The position numbers and the translations under genes are program-made. DNA of 64,000 nucleotides, from positions 1 through 64,000 of the forward strand of contig CAMCXA010000004.1 in NCBI GenBank assembly GCA_945883115.1, given 5' to 3'. This DNA is from Alsobacter soli (GTDB taxonomy: Bacteria > Pseudomonadota > Alphaproteobacteria > Rhizobiales > Beijerinckiaceae). Shown piece after piece: positions 1-64,000 of this stretch. Positions within the stretch are counted from its first letter, which is position 1, and every line of letters begins with the position of its first letter. The notes below the pieces were generated by a model. It worked only from the letters and a program-made list of their open reading frames with translations. It was not told the DNA's origin and did no database searches.

Positions 1-164
1 GAAACAGGTGATGCCAACTTGATCGCCTGACAAAACCCTACACGCGCCTCGGGACTATCCTGAATCTCAAATGATTTTGAATAATAATCAATGGATTCAT
101 CGATCTTGCCCGCTCGAAATGCAATCAATCCACGGTAGGCAATAGCTAGTGCTTCACATCGCAC
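1..164 (-). CDS. TPR-repeat protein, partial
   Basis: This minus-strand frame stays open from a GTG at 164 to the window edge (54 codons). It reads like one tetratricopeptide repeat: AYRGLIAFRAGKIDES, then IDYYSKSFEI, then a DSPEAR turn. That matches the usual Tyr, Gly, Ala and Pro spacing of a TPR helix pair. TPR units mediate protein-protein contacts, so no enzyme role can be inferred. A stop lies 12 bases upstream of the GTG, so this is either the true N-terminus or the break point of a frameshifted gene. A TTG at 128 is a later possible start. The GTG start would overlap the divergent permease gene by 16 bases, which is unusual. Confidence 0.4.
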   Translation of the reverse strand, partial: MRCEALAIAYRGLIAFRAGKIDESIDYYSKSFEIQDSPEARVGFCQAIKLASPV

Positions 165-1375
165 TGACCCATGTCATTTCCCGGGTCCGGCAAACACTCG
201 TGGGTGTGATGGGTATTGCGACAGGTGTTGGTTGTTCCATCATGATGGCCGGGCTTATGGAGGGCTCCCAGATCGATTTCATCCGGCAGCTTGTGGACTC
301 AATACCGCTTGTTTCAGTGAGCGACGAGAAACGCGACCCGTCGGTCCAGCCCTCCGAACGACACTTTGCCAGCGTCCAATTTCATAATCTCTCGAGCGAA
401 ACGGAGCGCCGGGGATTTAAAAACCATTACGCTGTTCTCGCTGATCTGGAAGAGTGGCTACCCGGCGCAGTGACCCCCTCGGTGCAGACCAAAGCACTAC
501 TCCGTTCAGGGACACGGGATACGGCGGCATCCCTCATCGGAATTGATCCCCACCGCGAAGCCCACGTCTCGAAACTTGCGACCCAAATGAAAGCAGGGAC
601 GCTCGATTCACTCTTCAAGGCTTCAAACGCGGTGATCCTCGGTGATACCCTCGCGGAACGACTTGGAGTTGGTGTGGGAAGCAGCATCACACTGATGGCA
701 TCCAGTGGCGCGCCGATCCTTGCCCGGATTGTTGGTCTGTCCCACTCCGGCATTCGTCAGATCGATGACAATCAAGCCGTCACACTCATCAAAACAGCAC
801 AGGTACTGGCTGGCAAAACTGCGCTTCTCAACGAATTTCGGATTCGTGTCGATGACGTGATGTCATCGCGGGACATTGCTGTCCGGGTGGAAAAGCAAAC
901 CGGGTACAAAGCGGTTTCATGGCAGGAAGCTCACGAGGACATTCTGTCCGCGTTCCAGATCCGTAATGTGATCATGTTTATGGTGGTCGGCGCCATATTG
1001 CTGGTCGCCTCGTTCGGAACCTACAATATCATCTCGACCATCACCCATGAAAAAGCCCGCGATATCGCGATTATGAAATCGCTCGGTCTCCGCGAGCAGA
1101 CAGTGCGTCGCATTTTTGTTCTCGAATCCGCGATTATCGGGGTGATTGGTATCTTTTTCGGGTGGCTGCTGGGCTATGCCCTTTGCATCATCATGGGCTT
1201 GATTGAATTCAAAAGCTTCATGACCGATATGACGCATCTCCCGATCCTCTATTCGCCTCGTCATTATGCCATCGCCGGCGGTGTCGCACTGGCCTCCTCG
1301 CTTCTTGCAGGCTTCCTGCCCGCCCGGAAGGCAGCAAGCGTGCAGCCCGTCGAAATCATCCGTGGTGCTTCATGA
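149..1375 (+). CDS. ABC transporter permease, FtsX/MacB type
   Basis: This is the membrane subunit of a MacB/LolC-like ABC system, which typically moves lipids, lipoproteins or peptides from the inner membrane rather than importing solutes. The 408 residues show the family layout: one N-terminal helix (about 14-34), a large periplasmic domain (about 35-270), then three C-terminal helices near 273-297, 327-351 and 373-392. The FtsX-type region contains HEKARDIAIMKSLGL. The GTG start is chosen because the N-terminal LTHVISRVRQTLVGVMGIA pattern is conserved in such permeases. It overlaps the ATPase gene by ATGA, so the two are one unit. No periplasmic adaptor gene is visible upstream. The substrate is unknown. 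Confidence 0.85.
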   Translation: MLHIALTHVISRVRQTLVGVMGIATGVGCSIMMAGLMEGSQIDFIRQLVDSIPLVSVSDEKRDPSVQPSERHFASVQFHNLSSETERRGFKNHYAVLADLEEWLPGAVTPSVQTKALLRSGTRDTAASLIGIDPHREAHVSKLATQMKAGTLDSLFKASNAVILGDTLAERLGVGVGSSITLMASSGAPILARIVGLSHSGIRQIDDNQAVTLIKTAQVLAGKTALLNEFRIRVDDVMSSRDIAVRVEKQTGYKAVSWQEAHEDILSAFQIRNVIMFMVVGAILLVASFGTYNIISTITHEKARDIAIMKSLGLREQTVRRIFVLESAIIGVIGIFFGWLLGYALCIIMGLIEFKSFMTDMTHLPILYSPRHYAIAGGVALASSLLAGFLPARKAASVQPVEIIRGAS

Positions 1376-2067
1376 CCACGCCCCTGATTGAAACAAAAAA
1401 TGTCACACGCACTTTGGCAGGTGCGGTTCCGGTGACGCTTGTCAAAAACATCGACTTTGCCGTTCAATCGGGAGAATTTATTGCCATTACAGGCCCCTCG
1501 GGTTCCGGCAAATCATCCCTCATGTATCTTTTAGGTCTCCTCGATGTTCCATCCGAGGGGGACGTGATCTTGCTCGGCGAATCCACCCGCTCGCTTGATG
1601 AAAATCGCCGTGCTGCGCTCCGTCTGGCAAATATCGGCTTCGTCTTTCAGTTTCATTTCTTGCTACCCGAATTCACTGTCCTTGATAATGTAATGCTGCC
1701 AATGCAGGCACTTGGGCGTCTCACCACCGCCGAGCAAAGAGCGCGTGCCAGTGCTCTGCTGGCATCCCTCGGACTAGCCAACCACATCAACAAGCGGCCG
1801 GAACAACTTTCCGGGGGAGAACGTCAGCGGGTGGCCAGCGCCCGCGCCCTAGCCAATGAACCGGCCCTGATCCTCGCCGATGAGCCCACCGGAAATCTGG
1901 ACACTGCAGCCAGCGAGCAGGTGATTACAATCCTCAAAGATATTGCCGGATCGGATCAACGCTCGGTGATCATCGTAACACACGATTTATCATTGGCAGC
2001 CCGCGCGAACCGCCGCGTCAACATTATTGATGGCCAGATCGACAGCAAGATCGTCAGTAAAAACTGA
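1372..2067 (+). CDS. ABC transporter ATP-binding protein, LolD/MacB type
   Basis: This cytoplasmic ATPase partners the preceding permease. In 231 residues it carries Walker A GPSGSGKSS, the FQFHFLLPEFTVLDNV stretch typical of LolD/MacB ATPases, the signature LSGGERQRVASARAL, Walker B LILADEPTGNLD and the switch His in VIIVTHD. Translation is coupled to the permease by the ATGA overlap. Length and motifs fit the family with no missing catalytic residue. A LolD role is possible. However, real LolCDE systems normally include a LolC/E permease with a different periplasmic domain, so the product is named only to family level. Confidence 0.88.
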   Translation: MTTPLIETKNVTRTLAGAVPVTLVKNIDFAVQSGEFIAITGPSGSGKSSLMYLLGLLDVPSEGDVILLGESTRSLDENRRAALRLANIGFVFQFHFLLPEFTVLDNVMLPMQALGRLTTAEQRARASALLASLGLANHINKRPEQLSGGERQRVASARALANEPALILADEPTGNLDTAASEQVITILKDIAGSDQRSVIIVTHDLSLAARANRRVNIIDGQIDSKIVSKN

Positions 2068-2074
2068 AATCCGA

Positions 2075-2290
2075 TTACAAGGCGGCTGCCTCATACCCCG
2101 CCTGGGTAATGCTCTCAGCTAAAACGCGACTGTCCGCAATTGTCTGGACATCAACGCGGCCTTTATCAAGATCGACCGTCACCCGCGCTTCCGGATCAGA
2201 CTTCTGGATCACCTTTGTGACGGCCTTGGCGCAGCCGCCGCACGTCATCCCTTGAACGGAGAAAGAGAGGTTTTGTGTCTCGGCTGTCAT
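2075..2290 (-). CDS. Heavy-metal-associated (CopZ-like) protein
   Basis: This 71-residue single HMA domain is the fold of copper chaperones that pass Cu(I) to P-type ATPases. The metal site MTCGGC lies at about residues 15-20. It is followed by the typical AVTKVI helix, the ARVTVDLDKGRVDV hairpin and a C-terminal ITQAGYEA. A GAGGAG Shine-Dalgarno stands 6 bases before the ATG. No copper ATPase or CueR regulator is next to it, so it stands alone here. It ends 7 bases from the convergent ABC ATPase gene. Mercury binding (MerP-like) is an alternative, but there is no signal peptide. Confidence 0.85.
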   Translation of the reverse strand: MTAETQNLSFSVQGMTCGGCAKAVTKVIQKSDPEARVTVDLDKGRVDVQTIADSRVLAESITQAGYEAAAL

Positions 2291-2349
2291 GGGTCACTCC
2301 TCGGATTTGATCAGAAAAATCGGGAAAAATCGAAAGATCGTCAATATGG

Positions 2350-2364
2350 TTAATGCAGACTTAA
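2350..2364. promoter_or_regulatory. CtrA-type binding site
   Basis: The sequence TTAA-TGCAGAC-TTAA has two TTAA half-sites separated by exactly seven bases, the recognition pattern of the alphaproteobacterial cell-cycle regulator CtrA. It lies 96 bases before the TipF-like gene and 60 bases before the divergent metal-chaperone gene. By position it could control either one. TTAA pairs occur by chance, but this one is intergenic and correctly spaced. Confidence 0.5.
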
Positions 2365-2460
2365 CAAATCTGCGATAGTCTAACCCGAATCAAGTGGTAC
2401 GGTCGAGTATGTCTGCGTTATTGGACACCGTGATTATCGTCAGCGGGCTCTACGGTACGT

Positions 2461-3918
2461 ATGGTGCAATTCAAACCTTTTCAACGCCAAATTCCGGCTC
2501 CATTGTTCATCGGTGGGGCATTTATTGTTATTTTTGTCGTCGCCCTGATCATTTTTCAGTTGTCAGCTTCTCTGATCGTATCAGCCGCCTTTCTGCTCGT
2601 ATCATCCATTGCGGCATATCTATTCATTCAGAAATTTGAAGAAAAGCCCTCGCAAGTAAAGGAATCGGCGGCGGCATCCCAATCTGATTTATCCCGTACC
2701 GAGCACAAGCTGAATATCGTATCCAAAAGGATGTCCGCGCTTGAGACGCGGATGTCATCGATTGAAACAGTGTCGGATACCATTGGCGATCCTGTATCCA
2801 CCTCGATTTTGGAAGAACTTGAAACTGTTGGTCATGCTTTGCGTGACATCGCCGATATCATCGTTGAACACCACCGTATCCTTGTCGAAGTCGATCAGAT
2901 CGGCAACACTGAAAAACGGGCTCCGGAACCCATAGCCACACAACCTGCCCGCAACGCGCAAACGCCGCCAAATCCCGCGATAGAAGCGGATACGGACACT
3001 GAAAGCGGAACAATTGTCTCGATGTCAAAGCGACAAATGGAGACCATGCTCCGCCAGGAAATGCTGAGCGGCCGTATTGGCGCCTATTCCCAGGGAATTG
3101 TGAGCCTTCCGTCAAAAAAGAATGCTTTCAATCATCTTTCCTTTTGCATCGAGAATGGTCAGGGCGATGTTATTCTCGAAAGCGATCTGGTCCAGATGGG
3201 GGTCAGTCGCAATCTGCTCCTGCTTTTCGACCGGGTGCGCTTTGGTTACACCCATGAAATCGCCCGCTACCGAACCGGCAATGCGTTGCCTCTCATCTGT
3301 CCCATATCGATTATCACGCTTCTGGAGCCGTCGGCGACGTCCGAGATGATCGCAACATTGCGTCGCAATCCCGGACTCGCGGAAAAAATCATCTTTCTAT
3401 TCTCCGAGACTACGCTGGAAAACTGTGGTGATATCGGCCGCGAAAATATGGCGCGCCTTCACAAGGCCGGCATCACCTTTGCGCTCGAAATTGTCAACGA
3501 TCTGATGATCGACGTGGTGACGCTCGCAAATATGGGCTTTCGCGTCATTATGGCCCCGTTCAGGCTGCTTCAGGGGGCAGAGTCGGGACAAGTTAAAACA
3601 GAAATCCATCCATCCGATTTGCCCGGGCTCATGGATCGCTACAACATGGAAATTGTTGCGACCGGTTTAACTGACACCGCCGAGGTATCGGATCTTCGAA
3701 AATTCAATGTGTATCTTGCATTGGGGCCTTTGTTCGACACACCAAAACTCGTGCGCTTCACCACCCTTCAGGAGCAAATGCCCGACGATAGCAGTGCGCC
3801 TCCGCCACCAACTGTCAATTCAGAACAAAATTCCGACGTTGTCCGCCGCGTCGTAAAACCGCGCGAACAACTGAGATCAACACCTCTGCGAGATCATCTG
3901 CCAAAGGTTGGCTCTTGA
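2461..3918 (+). CDS. TipF-like membrane protein with degenerate EAL domain
   Basis: This 485-residue protein has two adjacent N-terminal membrane helices (about 15-38 and 40-58) and a predicted coiled coil (about 68-110, with repeated KRMSALETRMSSIE heptads). A Pro-rich linker leads to a C-terminal EAL-fold region (about 190-440). The catalytic EAL triad and the DDFG metal motif are absent (EIVND sits at the DDFG position), so it should not hydrolyse cyclic di-GMP. The same layout occurs in Caulobacter TipF, a c-di-GMP effector that positions the flagellum at the pole. The upstream CtrA-type site fits a cell-cycle role. The architecture is seen; the TipF assignment is inference. Confidence 0.7.
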   Translation: MVQFKPFQRQIPAPLFIGGAFIVIFVVALIIFQLSASLIVSAAFLLVSSIAAYLFIQKFEEKPSQVKESAAASQSDLSRTEHKLNIVSKRMSALETRMSSIETVSDTIGDPVSTSILEELETVGHALRDIADIIVEHHRILVEVDQIGNTEKRAPEPIATQPARNAQTPPNPAIEADTDTESGTIVSMSKRQMETMLRQEMLSGRIGAYSQGIVSLPSKKNAFNHLSFCIENGQGDVILESDLVQMGVSRNLLLLFDRVRFGYTHEIARYRTGNALPLICPISIITLLEPSATSEMIATLRRNPGLAEKIIFLFSETTLENCGDIGRENMARLHKAGITFALEIVNDLMIDVVTLANMGFRVIMAPFRLLQGAESGQVKTEIHPSDLPGLMDRYNMEIVATGLTDTAEVSDLRKFNVYLALGPLFDTPKLVRFTTLQEQMPDDSSAPPPPTVNSEQNSDVVRRVVKPREQLRSTPLRDHLPKVGS

Positions 3919-3978
3919 CACTCGCAGACCACCTCTTTAGCCCGCGTTAAAGGAATTCCCTGAAACGCCGGACAAAAA

Positions 3979-4860
3979 ATGAATAATAAAACCAGTGCTG
4001 ACATCGAAATCATTGCTGGCCTCTCGGCCTTGGCTGGCACTATTGACGTGATCCTCTGCGATATCTGGGGCGTTCTCCACAATGGTGTCAAAGGATATGA
4101 AGCCGCGTCCGATGCGCTCACGCGCTTCCGTCAGGGTGGCGGCCGCGTGATACTCGTATCGAACGCTCCCCGTCCGAACATTGATATTGTCTCGATCCTC
4201 GATCGCTTCGGAATTCAGCGATCGGCATGGGACGGGATTGTCACATCGGGCGATATTACGCGCGATATACTGATCCGGTCAGCCTGGAGGAAATTTTTCT
4301 GGCTTGGCCCCGAACGCGATAAACCCTTGTTTGACAGGCTCCGGCTTGAGGCAACACCGCTCGAGCAGGCGGACGTTATCGTCTGTACGGGACTGTTAGA
4401 CGACACAACGGAAACGCCTGAAACCTATCGTGAATTGCTCGAAACAGCTCTGGCGTTAAACAAAGTGATGCTGTGCGCCAATCCTGATCTCGTCGTCGAA
4501 CGCGGCGGTGAAATCATATACTGCGCCGGTGCCATTGCCGCGCTCTATGAACAATTGGGCGGCAAAACACTCTATTCCGGCAAACCCTACACCGATATCT
4601 ACGAGGCAGCCCTCGGTGTCGTCGCATCGTTGAACGGAAAAAGCCCCGACCGTGCACGCACTCTGTTGATCGGGGATGCGATCCGCACCGATATTGCGGG
4701 AGCGGTTGCATTCGGGTGCCCGTCACTCTTCGTCCTGCGCGGCATTCACATGCATGAACTCGGCTTGACGGAGGACTCTTTTGATAACGGCACATTCATG
4801 CAATTCATGGCAGATGCCGCGTTTCGTCCTGATTTTGCGATTGATTCCCTAAGCTGGTAG
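3979..4860 (+). CDS. HAD-IIA family hydrolase (TIGR01459-like)
   Basis: This 293-residue HAD-superfamily protein of subclass IIA resembles NagD-type phosphatases. Motif I is CDIWGVLHNG, where the nucleophile Asp is followed by Ile-Trp. Motif II falls in VILVSNAPRP, and the metal-binding motif is LLIGDAIRTDIAGA near residue 230. YSGKPYTDIYEAA supplies the conserved Lys before the last motif. The alphaproteobacterial TIGR01459 group has this length and has no settled substrate. It lies 60 bases after the TipF-like gene on the same strand, possibly in the same transcript. Its 3' end overlaps the convergent receiver gene by 12 bases. Confidence 0.85.
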   Translation: MNNKTSADIEIIAGLSALAGTIDVILCDIWGVLHNGVKGYEAASDALTRFRQGGGRVILVSNAPRPNIDIVSILDRFGIQRSAWDGIVTSGDITRDILIRSAWRKFFWLGPERDKPLFDRLRLEATPLEQADVIVCTGLLDDTTETPETYRELLETALALNKVMLCANPDLVVERGGEIIYCAGAIAALYEQLGGKTLYSGKPYTDIYEAALGVVASLNGKSPDRARTLLIGDAIRTDIAGAVAFGCPSLFVLRGIHMHELGLTEDSFDNGTFMQFMADAAFRPDFAIDSLSW

Positions 4861-5256
4861 CGGCAATTCTGCTAATGCATCCCGGATTTGCGTGAGTTTG
4901 CTCGCCAGCGACCGCGCAGAAAAAGGCGCTATGGCATACCCGTCAGCCCCCGCCCGATAGGCTTCCAAAACCTTTGAAGGCTCGACATCGGCGGTCACCA
5001 CCAGAAAACGCGTCTCGAAAAGCGACACGTCCGCCCTGACAGTCTGAATGAACTCGGCGCCATCCATCGGCTCCGTCTGCCAGTCCGTGATCACAAAGTC
5101 GATTTTCTTCTCGCGAAGGAGCGCAAGGCCGTCGACAGGGCTGATAACCGTTTCAATCTCCTTGATTCCAATCTGGCTCAACATCTGGGTCAGAACAGGC
5201 GAGACTTCCTCTGTCGAATCGACCACTAAAATACGTAATGAAGGATCAATATACAT
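4849..5256 (-). CDS. Stand-alone response-regulator receiver protein
   Basis: This is a CheY-like receiver domain with no output domain (135 residues). The phosphoacceptor is Asp58 in VITDWQTEPMDG. The acidic pocket is reduced: VVDST keeps one Asp where most receivers have two acidic residues. The invariant Lys that normally precedes Pro-Phe is Ala (YAIAPFS). It may therefore bind partners or switch without a full phosphorylation response. The ATG at 5256 is chosen because GGAG stands 8 bases before it; a longer frame starts at 5277. A 46-residue ORF lies 50 bases upstream on the same strand. The partner kinase is unknown. Confidence 0.85.
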   Translation of the reverse strand: MYIDPSLRILVVDSTEEVSPVLTQMLSQIGIKEIETVISPVDGLALLREKKIDFVITDWQTEPMDGAEFIQTVRADVSLFETRFLVVTADVEPSKVLEAYRAGADGYAIAPFSARSLASKLTQIRDALAELPLPA

Positions 5257-5306
5257 TTGAATAACTCCGGATGGCACCCAGACAGTCCCGACACCACGAG
5301 AACCGC

Positions 5307-5447
5307 TCAGGCTTGCAGTAGCTTTTCAATAATATGACTCCCGGCAATAATCTCTTTCGCCATTCGGTTGAATTGAATCAATCTGTCGATCTTCCCGTCA
5401 TTCGGGGTTATTCCGCACGATAAATGACCGCCGCTCCGCCTTCTCAT
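5307..5447 (-). CDS. Small protein, 46 residues, unknown
   Basis: This short ORF begins ATG AGA AGG, with AGAGG about 7 bases upstream, and ends TGA. The product starts with a basic MRRRSGG stretch. It continues through SCGITPNDGKIDRLIQ to an amphipathic helix-like tail (FNRMAKEIIAG, IIEKLLQA). It sits 50 bases upstream of the receiver gene on the same strand, so the two may be co-transcribed. I do not recognise the family. In favour of a real gene are the ribosome-binding site, the helical hydrophobic periodicity and the otherwise empty 249-base gap. Against it is the short length. Confidence 0.4.
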   Translation of the reverse strand: MRRRSGGHLSCGITPNDGKIDRLIQFNRMAKEIIAGSHIIEKLLQA

Positions 5448-5517
5448 CCAACCGCCTCTTGATCGTTGAACCGGTCCTGCGGCATATGAACGTCAGAAGT
5501 GGAGTGTGAATCGGAAA

Positions 5518-6543
5518 ATGTCGGCGAATCGGACTGAAAAGTTAGCGTCTGGAAAGGCCTTTGATCTCGTTCAAGGCCTTACACCGTTGCCCGCATCGCT
5601 CAGCGGTCCTGTCGTGGCGATCGGCAATTTTGACGGTCTTCACCGCGGCCATCGCGCCGTCATCGACCAGACCCAGAACCTCGCCGCCCGGTTGAGCGCA
5701 CCTGCCGCAGTGCTGACCTTCGAGCCGCATCCCCGCGCCTATTTCAAGCCGGACGAAGCGCTTTTCGAATTGACCCCGATCGCCCTGAAAGCATCGATTC
5801 TGGCGCACTGGAACGTCAACGGAATGATCGTTCTCCCTTTCAACGCGGAAATGGCTGCGACTTCCGCGCCGGATTTTGTCGAAAACATTCTGATCAAAAC
5901 CCTTGGCGTCACGGGAATCGTCGTCGGCCACGATTTCCATTTCGGACGCGGCCGCGAGGGCTCGCCTGACGCTTTGAAAGCGCTGGGCGCGCAAAACAAT
6001 CTTCCCGTCGAGATTGTCACGCCCTTGGTCGTCGGCAAGGATCTGGCCTCATCGAGCGCCATTCGCGCCGCCTTGGCGGAGGGCGATGTCGGCAAAGCGG
6101 CCCGTTTGCTGGGCTATCGCTGGTTGGTGCGCGGTGAAATCATTCATGGCGAAAAAATCGGCCGCACCCTCGGCTACCCTACCGCCAATATCCGTCTATC
6201 GCCGAACTGCCAGCTCAAGCACGGGATTTATGCGGTCCGCCTCGCTGTTGACGGTGTTGTTCATACCGGCGTCGCAAGTTATGGCCGACGCCCCACTTTC
6301 GATAATGGCGCGCCTTTGCTCGAAGTTTTCGTGTTCGATTTCAAGGGAGATCTCTACGGCAAAACCATTGATGTCGAATTTTGCGCGTTCCTGCGCGGCG
6401 AGAGAAAATTTGACGGCATTGATCCGCTGATCGAACAAATGGACCTCGACAGTCGCAATGCGCGCGAAGCTCTGGCCCGCAACCCCGACATTCCGGCCCT
6501 GAGCCTTCTGCCACTTGCCCCCGCTTCACGCTCAATCCCGTAG
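5518..6543 (+). CDS. ribF: Bifunctional riboflavin kinase / FAD synthetase RibF
   Basis: RibF makes FMN from riboflavin and then FAD, in the cytoplasm. The N-terminal nucleotidyltransferase domain has GNFDGLHRGHRAVI (ATP-binding HxGH-type motif) and SSSAIRAAL. The C-terminal flavokinase domain starts near residue 185 with GRTLGYPTANI, its ATP/riboflavin signature. About 341 residues is slightly longer than the usual 310-330. ATG 5518 is preferred over the in-frame GTG at 5506, which would leave only one base after GGAG. No FMN riboswitch is visible. The gene precedes ileS-lspA, an order common in bacteria. Confidence 0.93.
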   Translation: MSANRTEKLASGKAFDLVQGLTPLPASLSGPVVAIGNFDGLHRGHRAVIDQTQNLAARLSAPAAVLTFEPHPRAYFKPDEALFELTPIALKASILAHWNVNGMIVLPFNAEMAATSAPDFVENILIKTLGVTGIVVGHDFHFGRGREGSPDALKALGAQNNLPVEIVTPLVVGKDLASSSAIRAALAEGDVGKAARLLGYRWLVRGEIIHGEKIGRTLGYPTANIRLSPNCQLKHGIYAVRLAVDGVVHTGVASYGRRPTFDNGAPLLEVFVFDFKGDLYGKTIDVEFCAFLRGERKFDGIDPLIEQMDLDSRNAREALARNPDIPALSLLPLAPASRSIP

Positions 6544-6618
6544 CTTCCGCGCCCGGAATGGTTTATTCGGATTTTCATCCATTTTGACAGCATCTTTTCC
6601 GACCGAGTATCTGACCCC

Positions 6619-9600
6619 ATGACCGACACTGCCGAAAAGCGCGATTATTCCGAGACCCTGTTTCTCCCGCAAACGGAATTTCCGATGCGGGCTGGCTTGC
6701 CGCAGCGCGAGCCGGAACTGATTGCGCGTTGGAACAGGATGGATTTGTACAAGCGCCTGCGCGAAACCGCCGCCGGTCGCCCGCGCTTTGTGCTGCATGA
6801 CGGCCCTCCTTACGCGAACGGCAACATCCATATCGGCCACGCGCTCAACAAAGTGCTCAAAGATTTGGTCACGCGAAGCCAGCAAATGCTGGGCTTTGAC
6901 TCAAACTATGTCCCCGGCTGGGATTGCCACGGTCTCCCCATCGAATGGAAGATCGAGGAGCAATACCGCGCCAAGGGCAAAAACAAAGATGAAGTCCCAG
7001 TCATTGAATTCCGCAAAGAATGCCGCACATTCGCCGAACATTGGCTCTCCGTGCAACGCGAAGAGTTCAAGCGCCTCGGCATCACAGGCGATTGGGATAA
7101 TCCCTACTCCACCATGGCCTTCCACGCCGAAGCCCAAATTGCCCGCGAGATCATGAAGTTCAAGGATAACGGCTTGCTCTATCGCGGCTCGAAGCCGGTG
7201 ATGTGGTCGGTTGTTGAGAAGACGGCGCTCGCTGAGGCCGAGATCGAGTATCACGACCATACGAGTGATATGGTTTGGGTGAAGTTTCCGATCACAACAG
7301 GCGATCATTCAGGCGTTGCGTCCGTTGTCATCTGGACAACCACACCTTGGACGTTGCCAGGCAACCGTGCCATCTCCTACTCTCATAAAATTTCCTACGG
7401 TCTTTATGAGGTCACAGCGAATGAGCGCGACTTCGGGCCAAAGATCGGCGAAAAATACATCCTCGCTAACAAACTTGCAGAAGCGGTTTCTGGTTCTGCT
7501 AAAATCACCCTCGCGCATGTTGCAGACATTCCTGCTGATGCGTTTGAAACGATGGTATGCGCCCACCCCCTCGCCCATCTTGGCTACTCTTTCGACGTCC
7601 CCCTGCTCGATGGCGATCACGTCACCGATGACGCTGGTACAGGCTTCGTCCACACCGCCCCTTCCCACGGTCGTGAAGACTTTGAAATCTGGATGGCAAA
7701 TGGCCGCCAATTGACTGAGCGCAACATCGACACGCGCATCCCCTTCACCATCGACGATGACAGCGTCTACACCAACGAAGCCCCGGGCTTTGAGGGCAAG
7801 CGCGTCATCACCGAGAAGGGCGACAAGGGTGACGCCAACGAGGCCGTTATCAAAGCGTTGATCGATCAAGATAATCTCGTCGCACGTGGCCGCCTGAAGC
7901 ATCAATATCCGCATTCCTGGCGCTCCAAAAAACCGGTCATTTTCCGCAATACACCGCAATGGTTTATCGCGATGGATAAGCCTTTCACCTTCGATGCATC
8001 CCTCTCCCCAAGGGAGAGGGTGGCTGCGGAGCAGACGGGTGAGGGTCTAGCGCCCGCCACGTCTGACTCCAGTCCCTCATCCGTCGCGTCCCGCGACACC
8101 TTCTCCCGGAGGGAGAAGGAAAACGCCTTCACACTACGCCAAACAGCCTTCGACGCCATCAAGAAAACCGAATGGGTGCCCGAAACCGGCGAAAACCGCA
8201 TTCGCGGCATGATCGAGAACAAGCCGGATTGGGTCATGTCCCGCCAGCGCGCATGGGGCGTGCCGATCACGGTTTTCGTGCACAAGGAAACCAAAGAACT
8301 TCTGCATGATCCGAAGGTCGATGACGCCATTGCGTCCGCTTTTGACACGGAAGGCGGCGATGCATGGTTTGCGGCGGGCGCAAAAGAGCGCTTCCTCAAA
8401 GCCGCTTCGAAACCCGTTAACCCCGATCACTACGACATGGTCATGGACGTGCTCGATGTCTGGTTCGATTCCGGCTCCACCCATTCCTATGTGCTCAATA
8501 CGCCCGCGCATTTCCCGACGCTTGCAGGCATTAAGCGCATTGTCGATGGCGGCAAAGACCGTGTGATGTATCTCGAAGGCTCGGACCAGCATCGCGGTTG
8601 GTTCCAGTCGAGCTTGTTAGAGAGTTGCGGAACACGCGGCCGCGCTCCCTTCGATGTCGTTCTCACCCACGGCTTCGTGCTGGATGAGAAGGGTCAGAAA
8701 ATGTCCAAATCCTTGGGCAATGTCACTGCCCCTCAGGACATCATCAAAGATTCCGGCGCGGACATTCTCCGCCTCTGGGTCGCGGCAGCGGACTATTCGG
8801 ACGATCTCCGCATCGGGCCGGAAATCCTCAAAACTTTTGTGGAAACCTATCGCAAACTCCGCAACACAATCCGCTGGATGCTCGGCACGCTCGCCCATTA
8901 TGATGACGCCCACCGCGTAAAGCCAACTGACATGCCCGAGCTTGAACGGCTGATGCTGCATCGCTTGAGCGAAATCGCTCCCATCGTCAGCAAAGCCTAC
9001 GAGACCTATGATTATCGGAAAGTCATCACCGAGCTATCAGCCTTCCTGAACACCGAGCTTTCGGCCTTTTATTTCGATATCCGGAAAGACACACTCTATT
9101 GCGATCCCCACACGAGCATGGCGCGACGCTCGGCACTCACCTGCATCGAGGAAATCTTCCGCGCAGTGACGCTGTGGCTCGCCCCGATCCTCGTTTTCAC
9201 AGCCGAGGAATCATGGCTCTCGCGCTATCCCGATGCCGAGTCGGTTCATCTCGAAACTTTCCCCGAGATCCCGGTGGCTTGGCAGGATGAAGCGCTCGCC
9301 GCGCGTTGGTCGACAATCCGCAAAGTCCGCCGCGTAGTCACGGGAGCTTTGGAAATCGAACGCGCCCAAAAGCGCATCGGCTCCTCGCTTGAAGCAGCAG
9401 CTCACGTCTACATCGCCGACAAAGATCTGGCCGATCTCGTCCGGAGCGTTGATTTTGCAGATATCTGCATCACCTCCGCCATCACCATCATCGATGGCGA
9501 GGCCCCTGCCGATGCGTTCCGGCTCGACGATGTGCATGGCGTTGCCGTTCTCTCGGCGCGGGCGGAAGGCCAGAAATGCGCCCGTTCATGGCGCTACTCG

Positions 9601-9696
9601 ACGGAAGTCGGCACCGACAAGGACTATCCCGATGTCACCCCACGCGATGCAGCCGCCCTCCGCGAACGTGACGCACGCGCCGGAGCCGCTCATTGA
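6619..9696 (+). CDS. ileS: Isoleucine--tRNA ligase with in-frame repeat insertion
   Basis: This class I synthetase charges tRNA-Ile. The 1025 residues include [13 protein letters not shown] (HIGH motif, about residue 58), the CP1 editing domain (TTPWTLPGN near 240; [15 protein letters not shown] near 345), KMSKSLGN near 695 and an anticodon-binding domain. There is no C-terminal zinc finger, as in other alphaproteobacterial forms. Residues about 461-501, just after [11 protein letters not shown] and before LRQTAFDAI, are an insertion encoded by a 120-base palindromic repeat. The insert is hydrophilic and lies at the exit of the editing domain, where a surface loop could tolerate it. The gene overlaps lspA by four bases. 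Confidence 0.95.
8000..8119 (+). repeat. Palindromic repeat element inserted in ileS
   Basis: Two strong hairpins bracket the element. CCCTCTCCC pairs with GGGAGAGGG around a 3-base loop (8000-8020). CCTTCTCCC pairs with GGGAGAAGG around a 3-base loop (8099-8119). Between them GGGTGAGGG (8037-8045) can pair with CCCTCATCC (8074-8082), giving a cloverleaf-like fold. From outer arm to outer arm it is 120 bases, or 40 codons, so the reading frame survives. From memory, this CCCTCTCCC...GGTGAGGG...CACCTTCTCCC pattern resembles dispersed intergenic repeats of alphaproteobacterial genomes; a database search would confirm it. No second copy was seen in the window. Confidence 0.75.
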
Positions 9697-10208
9697 GAGG
9701 CGCCCGGCTTACCGCACTCACCCTTACCGCTCTGATTTTCATTTTGGATCAGGCGAGCAAGCTCTACGTCCTCTATATTCTAGAACTGGAGTTTCGCGGC
9801 CCGCTGACGATCAATCCCTATATTGATCTCATTCTCGTCTGGAACCGCGGTATTTCGTACGGGCTTTTTCAGCAACACGCCGATTGGGGCCGTTATGGCC
9901 TCGTTCTTCTCTCGGTCGGTGCTGCCATCGGCCTGACCATCTGGTTGTTCCGAACGCCCGTCAAAACAATCATGTTCGGCACAAGCCTGCTGATTGGTGG
10001 AGCATTGGGAAATGCGCTCGACAGAATTCTCTACGGCGCGGTCGTCGATTTCGTTCTCCTGCACTGGCAAGAATGGCAATGGTACGTTTTTAATGTTGCC
10101 GATGCCGCAATCGTTGCAGGCGTCCTCTTGCTTCTGTATGATTCGTTGTTAGGTGAGAGCAAGAGAATGCACGCCGCAGGAAACTTGCACACTACGGATC
10201 GTACCTGA
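9693..10208 (+). CDS. lspA: Lipoprotein signal peptidase (signal peptidase II)
   Basis: LspA is an inner-membrane aspartyl protease that removes signal peptides from diacylated prolipoproteins. The 171-residue product has four hydrophobic helices and the two catalytic Asp motifs: [15 protein letters not shown] (about 108-122) and FNVADAAI (about 133-140). The N-terminal DQASKLYV and NRGISYGLF motifs are also present. The likely start is TTG 9693, overlapping the ileS stop, so translation is coupled. The ribF-ileS-lspA order is common. The hydrophilic C-terminal tail (about residues 155-171) is longer than in the E. coli enzyme. Confidence 0.93.
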
Positions 10209-10270
10209 TATCCTTGCCGCACGGGTTCAGATTTTCCGTCCGGCCACACTATGAACGAAGGCAGCACGCA

Positions 10271-10888
10271 ATGAACACTCGCTCTCGATTTGGCTTAACT
10301 CTTGTCCTTCTCGGTGGCGTCATCGCCGGCGTCTCCGCACCTATTGATCAGGCCCGCGCCGAAGACAATATGTTCGGCTCAATTCTGGGGGCCATTGGCC
10401 TGACGAATGACGCGCCTGAAATCGAGTATCGCGAACGCTCGCCTCTGGTTGTCCCGCCCAAGATCAAACTGCCAAAACCAAAAGAGACGGCGTCCGCAAA
10501 TTCGGCTGCATGGCCGAAAGATCCGGATATCGAGCGCAAGAAAGCAGCCGAGGCGGAGGCGAATGCGCCCTTGATTGACTCGAGCAAACCTTTGACGATC
10601 CAGGAAATCAGGGCAGGTCGCAAGCCGGGTGCCGGTATCGAGGACAATTATAATGCAGTCGGAAACCGCAAAGATCCAAAACTCACGCCGCAGGAAATGG
10701 CAGAAATCAATGCCTCATTGAAGAAATACAATGACAGCAATCTGCAAGTCTCCGCATCAACCGAGCGGCAATGGCTGACAGAGCCGCCAAATGTCTATCG
10801 CAAACCGGCCACGATCACCCCCGAGATCGAAGCGCAAGCCATTGCTGCCGGCGCCAAGACGGATAAGCCTTGGTACGAATTCTGGTAA
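10271..10888 (+). CDS. Exported protein of unknown function
   Basis: This 205-residue protein has a clear signal peptide: positively charged MNTRSRFG, a hydrophobic core TLVLLGGVIAGVSA, and a likely cut after ARA near residue 30. The mature part is hydrophilic, Pro/Lys/Glu-rich and without Cys, so it is periplasmic rather than a lipoprotein. No enzyme motif was recognised. The ATG at 10271 is preferred because the signal peptide begins there and GAAGG lies 9-10 bases upstream. It sits between lspA and two M16 peptidase genes, all on one strand, so an envelope or export role is plausible but unproved. Confidence 0.75.
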   Translation: MNTRSRFGLTLVLLGGVIAGVSAPIDQARAEDNMFGSILGAIGLTNDAPEIEYRERSPLVVPPKIKLPKPKETASANSAAWPKDPDIERKKAAEAEANAPLIDSSKPLTIQEIRAGRKPGAGIEDNYNAVGNRKDPKLTPQEMAEINASLKKYNDSNLQVSASTERQWLTEPPNVYRKPATITPEIEAQAIAAGAKTDKPWYEFW

Positions 10889-11006
10889 TCTGATCGTTCT
10901 GTTAGGCATTTCAGGTCGGGCGGACACGCCATGAACCCGCCTTTCTTGCGTTGTATGATTTTTTGACTCCCCCACGCGTCCCGACGCCCAGTTCTGGATC
11001 ATTTTC

Positions 11007-12305
11007 ATGTCACCTTCCGCTTCCCCGTCAACAGGACCCGAGATTTCAACCGTCACCTTGCACAACGGTCTTCAGATCGTTGTAATCCCCGATCATCGCA
11101 CACCTGTCGTGACCCACATGGTCTGGTACAGGAACGGCTCGGCGGATGATCCCGTCGGCAAATCGGGTATCGCACATTTCCTCGAACATTTGATGTTCAA
11201 AGGCACCGAGAAACACACCCAAGGCGAATTCTCCGATGTCGTCACCGCTTTGGGCGGTCAGGAAAATGCCTTCACCTCCGTCGATTACACGGCCTATTTC
11301 CAGCGCATTGCCCGCGAACATCTCAAAACCATGATGGAATTCGAGTCCGATCGCATGACCGGCCTCGTTCTGACCGACGAGATTGTGAACCCCGAGCGCG
11401 ATGTCGTGATCGAAGAGCGGCGTATGCGCACCGATACCGACCCCGGCGCCCAACTTGGTGAAGCCGTCTCAAAAGCGCTCTTCACCCATCACCCCTATGG
11501 CACCCCCATTATCGGCTGGATGCACGAGATCGAGACCCTCAACCGTGAGGACGCACTCGCCTATTACCGGCGCTTTTACACGCCCGAAAATGCGATCCTC
11601 ATTGTCGCTGGTGATGTGACGGAGGACGAAGTTGTCCATCTCGCCGAGGCGACCTATGGGCGGATTCCGAGCCGGGGCGAAGCACCAAAGCGCGTCCGCC
11701 CGCAAGAACCCGAGCCACGCGCGTCAAGGCAAGTCTCTCTAGCCGACCCGAAAGTCGAACAGCCCTCGCTCCAGCGCTACTATCTCGTGCCAAGCTACAC
11801 CACCGGAAAACCCGGCGAGGCCGAAGCACTTGATGTCCTCGTCCAGATCCTCAGCGCACAAGGCACTGGGCGTCTCCATCGCGATCTTGTCATGGAACAA
11901 CATTGCGCGGTCGCCGCTGGTGCGTGGTATCAGAGCACCGCAGTCGACCAATCGCGCCTGCTGCTCTACGCGATCCCGCATCCCGGCGTTTCGCTTGATA
12001 CGCTCGAAAAAGCACTCGACGGCGTGATCCACGATGTGATCACAAACGGGATCGAAGCCAAGGAACTGGCCCGCGCCAAGACCCGCCTCATCGCCGATAC
12101 GATTTACGCGCAAGACAGCCAAGCCTCGCTCGCCCGCATGTATGGCGCATCCCTCGCAACTGGTTCCACCGTTAATGACGTCAAGTCATGGCCCGAAGCC
12201 ATCGACGCCGTCTCGGCAGAGTCTGTACAGGCAGCCGCCAAGGCATGGCTGGAACGTCGTCGCGCGGTCACCGGATACCTGCTCAAGGAAGAAGTGGCAG
12301 CATGA
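11007..12305 (+). CDS. M16 family zinc peptidase (active subunit)
   Basis: This pitrilysin/insulinase-like metallopeptidase has 432 residues. The zinc site is the inverted HXXEH motif in HFLEHLMFKGT (about residues 57-67), with the third ligand Glu expected in the downstream NPERDVVIEERRMR helix. The C-terminal half is the structural M16 repeat. No signal peptide is visible. Its stop overlaps the start of a second M16 gene by ATGA. Such pairs form heterodimers in which one subunit carries the zinc, as in mitochondrial processing peptidase. Likely substrates are peptides; the exact role is unknown. Confidence 0.9.
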   Translation: MSPSASPSTGPEISTVTLHNGLQIVVIPDHRTPVVTHMVWYRNGSADDPVGKSGIAHFLEHLMFKGTEKHTQGEFSDVVTALGGQENAFTSVDYTAYFQRIAREHLKTMMEFESDRMTGLVLTDEIVNPERDVVIEERRMRTDTDPGAQLGEAVSKALFTHHPYGTPIIGWMHEIETLNREDALAYYRRFYTPENAILIVAGDVTEDEVVHLAEATYGRIPSRGEAPKRVRPQEPEPRASRQVSLADPKVEQPSLQRYYLVPSYTTGKPGEAEALDVLVQILSAQGTGRLHRDLVMEQHCAVAAGAWYQSTAVDQSRLLLYAIPHPGVSLDTLEKALDGVIHDVITNGIEAKELARAKTRLIADTIYAQDSQASLARMYGASLATGSTVNDVKSWPEAIDAVSAESVQAAAKAWLERRRAVTGYLLKEEVAA

Positions 12306-13591
12306 ACGATCTCACCCCCAAAGCCTCGCTTGCCTCGCGCATTCAAACCGTCCGTTCTCCGGGCGGGATCGAAGCATGGCTCATCGAAGATTACACCGTG
12401 CCCCTGATTTCGCTGGAATGCGCGTTCCTCGGCGGTGCAGCCCAAGACCCTGCCGGCAAAGCAGGCGTCGCCAGCATGCTTGCAGGTCTGCTCGATGAGG
12501 GCGCGGGCCCTTATGACTCAACGGCGTTTCATGAACGTCTCGATGATTTTGCGATTGAGGTCAGTTTCGGCTCGGATCGCGATGGGTTCAGCGGTCATTT
12601 ACGTACATTGATCCGCCACAAGGCCGAAGCCTTCGACATGCTCAAACTCGCGCTGAACGAGCCGCGTTTCGACGAGGAACCCCTCGAGCGCGTCCGCGCA
12701 CAACTTGTCGCCTCTGTCCTTCAAGATACAAACGATCCTGACGCCATGGCCAATCGCGCCTGGTTTACAACCGCTTTTCCGGGCCATCCCTATGGAAACC
12801 CGAGCCGCGGATCGCTTGAAACGCTGGCTGCCATCACGCGCGATGATCTGATCGACTACAAAGCCCGCATTCTCGCCCATGACACGCTGAAAATTGCGGT
12901 TGTCGGCGCGATTGATGCCGCGAGCCTGTCAATCGAACTCGACAAGGTCTTCGGGCCATTGCCGAAGCAGTCCCGCCGGGTTGCTATTCCACGTGTGACG
13001 CCGCAAGGTGTCGGCACACGAAAGATCATCGATCTTGATATCCCGCAAAGCTCCGTCCGCTTTGGTGCCGCCGGTATCAGCAATGATGATCCCGATTGGC
13101 ATGTTGCTATTGTCCTCAACCAAATTCTCGGTGGTGGCGTCTTTTCCTCGCGGCTTTTCCGTGAAGTCCGCGAAAAACGCGGCTTGGCCTATTCGGTTTC
13201 ATCCTCCATCGCGCCCTTCGACTTCGCGCCTCTGCACATGGGCGGGACATCGACCAAGAACGAGCGCGTCGCTGAATCCCTCTCGATCATCGAGGCCGAG
13301 ATCACGTCACTTGCCAAAGACGGCCCTTTTGACGAAGAACTTGATGTCGCAAAAAAATACCTGACCGGATCCTATCTTCTCCGCTTCGATACCTCGCAAA
13401 AGCTGGCAAGCCAGCTTGTCCAGATCCAGATCGATCATTTGGGGCAGGACTATATGGATCGCCGCAACGGCCTGATCGCCTCGGTAACCCGGGAAGAAGC
13501 CGCCCGCGTCGCCAAGCGCCTTTATGGCGAAGGCAAGTTGCTCGTCACCATTGTAGGTCGCCCGGTCGGGATTGATGCTGTCAAAGCATAA
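12302..13591 (+). CDS. M16 family peptidase-like protein (non-catalytic subunit)
   Basis: This 429-residue partner of the preceding peptidase has the M16 fold but no HXXEH: the corresponding region reads AGKAGVASMLAGLLDEG. It cannot bind catalytic zinc in the usual way. It keeps the C-terminal substrate-binding stretch FREVREKRGLAYSVSS (about 290-305), the Arg/Tyr site supplied in trans in two-subunit M16 enzymes. The ATG at 12302 overlaps the upstream stop by ATGA; a frame reaching back to 12188 only overlaps the first gene. The pairing and complementary motifs make a heterodimer the natural reading. Confidence 0.88.
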   Translation: MNDLTPKASLASRIQTVRSPGGIEAWLIEDYTVPLISLECAFLGGAAQDPAGKAGVASMLAGLLDEGAGPYDSTAFHERLDDFAIEVSFGSDRDGFSGHLRTLIRHKAEAFDMLKLALNEPRFDEEPLERVRAQLVASVLQDTNDPDAMANRAWFTTAFPGHPYGNPSRGSLETLAAITRDDLIDYKARILAHDTLKIAVVGAIDAASLSIELDKVFGPLPKQSRRVAIPRVTPQGVGTRKIIDLDIPQSSVRFGAAGISNDDPDWHVAIVLNQILGGGVFSSRLFREVREKRGLAYSVSSSIAPFDFAPLHMGGTSTKNERVAESLSIIEAEITSLAKDGPFDEELDVAKKYLTGSYLLRFDTSQKLASQLVQIQIDHLGQDYMDRRNGLIASVTREEAARVAKRLYGEGKLLVTIVGRPVGIDAVKA

Positions 13592-13619
13592 CGCCGATCT
13601 ACGAATTCGGCTTGCCTGA

Positions 13620-13640
13620 CAGGATGGGTGCCCTATCCTG
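13620..13640 (+). terminator. Stem-loop between M16 pair and pgi
   Basis: CAGGAT-GGG pairs with CCC-T-ATCCTG around a two-base loop, with one bulged T. It lies 29 bases after the second M16 stop and 29 bases before the pgi start. There is no T-run, so it may be a processing or attenuating hairpin rather than a classical terminator. Confidence 0.35.
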
Positions 13641-13668
13641 CGACGAGTGAGTCGGGAGGGGCGTAACC

Positions 13669-14994
13669 ATGAATTTCAGCCATTCAGTCGAGCAAGCGCT
13701 TGCGGAGAATATCGGCTCGGGCGGCATCTCCGCCAGCGCCTACAAGACCGCTCTCGCCGACATTGAACCCGCCCTCGTGCGTCTCAGGGGAGAAGCGTGG
13801 GATGCGTCTCTCGCTTTACTCGGATTGCCGGGTCAAACCATCGATATCGCCGGCATTGAAGAGATTGCCCTCAAAATCAATTTGAGCGGCGCAACCGATG
13901 TGGTCATCCTCGGCACTGGCGGTTCAAGCCTTGGTGGACAGGCGCTTGCCCAACTTGCTTGGCATGCTGTCTCCGGTGTTTCCACTTTCAACGCCGCCCC
14001 GCGGCTCCATTTCATGGACAATCTGGATCCGGTAACCTTCGACGAATTGCTGAAACGGCTCCCGCTTCCCACCACACATTTCATCGCGATTTCAAAATCC
14101 GGCAGCACCGGTGAAACGCTGATGCAAACAATGGCGGCCCTTCAGGCGGTCCGCGAGGCAGGCTTGGAAAGCCAAATCAGCACGCATTTCTTCGGCATCT
14201 CCGAGACGCTCCTCCCCGGCAAGACAAACGCCCTGCGCAGCCTGCTGGAGCCTTTCAACGTCCAGTTTCTCCCGCATGATCCCGGTGTCGGCGGGCGCTT
14301 TTCCGTTCTCACCAATGTCGGACTTCTTCCGGCTGCCTTGATCGGCCTCAATATCAGGGCAATCCGCGCAGGCGCCGCTGATCTTCTTCAAACCGTTGTA
14401 AAGGCGAATGACAATCCCATAGCTCCCGTGATCGGTGCAGCCCTCAACCTCGCCGCAATGCGCGAAGGGAAAAACATCTCCGTTATGATGGCCTATGGCG
14501 ACCGGTTCGAGCGCTTAACCCGCTGGTGGGTCCAGCTCTGGGCAGAATCAATCGGCAAGGATGGCAAAGGCTCGCAACCTGTCGGCGCGCTTGGCCCCGT
14601 TGACCAGCACTCCCAGCAACAGCTTTATCTCGCAGGGCCCTCCGACCGGCTTTTCACGATCATCACGCAGGACAGTCAGGGACTCGGCCCGAAAATGCCG
14701 CAAGATTTGGCCGAGCAATGCGGTGAAGCAGGTTTTTCAGGGCGCACCATGGGCGATCTTGTCGCCGCTCAGGGCCTCGCCATGATCGACACCTTCGTGC
14801 GCAATGGGCGTCCTGTGCGCCAGATCCATCTTGAACGGCTTGGCGAGCGCAGTCTCGGCTCGTTGCTGATGCATTTCATGCTTGAAACCATCCTCACAGG
14901 CTATGCGCTCGATGTTGACCCCTTCGATCAGCCCGCTGTCGAAGAAGCCAAAATACTAGCGAAGACCTATCTCGCCGAGGGCAAGGGCGCATGA
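13669..14994 (+). CDS. pgi: Glucose-6-phosphate isomerase
   Basis: Pgi interconverts glucose-6-phosphate and fructose-6-phosphate in the cytoplasm. At 441 residues this is the short bacterial form (E. coli has about 549). Sugar-phosphate-binding motifs are visible: GTGGSSLGGQAL (about 82-93) and SKSGSTGET (about 142-150). The conserved KDGKGSQPVGALGPVDQHSQ lies near residue 300 and includes the catalytic His region. GGGAGGGG stands 7 bases before the ATG. Its 3' end overlaps mutL by ATGA, an unrelated but translationally coupled neighbour. Confidence 0.93.
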   Translation: MNFSHSVEQALAENIGSGGISASAYKTALADIEPALVRLRGEAWDASLALLGLPGQTIDIAGIEEIALKINLSGATDVVILGTGGSSLGGQALAQLAWHAVSGVSTFNAAPRLHFMDNLDPVTFDELLKRLPLPTTHFIAISKSGSTGETLMQTMAALQAVREAGLESQISTHFFGISETLLPGKTNALRSLLEPFNVQFLPHDPGVGGRFSVLTNVGLLPAALIGLNIRAIRAGAADLLQTVVKANDNPIAPVIGAALNLAAMREGKNISVMMAYGDRFERLTRWWVQLWAESIGKDGKGSQPVGALGPVDQHSQQQLYLAGPSDRLFTIITQDSQGLGPKMPQDLAEQCGEAGFSGRTMGDLVAAQGLAMIDTFVRNGRPVRQIHLERLGERSLGSLLMHFMLETILTGYALDVDPFDQPAVEEAKILAKTYLAEGKGA

Positions 14995-16796
14995 GTGTTC
15001 GCCGGCTTGATCCCGTCCTGATTGACAGGATTGCTGCCGGCGAGGTCGTGGAACGCCCGGCCGCTGCCGTCAAGGAGCTTGTCGAGAACGCGATTGATGC
15101 CGGCGCATCCCGCATCGACATCACCATCGCCAATGGCGGCCGTCGGCTGATCCGCGTCACGGATGACGGCGCGGGCATGACCGATGCCGATCTCGAACTC
15201 GCGGTCGAGCGCCATGCCACCTCCAAACTTCCCGACGGCAATCTCTTCGCCATTGCGACCTTGGGCTTTCGCGGCGAGGCATTACCCTCGATCGGTGCCG
15301 TCTCCCGCCTCATGATCACCACTCGCGCAAAAGGGACGTCGCACGGCACGTCCATTCTTGTCGATGCCGGCCTGAAACATCCGACCCGCCCCGCAGCGAT
15401 CGAGCGCGGCACGCGTGTGGAAGTCACCGATCTCTTCTTCGCAACCCCCGCCCGCCTCAAATTCCTCAAGGCCGACCGCACAGAAGCGCAATCCATCGCC
15501 GATATGCTGAAACGTATCGCCATGGCGCATCCCGCCATCGCCATCACACTTGAGAGCGATAGTGGCGCGGGCCTCACACTGCCCGCAAGCATCGCAGATG
15601 ATCCACAAAGTGCACTCGGTGAACGTATCGGGCAGATTCTCGGGCCGGATTTCATCCCGAACGCAGTCCCGCTCGATCATACCCGCAACGACGCGCGCCT
15701 TACCGGATTTGCCGGACTTGGCACCTATCACCGCCCGACAGCCAACGGAATCCATCTGTTCGTCAATGGCCGTCCCGTGCGCGACAAGGTTCTGCTCGGC
15801 GCCGTCAAAGCCGCCTACACCGATCTCGTCCCCTCGGGACGCAATCCCGTTGTCGCCTTGTTCATCGAGAGCCTGCCAGAGGACGTCGACGTCAATGTCC
15901 ACCCCGCGAAAAGCGAGGTCCGGTTTCGGGATGCGGGCAACATTAGAAGCCTGATCATTTCCGGCATCAACGCCGCACTGGAAAACGCCGGACATCGCGC
16001 ATCGGCAACAGTCGGCACGCGCACATTGGCTTCGTTTAGAACTTCATATCGGAGCCACGCGCCCGGTAATTGGGATTGGCGTGCATCCCATGCCGCCCCG
16101 CAAAACACGGGCTTTGCCGAAGAACCTCAATCGATTTTCAATGCGCTCGCCCCTCAAGTTGCCCATGCTCCGGTTCCTGATGATCGCCAAGCTCAGGACA
16201 CCGCCCCCCTCGCGGATTTTCCGCTCGGCGCCGCCCGCGCCCAATTGCATGACACCTATGTGCTCGCGCAAACACGTGACGGTCTGGTAATTGTCGATCA
16301 GCACGCCGCCCATGAGCGCCTCGTCTATGAGCGTCTCAAGCGTGAACGCGCCACGCGGAGTGTCTCGCGCCAATTGCAACTGATCCCGATCATCGTTGAA
16401 ATGGACCAGACCGACGCCGAACGACTGGCAGATCGTGCCGCAATTCTCGAAGAACTCGGGCTTGTCCTCGAACCCTTCGGCACCGGTGCGGTGGCAGTCT
16501 CGGAAATCCCCGCAGCACTCAACGACGGCAACATCCCGGCGCTGGTGCGCGATCTCGCCGATAGTCTTGAGGAATGGGGCTCGGCCCTGGCGCTCGAAGA
16601 TCGGCTCGACCATGTCCTCGCAACATTCGCCTGCCATCACTCCGTCCGCGCCGGCCGACGCCTGCGGCCCGAGGAAATGAATGCCCTCCTGCGCGAAATG
16701 GAAGCAACGCCCTTTTCCGGCCAATGCAACCACGGCCGCCCGACCTATGTCGAACTCAAACTCGGCGATATCGAACGGCTGTTCGGGCGGAAATAG
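14991..16796 (+). CDS. mutL: DNA mismatch repair protein MutL
   Basis: MutL links MutS mismatch recognition to strand incision. The N-terminal GHKL ATPase domain shows ELVENAIDAGA, TDDGAGM and GFRGEALPSI. The middle linker (about 330-410) is variable. The C-terminal domain holds DQHAAHERLVYE near residue 434, which fits the DQHA(X)2E(X)4E endonuclease signature. ACHHSVRAG and CNHGRPT further support a metal-dependent nickase, expected in bacteria lacking MutH. The 601-residue length is typical. ATG 14991 overlaps the pgi stop. Confidence 0.95.
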   Translation: MSVRRLDPVLIDRIAAGEVVERPAAAVKELVENAIDAGASRIDITIANGGRRLIRVTDDGAGMTDADLELAVERHATSKLPDGNLFAIATLGFRGEALPSIGAVSRLMITTRAKGTSHGTSILVDAGLKHPTRPAAIERGTRVEVTDLFFATPARLKFLKADRTEAQSIADMLKRIAMAHPAIAITLESDSGAGLTLPASIADDPQSALGERIGQILGPDFIPNAVPLDHTRNDARLTGFAGLGTYHRPTANGIHLFVNGRPVRDKVLLGAVKAAYTDLVPSGRNPVVALFIESLPEDVDVNVHPAKSEVRFRDAGNIRSLIISGINAALENAGHRASATVGTRTLASFRTSYRSHAPGNWDWRASHAAPQNTGFAEEPQSIFNALAPQVAHAPVPDDRQAQDTAPLADFPLGAARAQLHDTYVLAQTRDGLVIVDQHAAHERLVYERLKRERATRSVSRQLQLIPIIVEMDQTDAERLADRAAILEELGLVLEPFGTGAVAVSEIPAALNDGNIPALVRDLADSLEEWGSALALEDRLDHVLATFACHHSVRAGRRLRPEEMNALLREMEATPFSGQCNHGRPTYVELKLGDIERLFGRK

Positions 16797-16813
16797 AGAA
16801 AGGAAACCCTGTA

Positions 16814-17260
16814 ATGCCCCTCACCATCCGCCCTATCGCCCCGCAAGACCGTGCCGCTTGGGACGATCTCTACGCTGGTTACGCCGCCTTCTACAACGTG
16901 ACCCAAACGCCCGGGATGCGGGATACGGTTTGGGCATGGCTCCACAACCCCGCCTATGAGACAAAAGGCTTTGTTGCAGAAAGCGAGCACGGCCAACTCA
17001 TCGGCCTCACACATTACCGTCCCTTCGCGCGCCCTTTATCGGCTTCGGTTGGTGGCTTTCTCGATGATCTTTTCGTCACAACCGAAGCACGTGGCTCGGG
17101 AACTGCAAAAGCGCTCATTGATGCAGTGGCAAGCGAAGGCAAACAGCGCGGCTGGACGGTGATTCGCTGGATCACCGCAGAGGATAATTACCGCGCCCGC
17201 AGTCTCTATGACAAAGTCGCCGACAAAACCAAATGGGCAACATATGATTTGAAACTTTAG
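16814..17260 (+). CDS. GNAT-family N-acetyltransferase
   Basis: This 148-residue GCN5-related acetyltransferase opens with the usual LTIRPIAPQDRAAWDDLY. The acetyl-CoA loop appears as DDLFVTTEARGSGTAKALI (motif A, R/Q-x-x-G-x-G/A type). The C-terminal WITAEDNYRARSLYDKV is motif B. AGGAAA lies about 9 bases before the ATG. It follows mutL by 17 bases, so it is probably in the pgi-mutL transcript. It ends overlapping the convergent deacetylase-family gene by four bases. The substrate is unknown; small-molecule amines or protein lysines are both possible. Confidence 0.85.
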   Translation: MPLTIRPIAPQDRAAWDDLYAGYAAFYNVTQTPGMRDTVWAWLHNPAYETKGFVAESEHGQLIGLTHYRPFARPLSASVGGFLDDLFVTTEARGSGTAKALIDAVASEGKQRGWTVIRWITAEDNYRARSLYDKVADKTKWATYDLKL

Positions 17261-18210
17261 GACCGCTCACCTGGCTGAAAGCCCATCAGCGCCTCGACAT
17301 GCGCGGCCACCGACAGAGCCAGTCCCTGAAGGTCATAGCCACCTTCCAGAACAGATACGATCCGTCCGTGCGCGTGGACATCTGCAAGAGCCATTAATTG
17401 CCGTGTTGCCCACGCAAAATCCGCTTCATCCAACTGCAGATTACCAAGCGGATCATCGCGATGCGCGTCAAATCCGGCTGAAATGATCAGAAAATCAGGT
17501 CGAAATTCATGGAGGCGGGGAAGAACGATACCATCAAAAGCGGCGCAGAACGCCTCGCGCCCGTCTCCTGCCTGCATCGGCACATTAAGGATCGTGCCGA
17601 ACGCGCCCGTCTCGTCTGCCGCGCCCGTGCCCGGGTAAAGCGGCATTTCATGCGTGGATACATAGAGAACCGACGGATCAGACCAGAAAATATCCTGCGT
17701 CCCGTTTCCGTGATGCACATCCCAATCGATAATTGCCACGCGCTCAATGCCATGAACGGCCTGTGCGTGCCGCGCCGCAATGGCGGCATTGTTGAAAAAA
17801 CAGAAGCCCATCGCCGTTTGCTGTTCGGCATGATGTCCGGGCGGGCGGATTGCGGCGAAGGCATTTCGTACACGCCCGCTCATCACCTGATCAACGGCAT
17901 GGGTTGCAGCGCCTGCCCCGCGCAGCATCGCTTCCCAGCTTCCGGGAGAGAGCCACGTATCCGCATCGAGCCGCGCGATCCCGGATGCGGGGCAACTTTC
18001 CTTGATCGCCTGAATGTAAGCCGACAGGTGACAGCGCTCGAGCATAACTTGGTCAGCTTCGGGAGCCTCATCGCGCAGAAGAACCTCGAAACGGTGGCCC
18101 TTGAGCTTATCGTTGATCACCCTGATCCGGTCGGCCCGCTCGGGATGCCCCGATGGCGTCTGATGATCCAAAAACGCAGGGTGGGAAACGAGAAGGGTGG
18201 TCAATGGCAT
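17257..18210 (-). CDS. Histone deacetylase / acetylpolyamine amidohydrolase family protein
   Basis: This zinc-dependent deacetylase of the AcuC/HDAC/APAH superfamily has 317 residues. The conserved order is present: HPERADRIRVI, RPPGHHAEQ (catalytic His pair), FFNNAAIAA, IIDWDVHHGNGTQ (first Asp and His zinc ligands), SAGFDAHRDDPLG (second Asp ligand) and the C-terminal LEGGYDLQGL. All metal ligands are intact. Bacterial relatives act on acetylated polyamines, acetoin-related enzymes or lysines, and the substrate cannot be told here. It converges on an acetyltransferase gene with a four-base overlap. Confidence 0.9.
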   Translation of the reverse strand: MPLTTLLVSHPAFLDHQTPSGHPERADRIRVINDKLKGHRFEVLLRDEAPEADQVMLERCHLSAYIQAIKESCPASGIARLDADTWLSPGSWEAMLRGAGAATHAVDQVMSGRVRNAFAAIRPPGHHAEQQTAMGFCFFNNAAIAARHAQAVHGIERVAIIDWDVHHGNGTQDIFWSDPSVLYVSTHEMPLYPGTGAADETGAFGTILNVPMQAGDGREAFCAAFDGIVLPRLHEFRPDFLIISAGFDAHRDDPLGNLQLDEADFAWATRQLMALADVHAHGRIVSVLEGGYDLQGLALSVAAHVEALMGFQPGERS

Positions 18211-18277
18211 GCTCCCGGAACGAACGCGGCTGTCCGTTTCTCATCAACACCACATTAGCACCCTTGCGTCTGGTTAC

Positions 18278-18472
18278 TCAATCGTCGCCGCGAACTGATA
18301 TCCGGTCGAAACCAGGCTTCTGTTCGGTTTTCCCTGCCTTCAGCATTTCTGCTGCAGCAATAATTGCCGAAATGCCGATCTTCCCGAATGCCTTTGGCGC
18401 ATGTGGGGCGGAGTTCTGCTTGTGTGGTTGTCGGGGTGCGACAGAGCCATGTGGCGCGTTTGAATTTTCCAT
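18278..18472 (-). CDS. Possible small protein
   Basis: This candidate of 64 residues starts ATG GAA AAT with AGGA about 9 bases upstream. It has a Pro/His-rich N-terminal half and an Ala-rich helix-like segment (FGKIGISAIIAAAEMLKAG), then a basic tail. No family is recognised. It is the best-looking frame in an otherwise empty stretch, but its composition is not strongly coding. Confidence 0.25.
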   Translation of the reverse strand: MENSNAPHGSVAPRQPHKQNSAPHAPKAFGKIGISAIIAAAEMLKAGKTEQKPGFDRISVRGDD

Positions 18473-18718
18473 CTGCCTGTTCCTGTTATCAGCCGGCCAA
18501 TAGTGTATCGCCGGTGCGTTTCCTCCAATGATCCAGTAATCAAGCGGAGACATGGCGGGTTTATGATAATTATGTGGCGTTTTGCCCGGCAAGTACTCGC
18601 CAATTAGCGTGTTTATATGTCATCAAGCTTAATGGACCATGAACAACATAGCATTGTCCAAACACAGGCTCGTTGATACACATCATCCACGTCTCAAACC
18701 GCACCAAAAGGCTCGCCC
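18473..18718. other. Intergenic region without a supported gene
   Basis: Together with the doubtful small ORF, the whole 18211-18718 gap lacks any recognisable gene. The right part is AT-richer (around 18600-18680) and should contain the promoter of the HAD phosphatase gene. No tRNA, strong terminator or repeated element was found by eye. Confidence 0.4.
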
Positions 18719-19420
18719 ATGACCCTCAAGGCCATTCTCTTCGACAAGGACGGAACCCTTCTCGACTTTGACAAGACCTGGGGCGAAGCCGGTTATTCTG
18801 TCATGCGGCACATGACGTCGGGCGATGAAGAAGCCTTCAACCGCCTCGTCGCCCTCACCCATTACAATGTCGCGGAACGCCGCTACGAGCTGCCATCACA
18901 CATGATTGCCAGCTCATCCGGCGAATATGGTCTCTTATGGGCCGATGCACTGGGTCGTGCCGACCGAGAAGCCGTTGTCGAGGAAATCGACACGCTATTC
19001 ATGGCAGAGGCACAGCACCGCCTCGTTCCCATCGGCAATCCGCTTGAAGTCATCACAACCCTGATCGCCCGAGGCTACAAAATCGGGATCGCGACCAATG
19101 ATGGCGAGGCCGCCGCCCTCCAACAGGCTGAAATCCTCGGCCTCGTGCCGCATCTCGATTACATTGTCGGTTACGATTCCGGCCACGGCCGCAAGCCGCA
19201 CCCCGGCATGGTCACCGCCTTCATCACCCGCTTCGGGTATGAACCGCACGAAGTCGCCCTTGTCGGCGACTCGACCCATGATCTCCACGCCGCCCGCGCG
19301 GCTGGTGCCGTCGGAATTGCCGTCCTGAGCGGTCCCGCAGGCCATGACGACCTTGCCCCCCACGCCGATCACGTCATCCCGTCCATCAACGAACTCGTTG
19401 CGCTCATCGACTCGCTGTAA
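18719..19420 (+). CDS. HAD family phosphatase (phosphoglycolate-phosphatase-like)
   Basis: This 233-residue HAD-superfamily hydrolase has motif I FDKDGTLLDFDKTW at the N-terminus and a helical cap of subfamily I (about 20-90). Motif II is GIATNDGEAA (Thr at the conserved position), motif III is the Lys in GRKPHPGM, and motif IV is LVGDSTHDLHAARAAG. All catalytic positions are present. Gph-like enzymes hydrolyse 2-phosphoglycolate formed in DNA repair or photorespiration, but this subgroup has many substrates. It is followed 75 bases later by the acyl-CoA ligase gene on the same strand. Confidence 0.85.
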   Translation: MTLKAILFDKDGTLLDFDKTWGEAGYSVMRHMTSGDEEAFNRLVALTHYNVAERRYELPSHMIASSSGEYGLLWADALGRADREAVVEEIDTLFMAEAQHRLVPIGNPLEVITTLIARGYKIGIATNDGEAAALQQAEILGLVPHLDYIVGYDSGHGRKPHPGMVTAFITRFGYEPHEVALVGDSTHDLHAARAAGAVGIAVLSGPAGHDDLAPHADHVIPSINELVALIDSL

Positions 19421-19495
19421 CCTCAGGCACCGTCTCTTTCTTTACGGCTCACTTCCGCTATGCTGTCATCAAACGGCACTCGAGGGGATAAAACC

Positions 19496-21121
19496 ATGCT
19501 TGGACTGATGCAGGATTGGCCACTGCTGATTCATCGTGTCATCGATTATGCCGCCACGCAGCACGCGAAGCGCGAAGTCGTCTCCCGCTCCGTCGAAGGC
19601 CCGATCCACCGCACCGATTACGCCTCGATTCGCCTCAGATCCCTGAAACTCGCGCAAAGGCTGGAGCGTGACGGCATCCGCTTCGGCGACCGCGTCGCAA
19701 CCCTTGCCTGGAACACCTGGCGGCATCTTGAAAGCTGGTACGGCATCACCGGCATCGGCGCCATTTACCACACCGTCAATCCGCGCCTCTTCGAGGATCA
19801 GATCGTCTTCATCATCAACCATGCCGCGGACCGCATTCTTCTCCTCGATCTCACCTTTGTGCCCCTTGTCGAGAAACTGGCGTCCCGCCTGCCCACAATC
19901 GAACGCTTTGTAATCCTGACAGATGCGGCCCACATGCCGCAAACATCGCTGAAAAACGCCGTCGCCTACGAGGACTACATCAACGAAGCCGATGGCGATT
20001 TCCGCTGGGCCTCCTTCGACGAGAATACCGCCGCCGGCATGTGCTACACCTCCGGCACAACAGGCGATCCCAAGGGCGTGCTCTATTCGCACCGCTCCAA
20101 CCTGCTCCACGCCATGATGGCCGTCGCGCCCGATTATTTCTGCCTCTCGGCGATGGATCGTGTCATGCCCGTCGTGCCGCTGTTTCATGCCAATTCATGG
20201 TCGCTCGCCTTCTCCGCGCCCATGGTCGGCGCGGCTCTGGTCATGCCCGGCCCGAAACTCGACGGTGCCTCGGTCCATTCGCTGCTTGAGGATGAGGGCG
20301 TCACCATGTCGGCCGCCGTCCCCACGGTCTGGCTCGGGCTGCTACAGTTCATGCAAACAAGCGGCAAAAAACTCTCGACCCTGAAACATGTCGGCATCGG
20401 CGGTTCGGCCTGTCCGCGCATCATCACCGAAAGTTTCGAAACCCAGTATGGCGTCCGCGTCACCCATGCCTGGGGCATGACAGAACTCAGCCCGCTCGGG
20501 TCATTCTGTGCAATCAAACCGGAAACCGCAGCGCTCGAGGGCAAGGCCCTCTACGATCTGAAGCAAAAGCAAGGCTACGCGCCCTTTAGCGTCGAGATGA
20601 AGATTGCCGATGATTCCGGTCGCTCCTTGCCTCGCGATGGCAAGACATTCGGACGGCTCATGGTCAAAGGCCCTTCAGTCTCGAAGGGATATTACGGCAT
20701 CGATGCCGCCATCCTCGACGAAGAGGGCTTTTTCGACACGGGCGACGTCGCCACAATCGACGAAAACGGCTATATGCTGATCACCGACCGCTCGAAAGAC
20801 GTCATCAAATCTGGCGGCGAGTGGATTTCTTCCATCGAACTCGAAAACCTTGCCGTCGGCCACCCCGACGTAGCCGAAGCCGCCGTCATCGGCATCGCCC
20901 ATCCGAAATGGGATGAGCGCCCCCTTCTGGTTATCATCACAAAACCGGACCGCGCCCTGACAAAGGATGAAATCCTCGCCTTCATGTCCGGCAAAATCGC
21001 CAAATGGTGGATGCCGGATGATGTCGTTTTTGTTGATGAAATCCCGCACACGGCCACAGGCAAAATTCTCAAAACGGCCCTCCGCGAGCAATTCCGGGAC
21101 TATCGCCTGCCGACCGCTTGA
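19496..21121 (+). CDS. Long-chain fatty acid--CoA ligase family protein
   Basis: This ATP-dependent acyl-CoA synthetase of the adenylate-forming family has 541 residues. It has the P-loop-like [16 protein letters not shown] (about 182-197), [11 protein letters not shown] (A5-type motif near 325), [13 protein letters not shown] (near 415), and [15 protein letters not shown], ending with the catalytic Lys in TATGKILK. The group resembles medium/long-chain fatty-acid ligases such as AlkK. ATG 19496 is preferred because GAGGGG lies about 9 bases before it. The enzyme activates fatty acids for beta-oxidation or lipid synthesis; chain length cannot be judged. It converges on the flavin oxidoreductase gene. 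Confidence 0.9.
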
Positions 21122-21138
21122 ACGGGAAGCTCCGCGTC

Positions 21139-22257
21139 TCAGCCTTTCTTGAGCGCGGCAACGGACCACAGCTTCGGCCGCGCGCGATCATATTGCGGCG
21201 GCCGATGGAGATCGACGCCGAGCGCATCCGCCGCGTGCCATCCCCACCGCGGATTATCGAGAAATGCGCGCGCCAGAGCGATTTGATCCGCGTGCCCGTC
21301 CGCGAGGATTTTTTCCGCCTGCTCGGGCGAAACAATCATCCCGACCGCACGCGTCACAATGCCGGTTTGCTTCTTGATCGCATCGGCAAAGCCAACCTGA
21401 TAACCCGGGCCAACTGAAATCCGCGCCGCCGGGTCAAGTCCACCGGAACTGACACAGGCATAGGCCGCTCCAAGTACTTTCAAACGGTTGGTCAGAGTCA
21501 CGGCATCATCAATTGTCACGCCGCCTTCCATCCAGTCGGATCCGGCAATGCGAACGCCAACCGCAACCGAAACAGGCACCGCCGTTCGCACAGCTTGCAT
21601 CAAATCAAGCGCCAGTTTCATCCGCTTTTCAGGCGTCCCGCCCCATGCATCCTGCCTTTTATTGCTTACCGGCGAGAAAAACTGGTGAACCAGATAGCCA
21701 TGCGTCATATGCAGCTCGATCGCCTCGTAACCAAGGCGAACCGAACGTTTCGCCGCCTGCACAAACGCCTCGATTGAGCGCTCAATCCCCGCCGCATCAA
21801 GCGCTTCAGGCGCATGCCAACCCGGCCCGAAGGGCTGGTCCGTCGAACTTACCGTCTGCCAAGGGTCGGCATCTGCCGTCAAAGCGCCACCACCGTCCCA
21901 AGGCACCTGCGCCGACGCCTTCCGCCCGGCATGCGCCAGCTGGATCCCGAATTTGGTCTCGGGCAACGCAACCGCACGCGCTGCCGCCAGCACCCGCGCC
22001 ATGGCCCGCTCATTGGCGTCCGAATAAAGCCCGACGCAGCCATGCGTGATCCGGCCGCGCCGCTCGACGCCGGTCGCCTCGACCATCACAAGACCGGCCC
22101 CCGACATCGCCAGATTCATCACATGCTGCAAATGCCAGTCCGTCATCGACCCGTCATCCGCCGTGTATTGGCACATCGGCGCCACGGCAATGCGGTTCGG
22201 AACCGTTACGGGGCCGATTTTCAACGGGGAAAACAAAAGTGGAAGCGACATGGTCAA
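21139..22257 (-). CDS. NADH:flavin oxidoreductase, Old Yellow Enzyme family (YqjM-like)
   Basis: This FMN-dependent ene-reductase of 372 residues has a TIM barrel. PNRIAVAPMCQYTADDG carries the Cys near the flavin typical of the YqjM class. MTDWHLQH, LAHAGRKAS (His of the substrate site), HMTHGYLVHQFFSP and SNKRQDAWGG follow in family order. FMN-phosphate contacts fall in GMIVSPEQAEKIL. The substrate is an activated alkene or xenobiotic; the physiological role is unknown. The product could start at ATG 22257 or 22251. It lies 21 bases after the agmatinase-like gene on the same strand. Confidence 0.9.
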   Translation of the reverse strand: MTMSLPLLFSPLKIGPVTVPNRIAVAPMCQYTADDGSMTDWHLQHVMNLAMSGAGLVMVEATGVERRGRITHGCVGLYSDANERAMARVLAAARAVALPETKFGIQLAHAGRKASAQVPWDGGGALTADADPWQTVSSTDQPFGPGWHAPEALDAAGIERSIEAFVQAAKRSVRLGYEAIELHMTHGYLVHQFFSPVSNKRQDAWGGTPEKRMKLALDLMQAVRTAVPVSVAVGVRIAGSDWMEGGVTIDDAVTLTNRLKVLGAAYACVSSGGLDPAARISVGPGYQVGFADAIKKQTGIVTRAVGMIVSPEQAEKILADGHADQIALARAFLDNPRWGWHAADALGVDLHRPPQYDRARPKLWSVAALKKG

Positions 22258-22278
22258 ACTTTCTGGAGAAAATAGTTG

Positions 22279-23325
22279 TTAAGCGCGTCGTTGTTCGATC
22301 GCGATATCAATGAGGCTCAGGATCGTAAACATCATCTGCGCCCCGGCCTGTGCCGTATTGCTCGTCGCGTCATATTGCGGTGCGACTTCGACAACATCAC
22401 CGCCGACAATATTCAGCCCCTTCAGTCCGCGTAGAATCTCCAGCGCCTCGCGCGTCGTCAGCCCGCCGATTTCAGGCGTTCCGGTTCCGGGCGCAAAGGC
22501 CGGATCAAGACTGTCAACGTCAAACGACACATAAACCGGCCCGTCACCCACAACCGCACGCGCCTTCGCGATAATCGCCTCGATACCGAGCTTGGGAATT
22601 TCCTCGCCATGGATCACGGTCATGCCGCTCTCATAGGAAAACTCCCAGAGATATTCCGCACCGCCCCGGATCCCGATCTGGATCACGCGCTCCGGATCGA
22701 GCACACCATCGAGAACCGCCTTCCGGAACGGCCCGCCATGATGAAACTTCGAGCCCTCATAAGGCCCCGACGTGTCGCAATGCGCATCGATATGCACCAT
22801 CCCTACCGGCTTTGAACGGCCCAAAGCCTTCAAAATACTGCCCGTAATCGAATGATCGCCGCCGCACGAGACCGGAATAACCCCCGCATCGACGATTTTG
22901 GAGTAATAATCGAACAAATCCTCATGGCACGCCTCAAGGCTGAACCGGCTGCGAAACGGGATATCGCCGACATCCGCGACCTTCAGGCTGGAAACTGGTG
23001 TCCGCCGCAACACATGCTCGAACGGCCCGATACGCTCGATCGCCCGCACCGCCCGCGGCCCGAGGCGTGCACCCGCCCGGTTTGTGACACCAAGATCCAT
23101 CGGCACGCCGATCAGCGCCACATCAAGCCCTTTGAAATGCTCCGCATAGGCATTCGGCTGATAAGGCGCACCAAAAAACGTGCCCGGCTCCGCAAACGGC
23201 CATTTCCGCCGCTCACCGGAAAACACCGTATCCGCCACACGGCGAAATTCCGGATCAAACACATCCCCGCCCGAAGCATTCTCATATTTCTGCCGGAGGC
23301 TATCCAGCCGCTTGTCGTCAATCAT
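22279..23325 (-). CDS. Agmatinase / guanidino-acid ureohydrolase family protein
   Basis: This 348-residue Mn-dependent ureohydrolase has the three metal-ligand motifs intact: GGDHSITG, DAHCDT (of IDAHCD) and SFDVDSLDP followed by FAPGTGTPE. Such enzymes split urea from agmatine, guanidinobutyrate or guanidinopropionate. The length (over 340 versus about 305 for E. coli SpeB) and the N-terminal extension containing RRKWPFAEPGTF favour the guanidino-acid or newer guanidine-type branches, so no gene symbol is given. The gene reads away from the aminotransferase gene at 23487, with about 160 bases between them for promoters. Confidence 0.85.
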   Translation of the reverse strand: MIDDKRLDSLRQKYENASGGDVFDPEFRRVADTVFSGERRKWPFAEPGTFFGAPYQPNAYAEHFKGLDVALIGVPMDLGVTNRAGARLGPRAVRAIERIGPFEHVLRRTPVSSLKVADVGDIPFRSRFSLEACHEDLFDYYSKIVDAGVIPVSCGGDHSITGSILKALGRSKPVGMVHIDAHCDTSGPYEGSKFHHGGPFRKAVLDGVLDPERVIQIGIRGGAEYLWEFSYESGMTVIHGEEIPKLGIEAIIAKARAVVGDGPVYVSFDVDSLDPAFAPGTGTPEIGGLTTREALEILRGLKGLNIVGGDVVEVAPQYDATSNTAQAGAQMMFTILSLIDIAIEQRRA

Positions 23326-23486
23326 ACGCCATCACCATGTAAAATAATGCCAGATCACGCTTAAACCATTCCTGTGCTGCTTGCCATCCACATGGCGAGA
23401 TCAATGATTAAATTCGGAGTTCCATCTCGCCGGATCATCCACGACACGCTATGCTTGTACCCGTCGAAGCTAAAGGAACGACGTGC

Positions 23487-24668
23487 ATGCCGTCAATCAA
23501 CCCGCAAATGAACCCGCTCGTCCGGGATACCGGATCGCCGCCGATACCGGAAGCCCAAGGCTGGACCCGCAGCTATAATGGCGCGCTCGGACCCCTGATC
23601 GATCTCTCGCAGGCCGTTCCCGGCTATCCGCCCCATCCCGATATGCTGCGCCACCTCTCGGAAGCTGCCGGTACCGCAGCCGCCGCCCGCTATGGCGATA
23701 TTTTGGGTGATCAACCCCTGCGTGACGCTTACAGCGCCGAGATCGTCCGGCGCTATGGCGGCGACGTCTCTTCGAATGACGTTGCGATCACCGCCGGTTG
23801 CAATCAGGCCTTTGTTGTCACGATGATGACCATTGCCCGACAGGGTGACAGCGTAATCGTCCCGAGCCCATGGTATTTCAACCATGACATGACGCTCGGC
23901 ATGTTGGGCATCAAAGCGGAACCCCTGCCCTGTCAGGCCGCGAACGGCTTTGTTCCTTCCTGTGCCGAAGCGGAAAAGCTGATCACCCCTTCCACCCGCG
24001 CAATTGTCCTCGTCACACCCAACAACCCGACCGGCGCGGTCTATCCCGCCGAAACCATCGCCGAATTCGCTGCACTCTGCCGAAACCGCGGGCTCTGGCT
24101 CGTCGTTGACGAAACCTATCGCGATTTTCTCGCCCCCGATCACGGCGCGCCGCATGGTCTGTTCAGCGCGCCCGACTGGCGCGATCATGTCCTGCAACTC
24201 TATTCCTTCTCGAAATCCTATTGCATCCCCGGCCACCGGACCGGCGCGATCACAGGCGGACCGGCCATTCTTGATGAAATCGCGAAAGTGCTCGATTGCG
24301 TTCAAATCTGCGCGCCCCGCGCAGCCCAGAAGGCGCTCACTTGGGCCATCCCCTCGCTGGATGACTGGCGCGCTGCGAACACGGCAGAAATTCTCCGGCG
24401 CGTTACCGCTTTCAAAAATGCCTTTGCACTCCTGCCGGAATGGCGGATTGACTCGATTGGGGCCTATTTTGCCTATGTGGCACATCCATTCACCGGCATT
24501 CCGGTTCAACGCGTCGCCGAGCGCCTTGCTTCCGAGCGCGGTGTCCTCGGCTTGCCGGGCCCCTATTTCGGCGCAGGGCAGGAACAGCATATGCGGCTGG
24601 CTTTCGCCAATGTCACCGTCGAGTCGCTTGGCAAACTCCCCGAACGACTGAAAAATTTCAAACCCTGA
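23487..24668 (+). CDS. Pyridoxal-phosphate aminotransferase, class I/II
   Basis: This fold-type I aminotransferase of 393 residues has ITAGCNQAFVVTMM (cofactor phosphate region), VLVTPNNPTGAVYP, VVDETYRDFL (Asp contacting the pyridine N) and the Schiff-base Lys in YSFSKSYCIPGHRTGA; Arg-containing MRLAFANV closes the active site. ATG 23487 follows AAAGGA at about 9 bases; an upstream in-frame ATG at 23451 lacks this. Amino-acid specificity cannot be read from the sequence. It is divergent from the agmatinase-family gene, so a nitrogen-catabolic pairing is possible. Confidence 0.88.
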   Translation: MPSINPQMNPLVRDTGSPPIPEAQGWTRSYNGALGPLIDLSQAVPGYPPHPDMLRHLSEAAGTAAAARYGDILGDQPLRDAYSAEIVRRYGGDVSSNDVAITAGCNQAFVVTMMTIARQGDSVIVPSPWYFNHDMTLGMLGIKAEPLPCQAANGFVPSCAEAEKLITPSTRAIVLVTPNNPTGAVYPAETIAEFAALCRNRGLWLVVDETYRDFLAPDHGAPHGLFSAPDWRDHVLQLYSFSKSYCIPGHRTGAITGGPAILDEIAKVLDCVQICAPRAAQKALTWAIPSLDDWRAANTAEILRRVTAFKNAFALLPEWRIDSIGAYFAYVAHPFTGIPVQRVAERLASERGVLGLPGPYFGAGQEQHMRLAFANVTVESLGKLPERLKNFKP

Positions 24669-24722
24669 CGCGCTTCTGAACCCGCTTTTGTCCTGCCCTG
24701 ATACGGCGAAGGAGACACCACA

Positions 24723-26798
24723 ATGAAAAATCTGGCCATTCTCATCGGTTTTGCCGCGGCTTTTCTTCTTGTCCTCGGCCTGTCGACCGGTGACGCCCAG
24801 ACCATCGGGCTCGCGAGTGTCGGCGTCGCACTCGCTGTCACCACCTGGCTTTCGGCAAGAATGTCGCGCTTCCTGATGATTTTTGCTGCCATCTTCGGCG
24901 CTGAATTCATCATCTTTGGCTCGGTCTATATGCTCGATGCCAATGCGTTCTGGCCCGCTGCACTCGCCGATTTCGTCCCGCCGGAGAGCCTGCCGATCAC
25001 GGTCGGCATTTTCGGTATCGTCGTCTATGCCATTTCCTTCATCCCCGGCATCGCCGAAATCATGCGCATAGCCGACCGCTTTTTCGATGGCCACGATATG
25101 ACAACCATCAAAATCTGGCCCCTTTCGTCGATCACACTCACCGAGCAAACGCTGGCCCGCACCATCATTGTCGCGCTCATTCTCATCAATCAGGGGCAGG
25201 TCGGTATTTCCGTACGGCTCTCCTTCTTTAATCGCGACTGGTTCAACGCGATTCAGGAAAAGGACAGCGCGACATTCTGGTCCTTGCTGTACACGGTCTT
25301 CCTGTTCTGGGCCGTCATCTATATCGCCATTGCCATTTTTGAATATATTATCCAGTCCCATCTGATGATCCGCTGGCGTCGTTGGCTCACGAGCCATTAC
25401 ATCGGCGACTGGCTGAACGAGGGAAGTCACTACCGGATGGCGCTTTCCGGCACAGGTGCCGACAACCCCGACCAGCGTATCGCCGAAGATGTCGACCAGT
25501 TCATCGGGCGCACCTATAGTTTCTCGATCTCGCTACTCGCGCAAGTCAGTTCGCTTGTCTCCTTCTCGATCATTTTATGGGGCATTTCCGCCAATTTCAC
25601 CATTCCGGGCACCGAAATCGCGATCCCGGGCTTCCTCTTCTGGGTTGCCGTGCTCTATTCAGGCTTTGGCACCTTCGTCACCCATGTGATTGGTCGTCGT
25701 CTCATCCGTCTCAATTTCGAGCAACAGCGCTACGAGGCCGATTTCCGCTTCTCGCTCGCGCGTCTCCGGGAATACGCCGAGCAGGTGGCCTTGCTCGGTG
25801 GCGAAAAGCAAGAACGCCGCTTCCTGATGGACCGCTTCGGCAATGTGATCCGGAATTTCTTCGCCATTGTCGCACGCCGCAAGCAATTGATGATGTTCAC
25901 CGCCAGTTACGGCCAGATCAGCCCGATCATTCCCTATGTCGTAGCAGCGCCCTTCTACTTCATCGGCAAGATACAGCTTGGTGTTCTCACACAAACCGCC
26001 AGTTCCTTCGGTCGGGTCGAAGGCTCGTTGAGCTTCTTCATCGATGCCTATGTCTCCCTGGCCGATTATCTCTCGGTCATCCAGCGTCTTGTGACTTTTG
26101 ACGACGCAATCGAAAAAGCCCGCCGCATCGGCAATAAGCCGCCACGCATCGTATTTTCGACAGAAGCAACAACGGGCATCGCCATCAGCGATCTGACCCT
26201 CAGCCTGCCCGATGGCCGCGAGATCGTGTCGGCAGAAGTGCAGTTCGAGCCGGGACAATCCGTCCTGATTTCAGGCCCGTCCGGCTCCGGTAAGTCGACC
26301 TTGCTCCGAGCCATTTCAGGCATCTGGCCCTATGGCCACGGAACAATCATCACTCCCGTCGATACAACCATGATGCTTCTCCCGCAAAAGCCCTATCTGC
26401 CGTCAGGGTCATTGCGCGACTGTGTCGCCTATCCATCGGACGAGGGTACCTATCTCGAAAAGGAAATCATCGACGCGCTGAAAATCGTTGGTCTCGATCG
26501 CCTGATCACATCGCTTGATGACGCAACCAATTGGTCGCAACGCCTCTCCGGCGGCGAACAACAACGCCTCGCAATCGCCCGCGCCTTGCTCGCACGCCCC
26601 GATTGGCTATTCCTCGACGAAGCCACCTCCGCGCTCGACGAGGACAGCGAAGCCTTTCTCTATCGCGCCCTGAAAGAGCATTTGAAGACAACAACGCTCA
26701 TCTCCATCGGCCACCGCTCGACTCTCAAAGCATTCCATTCGGCAATCATCCGTATGGAATCCAAGGAAAAGGGCGGGTTTAGGGTTGTGCGGGCTTAG
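24723..26798 (+). CDS. SbmA/BacA-like ABC transporter with fused ATPase
   Basis: This is a single-chain ABC protein of 691 residues. An N-terminal hydrophobic region (about 1-110) adds roughly four helices before the ABC_membrane_2 (SbmA/BacA-like) domain (about 140-480), which includes NPDQRIAEDVDQF. The C-terminal ATPase has Walker A GPSGSGKSTLL, LSGGEQQRLAIARALL and Walker B LFLDEATSALDED. Relatives such as BacA/YddA take up peptides or very-long-chain fatty-acid precursors and matter in host-associated rhizobia. AAGGAG lies about 7 bases before the ATG. A perfect inverted repeat follows the stop. The substrate is unknown. Confidence 0.87.
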   Translation: MKNLAILIGFAAAFLLVLGLSTGDAQTIGLASVGVALAVTTWLSARMSRFLMIFAAIFGAEFIIFGSVYMLDANAFWPAALADFVPPESLPITVGIFGIVVYAISFIPGIAEIMRIADRFFDGHDMTTIKIWPLSSITLTEQTLARTIIVALILINQGQVGISVRLSFFNRDWFNAIQEKDSATFWSLLYTVFLFWAVIYIAIAIFEYIIQSHLMIRWRRWLTSHYIGDWLNEGSHYRMALSGTGADNPDQRIAEDVDQFIGRTYSFSISLLAQVSSLVSFSIILWGISANFTIPGTEIAIPGFLFWVAVLYSGFGTFVTHVIGRRLIRLNFEQQRYEADFRFSLARLREYAEQVALLGGEKQERRFLMDRFGNVIRNFFAIVARRKQLMMFTASYGQISPIIPYVVAAPFYFIGKIQLGVLTQTASSFGRVEGSLSFFIDAYVSLADYLSVIQRLVTFDDAIEKARRIGNKPPRIVFSTEATTGIAISDLTLSLPDGREIVSAEVQFEPGQSVLISGPSGSGKSTLLRAISGIWPYGHGTIITPVDTTMMLLPQKPYLPSGSLRDCVAYPSDEGTYLEKEIIDALKIVGLDRLITSLDDATNWSQRLSGGEQQRLAIARALLARPDWLFLDEATSALDEDSEAFLYRALKEHLKTTTLISIGHRSTLKAFHSAIIRMESKEKGGFRVVRA

Positions 26799-26804
26799 GA
26801 GACG

Positions 26805-26847
26805 CCAGAGTGCGACAAAATTAATGGTTCTGCCAAACGCACTCTGG
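26805..26847. terminator. Inverted repeat between convergent genes
   Basis: CCAGAGTGCG and CGCACTCTGG form a perfect 10-bp stem with a 23-base loop, placed between the stops of the + ABC transporter gene and the - secreted-protein gene. There is no strong T-run, but the position suggests a bidirectional terminator. Confidence 0.5.
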
Positions 26848-26873
26848 ATCCATTATAAGCACCATCGATGCGT

Positions 26874-27209
26874 TTACTGAAACAGCAACTCGTTTTCGCG
26901 GATGATAATGATTTCAGCCTTGCAATAATCGACATCGTAATCGAAATACGTATCGTCCGTAAACGTGATCTGCGTTCGGACAACACAATTCCCCTCGCTT
27001 GTTCTGAAATCCATGATGAAGGTCTCCCCAGGATTGATCCGATCGCCGGAAATCCAATTACTGGACCATTGCCCGTCCTCTTTGGTTCTAAAATGCCTAA
27101 CTGGAACCGAAGAGCCATTGGTAACTTCAAACTTCCAACTATCCCGAGCATTAACACTTGGCATTGAGCTAAATACTATCAACCCTGCCAATACTAATCT
27201 AATGATCAT
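26874..27209 (-). CDS. Small secreted protein, unknown
   Basis: This 111-residue product has a signal peptide (MIIRLVLAGLIVFSSMPSVNA, cut near residue 21). The mature domain is about 90 residues, beta-rich, with two Cys (NCVVRT and DYCKAE) that could form a disulfide. The periodic hydrophobic pattern (WKFEVTNGSSVPVRHF, TFIMDF) suggests an immunoglobulin-like sandwich. AAGGAG stands 7 bases before the ATG at 27209, so a start at 27242 is rejected. The gene is markedly AT-richer than its neighbours and lies in an AT-rich patch, a sign of possible recent acquisition. I do not recognise the family. Confidence 0.65.
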   Translation of the reverse strand: MIIRLVLAGLIVFSSMPSVNARDSWKFEVTNGSSVPVRHFRTKEDGQWSSNWISGDRINPGETFIMDFRTSEGNCVVRTQITFTDDTYFDYDVDYCKAEIIIIRENELLFQ

Positions 27210-27408
27210 AGCGATCTCCTTGACTAAATTTGATTTAGACATTCTTTCAATACTGTAAATATATAATGTAATTATATTCTATAATAATCACATTTACTTC
27301 GACGCATGGAAATTTTATACAAATACAGTAATGAGAAGATTACCGTAACGTAATATAAACAATTGTGCAAATGATTTTAAAAAGATAGTCTAAATCGACA
27401 AAAAAGCA
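27210..27408. other. AT-rich intergenic patch
   Basis: This is the most AT-rich stretch of the window, with runs such as AAATATATAATG and ATAATATAAACAATT. It holds the promoter of the small secreted protein and probably the 3' region of the glycosyltransferase gene. No gene or clear hairpin was found. Confidence 0.5.
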
Positions 27409-28416
27409 TTACAAGGAGCGCGCTGCGTCGCGGACATTCGTCAGGAATTGCTGCGTCGCGCGATCAAATGAAAACTTTAGGGCAAACTCCCGGCACCGCG
27501 ACCCCGGAATCGCCAGTGCTCCCCGCGCCGCCTGCCCCAGATCCGCATCCACAATCCCGACATCACCCGCGGCAATCTCGCCGATCAACCCCTCACCCGG
27601 AAATGCCGCCACCGGAGTCCCCGACGCCAAGGCCTCCAACAAAACGAGGCCGAATGTTTCCGTCACACTCGGAAACACAAACACATCCGCCGCCGCATAA
27701 AGGGCCGCCAGCTCCTCGCCAAAGCGCGCGCCGAGAAACGTCACATCCGGATAAGCCGCTTCAAGCCGCGCACGATCCGGCCCGTCACCCACCATCACTT
27801 TCGACCCCGGCAGATCGAGCCCCAAAAACGCCTCGAGATTCTTCTCCACCGCCAACCGCGCCACACAGAGAAAAATCGGCCCGGGCAGCTCCAAAACCTT
27901 CTCCGCCCGCGGACGGAAAAGCGCCGCATCAACCCCGCGCGACCATAACATCAGCCGCTCGAACCCCTTTTCCCGCAATTCTGTTGCAAGCGACTCGGTC
28001 GCGACCATCGTTCCCGCGCCCGCATTGTGAAACCGCCGCAATAACGCATAGGTCACCCGCTCCGGTATCGGCGCCCGCGCCGCCATATATTGCGGATACC
28101 GCGTGTGATAACACGTCGTATGGCGAATGCCGCGCTTCCGGCAATATTGCGTTGCCAGCAACCCGAGCGGCCCTTCGGTCGCAATATGCACCGCATCGGC
28201 CTTCATCTCGTCCATGACAGCAGCCATTTTTTGCGGGCGCGCGACGGATAATCTGATCTCGTTATATCCCGGCATGGCAAAAGTCCGGAAGCGGTCAGGT
28301 GTAACAAAAACGATCTCGTCCCCGAACCGCGGCGCCGACTCCGCCAAATGCTCAAGACTACGAACAACGCCGTTCACCTGCGGGTGCCACGCATCGGTGA
28401 CGATCAGGATCCGCAT
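27409..28416 (-). CDS. Glycosyltransferase family 4, probable glycolipid synthase (Agt-like)
   Basis: This is a GT-B glycosyltransferase of 335 residues. The N-terminal half has DAWHPQVNGVVRSL and the acceptor-side CYHTRYPQY. The C-terminal half has FLCVARLAVEKNLEAFL and the nucleotide-sugar motif ETFGLVLLEALASGTPV. Its start shares one base with the stop of the upstream metallophosphoesterase gene (TGATG), so they are translationally coupled. In marine and rhizobial alphaproteobacteria the plcP-agt pair replaces phospholipids by glucosyl- or glucuronosyl-diacylglycerol when phosphate is scarce. The coupling and the Pho box favour that role; the sugar donor cannot be told. Confidence 0.75.
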   Translation of the reverse strand: MRILIVTDAWHPQVNGVVRSLEHLAESAPRFGDEIVFVTPDRFRTFAMPGYNEIRLSVARPQKMAAVMDEMKADAVHIATEGPLGLLATQYCRKRGIRHTTCYHTRYPQYMAARAPIPERVTYALLRRFHNAGAGTMVATESLATELREKGFERLMLWSRGVDAALFRPRAEKVLELPGPIFLCVARLAVEKNLEAFLGLDLPGSKVMVGDGPDRARLEAAYPDVTFLGARFGEELAALYAAADVFVFPSVTETFGLVLLEALASGTPVAAFPGEGLIGEIAAGDVGIVDADLGQAARGALAIPGSRCREFALKFSFDRATQQFLTNVRDAARSL

Positions 28417-29219
28417 CAGGCTGCCGGTCGATATTGCCTGCCGGCCAGTTGGATGACATCACCGATCTCGGCAATCTTGGTCCAGTGAACAATATGAAGC
28501 GAGCCGTCATGCTCCTCCACCAGCGCCGAGCATGAATCAACCCAGTCGCCCGTATTGGCATAGATCACGCCCAGCATATTCCTGAGCACAGGCGCATGAA
28601 TATGACCACACACAACGCCGTCAACATTGGCACGCGCGGCGTCATTCGCCACGGCCTTCTCGAAAGCACCAATGAAATTGACCGCCCGTTTCACCTTCTG
28701 CTTGCCCCACCCCGAAAAAGACCAATAGGACAGGCCAAGCCGCCGCCTGACCCACCCGATCGCAATATTGATCGCGACCGCCATATCATAAGCCCAATCG
28801 CCCAGATGCGCGAGCCATTTGACGTTGTTCACCACAACATCAAATTTGTCGCCATGCAGAATGAGCAGTCTCTTGCCATCGGCAGTTTCGTGGATCGTTT
28901 CCTCGAGAATTTCCACGCCACCAAAGTTCATGCCCACATAATCGCGGAGAAATTCGTCATGATTGCCGGGCACATAGATCATCCGCGTGCCCTTCCGGAC
29001 TTTGCGCATAAGCTTCTGCACAACGTCATTATGCGACTGCGGCCAGTACCAACCTGATTTGAGACGCCACCCGTCGATAATATCACCGACGAGATAGATC
29101 GTTTCAGCTTCAACATGTTTTAAAAAATCAAGGAGCAAATGGGCCTGACAGGCCTTGGTACCCAAATGGACATCTGACAGAAAGAGCGTCCGGATTTTCC
29201 GACTTTTCGTATCGTCCAA
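28416..29219 (-). CDS. plcP: Metallophosphoesterase, probable phospholipase C PlcP
   Basis: This calcineurin-like phosphoesterase of about 267 residues has all metal motifs: SDVHLGTKACQ, VGDIIDGWRLK, PGNHDEFLRDY, LHGDKFDVVV and CGHIHAPVLR. Alphaproteobacterial PlcP, a relative of LpxH, cleaves phosphatidylglycerol and other phospholipids to diacylglycerol during phosphate starvation. The TTG start at 29219 is chosen because GGAGAGG lies just before it, while the farther GTG (29255) would fall inside the promoter that follows the Pho box. It is the first gene of a two-gene unit with the glycosyltransferase. LpxH-type activity in lipid A synthesis is the alternative, but the context argues for PlcP. 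Confidence 0.75.
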   Translation of the reverse strand: MDDTKSRKIRTLFLSDVHLGTKACQAHLLLDFLKHVEAETIYLVGDIIDGWRLKSGWYWPQSHNDVVQKLMRKVRKGTRMIYVPGNHDEFLRDYVGMNFGGVEILEETIHETADGKRLLILHGDKFDVVVNNVKWLAHLGDWAYDMAVAINIAIGWVRRRLGLSYWSFSGWGKQKVKRAVNFIGAFEKAVANDAARANVDGVVCGHIHAPVLRNMLGVIYANTGDWVDSCSALVEEHDGSLHIVHWTKIAEIGDVIQLAGRQYRPAA

Positions 29220-29264
29220 AACCCTCTCCCGACCGCGCCCCTGAAACAGAAACACCTGATTTTC

Positions 29265-29282
29265 GTGACACTCTCATGACAG
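29265..29282 (-). promoter_or_regulatory. Pho box upstream of plcP
   Basis: On the minus strand the sequence reads CTGTCAT-GAGA-GTGTCAC: two 7-base direct repeats spaced by four bases, the PhoB recognition pattern. The first repeat matches the CTGTCAT consensus exactly and the second differs in its first base. It ends 46 bases before the proposed plcP start, the right place to replace a -35 element. This predicts induction at low phosphate. Confidence 0.7.
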
Positions 29283-29344
29283 TCCACGATAATCACATAA
29301 TTCATGTCATAAGTGACGATAGGAAGGTTGCTTAGGCTCGAGTG

Positions 29345-30163
29345 TTAGCTGGCCCAATTCTGTTTGAAATCGCCATAGAGCGTAATGCCGCCGCACGCGT
29401 AGATTGTTTGACCCGTAATATAGGCCGCCTCGTCTGACGCCAGAAATGCGTAAACGGCCGCAATCTCTTCGGGATCGGCGGCGCGGCCCATGGGAATGTG
29501 ACTTTCCACATTCGCCTTCTGCTCGGGATTATGTCGCCACGCATCATTCATGCTCGTTAGAACCGCCCCCGGACCAACCGCATTCACGCGAATCCCGCGA
29601 TCAGCGAATTCGAGCGCCAGCGTCCGAGTCAAATTTCCCAGCCCTCCCTTGCTGATCGAATAAGCCAGAAACCCCGGTTTCGGGATCACTTCATGCACGC
29701 TGGTCGTATTGATGATCACGCCGCCACCAGCGCGTGCGAGAAAATGCTGGATCGCCGCCTCGGCACAATAGGCCTGCCCGGTCAGATTCACCGCGATAAC
29801 CCGCTCAAGCGCCTGATGATCAAAGCCGTCACCCGGCGTTGCCGCCTGGATACCCGCATTATTGATCAAAATGTCGAGACGCTTCCAGTCACCAATCACC
29901 ACGTCCATCATCTCCTTGATCGCCCTAGGCGAAGCGATATCCGCCTCGACCACAATGTGCGGACGACTTGGTCGGCCATGCCGGGCATCAACCGCTCGAA
30001 CCGCCTCGAGCGTCTCGGCCGCTTCAGCTGCATCGCGGTAATGATTGATGGCTACCACAGCGCCCTCGGCCGCGAAACGCTCCGCTATTGCTCGGCCGAT
30101 GCCCCGCGAACCGCCGGTTATCAGCGCAAAACGGCCGTCAAGTCGGGAAGATAAAAGTGTCAT
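29345..30163 (-). CDS. Short-chain dehydrogenase/reductase
   Basis: This 272-residue NAD(P)-dependent SDR has the dinucleotide motif TGGSRGIGRAI at about 16-26, the stabilising NNAG motif, and the catalytic Ser...Tyr-x-x-x-Lys as TTSVHE...YSISKGG. VNAVGPGAV and the C-terminal GQTIYACGG region are typical of 3-oxoacyl-ACP reductase or glucose-1-dehydrogenase-like members. The Arg after Ser in TGGSRGIG suggests NADP preference. The substrate is unknown. It lies upstream of the plcP-agt pair on the same strand, but the Pho box between them suggests separate transcription. Confidence 0.87.
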   Translation of the reverse strand: MTLLSSRLDGRFALITGGSRGIGRAIAERFAAEGAVVAINHYRDAAEAAETLEAVRAVDARHGRPSRPHIVVEADIASPRAIKEMMDVVIGDWKRLDILINNAGIQAATPGDGFDHQALERVIAVNLTGQAYCAEAAIQHFLARAGGGVIINTTSVHEVIPKPGFLAYSISKGGLGNLTRTLALEFADRGIRVNAVGPGAVLTSMNDAWRHNPEQKANVESHIPMGRAADPEEIAAVYAFLASDEAAYITGQTIYACGGITLYGDFKQNWAS

Positions 30164-30248
30164 TTGTTCGTGTCCTGTTCAATACCGGCACTACGGATCC
30201 GTTGATCCATGGAATACTCAAGGATTGGAGAGGTTTACCAGTTGTTTT

Positions 30249-30902
30249 TTAGCCGCGAAAGCGCTTTTTCGGAAGTAATCGATATCCCAGCAGCACTATT
30301 AAAATGCCGGCATAAATCGCCGGCCATAGTAAATCTCGCTTCACAAGCCACCAGTAATGAGCAACGCCAAGTATAGCTATAATATAGACAGAGCGATGCA
30401 GCAAAATCCAACGATGTCCGCCTAGGCGTTGGACCCAGCCTCTCGTCGACGTAACCGCAAGCGGAACGAGCAAAATGAACGCAGCGATCCCGACAAAAAT
30501 AAAGGGCCTTTTAAAGATATCCCGGAGAACCTCGTCGAAATAAAAGAAGCGGTCAAACGCGATATAGGACATGAGATGCAGGAACGCATAGAAGAACGCA
30601 AAAAGCCCCGCCATACGCCGGAATTTGATCAGGTCATTCAGCCCTGTGATCCGTCTCAAGGGTGAAATCGCCAGCGTAATCAGCAAAAAATAGATAGCCC
30701 AGTCCCCCGTCCGATGGAGAATCTTTTCAGCAGGATTGGCACCGAAAAGCCGCGTATTACCCGTCAAAAATGCAATGACAATCTCGGTCACCGGCCACAG
30801 CGAGACGATGAAAACCGCTACTTTCAGACCAAAAACAAGTCTTTTTCTGCTAAAACCGCTTGATTCGGAAACAGTCCGAAGGCGAGAAACCTGATCGCCC
30901 AT
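30249..30902 (-). CDS. msrQ: Heme-binding membrane subunit MsrQ
   Basis: MsrQ (formerly YedZ) is a six-helix b-heme membrane protein that passes electrons from the quinone pool to MsrP. The 217 residues show His-containing helices (AFLHLMSYIAF; RWILLHRSVYIIAILGVAHY) that bind heme. LHRTGDWAIYFLLI and RRMAGLFAFFYAFLHL are conserved. It begins two bases after the msrP stop at ATG 30902; an overlapping TTG at 30908 is the alternative start. Gene order msrP-msrQ and the motifs leave little doubt. Confidence 0.9.
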   Translation of the reverse strand: MGDQVSRLRTVSESSGFSRKRLVFGLKVAVFIVSLWPVTEIVIAFLTGNTRLFGANPAEKILHRTGDWAIYFLLITLAISPLRRITGLNDLIKFRRMAGLFAFFYAFLHLMSYIAFDRFFYFDEVLRDIFKRPFIFVGIAAFILLVPLAVTSTRGWVQRLGGHRWILLHRSVYIIAILGVAHYWWLVKRDLLWPAIYAGILIVLLGYRLLPKKRFRG

Positions 30903-30904
30903 GA

Positions 30905-31846
30905 TCAATAATTCACTTTCAGGTCCATCCCCGAATAAAGACTTGCGACCTGTTCACCATACCCGTTGAATTTCTCGGTATCCCGGCTCGCAAAGAAATC
31001 CGGCAGGAGCCTCTCCCGCTTCTGGGTCCAACGCGGGTGATCCACCTCCGGGTTCACATTCGAGTAGAACCCGTATTCTCTCGAATTAGCTGCTACCCAT
31101 GCCGTTACCGGCTGTTTTTCGACGAATTCGATCCTGACAATCGATTTTCCGCTCTTGAACCCGTATTTCCAAGGCACGATCATCCGCACAGGCGCACCAT
31201 TCTGGTTCGCCAATGTCTGCCCATACATGCCGACCGTCAGCAATGTCAGCGGATGCATCGCCTCGTCTATGCGCAGCCCCTCTGTGTAGGGCCAATCAAG
31301 CATGTCGCTTCTAAGCCCGGGCATTTCGGACGGGCGGTTTACGGTCACGAATTTCACATACTTGGCCCGGCTTGTCGGCTCCACAAGCGCCGCAATCTTG
31401 TTGAATTCCAGTCCGATCCACGGGATCACCATCGACCACGCTTCAACGCAACGGAAGCGATAAATCCGTTCCTCAAGGCCCATATCGATGAGCTGGTCGA
31501 CATCAATTGTTCGCGGTTTTGTCACTTCGCCAACAATCTCGATGGTCCACGGCTTCGTCGTCAATGTGCCGGCATTCCGGGCCGGATCACTCTTCGACGT
31601 GCCAAACTCGTAGAAATTATTATAGGACGTCGCCAAATCATGATCTGTCGGGGTATCAGAGATCTTTGGTGCCGTGTTGGGAAGCGCCTCAAGTGGTCGG
31701 CGGAGACCTGATGCAAATGCCGCTTTCCCCATCATTGCCAAGGCACTGCCGCCTGCAGCAGCGGCTAATAAAGCCCGACGGTTCAGATAAACCTCCCTGG
31801 GGGTAATTTCCGATGACGGAATAGGTTTTGATATCAATCGCGGCAT
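30905..31846 (-). CDS. msrP: Protein-methionine-sulfoxide reductase catalytic subunit MsrP
   Basis: MsrP is a periplasmic molybdopterin enzyme that repairs oxidised methionines in envelope proteins. The 313-residue precursor has a Tat signal with the twin Arg in [17 protein letters not shown] and cleavage near ASG. The mature part has the sulfite-oxidase-like fold with the molybdenum-ligand Cys in [15 protein letters not shown] and the [13 protein letters not shown] substrate region. ATG 31846 is chosen because GAGGGAG stands 6 bases before it; the TTG at 31864 overlaps that site. It forms an operon with msrQ. Confidence 0.92.
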
Positions 31847-31940
31847 GGGTGTCTCCCTCGTCAATTTTCCTGACCAAATAGATACGCACGCAACATTTTT
31901 TGGACCTTAAGCATCCTTGAATTTAAAAAAGGCGGTAGAC

Positions 31941-32867
31941 TTACCCACAAACAAACGCCTCAACCGAAGGGCGGTTTGGAATTGGTGCCACCGCACCATA
32001 TCCCTGTGTCGATAATGCGGCAGCACCATTTGCATAACGCGCCGCTAAAAATGGGTCGCCGCACCGCCTCCACTCCGCGAGAAATGCGCCGTCAAACGTA
32101 TCACCCGCACCTGTGGCATCAACGGCGTTTACAACCATCGTCGGAACATGTCGCTTCTCTGCTGGTGTCGCGACCATCGTCCCTTCCTTGCCAAGGGTTA
32201 GAGCAACAATTTGGCACCCGAGAGCCAAATAAGCATCACAGATGTCATCCGGCGTCTGTAACCCGGTCAATTGTCTGGCATCGTCTAGGCCGGGAAGGGC
32301 AATGTCACTAAGCGCAAGCGCCGCATGGATAACCGCCCGTGCCCGGTCAAGCGGCCAAAGTCGCAATCTCAAATTTGTATCATAACTCGTGACCGTTCCC
32401 GATGACCGAGCGTGTCTCAATGCTTCGAATACAAGATCACAAGCGCTCACAGAGATCGCCTGACTGATCCCCGAAACATGCAGAATATGCGAGGATTCAA
32501 TCAACTCTTTAGGAAGATCGGAGACGCCCATCAAACTCGCGGCAGATCCTGCGCGATAATAACTGAACTGGTGGCCGTCTTGGCCATGCGATATAAAATA
32601 AATCCCGGTCCGCGCATCTGATCGCACCTTTACGCTGTCACGGTTGACGCCTTCCCGATCCCATAAATCCAGAAAACCCTGCCCGAACGCATCATCTCCG
32701 ACTGCCGTCACATAGGCGACACGGGCACCCTGTCGGGTGGCGGCAATTGCCGCGTTCGATGTATCTCCGCCATAGCCGGGCAGATAGAGTTTCTCCCCGG
32801 CACGCATCGTTTCACTGAATTCCATCAGCGGTTCGCCGATGGCGACGAGGTCATAAGAGCGGTTCAT
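31941..32867 (-). CDS. PfkB-family sugar kinase, probably 2-keto-3-deoxygluconate kinase
   Basis: This ribokinase-fold kinase of 308 residues has the N-terminal LVAIGEPLMEF and GGDTSNAAIAATRQG motifs, typical of KdgK, and the ATP/anion-hole signature DATGAGDTFDGAFLAEW with the catalytic Asp. KdgK phosphorylates 2-keto-3-deoxygluconate to KDPG, feeding the Entner-Doudoroff branch of uronate and galactonate use. Other PfkB sugars cannot be ruled out. The UxaA-type dehydratase about 6 kb away may produce such a keto-deoxy acid. It reads away from the hsp20 gene. Confidence 0.75.
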   Translation of the reverse strand: MNRSYDLVAIGEPLMEFSETMRAGEKLYLPGYGGDTSNAAIAATRQGARVAYVTAVGDDAFGQGFLDLWDREGVNRDSVKVRSDARTGIYFISHGQDGHQFSYYRAGSAASLMGVSDLPKELIESSHILHVSGISQAISVSACDLVFEALRHARSSGTVTSYDTNLRLRLWPLDRARAVIHAALALSDIALPGLDDARQLTGLQTPDDICDAYLALGCQIVALTLGKEGTMVATPAEKRHVPTMVVNAVDATGAGDTFDGAFLAEWRRCGDPFLAARYANGAAALSTQGYGAVAPIPNRPSVEAFVCG

Positions 32868-32939
32868 AATAAAACTCTCGGAAATGGTATGCGACTAGTC
32901 TTCTCGGATGTTCATCGGATTGGCAACTCCTGATACCCT

Positions 32940-32969
32940 CTTGAACATGCGATTTAAACCACCCATATT
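32940..32969 (+). promoter_or_regulatory. RpoH (heat-shock sigma) promoter for hsp20
   Basis: CTTGAA (32940-32945), a 16-base spacer and CCCATATT (32962-32969) match the sigma-32 pattern CTTGAA...CCCATnT. Transcription would start near 32976, giving a leader of about 70 bases before the hsp20 ATG. This fits heat induction. Confidence 0.6.
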
Positions 32970-32997
32970 GTTGATGTGGCTATAAGGGCCATGGAGT

Positions 32998-33045
32998 GCT
33001 GCATAAGCAGGCTTCCACTACGAAGTGCCTCGAAGGGGCTTCGCC
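32998..33045 (+). promoter_or_regulatory. Thermometer-like 5' leader of hsp20
   Basis: Successive hairpins precede the start codon. CTGC-ATAA-GCAG (33000-33011 region) comes first. GGCTTC is partly complementary to GAAGTGCC with a bulge (33010-33029). Last, CGAAG-GGG-CTTCG (33031-33043) holds the Shine-Dalgarno AAGGGG in its stem and loop, two bases before ATG. CGAAG occurs twice and CTTC twice, so alternative pairings are possible. Short leaders of this kind (ROSE or related) melt on heating to free the ribosome site. Confidence 0.5.
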
Positions 33046-33474
33046 ATGACACGAATATCGCCTTTGTCGTCGCCATTTCTGCTTGGCTTCGATGACATCG
33101 AACGGGCTCTCACACGGGTGTCTAAATCCGCCAATGACGGATATCCACCCTACAATATCGAGCGTCTGGCTAAAACGGAACAAGAACCGGAGCGGCTCAG
33201 GATAACCTTGGCTGTTGCAGGCTTTACACAAGAACAATTGGACGTCTCGGTCGAAGAGAACCAACTGATCATCCGTGGCCGTCAAATCGATGATCAAGAA
33301 CGTTTTTATCTGCATCGCGGCATAGCCGCTCGGCAGTTTCAACGGAGCTTCCTCCTCGTCGAAGGCATGCAGGTACTCGGCGCCGATCTTTCTAATGGGT
33401 TACTTTCCGTCGATCTGATCAGGCCGGAGCCTGACCGGGTCATCCGTAAGATCAATATTCTCAATCGCGATTGA
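33046..33474 (+). CDS. Small heat-shock protein Hsp20 (IbpA-like)
   Basis: This ATP-independent holdase of 142 residues has an alpha-crystallin domain at about 30-125. YPPYNIERLAKTE opens it, RLRITLAVAGFTQEQLDVSVEENQLIIRG is its core, and a short C-terminal tail follows. ATG 33046 is preferred because AAGGGG is placed 7 bases before it; an upstream in-frame GTG at 33025 lies within the structured leader. The heat-shock promoter and hairpins upstream give two layers of temperature control. A DUF1150 gene follows in the same direction, the usual neighbour in Hyphomicrobiales. Confidence 0.92.
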   Translation: MTRISPLSSPFLLGFDDIERALTRVSKSANDGYPPYNIERLAKTEQEPERLRITLAVAGFTQEQLDVSVEENQLIIRGRQIDDQERFYLHRGIAARQFQRSFLLVEGMQVLGADLSNGLLSVDLIRPEPDRVIRKINILNRD

Positions 33475-33520
33475 GGCCCGTTCAAATGATGGTCACTTTC
33501 AACCGCTCAAGGAGGGTTAA

Positions 33521-33799
33521 ATGAATATCAAGACCGCACATCAGATCTCGGAACATATCGCTAATTCGATGACAATTGAGACACTTGCCGCTTTGGGCGG
33601 TGGTAAATTGGCCTATTTGAAACCGATCAAGTCAGACGAAATCAGTGCTATCTTTCCAGGTGCTCCGCAAATTGCACCAGGCCTGAGTCTGTTCGCACTG
33701 CTGGCTGCTGACGGATCACCGATCCTGATCACTGATTCGCGTGATGCCGCCCTTGCAAACGCAATGGAACACGATCTCGAAACCGTAAGCATTCACTGA
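33521..33799 (+). CDS. DUF1150 family protein
   Basis: This 92-residue cytoplasmic protein matches the DUF1150 pattern: TLAALGGGKLAYLKPI, PGLSLFALLAADGSPI, TDSRDAALANAMEHDLETVSIH. The family is found next to hsp20 in many alphaproteobacteria and has no proven function. The near-perfect Shine-Dalgarno AAGGAGGG sits 4-5 bases before ATG. The 46-base gap from hsp20 suggests co-transcription and co-induction by heat. It ends just before a convergent hydrolase gene. Confidence 0.88.
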   Translation: MNIKTAHQISEHIANSMTIETLAALGGGKLAYLKPIKSDEISAIFPGAPQIAPGLSLFALLAADGSPILITDSRDAALANAMEHDLETVSIH

Positions 33800-33803
33800 T
33801 CGT

Positions 33804-34586
33804 CTAGGTTTTTTCGACCTCGACCATGCGTGTCATCTGGTCGAGAAAATCAAGAAGGATGTCGATTTCAGCCGGGCGACTGAGAGAATGATCTCCGCCT
33901 TTGATCAAAGTCAGGCTCGCGGGATCATCTGCGAGGCGCTCCATCAGCCTTAACGCGTGCTGCCACGGCACGTCCAAATCTTCCATACCTTGAAGGATCC
34001 TGACAGGGCATCCTGTGTGAATGGGGTGATCAAGCAGAAGATGGTTCCTGCCATCATCAATCAGCTTCAATGTGAGTGTAATCGGCCCCCTGTCCGTTGA
34101 ACGAATCCATTTTCCTTGCTTTTGCAGGGTTTTACGGGTCTCCATATCAAGACGATCCCAAAGAAGCCGCTCGGTAAAGTCCGTTGCAGGCGCAATCAGA
34201 ATGGCGCCTTTTGGCGCTTTAAGCCCCTGCCGTGCCAGCGCCTTGATTGCAAGCAGAGCAAGCCATGCACCCATGGATGAACCAACAAGAATGGCTGGTT
34301 GATCATCAAAATGCTTCAGCATGGCGATGCTGTCGGCAAGCCAGTCTGAAAGCGTACATTCCTCGAAAAGTCGCTCGGAGTGCCCATGGCCACTATAATC
34401 AAACCGAACAACGGAATTTCCGCGTCTTTGCGCCCATTCCGCGACAATTGAAGCCTTTGTCGACTCCATATTTGAATAAAAGCCCCCGAAGAAAAATACT
34501 CGGGGACCCTTTCCCTTGAATGCTTTCACCGCAATTCGACTTTTCGCTCGCCCAGTTCCGTGCTCAATAAATTGCAAATCAGTCAT
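33804..34586 (-). CDS. Alpha/beta hydrolase (serine aminopeptidase-like)
   Basis: This 260-residue alpha/beta-fold hydrolase has the nucleophile elbow GSSMGAW (Ser near 106), the oxyanion strand FFGGFYSNM and the catalytic His in KGGDHSLSRP near the C-terminus, with an Asp in LQGMEDLDVPW. The fold resembles BAAT/peptidase-S9 lipases and thioesterases; the substrate is unknown. ATG 34586 is chosen because TAGGAG stands 5 bases before it; a longer frame to 34871 enters the neighbouring promoter region. It is divergent from the glycosyltransferase gene. Confidence 0.85.
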   Translation of the reverse strand: MTDLQFIEHGTGRAKSRIAVKAFKGKGPRVFFFGGFYSNMESTKASIVAEWAQRRGNSVVRFDYSGHGHSERLFEECTLSDWLADSIAMLKHFDDQPAILVGSSMGAWLALLAIKALARQGLKAPKGAILIAPATDFTERLLWDRLDMETRKTLQKQGKWIRSTDRGPITLTLKLIDDGRNHLLLDHPIHTGCPVRILQGMEDLDVPWQHALRLMERLADDPASLTLIKGGDHSLSRPAEIDILLDFLDQMTRMVEVEKT

Positions 34587-34704
34587 GTTGCTCCTAAACA
34601 TGCGCGCCTGGCAGCAAAAGAGTGCTACAAGCGTTGAGTCAGTGATAAGGGCACCCGAATCGATAAAACCGATCCGAGAAGAGTCCGAATAGAGCCGGTT
34701 TGAG

Positions 34705-35919
34705 ATGAAAAAAGCAATAGAATCTCCGTTTGCCAAACAACCCAGCCGATATCTCGCTGATCGGACGATCCTGCAAATTATTCCGTCTCTTGAAGCGGGG
34801 GGAGCCGAGCGGACCACCGTCGATATCGCTGAAGGTTTGGCAAACCGCGGGGCAAGAGCTCTTGTGGCCACCGAAGGCGGTCGCCTAATCCCCGAACTTC
34901 AAGCAAAGGGCGGAATCTGGCTCCCCTTTCCTGCAGCGACAAAAAATCCATTCGGTATTCTTGCGAATGTGATGCGGTTACGAAGAATCTGCCTGCGAGA
35001 AGGCGTCGATATCATCCATGCACGCTCGCGGGCACCGGCTTGGACGGCGCTAATGACCGCGAAACTGCTAAATATTCCGTTTGTGACCACCTATCATGGC
35101 AGCTATGCCGGGCGTTCGGGCGTCAAAGTCCTCTATAACTCCGTCATGGCGCGGGGCGACGTCGTGATCGCGAATTCGTTCTACACCGCATCTCTGATCC
35201 GCGAATTGCATCCCTTCGCTGCCTCGAAAATCGTCGTCATTCATCGCGGCACGGATCTGAAGCATTTTCTTCCGTCTTCGGTTGATATTGCGCGGATCGA
35301 GCATTTGCGGGAGGAGTGGGGCGTTGATCGTCATCGCCGCATCATTCTGCTCGCCGCACGTCTGACGAATTGGAAAGGCCAAAAAGTTCTAATTCGCGCC
35401 GCAAAATTATTAGTTGATCGCGGCATGACAGATATTATGGTTATACTTGCAGGCGACCCCCAAGGACGCACACAATACGTCCGCGAGCTCGAATCGCTCA
35501 TCAGAGAACTTGATCTCAAAAATCATATAAAAATAACAGGCCACTGCACCGACATGCCGGCAGCCTTTGCAATATCAGCGGCAGTAGCCGTGCCTTCGAC
35601 AGAGCCCGAGGCTTTTGGTCGATCTGCCGTTGAGGCGCAAGCCATGGGAACCCCAGTAATTGTTAGCGATCTTGGAGCTGTTCCAGAGACGGTGTTGGCG
35701 ACCCCCGAACACCCTGAAGCGCTCCGTACCGGGTGGCGCGTTCCCGCAAACGACCCAATCACACTAGCAGAAGCACTCGAAAAGTCAATAAATTTAGGCC
35801 CGAATGCGCGTGAAACATTGGCCGACAACGCCCGAAAACATGTTGAGGCCCACTTTTCGCTCGGGCGGATGGTTGGAGATACACTGGATGTTTACGCTGC
35901 AATTTGTGATAGAATATAA
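34705..35919 (+). CDS. Glycosyltransferase family 4
   Basis: This GT-B glycosyltransferase of 404 residues has LEAGGAERTTVDIAEGL near residue 30, HARSRAPAWTAL and TTYHGSYAG in the acceptor domain, ILLAARLTNWKGQKVLI at the start of the donor domain and EPEAFGRSAVEAQAMGTPVI as the nucleotide-sugar motif. It is cytoplasmic or membrane-associated; the product could be a surface polysaccharide or lipid-linked glycan. No polysaccharide cluster surrounds it. It is followed by infC after 140 bases. Confidence 0.85.
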   Translation: MKKAIESPFAKQPSRYLADRTILQIIPSLEAGGAERTTVDIAEGLANRGARALVATEGGRLIPELQAKGGIWLPFPAATKNPFGILANVMRLRRICLREGVDIIHARSRAPAWTALMTAKLLNIPFVTTYHGSYAGRSGVKVLYNSVMARGDVVIANSFYTASLIRELHPFAASKIVVIHRGTDLKHFLPSSVDIARIEHLREEWGVDRHRRIILLAARLTNWKGQKVLIRAAKLLVDRGMTDIMVILAGDPQGRTQYVRELESLIRELDLKNHIKITGHCTDMPAAFAISAAVAVPSTEPEAFGRSAVEAQAMGTPVIVSDLGAVPETVLATPEHPEALRTGWRVPANDPITLAEALEKSINLGPNARETLADNARKHVEAHFSLGRMVGDTLDVYAAICDRI

Positions 35920-36059
35920 AATGAGCGAGAATGGTGCGTGATCTGTTGACATCGCGCCCGTTTATGTAATTTCATACGTGGGATAAACTGGCCGCGGAAT
36001 TGACCAAGAACGGATTTCCGTTTGAAATCGTCCAACGCCGATTAGAGGAGAATAAAGCC

Positions 36060-36602
36060 ATTCGCAGACCTATGAGAGCAGCGCCCATTCCGGTAAAGGA
36101 AGGGCCACGCGCCAACCGAGATATCCGTGGCGTTAGAGAAGTTCAGTTGATTGATGACACAGGCACAAATCAGGGCATCGTTTCGTTTTCGGATGCGATA
36201 GATTTGGCGGAGCAAGCGGGCCTTGATCTCGTTGAAATTGTGCCCAATGCGACACCTCCCGTCTGTAAAATATTGGATTACGGTCGCTTCCGCTTTCTTG
36301 AACAAAAGAAGGCCGCTGAAGCCCGAAAAAAGCAAAAAGTGGTTGAAATCAAGGAAATCAAGCTTCGACCAGGCATTGATGATCATGATTATGAAACCAA
36401 AATGAAAGCTGTACGCCGGTTTTTCGATGAGGGAGATAAGGTCAAGATCACACTTCGTTTCCGAGGCCGGGAAATGGCCCACCAAGAACTCGGGATGAAA
36501 CTGCTTGATCGAGTCAAGTTAGAAATGGCCGATATTTCGAAGATCGAGTCAGAGCCTTTACTTGAAGGGCGGCAAATGACCATGGTAATGGCACCACGCT
36601 AA
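36060..36602 (+). CDS. infC: Translation initiation factor IF-3
   Basis: IF-3 keeps 30S subunits free and checks initiator tRNA and start codons. The N-domain ([39 protein letters not shown]) leads by a Lys-rich linker to the C-domain ([32 protein letters not shown]). I place the start at ATT 36060: AGAGGAG stands 9 bases before it, and the product then begins MRRPMRAAP, like rhizobial IF-3. A rare AUU start allows IF-3 to repress its own translation, as in E. coli. ATG 36072 is the alternative. A terminator follows, and rpmI-rplT, its usual partners, are missing. Confidence 0.92.
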
Positions 36603-36629
36603 ATCATGCGAAACTAAATATAATCGTGG

Positions 36630-36676
36630 TATTCGGTCGGCGCTCAAAATATCAAGCAAGACGACCGAATATTTTT
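36630..36676 (+). terminator. Rho-independent terminator of infC
   Basis: TATTCGGTCG (36630-36639) pairs perfectly with CGACCGAATA (36662-36671) and is followed by TTTTT. The 10-bp stem has a 22-base loop. It begins 28 bases after the infC stop, so the class II aldolase gene needs its own promoter or read-through. Confidence 0.75.
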
Positions 36677-36688
36677 GAAAGTAATACA

Positions 36689-37405
36689 ATGCCTTTACAA
36701 CCCGACCTCAGATCCGACCTTGCAGCAGCATTCAGGCTTGCCGCACACTATGAGTTCAATGAAGGCATCTGCAATCACTTTTCGGTAGCCCTTCCTGAGG
36801 GACCAGAGCGCTATCTCATCAATCCCTATGGAGTTCACTGGTCCGAGATGCGCCCGGAAAGCCTTTTGCTGATTGATGGCTCGGGATCAGTCATTGAAGG
36901 TGACGGAGAAGTTGAAGCCACCGCACGCAATATTCACATCTCCGGACATCGCGCCAATCCGAAGCATCTTTGCATTCTGCATACCCATATGCCGTTTGCC
37001 ACAAGCATCACTATGATTGAAAATGGCAGACTTGAAATGGCCCATCAGACTGCAGCCCGGTTTTTTGGGCGGACGGCATATGAGGAAGAGTTTGGCGGAT
37101 TTGCTCTTGACGAGTCAGAGGGCGAACGCATTGCGGGACAGGGTAAAAATCGTGGTGATGCGGACATTGTTTTTCTTGCCAATCATGGCGTTATGGTTGG
37201 CGGTCCGTCCGTAGCTGTAGCCTTTGACGACCTCTATTTTCTAGAACGCGCCTGCCGTCAACAAGTCTACGCGATGTCTACAGGACGGCCGTTGAAAATC
37301 ATTCCCGACAAAGAATGCCGACACACTGCTCGTCAATGGATGCAAGTACTCGAATTCCAAGCGACAGAGCATTTCAAAGCTCTGAAGCGCACGATTGGTG
37401 CGTAA
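36689..37405 (+). CDS. Class II aldolase/adducin family protein
   Basis: This 238-residue zinc-dependent aldolase-fold protein has the N-terminal AAHYEFNEGICNHFSV, the HTHMPFATSI metal His pair (of LHTHMP), a third His in ANHGVMVGGPS and the Glu in the same fold. Members include fuculose-phosphate aldolase, rhamnulose aldolase and decarboxylases. Lack of a typical FucA C-terminus leaves the reaction open. ATG 36689 is chosen because an earlier GTG (36626) lies inside the infC terminator. It converges with the UxaA-type dehydratase, with a hairpin between them. Confidence 0.8.
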   Translation: MPLQPDLRSDLAAAFRLAAHYEFNEGICNHFSVALPEGPERYLINPYGVHWSEMRPESLLLIDGSGSVIEGDGEVEATARNIHISGHRANPKHLCILHTHMPFATSITMIENGRLEMAHQTAARFFGRTAYEEEFGGFALDESEGERIAGQGKNRGDADIVFLANHGVMVGGPSVAVAFDDLYFLERACRQQVYAMSTGRPLKIIPDKECRHTARQWMQVLEFQATEHFKALKRTIGA

Positions 37406-37414
37406 CCAACGTGC

Positions 37415-37434
37415 GGCGGTCTGAATAGACCGCC
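37415..37434. terminator. Bidirectional terminator hairpin
   Basis: GGCGGTCT-GAAT-AGACCGCC is a perfect 8-bp stem with a four-base loop, placed between the stops of the aldolase gene (+) and the dehydratase gene (-). Confidence 0.65.
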
Positions 37435-37453
37435 TCGGTCACACTCCGATTAG

Positions 37454-38986
37454 TTACATCGTTGCGCCAACAACCCACGGCACAAATTCGGCGTCTCCGT
37501 AACCGAGTTCTTCCGACTTTGATCGTTCTCCGGATGCTACTTCCAGTATCTTTGAGAAGATTTCCTTGCCTTTGTCTTCGATCGAAACACCATCAAGAAC
37601 GTCACCGCAGTTGATATCCATATCCTCGGTCATCCGACGATACATTTCCGAGTTTGTAGCAAGCTTGATCGACGGTGTCGGCTTGCACCCATAGGCAGAG
37701 CCGCGGCCGGTCGTGAAGCAAAGAATATTGGCCCCGCCAGCAACCTGACCGGTTGCGGAGACTGGGTCGTAGCCGGGAGTATCCATAAAGACAAAGCCTT
37801 TTGTATCAACCTTTTCCGCGTACTCATAAACGCCAGTCATGGTCGTCGTTCCACCCTTGGCAGCGGCGCCCAGTGATTTTTCGAGAATGGTCGTCAACCC
37901 GCCAAGCTTATTACCCGGAGACGGATTATTGTTCATCGCCATCTTGTTTCGCTTGGTATAATCTTCCCACCAATGAATTCGTTGAACGAGCTTTTCACCA
38001 ATCGCACGGGTTGCAGCTCGGCGGGTCAAGAGATGCTCGGCGCCAAAAATCTCGGGCGTTTCAGACAAAATTGCCGTTCCGCCATGCCGCACCAACTCGT
38101 CAACAGCAGCACCAAGCGCGGGATTGGCTGTGATACCCGAATAGCCGTCCGACCCGCCACATTGGAGAGCAAGCATAAGCTCGGAGGCCGGAACTGTCTC
38201 TCGCTTCGCCTTGGAAGCAATCGGCAACATCGATTTAATCGCTTCAACACCCGCCGCAATTGTTTTCCGCGTCCCGCCGACTTCCTGAATGGTCATCGAG
38301 TGGAAAGTTTCGCTTTCTGAAATATTGTAAGCCTCTTTCCAGCGACTGATTTGAAACCCTTCACATCCCAGGCCCACCATAACGACGCCTGCAACGTTTG
38401 GATTTGTAGCGTATCCCCATTGGGTACGTTTCAGAATTTCATAGCCCTCGCCTTTAACATCAAGCGCACATCCGCCGCCCTGCACGAGAGGAATTACGCC
38501 ATCAATGTTCGGGTAGTCATTTAAGATACCGGAGCGATTGATTTCCTCAGCCATAAATCGCGCTGCCGTCGCCGAACAATTCACGGAAGTTAGAATTGCG
38601 ATGTAGTTTCGTGTACCAACAGAACCATTAGCCCGACGAAAGCCTTCAAACGTAGCTTGCTCGTGTAACGGCAAGATATCTTCTTTTCGCGCATCTTCCG
38701 CAAAGCGATAGTCTCGCTCGAATTCGTGAACGACAACATTTTGCTCGTGGACCCATTCACCGGGAGCGATAGCTTTGCTCGCAAAACCAATGATCTGACC
38801 AAATTTTACGATCGGAGCCTTCTCTGCTATCGCAGATATGGCCATTTTATGGCCCCGCGGAATACGGACTGTCGCTGTCGCACCATAGGCTCCGGCACCA
38901 GCGTCAATGGGATCAACCGCAGTCACAACATTATCGGAGGCGTTAAGCCGAAGCGTTCTCGGAGCATTTCCGGTAGGGGCGTTCAT
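37454..38986 (-). CDS. UxaA-family sugar-acid dehydratase (altronate/galactarate type)
   Basis: This Fe-dependent aldonic/aldaric acid dehydratase of 510 residues has an N-terminal SAF domain (about 10-90; RIPRGHKMAI, GEWVHEQNVVVHEF) and the UxaA/GarD catalytic part. Motifs are FRRANGSVGTRNYIAIL, ALQCGGSDGYSGITANPALG, NPSPGNKLGG and FTTGRGSAYG. These enzymes remove water from altronate or galactarate to give a 2-keto-3-deoxy acid. The neighbours across the promoter, a XylX-like dehydratase and a semialdehyde dehydrogenase, use exactly such products, so a pentonate or hexonate is the likely substrate. The true substrate is unknown. Confidence 0.87.
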   Translation of the reverse strand: MNAPTGNAPRTLRLNASDNVVTAVDPIDAGAGAYGATATVRIPRGHKMAISAIAEKAPIVKFGQIIGFASKAIAPGEWVHEQNVVVHEFERDYRFAEDARKEDILPLHEQATFEGFRRANGSVGTRNYIAILTSVNCSATAARFMAEEINRSGILNDYPNIDGVIPLVQGGGCALDVKGEGYEILKRTQWGYATNPNVAGVVMVGLGCEGFQISRWKEAYNISESETFHSMTIQEVGGTRKTIAAGVEAIKSMLPIASKAKRETVPASELMLALQCGGSDGYSGITANPALGAAVDELVRHGGTAILSETPEIFGAEHLLTRRAATRAIGEKLVQRIHWWEDYTKRNKMAMNNNPSPGNKLGGLTTILEKSLGAAAKGGTTTMTGVYEYAEKVDTKGFVFMDTPGYDPVSATGQVAGGANILCFTTGRGSAYGCKPTPSIKLATNSEMYRRMTEDMDINCGDVLDGVSIEDKGKEIFSKILEVASGERSKSEELGYGDAEFVPWVVGATM

Positions 38987-39041
38987 GATTATCTCCGCTC
39001 ATTTTGGTCAGATATCTGCTCAATCCTGAGCGTGATTACTA

Positions 39042-39059
39042 ATCGATAGCGCAATCGAT
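39042..39059. promoter_or_regulatory. Palindromic operator candidate
   Basis: ATCGATAGCGCAATCGAT is an 18-bp inverted repeat with a central GCGC and one mismatched pair. It lies 55 bases upstream of the dehydratase start, in the 204-base divergent promoter region shared with the XylX-like gene. Such symmetry suits a LacI-, GntR- or IclR-type repressor; no regulator gene is adjacent. Confidence 0.45.
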
Positions 39060-39190
39060 GGCATTCGCCAATAAGAACCGAACGTTCATTTTACTAAAAA
39101 ATGTTCCACGTAGTGTCATCATGATTTGATTTACCCGAAAAACATGGCAAGGGTTTTACCTAGCTTCAACATCGTTTGAGAAACAGCGAC

Positions 39191-40369
39191 ATGCCCAAAA
39201 TTGATCTTCAAACCCGAACTACCCTTCCTGCAGATGTGATGCTTGGCGCTCTTGCAGGGCGGGTATGGCGTCCAGACGTTAACGGGCCGTCGGTCGTTGC
39301 GATCCGACCAGAGGGTGTTGTTGATATTTCTCGATTATTTCCGACAATGCGCGATCTTTGTGAGGATAGTGACCCTGCTAGTGCTCTCCGAGCTGCTTCG
39401 GGCGAAAATATTGGCAAATTGGAAACTATTCTTGCGAATACATCTGCGGATCAACAAAATCCGGATAAACCATGGTTCATTGCTCCCAATGATCTGCAAG
39501 TCATCAAAGCGGCAGGAGTTACCTTTGCCGTTTCAATGCTTGAGCGTGTCATTGAAGAAAAGGCGCGTGGCGATTTTGCGGCGGCGGCAAAACTGAGAAG
39601 CGAAATTACATCGCTAATTGGCGATGATTTGTCGAAATTGAAGCCTGGTTCGCCGGAAGCAATGAAATTGAAGGACGTTTTGATCAGCCAAAACGCCTGG
39701 AGCCAGTATCTGGAAGTCGGAATTGGCCCTGATGCAGAGATTTTCACGAAGGCACCGTCGATGGCGGCCGTTGGGACAGGGGCTGACGCCGGTATTCATC
39801 CCATGTCGACTTGGAATAATCCCGAACCTGAAATCGTACTTATTGTAGCATCTACCGGAAAAATTGTTGGTGGTACGTTAGGAAATGATGTAAATCTGCG
39901 CGATGTCGAAGGACGATCTGCGCTTTTACTTGGAAAAGCAAAAGATAATAATGCGTCAGCTTGCGTCGGGCCGTTTTTCCGCTTCTTTGACGCTACTTTT
40001 TCACTTGATGACTTACGTTCAGCTGTCGTTACTGTTCGTGTTGATGGCGAGGACGGGTTTTCTCTTGAAGGCTCCTCATCAATCACGAAGATCAGCCGCG
40101 ACCTTGCGGATCTGGCTGGCCAAATGCTGAATAAGCATCATCAGTATCCTGACGGGGCTATCCTGTATACAGGAACAATGTACGCCCCCATCAAGGATCG
40201 TGATGCTCCCGGAAAAGGTTTCACGCACAAGGATGGTGATATTGTTACAGTATCAACACCGATGCTTGGCAGTCTTATTAACAGAATGAAAGCAACTGAT
40301 GCTTGCCCGCCTTGGACGTTTGGTACTTCACATCTTATGCGAAATCTCGCGAAACGGGGTTTGATCTAG
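39191..40369 (+). CDS. XylX-like 2-keto-3-deoxy-pentonate dehydratase (FAH family)
   Basis: This fumarylacetoacetate-hydrolase-fold enzyme of 392 residues resembles Caulobacter XylX, which converts 2-keto-3-deoxy-D-xylonate (or arabinonate) to alpha-ketoglutarate semialdehyde. Shared blocks are AAGVTFAVSMLERVIEE, WSQYLEVGIGPDAEIFTK, WNNPEPEIVLI (metal Glu), GNDVNLRDVEGRSALLL, AKDNNASACVGPFFR and HQYPDGAILYTGTMYAPI. The semialdehyde dehydrogenase needed for the next step follows 64 bases later. ATG 39191 is preferred to TTG 39176. Related FAH enzymes act on hexaric-acid derivatives, so the chain length of the substrate is not certain. Confidence 0.82.
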   Translation: MPKIDLQTRTTLPADVMLGALAGRVWRPDVNGPSVVAIRPEGVVDISRLFPTMRDLCEDSDPASALRAASGENIGKLETILANTSADQQNPDKPWFIAPNDLQVIKAAGVTFAVSMLERVIEEKARGDFAAAAKLRSEITSLIGDDLSKLKPGSPEAMKLKDVLISQNAWSQYLEVGIGPDAEIFTKAPSMAAVGTGADAGIHPMSTWNNPEPEIVLIVASTGKIVGGTLGNDVNLRDVEGRSALLLGKAKDNNASACVGPFFRFFDATFSLDDLRSAVVTVRVDGEDGFSLEGSSSITKISRDLADLAGQMLNKHHQYPDGAILYTGTMYAPIKDRDAPGKGFTHKDGDIVTVSTPMLGSLINRMKATDACPPWTFGTSHLMRNLAKRGLI

Positions 40370-40433
40370 ATTAATATTCGCGCGTTGTCTTTCATACAGT
40401 AACTCTAAAAACAATAGATCAGGAAAATATAAA

Positions 40434-41882
40434 ATGACCGAACTATACAAAAACTACATTAATGGTGAATGGGTCGAGGGCAATTCGGTTACTGTCAATA
40501 TCAATCCATCCGATACAAACGATATTATCGGCAATTATACGCGAGCAACGAAAGCTCAAACCGAAGAAGCCATTACTTCAGCAAAACACGCGTTTGCCAG
40601 CTGGTCGAGAACAACTCCCCAAGAGCGTTATGAAATTTTAAAGAAAGCGTCAGACGAGATTTTAGCTCGCAAAGATGAACTCGGCCGGCTTCTTTCTCGT
40701 GAAGAAGGGAAAACGCTTCCTGAAGGTATTGGAGAAGCAACCCGCGCGGGGCAAATATTTGCATTTTTTGCGGGCGAAGCGCTGAGATTAAATGGCGAAA
40801 TGGTTCCAAGTATTCGCCCGGGAGTTGGAATTGAAATAACTCGCGAGGCTGTCGGCGTTATTGGAATGATTACGCCTTGGAACTTTCCTATTGCTATTCC
40901 TGCTTGGAAAATTGCTCCCGCGCTAGCTTATGGCAATACAATCGTCTTCAAGCCTGCGGATCTTGTTCCCGGTTGCGGATGGGCTTTGGTTGATATTTTG
41001 GCCCGTGCAGGCCTGCCCAAAGGAGTTCTAAACCTCGTTATGGGCCGTGGATCGGAAGTCGGCCAGACAATCCTCGACCATAAGGACGTCAACGCCATCA
41101 CGTTTACGGGCTCGGTTGGTACGGGCCGCAAAGTGGCGGAAGCTGCCATTCGTTCGATGCCGATAAAGAAGATCCAGCTCGAAATGGGAGGCAAAAACCC
41201 GCTCATTGTTTTGGACGATGCCGACCTGAAAATCGCTGTAGAATCAGCGGTTAACGGTGCATTCTTTTCGACAGGACAGCGCTGTACGGCGTCGTCCCGT
41301 TTAATTGTTTCTGATGGAATCCATGACGCCTTCGTCGCGGCGCTCACGGACCGGCTTAAGGGGTTGAGCGTTGATAATGCGCTGAAGGCGGGAACTAATA
41401 TTGGCCCTGTCGTTGATCAAAACCAGCTGGATCAGGATCTTTCCTATATCGGGATCGGTCAAAAGGAAGGTGCAAGACTTGTTTGGGGTGGTGAACTATT
41501 GAATCGTGAAACACCCGGTTTTTACTTGCAACCTGCACTATTCACCGAAGTTTCGAACACGATGAGGATTGCCCGCGAAGAAATTTTCGGACCAGTTGGA
41601 GTAATCATTCGTGTTAAAGACTATGATGAAGCACTTTCTGTAGCAAATGATACAGAATTCGGGTTGTCGGCTGGCATTTGCACGACAAGCCTCAAATATG
41701 CTTCCCATTTCAAGAGAAACTCGGAAGCGGGCATGGTTATGGTCAATCTTCCGACAGCAGGCGTAGATTATCATGTACCGTTTGGTGGTAGAAAAGGGTC
41801 TAGCTATGGTTCCCGTGAGCAGGGTACTTATGCGAAGGAATTCTTTACTATCGTGAAGACGGCATATACATTTGCCGGATAA
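40434..41882 (+). CDS. Alpha-ketoglutarate semialdehyde dehydrogenase (ALDH family)
   Basis: This NAD(P)-dependent aldehyde dehydrogenase of 482 residues has TPWNFPIAIPAWKIAPALAYG, FTGSVGTGRKVAE (cofactor), catalytic Glu in LEMGGKNPL, catalytic Cys in GAFFSTGQRCTASSR and the EEIFGPVGVII bridge. The subfamily with this C-terminus (TAGVDYHVPFGGRKGSSYG) oxidises 2,5-dioxopentanoate to 2-oxoglutarate. It completes a Weimberg-type route with the preceding dehydratase. AGGAAA stands 8 bases before ATG. A large hairpin follows the stop. Confidence 0.87.
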   Translation: MTELYKNYINGEWVEGNSVTVNINPSDTNDIIGNYTRATKAQTEEAITSAKHAFASWSRTTPQERYEILKKASDEILARKDELGRLLSREEGKTLPEGIGEATRAGQIFAFFAGEALRLNGEMVPSIRPGVGIEITREAVGVIGMITPWNFPIAIPAWKIAPALAYGNTIVFKPADLVPGCGWALVDILARAGLPKGVLNLVMGRGSEVGQTILDHKDVNAITFTGSVGTGRKVAEAAIRSMPIKKIQLEMGGKNPLIVLDDADLKIAVESAVNGAFFSTGQRCTASSRLIVSDGIHDAFVAALTDRLKGLSVDNALKAGTNIGPVVDQNQLDQDLSYIGIGQKEGARLVWGGELLNRETPGFYLQPALFTEVSNTMRIAREEIFGPVGVIIRVKDYDEALSVANDTEFGLSAGICTTSLKYASHFKRNSEAGMVMVNLPTAGVDYHVPFGGRKGSSYGSREQGTYAKEFFTIVKTAYTFAG

Positions 41883-41927
41883 CATAAAATATTTATAGAT
41901 ACTTGTGATCTATGAAATCAATATTGG

Positions 41928-41958
41928 CCGCATTCCAGACCCTCGGGTCGGAATGCGG
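41928..41958 (+). terminator. Long hairpin after the ALDH gene
   Basis: CCGCATTCC pairs with GGAATGCGG and, inside, GACCC pairs with GGGTC across a two-base loop, with one unpaired A: 14 bp in all. No T-run follows, but the stability and its place 45 bases after the stop suggest transcription termination or mRNA protection. Confidence 0.5.
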
Positions 41959-42025
41959 TCCAACACTGGACACATTTAACTCCAATATTGGAAATTTTAT
42001 CGTTGCGATTCAAAGCAGCGTTTGT

Positions 42026-42066
42026 CGTGTTGGACGGTAAAACAGGGGGTTTTTCCGTCCAACACG
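42026..42066. terminator. Perfect 12-bp inverted repeat before the trpS end
   Basis: CGTGTTGGACGG (42026-42037) and CCGTCCAACACG (42055-42066) are exact inverse complements with a 17-base loop. An internal T-run (GGGGGTTTTT) lies on the + strand. It sits between convergent ALDH and trpS transcripts, so a bidirectional terminator is likely. TCCAATATTGGA, another exact palindrome, lies just upstream. Confidence 0.5.
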
Positions 42067-42096
42067 AACTGGTAACGAATTTGATCGGTGATCGCC

Positions 42097-42121
42097 GGCA
42101 GTCGACAGGAGTCGAACCTGC
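42097..42121 (-). other. tRNA 3'-end-like fragment
   Basis: On the minus strand GCAGG-TTCGACT-CCTGT has the stem and loop of a tRNA T-arm (TTCGA core), followed by seven bases resembling an acceptor 3' strand. The upstream part cannot form an anticodon arm and no CCA is encoded, so it is not a functional tRNA. It may be a remnant of an integration site or a chance match. Confidence 0.2.
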
Positions 42122-42152
42122 CCCAATCTGAAGACTTCCAACCCCGAATGAT

Positions 42153-43190
42153 CTAGCTCCGGATGAAGCCGAGAATGTCTTTAACGGAGTCCATCGTCCT
42201 GCGCGCCAGTTTCTCGGCACGAGCCGAACCGTCCGCGAGGATCGCGTCGATCGACGCCGGATCGGACTGAAGCCGTTTCATCTCGGAACCGATCGGGCCG
42301 AGCTTCGAGACGGACAAATCGACCAGAGCCGCTTTGAAGGTTGAGAACTGTCCCCCGCCGAAATCACGCAGCACGCTCTCCTTGTCGATGTCGGACAGGG
42401 CGGCAAAGATGCCGACCAGATTATCCGCCTCGGGGCGATCTTCCAGCCCCGCCTCTTCAGAGGGCAAAGGTTCAGGGTCTGTTTTGGCCCGGCGGATCTT
42501 CTGGGCCACGGTATCGGCGTCATCCGTCAGGTTGATCCGGGAATTATCAGAAGGGTCGGACTTGGACATCTTCTTTGTGCCGTCGCGCAGGCTCATGACT
42601 CGTGTTGCCGGGCCTTGAATGAGCGGCTCCGGCAACGGGAAGAAGGCGTCCCCAAAGCCGTGATAGGCGATGGAGTCGACGAAATCATTGTTAAACTTCT
42701 GGGCAATATCCCGCGAAAGCTCGAGATGCTGCTTTTGATCTTCGCCGACGGGAACATGGGTTGCGCGGTAGACAAGAATATCGGCGGCCATCAAGGCGGG
42801 ATAGGCATAGAGGCCGACGGATGCGTTTTCGCGGTCCTTGCCGGCTTTTTCCTTGAATTGCGTCATCCGGTTGAGCCAGCCGAGGCGTGCCGTGCAATTG
42901 AAAATCCAGGCCAATTCCGCGTGTTGAGGAACCTGACTCTGGTTGAAGATGATGTGCTTCTTCGGGTCGATGCCGCAGGCGATGAAAGCGGCGGTTACTT
43001 CACGAATGTTTGCCGTAAGCGCTTTCGGATCTTGCGGGACCGTGATGGCGTGCAGATCCACGACACAATAAATGCAGTCATGGCTTTCCTGAAGCGCCAC
43101 GAATTTCGTGATTGCGCCCAGATAATTACCGAGATGCAGATTTCCGGTCGGCTGAACGCCGGAAAACACCAATTCCTTGAAACTCGCCAT
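42153..43190 (-). CDS. trpS: Tryptophan--tRNA ligase
   Basis: This class Ic synthetase of 345 residues charges tRNA-Trp. The N-terminal [18 protein letters not shown] contains the HIGH-like NLHLGNYLG, followed by VVDLHAIT. The KMSKS loop is [15 protein letters not shown] near residue 220. Length and motifs match alphaproteobacterial TrpRS. ATG 43190 is preferred over the TTG one codon upstream; GGGGA lies about 9-12 bases away. It is a single gene here, not linked to murJ as in some rhizobia (from memory). Confidence 0.94.
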
Positions 43191-43274
43191 CAACCCAATC
43201 CCCCGCCAGACGACGCGTTATGACAATCGTTTATCAGGCTTGCAAGCCTGTTCGTTTTCCATCGCCCCGGTGGC

Positions 43275-44579
43275 TCAAAGAATAAATCTGCTCAAATCCG
43301 CATTCTTGGCCAGATCACCGATACTTTTCCGGACATACTCACCGTCAATCTCAAGCGTTTCACCGTCCCGGTCGGGCGCGGTGAAGGACACGTCGTCGAG
43401 AATGCGCTCCATTACGGTTTGGAGCCGCCGCGCACCGATATTTTCGACGGTCGAGTTCACTTTGACAGCCACTTTGGCAATCTCGTCAATCGCATCGGGC
43501 TTGAAGACAAGGGTCACGCCTTCGGTTGCCATCAGGGCAATCGATTGTTTGACGAGGCTTGCCTCGGTTTCTGTCAATATCCGGCGGAAATCCTCTTCCT
43601 TCAGAGGAGAGAGTTCAACACGGATCGGCAGGCGGCCCTGAAGCTCGGGCAGCAAATCGGACGGTTTCGAGACATGGAAGGCGCCCGAAGCGATGAAGAG
43701 GATATGATCGGTCTTTACCGCACCGTGCTTGGTGGAGACCGATGTTCCTTCGATCAGGGGAAGAAGATCACGCTGGACGCCTTCGCGGGAGACGTCTGCT
43801 CCACCGCGATTTTCACGACCGCAAATCTTGTCGATTTCGTCGAGGAACACGATGCCATTGTTCTCGACTTCGTGGATGGCCTCGTCGACAATCTGCTCCT
43901 GATCGAAAAGCTTGTCGCTTTCCTCGGTCACAAGCGGTCCATAGGCATCCTTGACCAGTATCTTTTTCGTTTTGGTGCGTTGACCCATCGCCTTGCCGAA
44001 AATGTCCCCGAGATTGACGGCACCGATAGCGCCCGACATTCCGGGCAATTCGAACATCGGGATTCCCGATGAACCGGCGGCGACCTCGATTTCGATTTCC
44101 TTATTGGCCAATTCGCCGGCGCGGAGCTTTTTGCGGAAGGACTCGCGGGTTGCAGCACTTGCCGAAGGGCCAACGAGGGCATCAAGGACGCGTTCCTCGG
44201 CGGAGAGTTCGGCGCGTGCTTTTACTTCCTTACGCTTCGAGTCTTTGACCAGCGCAATGCCGATCTCCAAGAGATCGCGGATGATCTGCTCGACATCACG
44301 ACCGACATAACCGACTTCCGTGAATTTGGTAGCCTCGACCTTGAGGAACGGTGCGCCAGCCAACCGCGCCAAACGGCGGGAGATTTCTGTCTTGCCGCAC
44401 CCTGTGGGGCCAATCATGAGGATATTCTTTGGCAAAACCTCCTCGCGCATCGCGCCTTCGAGACGGAGCCGTCTCCACCGGTTGCGCAAGGCGATGGCAA
44501 CGGCACGCTTCGCATCATGTTGACCGACAATATGGCGATCAAGCTCGGAAACGATTTCACGCGGGGAAAAATTGGTCAT
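43275..44579 (-). CDS. hslU: ATP-dependent protease ATPase subunit HslU
   Basis: HslU is the AAA+ unfoldase ring that feeds substrates to the HslV peptidase. The 434 residues show Walker [11 protein letters not shown] near 58, the GYVGRDVE pore loop, the intermediate I-domain (about 110-210), Walker [13 protein letters not shown], and the sensor/arginine regions GRLPIRVEL and [14 protein letters not shown]. The C-terminal tail docks into HslV. The ATG overlaps the hslV stop by ATGA, so the two subunits are co-translated. Confidence 0.95.
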
Positions 44580-45142
44580 TCAGCGCCTCGCTCGTCCACA
44601 TCCAGCGATTCAATTGTGAGGGAATGGTTCGTATACACACAGATATCCGCTGCGATGCCCAGACTTTTGCGAACGATCGCTTCGGCATCCAAATCCATAT
44701 CGACCAGAGCGCGCGCGGCTGCCAAGGCATAGCCGCCGCCCGATCCGATGCCCATCACATCGCCCTCCGGCTCCAGAACGTCGCCAGTGCCTGATAAAAT
44801 CAACCCGGATGACCGATCTGCGACCAGCATCATCGCTTCAAGACGGCGCAGATACCTGTCCGTCCGCCAGTCCTTCGCCAGTTCGACGCAGGCGCGCATC
44901 AATTGACCGGGATATTGTTCAAGTTTCGATTCAAGTCGTTCAAACAGTGTGAAAGCATCGGCGGTGGCGCCTGCAAAGCCCGAAATGACCTCGCCCTTGC
45001 CCAGCCGACGAACTTTCCGGGCATTCGACTTCATCACGGTCTGGCCGAGGCTGACCTGTCCATCGCCGCCAATCACGACACGATTGCCCTTCCGAACCAT
45101 CAGGATTGTCGTCGCGCGCCATCTCTTCTCGTCATCGCTCAT
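44576..45142 (-). CDS. hslV: ATP-dependent protease peptidase subunit HslV
   Basis: HslV is a proteasome-like threonine peptidase. The short propeptide is cut to expose Thr in TTILMVRKG, with [14 protein letters not shown] and Lys in NARKVRRL as catalytic-site residues. [14 protein letters not shown] and [15 protein letters not shown] are conserved. From ATG 45142 the protein has 188 residues; a TTG four codons upstream is possible. The gene is divergent from hisB. Heat-shock control is likely for this operon in general, but I saw no convincing RpoH promoter. Confidence 0.93.
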
Positions 45143-45343
45143 GTCAGCGTCCAAATTCTCTTTCGCTTCAGATATGTTTTTGATCAGACCTAAAACAGAT
45201 GTTTGTCAATGCGGGCAAAGAGAAACTTTGCAACAAAATTGCTTTGTTGACGATCCGTTGTGGCGCAACGGGCCTGATATTGCTAGAAGGCGTCAAGATA
45301 TCACAGGTTGGGTTCAAATATTTTCGAAGCGGGAACAGGTCTC

Positions 45344-45931
45344 ATGCGGTCGGCTTCAGTAGAACGCGAAACGGCAGAAACACAGATCAAACTTAGCCTT
45401 GCGCTCGACGGGCAGGGCGTTGGCACGATTGCAAGCGGGATCGGGTTTCTCGACCATATGTTGACGCTATTTTCGCGACATTCTTTGTTTGATCTTGACG
45501 TGTCGTGCACCGGCGATCTGCATGTAGACCAGCATCACTCGGTTGAAGATATCGGAATTGCGCTCGGAAAGGCGTTCCAGCAAGCGATTGGCGACAAAAA
45601 AGGCATTGTCCGCTATGCGGATAGCCTATTGCCGATGGACGAGACGCTGACGCGGGTTGCTGTTGATGTTTCGGGGCGGCCTTTTCTCGTGTTCAAGACC
45701 GTGTTTCCGCGGGAAAAAATCGGTGATTTTGATACAGAACTGGTTCGGGAATGGTTTCAGGCCTTTGCCATCAATGCCGGCATTACGCTTCATGTCGAAA
45801 CACTCTACGGCGAGAATGCGCACCATATTGCGGAAAGCTGCTTCAAGGGGCTGGCCCGAGCGCTTCGTCAAGCCGTCTCGATCGACCCGCGTGAGCAGGG
45901 CCGTATTCCGTCCACCAAAGGCGCTCTCTGA
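45344..45931 (+). CDS. hisB: Imidazoleglycerol-phosphate dehydratase
   Basis: HisB performs the dehydration of imidazole-glycerol phosphate in histidine synthesis. The monofunctional 195-residue form has the two metal-binding repeats [14 protein letters not shown] with [16 protein letters not shown], and [32 protein letters not shown] 45344 is chosen because GGAACAGG stands a few bases before it and the product then has the family length. It opens the his gene run hisB-DUF2628-hisH-hisA-hisF-hisE, the standard Hyphomicrobiales order. Confidence 0.95.
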
Positions 45932-45942
45932 GCGGAACCCCC

Positions 45943-46431
45943 ATGGCACTTTATTCGGTCTATCTCCCCAGCAGCGGACAAATGACGACGCAGGAAATCA
46001 TGGGTCGCGCGATTTTCATCAAGGATCGGTTTTCCTGGGGTGCGTTTTTGATTCCGCCGCTCTGGCTTGGCTACAAGCGGATTTGGCGTTGGCTTCTGGT
46101 TTACGCGCTTCTTGAAGGTCTTTTGATTGCGGGCGCGACAAATATCGCACTCAACCCCGCTCTGACTGGCATAATAAGCCTACTTATTGCCTTTTTCATT
46201 GGAATTTGCGGTCGGGAATGGTGGGGCGCTGCTCTTGAACGGCGCGGTTTTGAATTGGCCGGTATTGTTCAAGGTGGAACGCTTGAGGATGCGGAACGCC
46301 GCTTTTATGATCATTACCGCTCGGCACGGCCACGCAATCTCGTTGTGCAACCTTTCAGCGCATCCTCGTCCCAGTCGACGCGGGAGCCGGGGGTGATCGG
46401 GCTCTTTCCGGATATCAGGGGATTCCGGTGA
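45943..46431 (+). CDS. DUF2628 domain membrane protein
   Basis: This 162-residue protein has a short N-terminal cytoplasmic part, then two or three hydrophobic helices (about 33-50, 51-67 and 68-88), and a hydrophilic tail after [16 protein letters not shown]2628 proteins are regularly encoded between hisB and hisH in this order of bacteria, with no known role in histidine synthesis. It ends overlapping the hisH start (GTGA). The phrase [19 protein letters not shown] is the family's recognisable core. Confidence 0.87.
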
Positions 46432-47078
46432 AGGTTGCGATTATCGATTACGGCTCGGGCAATCTCCACTCGGCCCAAAAGGCATTCGAACGTTCCGCGA
46501 ACGAATCGGGACTCACGGCCTCAATTTCACTGACTTCCGATCCGGATCTGATTCGGAAGGCTGACCGGATCGTATTGCCCGGAGTCGGGGCTTTTGCCGA
46601 TTGTCAGGCAGGACTCACGAAAATTGTTGGGCTCATCGAGGTTTTGAACGAGAGTGTCATCCAGAAAGGAACGCCATTTCTCGGAATTTGTGTCGGCATG
46701 CAATTATTGGCCAGCCGCGGGCTCGAGCACTTCACAACTGCTGGCCTCGACTGGATCAAAGGTGACGTACAGCGCATCGAACCGAATGATCCGGCGTTGA
46801 AAATTCCGCATATGGGATGGAATACGCTTGATATCAGGCACGATCATGCCTTGTTGGCGGATATTCCGACGGGGGTGAACGGCTTGCACGCCTATTTCGT
46901 CCATTCATATCATTTTTCAGTGAAAAACCCTGACAGTCTGGTGGCGGAAACGAGTTATGGCGGGCCGATTACGGCGATTGTCGCGCAGGACAATATTGCC
47001 GGCAGCCAGTTTCATCCTGAAAAGAGCCAGAGGCTCGGGCTGGCGTTCATTGCAAACTTTCTCAGGTGGAAGCCATGA
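46428..47078 (+). CDS. hisH: Imidazole glycerol phosphate synthase, glutamine amidotransferase subunit
   Basis: HisH hydrolyses glutamine and passes ammonia to HisF. In 216 residues it shows [20 protein letters not shown], the nucleophile elbow GICVGMQLL with catalytic Cys, PHMGWN, and the His-Glu pair in SQFHPEKSQ: the full Cys-His-Glu triad. GTG 46428 overlaps the DUF2628 stop. The stop overlaps the hisA start by ATGA. Confidence 0.95.
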
Positions 47079-47827
47079 TCCTTTTTCCGGCAATCGACCT
47101 GAAGGAAGGCCGCTGTGTACGTCTGATTCAGGGGGATATGGAGCAGGCGACGGTTTTCAATGATGATCCGGCGGATCAGGCGTTGCAATTCGAGCGAATA
47201 GGGTTCCCCTGGTTGCATATTGTCGATCTCGATGGCGCCTTTGCGGGAAAGCCGATGAATGCGACAGCGGTCGACGGGATTATTGCGGCGACAAAAAATC
47301 CGACGCAGCTCGGCGGCGGTATTCGCGATATGAAGACGGTGGCGGGTTGGCTTGAAAAAGGCGTTACCCGCGTGATTATCGGGACGGCGGCGGTGCGGGA
47401 CCCCGATTTTGTGCGGGAAGCGGCACGTGCCTTTCCGGGGCGGATCGCGGTGGGCATTGATGCGCGTGACGGGTTGGTGGCGGTTGACGGGTGGGCGCGG
47501 CTCTCCAACATCACGGCGGAAGAACTCGGCCTCCGGTTTCAGGATGCGGGTGTTTCGGCGATTATTTACACCGACATCGCGCGGGACGGGTTGCTGAAGG
47601 GGCTCAATATCGCCTCGACCTTGGCGCTTGCGGGAGCGCTTTCGATCCCGGTGATCGCATCTGGCGGATTGGCATCGATCGAGGACGTGAGACGGTTGCT
47701 TGAGCCGGATTGTGCGGTTCTCGAGGGAGCGATCTCGGGCCGGGCGCTGTATGATGGCCGTCTTGACCCTTCAGAGGCGTTGGCCCTGATTGCGGCGGCG
47801 CGGGCAAAGGGGGCGGTTCATGCTTAA
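47075..47827 (+). CDS. hisA: ProFAR isomerase
   Basis: HisA converts ProFAR to PRFAR with a TIM barrel. The 250-residue product has the catalytic Asp in [14 protein letters not shown], the barrel phosphate loops [12 protein letters not shown] and [13 protein letters not shown], and the second Asp in [22 protein letters not shown] is the C-terminal phosphate-binding motif. ATG 47075 overlaps hisH by ATGA; its 3' end overlaps hisF by eight bases. Confidence 0.95.
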
Positions 47828-48596
47828 AGCGCGTGTGATCCCGTGCCTCGACGTCAAGGACGGGCGGGTTGTCAAAGGGGTGCAGTTCGTCAATCTGGTT
47901 GATGCGGGCGATCCGGTGGAAGCGGCGATTGCGTATGACGCGGCGGGTGCGGACGAATTGTGCTTTCTCGACATTACGGCCAGCCATGAGGATCGCGGTA
48001 TCTTGCTGGATGTTGTGCGCCGGACGGCGGAGGCGTGTTTCATGCCGCTCACGGTGGGCGGCGGCGTGCGCACGGTGGAAGATATCAGGGCGTTGCTATT
48101 GGCCGGAGCCGACAAGGTGTCGATCATGACGGCGGCGGTGCAGGACCGGGATTTTGTGCGGCGGGCGGCGGAGAAATTCGGCACGCAATGCATTGTGGTC
48201 GCGGTGGATGCCAAGAAAGTATCCGTGGAGGGGGAGCCCGACCGCTGGGAAGTATTCACCCATGGCGGACGGCGCGCGACCGGGATTGATGCGTGTGCCT
48301 ATGCGCGGGACGTCGCGGTTTTGGGGGCTGGCGAGATTTTGCTGACATCGATGGATCGTGACGGGACGAAAATCGGGTATGACATCGCGTTGACGCGGGC
48401 GATTGCGGATTCGGTTTCTGTACCGGTCATCGCTTCAGGGGGCGTCGGGACGCTTGAACATTTGGTCGCCGGGATCAAGGAGGGGCATGCGAGTGCTGTT
48501 CTGGCGGCGTCGATCTTCCATTTTGGCGAATTCACGATTGGCGAGGCAAAAGCGAAAATGCGTGATGCCGGATTGCCGATGAGGATCGAGACATGA
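47820..48596 (+). CDS. hisF: Imidazole glycerol phosphate synthase cyclase subunit
   Basis: HisF uses HisH-derived ammonia to form imidazole-glycerol phosphate and AICAR. It is a TIM barrel of 258 residues with catalytic Asp in [40 protein letters not shown], the Asp in [13 protein letters not shown] and the [11 protein letters not shown] phosphate site. ATG 47820 lies within the end of hisA. It is strongly biased to G on the + strand, as are its neighbours. The next gene, hisE, overlaps by ATGA. Confidence 0.95.
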
Positions 48597-48916
48597 CAGC
48601 ATTTTCTCTCTCAGACCTTGAAGAACTGATTGCGGCGCGGGCATCGGCGTCAGTGGAACACTCTTATACGGCGAAGTTGCTGGCGCGCGGGCGCTCCTAT
48701 TGCGCGCGGAAAATGGGCGAAGAGGCGGTTGAAACGGTGATCGCGGCGGTCGAGGGCGATGCCGAAGCGATCAGGAATGAAGCGGCGGATCTGCTTTTTC
48801 ATCTCTTGGTTGTGTTGAAAGCGTCGAATGTGCCACTCGACGAGGTGATGGGCGAGTTGGCGCGGCGGACGGCGCAGTCGGGACTTGAAGAAAAGGCGGC
48901 GCGGCCGCAAAGCTGA
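48593..48916 (+). CDS. hisE: Phosphoribosyl-ATP pyrophosphatase
   Basis: HisE hydrolyses phosphoribosyl-ATP to phosphoribosyl-AMP. The 107 residues form the all-alpha NTP-pyrophosphohydrolase fold with [26 protein letters not shown] (metal-binding Glu residues) and [14 protein letters not shown]. It is the separate, unfused type, as in other Hyphomicrobiales. ATG 48593 overlaps the hisF stop. coaA follows after 31 bases. Confidence 0.94.
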
Positions 48917-48947
48917 CGCACGGCCCAAGAGCATAGCGAGACTTTCG

Positions 48948-49919
48948 ATGATTTTTGACGGACGGACGACCGGATTAGACGACGATCTCTCGCCGTACCG
49001 GATTTTTTCGCGGGCGGAATGGGCGGCGTTGCGTGCAGATACGCCGATGACGCTGACCGGCGATGATCTCGTGAAGCTGCAATCGCTGAATGACCCGATT
49101 TCGCTTGAGGAAGTGGTGGCGATTTATCTGCCGCTGTCGCGTCTGTTATCGCTTTATGTTGCGGCGACGCAGGGATTGTTCAAGGCGACGCAGCGGTTTC
49201 TGCTCGCGGAGCCGGATGGCAAGGTGCCCTATGTGATCGGGCTGGCGGGTTCGGTGAGCGCTGGGAAATCGACATCTGCCCGCGTTCTCAAGGCGCTGCT
49301 CTCGCGCTGGCCGAATACGCCGAAGGTTGAGCTCGTCACGACGGACGGGTTTCTGCTCGCGAATGCGGAGCTAGAGGCGCAGGGGTTGATGAGCCGCAAG
49401 GGGTTCCCCGAAAGCTACGACACGATGGCGCTGATCCGGTTTTTGTCAGATGTGAAAGCCGGGAAGCGGCACGTCGAAGCGCCGGTCTATTCGCATCTTG
49501 TGTATGATGTCGTGCCCGGGGAGCATATCGAGATTGACCGGCCCGATATTCTGATTGTCGAAGGGTTGAATGTACTCCTGCCAAGCCATCAGCCGAAGAC
49601 GGCGAATCCACTGCCGTTTGTGTCGGATTTTTTCGACTTTTCGATCTATCTCGATGCCAATGAGGATGATCTGGAAAACTGGTATGTGAGCCGGTTTATG
49701 CGGTTGCGGGAAACGGCGTTCCGGGACCCATTATCCTATTTCCGAAAATATGCGGATATTTCAGACAAGGAAGCAACCGAGATTGCGCTCTCGCTGTGGA
49801 ACGGGATCAATCTGCCCAATCTTGAAGAGAATATCCTGCCGACGCGTGCACGTGCCGACCTTGTTTTGACGAAGGGCGGCAATCACCAGATCAAACAGGT
49901 TGCGCTCCGAAAGCTTTAA
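48948..49919 (+). CDS. coaA: Pantothenate kinase type I
   Basis: CoaA phosphorylates pantothenate, the first committed step of CoA synthesis, and is usually inhibited by CoA. The 323-residue P-loop kinase has [13 protein letters not shown], Walker [10 protein letters not shown] near residue 106, [30 protein letters not shown] and [11 protein letters not shown] 48948 is chosen because a start further back would run into hisE. The his-coaA adjacency is typical of this bacterial order. The second CoA gene of the window, coaE, lies at about 55.5 kb. Confidence 0.94.
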
Positions 49920-49924
49920 GTGCG

Positions 49925-50938
49925 CTAGACTAACTCCGAGATCATGATTCCGCTTTGCCGAACGTGCTCGGACAGGGAGGTTTCGGGGCGGGCACCGATA
50001 TGCTGGATGATTTCAGCTGCCGCCAGACCGCCGAGGCGCGCGCAAGTTTCATGATCGATCCCGCGAGCGAGGCCGAACAGGAAGCCGGCAGCGTAAAGGT
50101 CGCCCGCGCCCGTTGTATCCACGAGCTTCTCGATGCTGCCTGCCGGAACGGCCTTGATCGCATCAGGAGTGACCACAAGCGAGCCCTGTTCGGAACGGGT
50201 GACGACGCCGAGCGCGCCCTCTTCCCTCAAAGCGGCGACCGCTGAGTCAAAGTCCGATGTTGCATAGAGGCTTTTCAGCTCGTGCTCATTGGCGAACAGG
50301 ATATCAACCTGTCGCGTGCGGAGAAGATCGCGGAATTCGTCGCGGTAGCGATCGACGCAAAAACTATCTGACAGCGTGATGGCGACGCGGCGCTCATTCT
50401 GGTGGGCCAAGGCGGCGGCCTTCCGAAAGGCGATCTTAGCTTCCGCCGGGTCCCACAAATACCCTTCCAGATAGGTGATATTGGCAGAGGCAACCGTTTC
50501 AGCGTCGATATCATCCGGTCCAAGGCCCTGACAGGCACCGAGAAACGTATTCATGGTGCGTTCGCCGTCAGGCGTCACCAGAATGAAGCTACGGGCGGTC
50601 GCAGGGCCCTCCAGCGACTGCGGTGTGTCGAAGGTCACGCCGATGGCGCGGATATCATGTGTGAAAAGCGCGCCGACCGAGTCTTGGCGGATTTTTCCGA
50701 TGAATGCAGCTGTTCCCCCCAAAGAGACAACGCCGGCAACGGTGTTGCTAGCGGAGCCGCCGGAAATGATCGTGGCCGGGCCCATTGCTTCGTAAAGCCG
50801 CTCGGCTTCGGGCTCGTCGATCAAACGCATCGACCCTTTTGCAAGGTTGTTCGAGATGAGGAAGTCATCTTCAGTCCGGGCAATCACATCAACGATCGCA
50901 TTACCGATACCCAAAACATCGTAGCGTGCATTTTTCAT
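49925..50938 (-). CDS. PfkB-family nucleoside/sugar kinase (adenosine-kinase-like)
   Basis: This ribokinase-fold kinase of 337 residues has GIGNAIVDVIA, ISGGSASNTVAG (substrate site) and VDTTGAGDLYAAGFLFG with the catalytic Asp. Alphaproteobacterial members are commonly annotated as adenosine kinase, and some act on guanosine or inosine. ATG 50938 is chosen because TGGAAG stands 8 bases before it. The gene converges on coaA with a gap of five bases. The substrate is not determined by sequence alone. Confidence 0.85.
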   Translation of the reverse strand: MKNARYDVLGIGNAIVDVIARTEDDFLISNNLAKGSMRLIDEPEAERLYEAMGPATIISGGSASNTVAGVVSLGGTAAFIGKIRQDSVGALFTHDIRAIGVTFDTPQSLEGPATARSFILVTPDGERTMNTFLGACQGLGPDDIDAETVASANITYLEGYLWDPAEAKIAFRKAAALAHQNERRVAITLSDSFCVDRYRDEFRDLLRTRQVDILFANEHELKSLYATSDFDSAVAALREEGALGVVTRSEQGSLVVTPDAIKAVPAGSIEKLVDTTGAGDLYAAGFLFGLARGIDHETCARLGGLAAAEIIQHIGARPETSLSEHVRQSGIMISELV

Positions 50939-50994
50939 ACTATTTCTTCCAGTTTTCAAATGTGATGATGCTCTGACAGCGCGGGGCCAAGGCG

Positions 50995-51366
50995 TCAAGA
51001 CCGCGTTCGTTTGCGAGCCAATTCGAGCAATGTCACATGAGCGTCCAGCTCGGCATCGGATAATTCCCCGATGGTACGGGACAACAAATTGGCAAGCAGG
51101 GTGGCTTTTTGCGAGAGGCCAGCTGTTTCAACGACGATCCGCGGGTTGGAAAGATCGGCAAGCCGCTGTAATTCATCCGCTTCATCCCAGATAATATTGA
51201 AATAATGGATCACCCGCTGAACAAAGCTCCAATTCGGCTTGCTGCGGCGACCATGTTCGAGGGCCGACAGATAGGTTGCTGAAACGCCAAGGTCCGCGGC
51301 CATATCCTTTAACAAAATGCCGCGCTCTTCTCGCAAGGTACGAAGCCGTTCGCCAAAAGGGGTCAT
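50995..51366 (-). CDS. XRE-family helix-turn-helix regulator
   Basis: This 123-residue protein has an N-terminal Cro/CI-type HTH (about 4-62: RLRTLREERGILLKDMAADLGVSATYLSALEHG) and a C-terminal helical part (about 65-120) that may dimerise. It is encoded between smr (ATGA overlap upstream) and the kinase gene. It is a DNA-binding regulator with unknown target; the context does not reveal one. Members of this short group occur beside smr-mltA in related bacteria. Confidence 0.85.
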   Translation of the reverse strand: MTPFGERLRTLREERGILLKDMAADLGVSATYLSALEHGRRSKPNWSFVQRVIHYFNIIWDEADELQRLADLSNPRIVVETAGLSQKATLLANLLSRTIGELSDAELDAHVTLLELARKRTRS

Positions 51367-51989
51367 AATGTGCTCCGATCACCATTCGGCTTCCGGATTC
51401 GGACATAAAAAGCGCCAGATCCGCCGTGTTGGCGACTGGCCTCTTCAAATCCGATAATTGCCGGTCTCAAATCGGGCATTCGAAGCCAGAGCGGCAAATT
51501 ACGGCGCAAGACGCCACGCTGATCAAAAGACGGATCATGATCAGCCAGATTGCCCTTGCCGGTGACAACCAAAACGACTTTCAACCCGTCCCGCTGTGCT
51601 TTCAGGATAAAGCTGCGCAATCTTTCATGGGCCTCGGATTGCCGCATTCCGTGCAGGTCAATCGTCGCGTCAACGGAACTGGATCCGCGCGAGAGACCGC
51701 GCCGCAATTGCCGCTCCAACGGCGCAAACGGAACTTGCGGCGCTTTTTTCGCGACAGGGGCTGACGGAAGCAATGGCGGAGCTAACTTTTCAGGAGAAAG
51801 CGATTTTACGGGTTTGGTTGGTTTCTTTTTCTCGGTCGATTGAGCAGCCGGTTTTTGACCTGCGACCACAATTGCACCGCTATCGGCCGGACTTTCCGCA
51901 ATCGGCTTTATTTTGCGAACCACAGTGGACCACAGGCGGGCCTCTTCCGCGGTCAACACACGTCTTCGCCTCCCCGATCCACTACTCAC
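51363..51989 (-). CDS. Smr-domain protein
   Basis: This 208-residue protein has a disordered, Lys/Pro/Ala-rich first half (about 15-90) and a C-terminal Smr domain (about 108-195): TIDLHGMRQSEAHERLRSF with the DLHG motif, then VVTGKGN. Smr domains are nucleases acting on DNA junctions or stalled mRNA. Stand-alone forms with a DLHG-TGKG pair can be active. Its start overlaps mltA by ATGA, and its stop overlaps the XRE gene. The biological target is unclear. Confidence 0.87.
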   Translation of the reverse strand: MSSGSGRRRRVLTAEEARLWSTVVRKIKPIAESPADSGAIVVAGQKPAAQSTEKKKPTKPVKSLSPEKLAPPLLPSAPVAKKAPQVPFAPLERQLRRGLSRGSSSVDATIDLHGMRQSEAHERLRSFILKAQRDGLKVVLVVTGKGNLADHDPSFDQRGVLRRNLPLWLRMPDLRPAIIGFEEASRQHGGSGAFYVRIRKPNGDRSTL

Positions 51990-53083
51990 AAGACCCTCGG
52001 CAACAGCACAAAAAAATCACCTTTATGGCGGATCAATCCTGCCTGACGACCGGCTTCGTCACCTGAACCGAAAAACAAATCGGCCCGTGCAGGCCCCAAA
52101 ATAGCTGATCCGGTATCCTGCGCGATCATTAATCGCTCAAAATCTTTGATTTTTCCATCCGTCTCGGGCAATTGCGCACGGATGAAAAACGGCAGGCCAT
52201 AACACCACATCGAGCGATCAATCGCGATCGACCGATGGGCGCGAAGAGGAACAGAGGCAGCACCAATCGGACCCGCTTCGGCGTTTCCGCATGGCGACAG
52301 CTCGAAAAAAATATAGGATTTATTCAGACGCATGATCCGACGCGCGTGATCAGGATTGCTTTTTAGCCATGCCTTGAACCGCTCAAGCGTCAGATCGGCA
52401 AGGGCGATATGTCCTTCGGCGACGACTACCTTGCCGATTGTGGTATAGGGATGGCCGTTTCTTCCCGCATAAGTAAGGCGCATCGAACTGCCATCGGGCA
52501 AGCGAACCCGCGCCGATCCCTGGACCTGCGCAAAAAACAGCTCGATGGGATCGGGAAGATAGAGAATTTCGAGCTTCTTTTCCGTTAAAGCGCCGTCCTC
52601 AATGGCGGCGCGGTCGAAATAGGGTACGAGGCCGTTCGATGTTTGCCGCGCGGCTGAAAGATCGGGAGCCAAAGGCGGCGGTGGCGTTTGGTGGTGAAAA
52701 GACACAAGATCGTCGGGTCGTTTCAAGACCGGCGTCGGAAACTCGCGACTTTGAGAGAGTGACCCTCGAATTTCAGGTTCGTAATAGCCGGTCAGAAAGC
52801 CCTGACCCTCGCGTGGCTTTACATGAAAGGGTTCAAAAAATGTCTCGAAATAAAGTCTCGCAGCTTCACTATTGGTCTGATCAATGGTCTGGGCGGCGCG
52901 AAAGACCTCTAACAAGCCATCAAAAATCGGTTGCGCGGGCCGCAATGGTGTCAGATTTGATAATGCCGCTTCAGCTGTCTCAAGAAAACAGGCGAAGGCT
53001 GCGGCGTGATCATCCGCATGCCATGATTCAAGATCGCGGAATGATGTCCGCTCCAAATAAGCCGAAGCGGACAAGAGCTCCAT
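51986..53083 (-). CDS. mltA: Membrane-bound lytic transglycosylase MltA-type
   Basis: MltA cleaves peptidoglycan glycan strands. The 365-residue product has the MltA domain (FLTGYYEPEIRG near residue 98; VQGSARVRLPDG; YAGRNGHPYTTIG) and the C-terminal 3D domain with three Asp (IAQDTGSAILGPARADLFFGSG). Unlike E. coli MltA, no signal peptide or lipobox is visible at the ATG chosen (53083); the sequence begins MELLSASAYLERTSF. It lies 15 bases downstream of the Tim44-like gene, in the cluster Tim44-mltA-smr-XRE. Confidence 0.88.
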   Translation of the reverse strand: MELLSASAYLERTSFRDLESWHADDHAAAFACFLETAEAALSNLTPLRPAQPIFDGLLEVFRAAQTIDQTNSEAARLYFETFFEPFHVKPREGQGFLTGYYEPEIRGSLSQSREFPTPVLKRPDDLVSFHHQTPPPPLAPDLSAARQTSNGLVPYFDRAAIEDGALTEKKLEILYLPDPIELFFAQVQGSARVRLPDGSSMRLTYAGRNGHPYTTIGKVVVAEGHIALADLTLERFKAWLKSNPDHARRIMRLNKSYIFFELSPCGNAEAGPIGAASVPLRAHRSIAIDRSMWCYGLPFFIRAQLPETDGKIKDFERLMIAQDTGSAILGPARADLFFGSGDEAGRQAGLIRHKGDFFVLLPRVL

Positions 53084-53098
53084 GGGTTTCTTCCGTGA

Positions 53099-53803
53099 TT
53101 AATCAGCCGCTTCCGTTGCGACCAATCTCCAACTTGGATCTTTACTGCCAACTTCCCGGGAGAATGTCCAAATATAGGTCACATCGGCGACTTTTTCCCG
53201 TGAGCCTTCGATGACCGCGCCGTCCTTGTCCTTGGTTGCGGTTATCAGTTTCGAAACAAATTCAACGGAGATATTCGCGATTTTGCCTTTGAGATGAACG
53301 TCCTGAATGGTCGCATTGTCCAACGAGACAAAAGTTGTTTCGACTGTTTCACCCTTTTTCTCGCGCTCGGCGATGGCGGAGACAAAGCTTTCAAACACAT
53401 CACGCGACAAGAGAGATTTCAGCATCTGCCGATCACCGGCAGCGAAGCCAAGAACAATCGATTCATAAGCGAGTTTGGCGCCTTCAATAAAGGCTTTAGC
53501 GTCAAAACCACGCTCGGCGTTGTTCAATGAATCGAGTGCTGCAGCCAATGGCGTATCGCTCTCGGCTACGCCTTTCCAGCGATTTATTGGCTCAGCCGGT
53601 TCGGAAATATCATGTTCCGCGCCTTTCGAATGATCACCTAAGGAGATGACGTTATCTTCCGGCTCGGCCTGAGCTCCAGGAAGCTTAATCTTCTTTGTCA
53701 GCGTACGCGGCGCTTCACGGTCAGGCCGAGTTCCGAGAACATTATAAAGCCGCCACCCCACGAAAGCCGCGAGAATAATAAAAACAATAATCGAGAAATC
53801 CAT
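53099..53803 (-). CDS. Tim44-like domain membrane-anchored protein
   Basis: This 234-residue protein has one N-terminal helix (DFSIIVFIILAAFVGWRLY, about 2-20), a charged linker and a C-terminal Tim44/MBA1-type domain (about 85-230; AKLAYESIVLGFAAGDRQ, YIWTFSREVGSKDPSWRLVAT). In mitochondria Tim44 links the translocase to Hsp70; bacterial homologues sit in the inner membrane with unproved roles in protein assembly. ATG 53803 is preferred over 53815 because AGGA lies 5 bases upstream. The divergent neighbour is secB, a common arrangement in Hyphomicrobiales. Confidence 0.87.
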   Translation of the reverse strand: MDFSIIVFIILAAFVGWRLYNVLGTRPDREAPRTLTKKIKLPGAQAEPEDNVISLGDHSKGAEHDISEPAEPINRWKGVAESDTPLAAALDSLNNAERGFDAKAFIEGAKLAYESIVLGFAAGDRQMLKSLLSRDVFESFVSAIAEREKKGETVETTFVSLDNATIQDVHLKGKIANISVEFVSKLITATKDKDGAVIEGSREKVADVTYIWTFSREVGSKDPSWRLVATEAAD

Positions 53804-54020
53804 ACCGTCCTGCATGATCCTACCTTTACATCGAGGTCCGCACTATCAACCTGATCGGTTGCAATATGGTATTGGTTTAAAGGAAAGAGAAGAGGTTAAT
53901 CAAGAGGCGCTGTAGAACTTGAGAAGTTGAGGCGTTCATGATACCCGCTCATCATCCCGGCAAATCAATTTTGCATTACTTCCAGCGACCTATTTACTTG
54001 GCAAGAGATTGGACACTCCT

Positions 54021-54509
54021 ATGACAAATGAAGCAAACGGCAGCCATCAGGCCGAGGTCAAGATACCGACACTGAACGCGATCGCGCAGTATATCAAAGA
54101 TTTGTCTTTCGAAAATCCAAATGCGCCAGCGTCTTTGTCCCCACGCTCCGAACAGCCCAATATTGGTATCTCGGTAAACGTCAACGCACGAAAATTGTCC
54201 GATACCGACTTCGAGATCGATCTTGTTCTTAACGGCAAAAGCGGCGAGGCGCCCGATATCATGTTCAGTTTCGATCTGGTGTATTCAGGCATTTTCAGGG
54301 TCCAGAATGTGCCTGCCGACGCGCTTCAGGCGATTGTGATGATCGAATGCCCGCGCTTATTGTTCCCTTTTGCACGACAAATTGTTGCAGACGCTGTGCG
54401 TAATGGCGGATTTCCGCCGCTTTTCATTGATCCGATCGACTTTGCCGCTCTGTATCGGCAACGGGTTGCGCAAGTTCAGGCGCAAGGTAACGAGACCGGT
54501 ACAGCTTGA
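54021..54509 (+). CDS. secB: Protein-export chaperone SecB
   Basis: SecB holds preproteins unfolded and delivers them to SecA. The 162-residue tetramer-forming protein has IAQYIKDLSFENPNAP near residue 25, VNARKLSDTDFEIDLVLN, VYSGIFRVQNVP, and ECPRLLFPFARQIVADAVRNGGFPP (strings typical of the family). The C-terminal tail contacts SecA. ATG 54021 is preferred over TTG 54009. It converges with dnaQ, six bases apart. Confidence 0.94.
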   Translation: MTNEANGSHQAEVKIPTLNAIAQYIKDLSFENPNAPASLSPRSEQPNIGISVNVNARKLSDTDFEIDLVLNGKSGEAPDIMFSFDLVYSGIFRVQNVPADALQAIVMIECPRLLFPFARQIVADAVRNGGFPPLFIDPIDFAALYRQRVAQVQAQGNETGTA

Positions 54510-54515
54510 TTCTCA

Positions 54516-55238
54516 TCAGGAATCGCCGCCAGCGGCCCTGATATATTTCCGCCACACGCTGTCTGTGCCGAGTTCGGCGATGAAAGCCTCATGGGATTTC
54601 TGTTCCGCTGCCAACAGGCGGGCTGGAAGTTCAACAGGCCTTTTGTGCGCATTTCCGTAACTTTGATCCGGGGCGATGATGCTGTCTTCGACCTGGCCAT
54701 TCTCGACTAGGCCGAGTGTCGTTTGTCGTCCACCAAGAAGCTCGCTGTAGACCTCTGCCAACAACTCGGCGTCGAGAAGGGCTCCGTGTTTGATGCGTCG
54801 GCTCGTGTCGATATTATAGCGCTGACACAAAGCATCGAGACTATTCGACGCATAAGGATGTTTACGCCGGGCGATGACCAGCGTATCCACGACGCGTTCC
54901 TGACCGATTGCCACGTGGCCCGAACGCGTCAATTCCGCGTTCAAAAATCCCATATCAAAAGACGCATTGTGAGCAATAAGGCGCGAATCACCAATAAAAT
55001 TCAATAAATCTTCGGCAATCACCGAAAAAAGCGGCTTATCGGCGAGAAATTCTGCTGAAAGCCCGTGAACGCGAAAGGCTCCTTCCGGCATATCACGCTC
55101 AGGATTCATATAGGCGTGAAAAACTTTGCCGGTTGATATCGAGTTATCGATTTCAACGCAGCCGATCTCGACGATGCGATCACCACCCAGCGGGTTGAGA
55201 CCGGTTGTTTCCGTATCGAAAACAATTTCGCGCGCCAT
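54516..55238 (-). CDS. dnaQ: DNA polymerase III epsilon subunit
   Basis: DnaQ is the 3'-5' proofreading exonuclease. The 240-residue product has ExoI FDTETTGLNPLGGDRIVEIG with the metal DxE pair, ExoII HNASFDMGFLNAEL and ExoIIIe in HGALLDAELLAEVY. The C-terminal tail carries the polymerase-binding segment, not analysed further. It abuts coaE (stop TGA immediately before ATG). The order coaE-dnaQ next to secB is the alphaproteobacterial origin-side cluster. Confidence 0.94.
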   Translation of the reverse strand: MAREIVFDTETTGLNPLGGDRIVEIGCVEIDNSISTGKVFHAYMNPERDMPEGAFRVHGLSAEFLADKPLFSVIAEDLLNFIGDSRLIAHNASFDMGFLNAELTRSGHVAIGQERVVDTLVIARRKHPYASNSLDALCQRYNIDTSRRIKHGALLDAELLAEVYSELLGGRQTTLGLVENGQVEDSIIAPDQSYGNAHKRPVELPARLLAAEQKSHEAFIAELGTDSVWRKYIRAAGGDS

Positions 55239-55853
55239 TCAAACCCCTCCAGCCATAAATCGTCCTCGACGACCATTGAACATCTTGATGATGGCGGCGA
55301 CCTGACGATCAGCATCCTCAATTCCGCGCCCTGTCTCGATCACAAAGTGAGCATGCTTTCTTTTCAGGTCATCCGGCACTTGCCGTTCGAGAATCTGGTT
55401 AAATTTTTCCTCCGTCATATCAGGTCGGCTCATGACGCGCCGCTTTTGTTCAGAAAAATCTGTTGAAACAACAATTACCGCGTCGCAACGTCCCTCACGG
55501 TTTTTTTCAAGCAACAAGGGAATATCGAGAATGATCAGCGGGGCAGCGCTTTCGCGGGCTTGCACGACAAATTCTGTTTCGGCTCGATGAACCAAGGGGT
55601 GAATAATTGCTTCAAGCTGGCGCAGGGCGTCCGGATTTCCAAAAACGATTTTACCAAGAGCTACACGATCAATCATGCCGTCCTTGACAGCGGCCGGAAA
55701 GAGCTTGGCGACCAGAGGAACCGCTTCTTTTCGATAAAGATCGTGAACAACCTGATCCGCGTCGTAAACAGGAACGCCGCGCTGCCGGAATAGCTGCGCG
55801 GTTGTTGATTTCCCCATGCCAATTGACCCTGTCAGGCCGAGTATGAAAGTCAT
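55239..55853 (-). CDS. coaE: Dephospho-CoA kinase
   Basis: CoaE performs the last step of CoA synthesis. It is a P-loop kinase of 204 residues with Walker A GLTGSIGMGKSTTAQL at the N-terminus, VYDADQVVHDLY, HPLVHRAE and LDIPLLLEKN (Walker B-like Asp). The last part, ETGRGIEDADRQVAAII, is the LID/adenine region. Its ATG overlaps the aroE stop (ATGA), and its stop abuts dnaQ. Confidence 0.94.
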   Translation of the reverse strand: MTFILGLTGSIGMGKSTTAQLFRQRGVPVYDADQVVHDLYRKEAVPLVAKLFPAAVKDGMIDRVALGKIVFGNPDALRQLEAIIHPLVHRAETEFVVQARESAAPLIILDIPLLLEKNREGRCDAVIVVSTDFSEQKRRVMSRPDMTEEKFNQILERQVPDDLKRKHAHFVIETGRGIEDADRQVAAIIKMFNGRRGRFMAGGV

Positions 55854-56701
55854 GCGCGGATGCCCGTAATGTGATCTTCCACAAGATATCTCAATTCATC
55901 GGTCACAACGGGGCGTTTTCCGAACCAGTGCTCGAAGCCTGGCACAGCCTGATGAAGCAGCATTCCGAGACCGTCGACCACAGGGTTTCCCCGCAATCTG
56001 GCTTGTTTGAGCAGATTTGTTTCAAGCGGAACATAGACGATATCGGTGACCAAGGCATTTTTGCCCAATGGATCGAGAGAAAGATCAAGATCGGGCTGCC
56101 CTGACATTCCGAGAGAGGTGGTGTTGACAACAAGATCGGCGCTTTCAAGTTGAAAAGAGAGCTTGGACCATTCGGCAACTGCGACTTGACCGCCGCTCAT
56201 CAGAGCCAATTCTTCGGCGCGCTCCCGTGTGCGATTGACGATGGTGATCTTTTCGATGTTCCGCTCCTGCAAGCCGGCGATGATCGCGCGGGCCGCTCCG
56301 CCAGCACCGAGAATGAGGGCACTTTTCGCATTTATATCCCAACCCGGATGACCCTGATCAAGATTGGCAAGGAAGCCGATACTATCGGTATTGTCACCCC
56401 AGAGCTTGCCATTCTCGAACCAGAGGGTATTGGCGGCTTTGAGGCGTCTCGCCCGGTCGGTCGCCTCGTCAAGGGCGAGAAAGGCAGCCTCCTTGTGCGG
56501 GATCGTGACATTGACGCCCTGAAGGCCTTGTTCGGACAGGGTTTTGACGAAGTGCGAGAAATCTTCCGGCTTGACGTCGTAACGGTCATAACGGCCGTTT
56601 ATCCCGAATTGTTCAAGCCAATAACCGTGAATAATCGGAGAGCGGGAATGTTTGACAGGGTGGCCGACAACGCCGGCGCGGAGAATTGTTCCGGTATTCA
56701 T
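55850..56701 (-). CDS. aroE: Shikimate dehydrogenase (NADP+)
   Basis: AroE reduces 3-dehydroshikimate in aromatic amino-acid synthesis. The 283-residue product has VGHPVKHSRSPIIHG at the N-terminus (shikimate-binding Ser residues), NVTIPHKEA with the catalytic Lys, DNTDSIGF (Asp of the active site), NADP loop GAGGAARAIIAGL and NRTRERAEEL. NTTSLGMSG and GLGMLLHQA close the domain. It overlaps maf upstream and coaE downstream by four bases each, indicating one operon. Confidence 0.94.
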   Translation of the reverse strand: MNTGTILRAGVVGHPVKHSRSPIIHGYWLEQFGINGRYDRYDVKPEDFSHFVKTLSEQGLQGVNVTIPHKEAAFLALDEATDRARRLKAANTLWFENGKLWGDNTDSIGFLANLDQGHPGWDINAKSALILGAGGAARAIIAGLQERNIEKITIVNRTRERAEELALMSGGQVAVAEWSKLSFQLESADLVVNTTSLGMSGQPDLDLSLDPLGKNALVTDIVYVPLETNLLKQARLRGNPVVDGLGMLLHQAVPGFEHWFGKRPVVTDELRYLVEDHITGIRA

Positions 56702-57321
56702 AGTGCTACCAATCCCTTTGCGCGCAATTCCTGAAGTAAGAACAACAGGGGCAGCCCCAAAATCGTAAAATAGTCACCTTCGATCCGCTCGAAGAGATGA
56801 ATGCCGAGGCCTTCCAGCTGATAGGATCCGACGCTGGCGAGTGCATCATCTCCCGCAGCCTCAAGATAATGCCGGATTTCCGCGTCGGTCAAAGCGCGCA
56901 TGGCAAGACGGGCCTGATCGCTTGCCGAGCAGATTGTTTCGCCATTGCGGACCAAGGTTGCGGCGGACGTCAGGATATGGGTTTTACTGGAAAGGTTTTG
57001 GAGCTGCTCGTGCGCTTCGTCGCGTGTACCGGGTTTATGCAGCAATTGATTGCCAAGCGCGAGTGTTTGATCGGCACCGATGACATAGTGATCCGGATGA
57101 AGTTTGCTGACGGCGAGCGCTTTTTCACGGGCGAGGTGTTTTGCGATTTCTGTTCCGAGATCGGAACTATTTTCGAAATGGGCGGACATGGTTCGTTCAT
57201 CAATGTCGGCAGAAATAGGAATGACAGGCAGGCCCGCCTGACGGAGCAAGGTGATGCGGATAGTGCTTTTCGAGGCAAGAATGAGCGGATCAGCCGCGCG
57301 CCAGAACGAAATGCTTCTCAT
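56698..57321 (-). CDS. Maf-family nucleoside triphosphate pyrophosphatase
   Basis: Maf-type enzymes hydrolyse non-canonical or canonical NTPs to monophosphates. The 207 residues include LILASKSTIRITLLRQAGLPV (where many members have SxSPRR, here STIR), ISADIDER, VIGADQTLALGNQ and DAHEQLQNLSSKTHIL. The catalytic Asp in GADQ is kept. Its start shares one base with the ppsR stop (TAATG). Subtype (dTTP/UTP or m7GTP preference) cannot be assigned, so no symbol is given. Confidence 0.9.
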   Translation of the reverse strand: MRSISFWRAADPLILASKSTIRITLLRQAGLPVIPISADIDERTMSAHFENSSDLGTEIAKHLAREKALAVSKLHPDHYVIGADQTLALGNQLLHKPGTRDEAHEQLQNLSSKTHILTSAATLVRNGETICSASDQARLAMRALTDAEIRHYLEAAGDDALASVGSYQLEGLGIHLFERIEGDYFTILGLPLLFLLQELRAKGLVAL

Positions 57322-58151
57322 TATTCAAAACCCTGGCCGGATTGCCGGGAACGATACAGGTCGATCACGGCGGCAGCAGTTTCCTCGATCGAGCGCCGGG
57401 TGACATCGATCATGGGCCAGTTATTGCGAAGACAGAGCTTGCGGGAGAAAGCGAGCTCCTCGGCGATCGCGGTTCGATCAATATAGGGCGAGTCTTCATC
57501 CGCATTCAAAGCAAGAAGGCGGTTTTGGCGGATCTGACCGATACGTTCGGGGCTCGCGACAAGACCGACAACAAGCGGGTTTTTTAGTCTCTCCAATTGT
57601 GGGGGAACGGAAATGCCGGGAACAAGCGGTATATTGCCTGTTTTGAAGCCACGATTGGCGAGGTAAATACTGGTAGGGGTTTTTGATGTCCGGCTGATGC
57701 CAACCAGAACGATATCGGCAAGCTCCATATCGTCGGTCATCTGGCCGTCATCATGCATCATTGTGTAATTCAGCGCGTCAATGCGCTTGAAATAGTCGGC
57801 ATCCAGAACGTGCTGGGCGCCGGGCCGAAGGGAAGAGGTCGTTCCCAGATAGGCTTGAAACATATTTAGAACCGGATCGAGGATCGACAAACACGGACAG
57901 CCTGATTCCTGGCAGGCTGTTTCAAGTCTGTGTGCCAGATCATGGTCAACAAGCGTATACAGAACAATGCCCGGTGCTGATTCAAGTTCATTGAGGATCT
58001 TGTCCAGTTGCTGGGGTGTCCGAACAAGCGGATAAATATGTTCGATGGCCGACATGCTGGCGTATTGGGCGGCCGCAGCACGGCTCACCGCGATGAGGGT
58101 TTCACCTGTGGAGTCAGATACCAGATAAAGATGAAAAAAACGCCTATTCAA
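57321..58151 (-). CDS. ppsR: Pyruvate, water dikinase regulatory protein (DUF299)
   Basis: This DUF299 kinase/pyrophosphorylase controls PEP synthetase or pyruvate-phosphate dikinase by reversible phosphorylation. The 276 residues include [13 protein letters not shown], the P-loop-like [15 protein letters not shown] near 150 and [25 protein letters not shown] near the C-terminus. TTG 58151 is the start, with AAGGA 9-10 bases upstream. The gene is the RP001 homologue of the conserved origin cluster, adjoining the origin intergenic region. It begins an operon with maf-aroE-coaE-dnaQ. Confidence 0.9.
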
Positions 58152-58539
58152 GTCGGAATCCTTAAACCGTAAGCCTGAGCATAAGAGGGGATAAGTCGGT
58201 CATTTTTTCAATCTAACGCCATTCGGGTTCAAGTTGTGCGCCTTAGGTTTCATTTTCGTTCACATGCTTCCCGGGCGGGATAAGTTTGATCATGTCTTTT
58301 AGGAAGAACGGGCATAACTATTTTAAGGTGGAGTGATTTCCCGAATGCTGGTTGTCTTAGCACATCATCAGATTGATAAAAATGCAGTGCTATTCCGGTT
58401 TTTCGATGCTCATCCCGATGGCTATGTATTTTTGAAGATCGTTAATCTACGGTGGAAAAACTGTGCAGAACGATTCATGAGTCATAATCCCTACCCAGCT
58501 ACATAATAAAAAGAGAATCTCTCTTATAGGTTTTTAGAA
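58152..58539. other. Putative chromosomal replication origin (oriC region)
   Basis: The 388-base gap between ppsR (RP001 homologue) and hemE corresponds to the origin in Caulobacter, Rickettsia and Sinorhizobium, where these two genes flank it. Genes on both sides read away from it. An 8-of-9 match to the DnaA box TTATNCACA lies on the minus strand (TTCTGCACA, 58462-58470). Two GGGATAAGT copies (around 58188 and 58278) are weak boxes. The hemE end is AT-rich. I found no consensus DnaA box and no TTAA-N7-TTAA CtrA site. A short ORF at 58345-58506 is doubtful. The promoters of hemE and ppsR must also lie here. Confidence 0.55.
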
Positions 58540-59580
58540 GTGCAAAACGATTTGAAGCCCAAAAATCTCTTTATGGAAACCATTAAAGGGATCAAGACAG
58601 ATAAACCTCCGATTTGGATGATGCGACAAGCAGGACGTTATCTTCCCGAATATCGGGCATTACGCGCCCAAACACGATCTTTTCTGGAATTTTGTTACAC
58701 ACCAGCTCTGGCTGTTGAGGCAACGCTTCAACCGATCAAACGATTCGGATTTGATGCCGCTATTCTTTTTTCCGATATTTTGGTCGTTCCAGATGCTTTG
58801 GGTCAAAAAGTTGAGTTTCTGGAAGGTGAAGGGCCGCGGCTTACTCCGGTTACCAACCAACATGATCTTGATCGACTAAATCCAAAAATCGATCTCAATC
58901 ATCTGGAACCTGTCTTTGAGGCTATCAAGCAGGTTAGAGCAAGCCTTGCGCCTCAAACGGCTCTGCTTGGCTTCTGCGGGGCTCCCTGGACCGTTGCAAG
59001 CTATATGGTGGCGGGTAAGAGTACTCCGGAACTCGCACCTCTCCGGATAGCCGCCTATCGTGATCCGATGTTTTTGGAGCATTTGATCAATCTGGTCGTT
59101 AAAAGCTCCATTGATTATCTCGTTCGACAATTTCAATCTGGCGTTAATGCTGTGCAGATCTTCGAGAGTTTTGCGGGTGCTTTACCGCCAGAATTGTTCA
59201 AGAAATGGTCATTGGAACCGATACAAAGAATTATAGACGGTGTTCGATTATCGATTCCCGATGCACCAATTCTGGTTTTCGCGCGAGGGTCCGGTCTGGG
59301 TAATAAACGTGTGGCGACCGAGACAAGTGCTACCGTGATCGGCCTTGACTGGACTGTTGACTGTCGTTGGGCGGCACAGGAAATCCAATCGCTTAAGCCT
59401 ATTCAGGGTAATCTTGACCCGCTTGCATTGGTTGCTGGTGGGGACGCGCTCAAAAGGAGTGTCGATCATATCTTGGCTTCGTTTGATCGTGGCCCCTATA
59501 TTTTCAACCTTGGTCATGGCATTGTGCCGGAGACGCCGATTGATCATGTCGAGATGATGATACGTCGCATTCGGGGATAA
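58540..59580 (+). CDS. hemE: Uroporphyrinogen decarboxylase
   Basis: HemE removes four acetate carboxyls from uroporphyrinogen III in heme synthesis. The TIM-barrel protein has 346 residues with PPIWMMRQAGRYLPEYR (substrate-binding Arg), ILFSDILVVPDALG (catalytic Asp), GFCGAPWTVASYM, ESFAGALPPELF and the C-terminal LGHGIVPETP motif. The start is GTG 58540. With the adjacent hemJ it forms a heme operon. Its position beside the origin is conserved in alphaproteobacteria. Confidence 0.95.
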   Translation: MQNDLKPKNLFMETIKGIKTDKPPIWMMRQAGRYLPEYRALRAQTRSFLEFCYTPALAVEATLQPIKRFGFDAAILFSDILVVPDALGQKVEFLEGEGPRLTPVTNQHDLDRLNPKIDLNHLEPVFEAIKQVRASLAPQTALLGFCGAPWTVASYMVAGKSTPELAPLRIAAYRDPMFLEHLINLVVKSSIDYLVRQFQSGVNAVQIFESFAGALPPELFKKWSLEPIQRIIDGVRLSIPDAPILVFARGSGLGNKRVATETSATVIGLDWTVDCRWAAQEIQSLKPIQGNLDPLALVAGGDALKRSVDHILASFDRGPYIFNLGHGIVPETPIDHVEMMIRRIRG

Positions 59581-59584
59581 GACG

Positions 59585-60010
59585 ATGCTTTATGACTGGC
59601 TAAAGGCTTTGCATATTATTTCAGTCATCGCGTGGATGGCCGGGATGCTCTATCTGCCCCGCCTTTTCGTCTATCATGCGGCAAGTGCTGTCGGATCTGA
59701 GTCATCGGAAGTTTTCAAGGTGATGGAACGAAGATTATTACGTTTTATCATCAATCCTGCCATGGTTGTGACGTGGTTCATCGGGCTTTGGATGGCCATT
59801 TCAGCAAACTGGTTTCAAGCAGGCTGGTTTCACGGAAAACTGACCTTGTTACTTTTATTGACCTTTTGCCATGTTATGTTCGCCCGTTGGACACGTCATT
59901 TCCAGAATGACCAAAATATTCATTCCCAACGTTTTTTCAGGATCATGAACGAAGTACCGACAGTGTTGATGATCGGGATTGTGATTCTGGTCATCATCAA
60001 GCCTTTTTGA
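59585..60010 (+). CDS. hemJ: Protoporphyrinogen IX oxidase HemJ
   Basis: HemJ is a small membrane protein oxidising protoporphyrinogen IX. The 141 residues form four helices. The first has the invariant His in WLKALHIISVIAWMAGMLYLPRLF and RLFVYH follows. The Lys/Arg-containing HGKLTLLLLLTFCHVMF and C-terminal NEVPTVLMIGIVILVIIKPF match the UPF0093 family. It follows hemE by four bases and replaces HemG/HemY in this bacterial group. rho follows after 194 bases. Confidence 0.93.
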   Translation: MLYDWLKALHIISVIAWMAGMLYLPRLFVYHAASAVGSESSEVFKVMERRLLRFIINPAMVVTWFIGLWMAISANWFQAGWFHGKLTLLLLLTFCHVMFARWTRHFQNDQNIHSQRFFRIMNEVPTVLMIGIVILVIIKPF

Positions 60011-60204
60011 CGTCTGGGTCGCTTGTAACGGAACGTTTTTTCAGGTATTCAATGATCACAATGGGTCGTCGGTGCGTTGTTTTTGTTGTGATCCCCTCAT
60101 AGCTGACCGAGCTGGCTCAATAAATTATTCTTTTGCAAGCCGCTAATCGTCCCAAATGGATGGACCATACCGTCTGCAAGAAGGATTGCTCTCAGGAAAC
60201 TTCA

Positions 60205-61470
60205 ATGCGTGAAATGAAACTAAAAGATCTCAAGGCCAAGTCACCGACCGAACTGATCAGTGTTGCGGAAGAACTTCAGGTCGAAAACGCTGGTACAATG
60301 CGTAAACAGGAATTGATGTTTGCGATTTTGAAGCAGCTGGCGACAAACGAGGTCGAGATTGTTGGCGAGGGTGTTGTCGAACTTCTTCCGGATGGTTTCG
60401 GTTTTCTTCGCTCATCGGATTCAAATTATCTCGCTGGTCCTGATGATATTTATGTCTCCCCCTCCCAGATCAGAAAATTCGGACTACGGACCGGTGATAC
60501 GGTGGAAGGTCAAATTAGAAGCCCGAAAGAAGGTGAACGCTATTTCGCGCTCTTGAAGGTCAATACGATCAATTTTGAAGACCCGGAGAAATCGCGACAC
60601 AAGGTCAATTTCGATAATTTGACGCCGCTCTATCCGAATGAGCGTCTCAAGCTGGAAATCGAAGACCCGACGCGGAAGGATTTTTCGTCGCGTGTTATCG
60701 ATATTGTTTCACCCATCGGCAAGGGGCAACGCGGCTTGATCGTGGCTCCTCCCAGAACGGGTAAAACTGTTTTGCTGCAAAATATTGCGCAATCGATCAC
60801 CACAAATCATCCGGAATGTTATCTGATCGTTCTGCTGATCGACGAGCGGCCAGAAGAGGTCACCGATATGCAGCGGTCGGTAAAAGGGGAAGTCGTGTCG
60901 TCCACTTTTGACGAACCGGCGGCGCGGCACGTTCAAGTAGCTGAAATGGTGATCGAAAAGGCTAAACGCCTCGTCGAACATGGTCGTGACGTTGTTATTC
61001 TTCTTGATTCGATTACGCGATTGGGACGTGCATACAATACAGTTGTACCATCGTCCGGCAAGGTTCTGACGGGCGGCGTTGATGCCAATGCTCTGCAACG
61101 GCCAAAGCGGTTTTTTGGCGCGGCACGAAATATCGAAGAAGGCGGCTCGCTTACGATCATTGCAACGGCGTTGATCGATACAGGAAGCCGCATGGATGAA
61201 GTGATTTTTGAAGAGTTCAAGGGCACAGGTAACTCCGAGATCATCCTTGATCGCAAGGTATCGGACAAACGTGTCTTCCCGTCGCTGGATATTACCCGTT
61301 CAGGCACGCGGAAAGAAGAGTTGTTGGTGCCACCGGATGTGCTCAAGAAAATGTATGTCTTGCGCCGGATTTTGAACCCGATGGGTACGGTCGACGCTAT
61401 CGAGTTCCTGATCGACAAATTACGGCAAACCAAGAGTAACGCTGATTTCTTCGAATCAATGAACACATGA
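60205..61470 (+). CDS. rho: Transcription termination factor Rho
   Basis: Rho is the RNA-dependent helicase that ends transcription. The 421 residues have the Rho-N domain ([16 protein letters not shown]), the RNA-binding cold-shock-like domain ([15 protein letters not shown]), Walker [20 protein letters not shown] with [20 protein letters not shown] and [13 protein letters not shown]. The C-terminal FFESMNT is near the family end. ATG 60205 is chosen (AGGAAA upstream, family-length N-terminus); an upstream frame from 60133 is unlikely. mnmE, its usual next gene, is replaced here by lptE. Confidence 0.95.
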
Positions 61471-61478
61471 GGATCTGA

Positions 61479-61982
61479 ATGAGGGTCATCAGGACAGTTT
61501 TGAGCGTCATCGGGGTCGGGCTATTACTCGCGGGATGTTTTCAACCCCTGCATGGCTCGGCATTTGGCGGTGGCTCGACACGGGCGAAACTGTCTTCGGT
61601 TGATGTTGCGCCGATTCCGGAGTTAACAGGGCATTACCTAGAAGAAGAATTGCGGTTTGCCTTTAATGGCGGCAATCCGGCTGGCCCGAGTCTTTACAGG
61701 ATTCGTGTCACTCTGGTGGAAAACGTGGCAGCGGCGGCGGTCAATTCAAGCTCGGGCCGTGCGGAAGCTGCATCGCTTCAAGTGAAAGCGACGTATCATC
61801 TTGAAGATATGATGGGGCGGAAGGTGTTTGAGGGAACGGCTGTTGCTTCGGCGGCAATCGACCGACTCAGTCAACGATTTGCAGCTTTACGGGCAAATCG
61901 GGATGCACGAATTCGGGTGGCGAAGGCGTTGTCTGATATTATCCAGTCTCGGATAGGGGCATATCTGGTGACGAAGGCATAG
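61479..61982 (+). CDS. lptE: LPS-assembly lipoprotein LptE
   Basis: LptE is the outer-membrane lipoprotein plug of LptD, delivering lipopolysaccharide to the surface. The 167-residue precursor has a lipoprotein signal with lipobox LLAGC (Cys near residue 20) and an alpha/beta mature domain. Sequence identity to E. coli LptE is low, so the name rests on lipobox, size and the lptE-holA order typical of alphaproteobacteria. It lies 8 bases after rho, an unusual neighbour. holA follows after 13 bases. Confidence 0.82.
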   Translation: MRVIRTVLSVIGVGLLLAGCFQPLHGSAFGGGSTRAKLSSVDVAPIPELTGHYLEEELRFAFNGGNPAGPSLYRIRVTLVENVAAAAVNSSSGRAEAASLQVKATYHLEDMMGRKVFEGTAVASAAIDRLSQRFAALRANRDARIRVAKALSDIIQSRIGAYLVTKA

Positions 61983-61995
61983 CGGGAGCGCTGCA

Positions 61996-63027
61996 ATGGC
62001 GATGCTGAAGAGCGGCGACGTTGACCGTTTCGTGAACCAACCGGGCGACAAATATTCGATATTCCTGGTTTACGGCCCAGATGCGGGACTTGTATCAGAG
62101 CGGTGCCACAAACTGGCGCGCTTTCTGGTCAAGGATGCGACCGACCCGTTCAGCGTCACGCGGCTTGATGCGGATGAGGCAGGTTTTGATGCGGGTAGAA
62201 TAGCCGAAGAGTTAAACACAATCGGCCTTTTTGGAAGCGCGAAACTCGTTCGGTTGCGGATGGGTAGCAAGGCACAAATTGCTGCTTTCAACGGTTTGCT
62301 CGAACGACGGGCACCTAATTTGCTATTGATCGAGGCAGGCGATTTATCAAACAAGAGTGCGGTGCGGGTCGCCGTAGAACGCGCTGATTTCGGGGTGGCC
62401 TTGCCGTGTTATGGCGACGAGCAACGTGATCTGCCTGCGTTGATCGACGGGATATTGCGCGAACGTGGGCAGAAGATTTCGGCGGATGCGAAGACCGAAC
62501 TGACAGGTTTGCTCGGGTCCGATCGACTTTTGACTCGGCAGGAGATTGAAAAGCTCTCACTCTATGCCGCTGGAAAGGCACAGATTGAATCATCGGATAT
62601 CGATGCGATTATCGCCGACAGTTCGGCGTTACTGGTAGATCAAATCATTGATCACGTCTTTTCGGGAAATCCAGCAGAGGCTGACCACGCTTTGGAGCGT
62701 GCGCTGCAGGAAAACCAGGCGCCGGACTATTTATTGTCTAGCGCACTGCGTCATGCGGTTTTACTTCGAAATGCGCGGTTTCAACAGGAGGCGGGGCGGT
62801 CGGTGGCCGATATAGAGCGGGATTCCCGCATTTTTTATAAACGGCAGGCCGTATTTCGCCAACAATTGGCACGTTGGACGATAGACGCACTGGAGAATGC
62901 CATTGGATTGCTGGGAGATGGGCAAAATTTGCTTCGAAACTCGAAAATCAACAATAGAACGGCTCTGTCCCGGACGTTTTTGACGATAGCGGTCGCGGCG
63001 CGGCGAACTCGAGATCGACAGAATTAG
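61996..63027 (+). CDS. holA: DNA polymerase III delta subunit
   Basis: HolA opens the beta clamp within the clamp loader. The 343 residues begin MAMLKSGDVDRFV, then YLVYGPDAG (here FLVYGPDAGLVSERC), SVTRLDADE and FGSAKLVRLR; the middle AAA+-like and C-terminal collar domains (DYLLSSALRHAVLLRNAR) follow. GGGAG lies 8 bases before the ATG. Its stop overlaps the convergent parB by four bases, a face-to-face arrangement conserved in Hyphomicrobiales. It is on the + strand here together with rho, unlike the usual orientation. Confidence 0.9.
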   Translation: MAMLKSGDVDRFVNQPGDKYSIFLVYGPDAGLVSERCHKLARFLVKDATDPFSVTRLDADEAGFDAGRIAEELNTIGLFGSAKLVRLRMGSKAQIAAFNGLLERRAPNLLLIEAGDLSNKSAVRVAVERADFGVALPCYGDEQRDLPALIDGILRERGQKISADAKTELTGLLGSDRLLTRQEIEKLSLYAAGKAQIESSDIDAIIADSSALLVDQIIDHVFSGNPAEADHALERALQENQAPDYLLSSALRHAVLLRNARFQQEAGRSVADIERDSRIFYKRQAVFRQQLARWTIDALENAIGLLGDGQNLLRNSKINNRTALSRTFLTIAVAARRTRDRQN

Positions 63028-63902
63028 TTCTGGAGGCGACGGCAAACGGCTTCGAGCTGCTCGATCGTGCGGTATTTTATTTTGATTTCTCCGCCGCGAT
63101 CGCTGTGGGAGATCAAGACTGTCATGCCGAGGAGATCCTCAAGGATTTTTTCGAGCCCTAAAGTATCGGCGTCTTTTTCAGGGGCGGTGCGTGATGTGCT
63201 TTTAGCTTTGGGTAGGGCTGACTGATCGGCCTGTGCCATACGTTCGATATCGCGAACGGTCAAACCCTCTTGGACGATACGACGCGCAGCCGATTCGGGA
63301 TCGGTGACCGAGAGCAAAGCGCGGGCGTGTCCGGAAGTGATTTCTCCGCTGACCAGTTTGTCTTTGATGCTCGCGGGAAGCTTCAGCAGCCGTAACGTAT
63401 TGGCGATATGGCTTCGGCTTTTACCGATAATTTTGCCAAGATCAGCCTGAGTATAGGTAAATTCTTCGATTAGACGTTCATAGCCAGCAGATTCCTCGAT
63501 CGGATTGAGGTCGGCGCGCTGGACGTTTTCGATGATTGCAAGCTCAAGGGCTTCGCGGTCGTCAGCTTCGATAATCAGGATGGGAACGTCGTGCAAGCCG
63601 GCGCGTTGAGCTGCCCGCCATCGGCGTTCGCCAGCAATGATTTCGTAGACATCCGCAAGGCGGGGCAAGGCACGAACAAGAATAGGCTGGAGGATGCCCT
63701 TCTCGCGGATGGAATTTGCCAGATTCTCGAGTTCTGCGTCATCGAAGGCTTTTCGGGGGTTTTTCGGGTTAGGACGCAGGAATTCGGTGGGAACTGTTCG
63801 AGCAGCATTTGGACGTTCGAGCGGTATTGTCGGCTCTCCGACATCTCCGATGAGAGCGGCGAGGCCGCGCCCCAGGCGTGAACGGGTGGGTTCTTCAGTC
63901 AT
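63024..63902 (-). CDS. parB: Chromosome partitioning protein ParB
   Basis: ParB binds parS sites near the origin and, as a CTP switch, loads SMC and drives segregation with ParA. The 292-residue product has the N-terminal LGRGLAALIGD motif for ParA, the CTP site GERRWRAAQRAG and ENVQRADLNPIEE, the HTH domain (LGKIIGKSRSHIANTLRLLKLP) and a C-terminal dimerisation end (EIKIKYRTIEQLEAVC). parA precedes it by 20 bases. I saw no perfect parS in the window. Confidence 0.95.
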   Translation of the reverse strand: MTEEPTRSRLGRGLAALIGDVGEPTIPLERPNAARTVPTEFLRPNPKNPRKAFDDAELENLANSIREKGILQPILVRALPRLADVYEIIAGERRWRAAQRAGLHDVPILIIEADDREALELAIIENVQRADLNPIEESAGYERLIEEFTYTQADLGKIIGKSRSHIANTLRLLKLPASIKDKLVSGEITSGHARALLSVTDPESAARRIVQEGLTVRDIERMAQADQSALPKAKSTSRTAPEKDADTLGLEKILEDLLGMTVLISHSDRGGEIKIKYRTIEQLEAVCRRLQN

Positions 63903-63922
63903 TTATTGATATCCGTTGGTGA

Positions 63923-64000
63923 TCAGGCGGCCAGCAATGAGCGTTCGCGCTGAATGACTTCGGACGCCAGGCGGAGATAGGCTTGTGCCCCGGTCGATTT
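63923..64000 (-). CDS. parA: Chromosome partitioning ATPase ParA, C-terminal end
   Basis: Only the last 25 codons and the TGA stop are inside the window. They read KSTGAQAYLRLASEVIQRER followed by SLLAA and stop, which matches the C-terminus of chromosomal ParA proteins. It is on the same strand as parB and 20 bases upstream, as expected for the parAB operon. The rest lies beyond position 64000. Confidence 0.88.
   Translation of the reverse strand, partial: KSTGAQAYLRLASEVIQRERSLLAA

What the first reader, a model, noticed from the sequence alone, without database searches (positions are those of the whole stretch)
8000..8119. Palindromic repeat element spliced in frame into ileS
Two near-identical outer hairpins and an inner paired arm make a 120-base (40-codon) element inside an essential gene, adding about 40 hydrophilic residues between the editing domain and the catalytic core. 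The element looks like a dispersed intergenic repeat. Rickettsia palindromic elements are known to insert into ORFs without killing the protein; an analogous case in a Hyphomicrobiales-like synthetase would be notable.
Basis: partly seen in the sequence, partly recalled or inferred. Interest (0 to 1): 0.75.

Follow-up and report, generated by a model that had tools for sequence, protein, structure and literature searches.

The report
Palindromic repeats recur in IleS loop
A small repetitive DNA element that normally sits between genes lies in frame inside this bacterium's essential isoleucyl-tRNA synthetase gene, and related bacteria have gained repeats, of different kinds, in the same predicted disordered loop many separate times, which marks it as a recurrent landing site for repeat DNA in an essential protein.

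Summary
Window 8000-8119 is a 120-base palindromic unit, with a 9-bp-stem hairpin at each end and paired inner arms, lying in frame in ileS (6619-9696). It adds 40 codons. Full or partial copies lie on six other contigs of the same genome; the four contigs checked have them outside genes' domains. AlphaFold predicts residues 460-502 disordered (pLDDT under 50).

Nine of ten other genomes of the genus whose loop I read lack it. In the window's GTDB family I count 21 of 117 genomes, against 0 of 118 for alaS (judged by length) and 1 of 114 for valS. A tree needs at least 21 changes for 27 inserted tips.

It works like Rickettsia palindromic elements and intragenic REPs, but is not shown to be a member. 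Best explanation: a mobile palindrome tolerated in a permissive loop; whether the loop is actively favoured is open. New variant of a known kind.

The parts
6619..9696 (+). ileS, isoleucyl-tRNA synthetase, 1025 aa, open through the element
   Evidence: ORF; best PDB matches are IleRS (8c9e, 8c9f, 1ffy); Pfam tRNA-synt_1 and Anticodon_1
7975..8133 (+). Loop D453-T505 (53 residues; under 20 in most relatives), the recurrent insertion site
   Evidence: pLDDT under 50 at residues 460-502
8000..8119 (+). Palindromic repeat element, 120 bases = 40 codons, from 2nd base of codon 461 to 1st base of codon 501
8000..8020 (+). 5' terminal hairpin (CCCTCTCCC type), 9-bp stem, 3-base loop
8021..8048 (+). 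5' inner arm, carries GGGTGAGGG; pairs imperfectly with 8071-8098
   Evidence: (I1), fold
8071..8098 (+). 3' inner arm, carries CCCTCATCC
   Evidence: (I1), fold
8099..8119 (+). 3' terminal hairpin (CCTTCTCCC type), 9-bp stem, 3-base loop

Best explanation
The 120-base element is one copy of a dispersed, non-coding palindromic repeat (CTCTCCC/CTTCTCCC hairpins, RIME-like) that inserted in frame into the loop joining the IleRS editing domain to the second half of its catalytic core. The ribosome reads it as about 40 hydrophilic, predicted disordered residues. The enzyme tolerates them because the loop is an exposed linker, so the insertion survives purifying selection. The same loop has taken palindromic repeats repeatedly and independently in Hyphomicrobiales; inserts then shrink (single hairpins) or decay. 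Shown here: the repeat, its copies, the open frame, the recurrence, both orientations, all three phases, and absence in close relatives. Inferred: mobility, exposure, tolerance by disorder, decay, and neutrality.
For: Structure and copies. Loop alignment across IleS. One insert (G030) used as query matched all 17 genomes tested, 2-103 matches each, a genome's own ileS insert included where it matches. Type 2 matched in 5 of 5 genomes (28-151 matches) and type 4 21 times in its own genome; these counts include the insert itself and both strands of one place. Orientation and phase. Tree changes: 14 for 15 tips, 21 for 27 tips. Disorder. Hairpins with the repeat core in 80 ileS loci: 11 in this loop, 0 elsewhere in the matched coding part (two more lie upstream of the matched start).
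Against: Tolerance alone may not explain the excess. 21 inserts in 117 loops of about 33 bases is roughly one per 0.2 kb. Even G170, with 151 type 2 matches in 4.4 Mb (both strands counted), has about one per 29 kb, or one per 3.5 kb if all lay in an assumed 12% of intergenic DNA. Divergent copies are missed, so this is order-of-magnitude only. No empty site in the same species and no target-site duplication was shown. Other genes can be hit too (valS, glyS, a type ISP methylase). Within the window's genus the tree does not group the two inserted genomes neatly.
Confidence: 0.72

Rival explanations
1. The loop is favoured, not just permissive: an insert here brings a benefit, for example an mRNA hairpin that slows the ribosome between the editing and catalytic halves, or a disordered linker that tunes IleRS activity or amount, so inserts are kept once they arise.
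For: Large excess over alaS and valS and over the rough density of copies per genome. Three sequence families without BLAST similarity converge on one loop, which argues against one transposition enzyme's target preference. The element is the most structured 120-base stretch of ileS sampled.
Against: Most relatives live without any recognisable insert. Several inserts are reduced to one hairpin, and some long loops show no clear hairpin (L105, L110, L115 and others), as expected of decay. No expression or activity data.
Confidence: 0.17
2. One ancestral insertion was inherited widely and later overwritten by recombination with other repeats of the genome, or lost.
For: The Rickettsia japonica paper prefers one origin for its RPE-4/6/7 insertions (PMC3767692).
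Against: Both orientations, three codon phases, different points in the loop and families without similarity, sometimes within one genus (g35: type 1, its relative type 3, type 4 and none; g22: types 1, 2); 21 changes for 27 inserted tips.
Confidence: 0.06
3. Assembly error or pseudogene: the insert is not in a functional ileS.
For: The window's genome is in 104 contigs, and repeats break assemblies.
Against: Genomes of one to four contigs carry such inserts (G030, G045, G046, G133, G170, G172), as do named isolates (Devosia oryzisoli PTR5, Tianweitania populi KCTC 42249). Frames are open and synthetase residues conserved. Whether G000 has a second ileS was not settled.
Confidence: 0.02
4. The 40 residues are an old lineage-specific protein insertion of ordinary origin, and the palindrome is coincidence.
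For: IleS loop length varies widely without recognisable hairpins in several genomes.
Against: 83-84% identical full-length copies elsewhere in the same genome, fold z of -4.
Confidence: 0.01

Closest known systems
Rickettsia palindromic elements (RPE-1 to RPE-7)
   Same: About 100-150 bp palindromes, some in frame in conserved genes without breaking them and in exposed protein regions; Rickettsia japonica ileS itself is listed with a 144-bp RPE-7 (PMC3767692).
   Different: Different taxon. RPE-type inserts sit at the same sites in all Rickettsia orthologues those authors aligned, whereas here insertion is patchy and repeated. Sequence similarity to RPE and the RPE-7 position in ileS were not tested.
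Intragenic GTAG and CGTC REPs (PMC3733652)
   Same: Short hairpin repeats, mostly intergenic, found inside genes including unspecified tRNA synthetases of X. oryzae, E. litoralis and S. alaskensis; X. campestris and X. oryzae recB have different REPs at about the same site. The type 4 insert in G158 holds CGTCATTGCGAG, which looks like a CGTC tag.
   Different: The window element is a 120-base two-ended unit, not a 20-40 bp tagged hairpin. Those authors report other genes of one functional category hit at different sites.
RIME, Rhizobium-specific intergenic mosaic elements (Osteras 1995)
   Same: Recalled: about 100-bp palindromic intergenic units of rhizobia. The G030 IleS insert matches 155 plasmid records, 123 of them Sinorhizobium or Rhizobium.
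   Different: Paper not held, so no direct comparison; the window element itself found only 12 plasmid records at E 0.001, from Azospirillum, Methylosinus and Xanthomonas. Inserts here are coding.

Membership tests
Rickettsia palindromic element (RPE) | Dispersed palindromic repeat of 105-146 bp | tested here: met
   120 bp, 12 BLAST pieces in own genome; size range from PMC2229807
Rickettsia palindromic element (RPE) | In-frame insertion into conserved genes | tested here: met
   Open ileS frame, conserved flanks
Rickettsia palindromic element (RPE) | Sequence homology to an RPE family | not tested
   No RPE sequence was fetched
Rickettsia palindromic element (RPE) | Found in Rickettsia | tested here: not met
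   Host is Hyphomicrobiales by its IleS relatives
RIME (rhizobial intergenic mosaic element) | Two palindromes in a roughly 100-bp unit (recalled) | tested here: met
RIME (rhizobial intergenic mosaic element) | Sequence match to rhizobial RIME | tested here: inconclusive
   A sister insert (G030) matches Sinorhizobium plasmids; the window element did not at E 0.001; the RIME paper is not held
[quoted passage not shown]
   Not seen next to the window's terminal hairpins by eye; CGTC seen in the G158 insert
GTAG/CGTC REP | RAYT (Y1_Tnp) transposase in the genome (GTAG type) | tested here: not met
   No PF01797 match in the window's genome (98% complete); present in 5 of 19 inserted genomes
MITE | Terminal inverted repeats with target-site duplication | tested here: inconclusive
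   Halves are inverted repeats; no duplication established, no same-species empty site

The most novel reading that the evidence does not exclude
The IleRS loop is a selected landing site: palindromic repeats of different families are recruited there again and again because a hairpin in the mRNA, or a disordered linker in the protein, between the editing and catalytic halves benefits the cell by tuning IleRS synthesis, folding or editing. This would be convergent domestication of junk DNA inside an essential enzyme.
Probability: 0.17. Interest if true: 0.87.

Novelty: new variant of a known kind. Interest (0 to 1): 0.62.

Why it matters
In-frame palindromes are known from Rickettsia, Wolbachia and scattered REP-rich genomes. 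Whether shared sites mean hotspots or shared ancestry was discussed but not closed (PMC3767692), and whether insertion in particular genes is fortuitous was questioned (PMC3733652). IleS of Hyphomicrobiales offers a replicated natural experiment: one loop, several repeat families, many independent insertions, uninserted sister species. That makes tolerance versus benefit testable in an essential enzyme, and gives a natural map of a permissive linker. I found no report of the IleS hotspot in the searches (open-access library only, terms as listed there); the supplement of PMC3733652 that lists REP-carrying genes could not be read.

Tried and rejected
The first loop regular expression was wrong and found nothing; it was corrected. 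Rfam gave only sub-threshold matches. Hairpin patterns with a 4-base spacer found nothing in the window or genome; a 3-base spacer with two mismatches found 11 places against 5 for the reversed control. RAYT as mobiliser: no match in the window's genome. I first took type 3 for a separate family; BLAST among the 27 inserts gives 13 matches between types 1 and 3 and none between the type 1/3 group, type 2 and type 4, so type 3 is counted as a relative of type 1. Type 3 as a dispersed repeat is only weakly supported: one further 27-base match in 200 kb of G146, none in 39 kb of G130 beyond the insert itself, and in 69 kb of G048 one weak match while the reversed control gave two; a plasmid search found 3 records. 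Plasmid 'none' annotations were not used as evidence of intergenic location, because some records carry almost no annotation. Long frames over other repeats in which the family match lies beside the element or no family matches: L304, L314, L296, L311, L317, and L200, L204, L207, L209, L219 among others.

Full report
OBSERVATION. The finding is real at the stated coordinates. 8000-8020 and 8099-8119 are hairpins with 9-bp perfect stems and 3-base loops, 81% identical to each other, and the two halves form a 50-base inverted repeat at 72% complementarity. The stretch folds far better than shuffles (z -4.0, 0 of 200) and is the lowest-energy of the 120-base stretches of ileS sampled every 30 bases. 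ileS (6619-9696, 1025 aa) is open throughout. The element spans the second base of codon 461 to the first base of codon 501, a net 40 codons.

DISPERSAL. In the window's own genome (2.6 Mb, 104 contigs, 98% complete) BLAST finds 12 pieces on seven contigs, ileS included; two others are full-length at 83-84% identity. Elements on C21, C68, C5 and C31 lie outside the Pfam domains of their neighbours: an AhpC/TSA-family gene and a release-factor gene, a cysteinyl-tRNA synthetase and a GNAT gene, a transglycosylase, and two ABC-transporter genes. C2 and C11 were not checked that way.

THE LOOP IN RELATIVES. I aligned IleS from 80 named loci, mostly Hyphomicrobiales, and read the loop in 170 loci; 134 of the 170 loops are under 20 residues. 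Of the 170, 17 loci (15 genomes after removing duplicates) had an insert with a stem of 8 or more: the window, one congener (G005 = L032), Methylocystis (L052 = G025), Boseaceae BT-24-1, Microvirga, three Devosia, Tianweitania, a Rhizobiaceae MAG, and five unnamed family members. Of ten other genomes of the window's genus whose loop was read, nine have an 11-residue loop without an insert. The tenth, G005, has one hairpin at the same boundaries as the window. This looks like a collapsed or half element, but the IleS tree places uninserted congeners between the two, with weak support, so loss, transfer or poor resolution remain open.

FREQUENCY AND CONTROLS. In a draw of 129 genomes of the window's GTDB family, 127 had an IleS match. 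I set aside nine with only weak or partial matches (G031, G053, G118, G136, G142, G148, G162, G163, G179) and one cut by a contig end (G157), leaving 117. I read the loop DNA of 103 of these (one search lists 109 genomes, six outside the draw); for the other 14 I relied on an unbroken match of normal length. 21 of 117 carry a palindromic repeat. Type 1 (CTCTCCC/CTTCTCCC hairpins): G000, G005, G025, G030, G032, G034, G045, G046, G124, G131, G149, G161. Type 2 (CCTCATCCTGAGGAG units): G028, G133, G169, G170, G172. Type 3 (CCCTCCCC hairpins): G048, G130, G146. Type 4 (CGTCATTGCGAG units): G158. Types were assigned by reading sequences. BLAST among the 27 inserts links types 1 and 3, and finds nothing between the 1/3 group, type 2 and type 4 at E 0.001: three families. 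A strict test (stem of at least 8 with a core motif) passes 20 of 27 inserts and, apart from a duplicate locus of G005, none of the other 207 loops; all five type 2 inserts and the type 4 insert fail it, as does L113. Controls in the same draw: alaS, 118 full-length matches spanning 2,562-2,616 bases, so no insert of 40 codons, though a single hairpin of 20-50 bases would not show and no alaS DNA was read; valS, 114 genes (96 single full-length, 17 split, one truncated), of which I fetched 57 (all 55 with spans of at least 2,700 bases, the truncated one and one short reference) and found one palindromic insert, in G149. The other 57 valS genes were judged by span only. Fisher p is 1.6e-7 against alaS and 4.6e-6 against valS, treating genomes as independent, which they are not. 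The IleS count includes two single-hairpin inserts (G005, G045), which the length-based controls might miss. If type 3 is set aside the count is 18 of 117.

COPIES IN OTHER GENOMES. One type 1 insert (from G030) used as query matched all 17 genomes tested, with 2-103 matches each, a genome's own ileS insert included where it matches; two of the 17 (G028, and the genome of L053) do not hold a clear type 1 insert themselves. G124, G149 and G161 were not in that test. Type 2 matched in 5 of 5 (28-151). Type 4 matched 21 times in G158 and in three congeners (55, 42, 1). These counts include both strands of one place. Type 3 is weak: one further 27-base match in 200 kb of G146, none in 39 kb of G130 beyond the insert itself, and in G048 a reversed control also rang.

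INDEPENDENCE. Inserts occur in both orientations: by BLAST the G030 insert runs opposite to the window's and to that of L056, and the same way as those of L257 and L263; L030 and L072 also look opposite to the window by the order of their motifs. Because the unit is itself quasi-palindromic, orientation rests on its asymmetries. Inserts begin in all three codon phases and at different points of the loop. Single genera hold different kinds: g35 has type 1, type 3, type 4 and none; g18 types 2, 3 and none; g22 types 1, 2 and none. With the loop removed, a tree of 166 IleS needs 14 changes for 15 inserted tips. A tree of 219 rows needs 21 changes for 27 inserted tips; the ten shuffles printed gave 25-27, so there is slight clustering. 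On a 47-row tree with 21 inserted rows, 15 changes are needed. Many branches are weakly supported, and changes can be losses as well as gains.

WHERE IN THE PROTEIN. HMMER's best alignment to a solved IleRS breaks at residues 455/507, and Foldseek's best matches are bacterial IleRS (TM about 0.8). AlphaFold gives mean pLDDT 80.4, with 460-502 under 50. In 80 ileS loci, hairpins with the repeat core fall 11 times in this loop and never elsewhere in the matched coding part; two lie upstream of the matched start, and 19 in flanking DNA.

OTHER GENES. A search with one insert peptide against the 129 genomes gave 55 rows in 22 genomes. I checked seven loci in long frames besides ileS: glyS (G022, between the core and the DALR domain) and a type ISP methylase (G025, inside Type_ISP_C) look truly intragenic; the other five do not. 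ileS of G161 was also among the rows. At least four more rows in frames over 350 aa (two in G022, one each in G134 and G038) were not checked. Of 29 further repeat loci brought in (L194, ileS, excluded), 43 frames of at least 180 aa cover the match; I scanned 20 with Pfam and in none does a Pfam match span the element. A 70.8% match over 95% of the window element lies inside a 10.9-kb annotated gene of a Methylosinus trichosporium plasmid; its frame was not checked.

MECHANISM. Shown: a dispersed palindrome sits in frame in an essential gene, and the site is hit repeatedly. Inferred: the repeats move by an unknown route (no Y1 transposase match in the window's genome; 5 of 19 inserted genomes have one), insertion elsewhere in genes is mostly purged, and this linker tolerates loops of up to 81 residues (G048). 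A rough density comparison suggests more than tolerance: about one insert per 0.2 kb of loop DNA, against about one match per 29 kb in the most match-rich genome seen (G170), or per 3.5 kb if all copies lay in an assumed 12% of intergenic DNA. Divergent copies are missed, so the excess is only an order-of-magnitude statement. Because families without similarity converge, one enzyme's target preference is unlikely; the common factor is the host site.

LITERATURE. Delihas 2007 (PMC2229807; passages) reviews in-frame RPE and other small elements. Di Nocera 2013 (PMC3733652; passages, sections 6 and 15, part 1 of section 17) describes intragenic REPs, including unspecified tRNA synthetases, and asks whether some targets are fortuitous. 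The Rickettsia japonica paper (PMC3767692; passages and section 12) lists a 144-bp RPE-7 in ileS; it weighs hotspots against one origin and prefers one origin. A Sinorhizobium sRNA paper (PMC2873474; passages) cites RIME. Osteras 1995 and Ogata 2002 are not held and were seen only as references or recalled. I found no report of the IleS hotspot.

VERDICT. Confirmed; works like an RPE or intragenic REP, not shown to be a member of either. A new variant of a known kind, with an unexpected hotspot.

Noticed in passing
L329 (G149 valS): A type 1 palindromic repeat also lies in frame in valS of G149, a genome whose ileS carries one too.
   Followed up: partly
L293 (G022 glyS): Type 1 repeat in frame in glyS between the tRNA_synt_2f and DALR domains.
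   Followed up: partly
L320 (G025): Type 1 repeat in frame inside the Type_ISP_C domain of a restriction-modification protein.
   Followed up: no
L402 1501-1630 (Methylosinus trichosporium pOB3b1): 70.8% match over 95% of the window element inside a 10.9-kb annotated SDR-family gene; frame not checked.
   Followed up: no
G031, G148, G053 and G118, G136, G162 (genera g21, g43): These family members matched the IleS query only weakly (E 1e-13 to 1e-15; 34-37% identity for the three listed: G031, G148, G053), perhaps a different IleS type.
   Followed up: no
G170 C1:2877556-2878354: Five type 2 repeats in a row, starts about 172 bases apart.
   Followed up: no
G000 contigs C2 and C5: Repeat copies lie close to contig ends (C2 217-865; C5 69703-69896 of 70831), so repeats may break the assembly there.
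   Followed up: no
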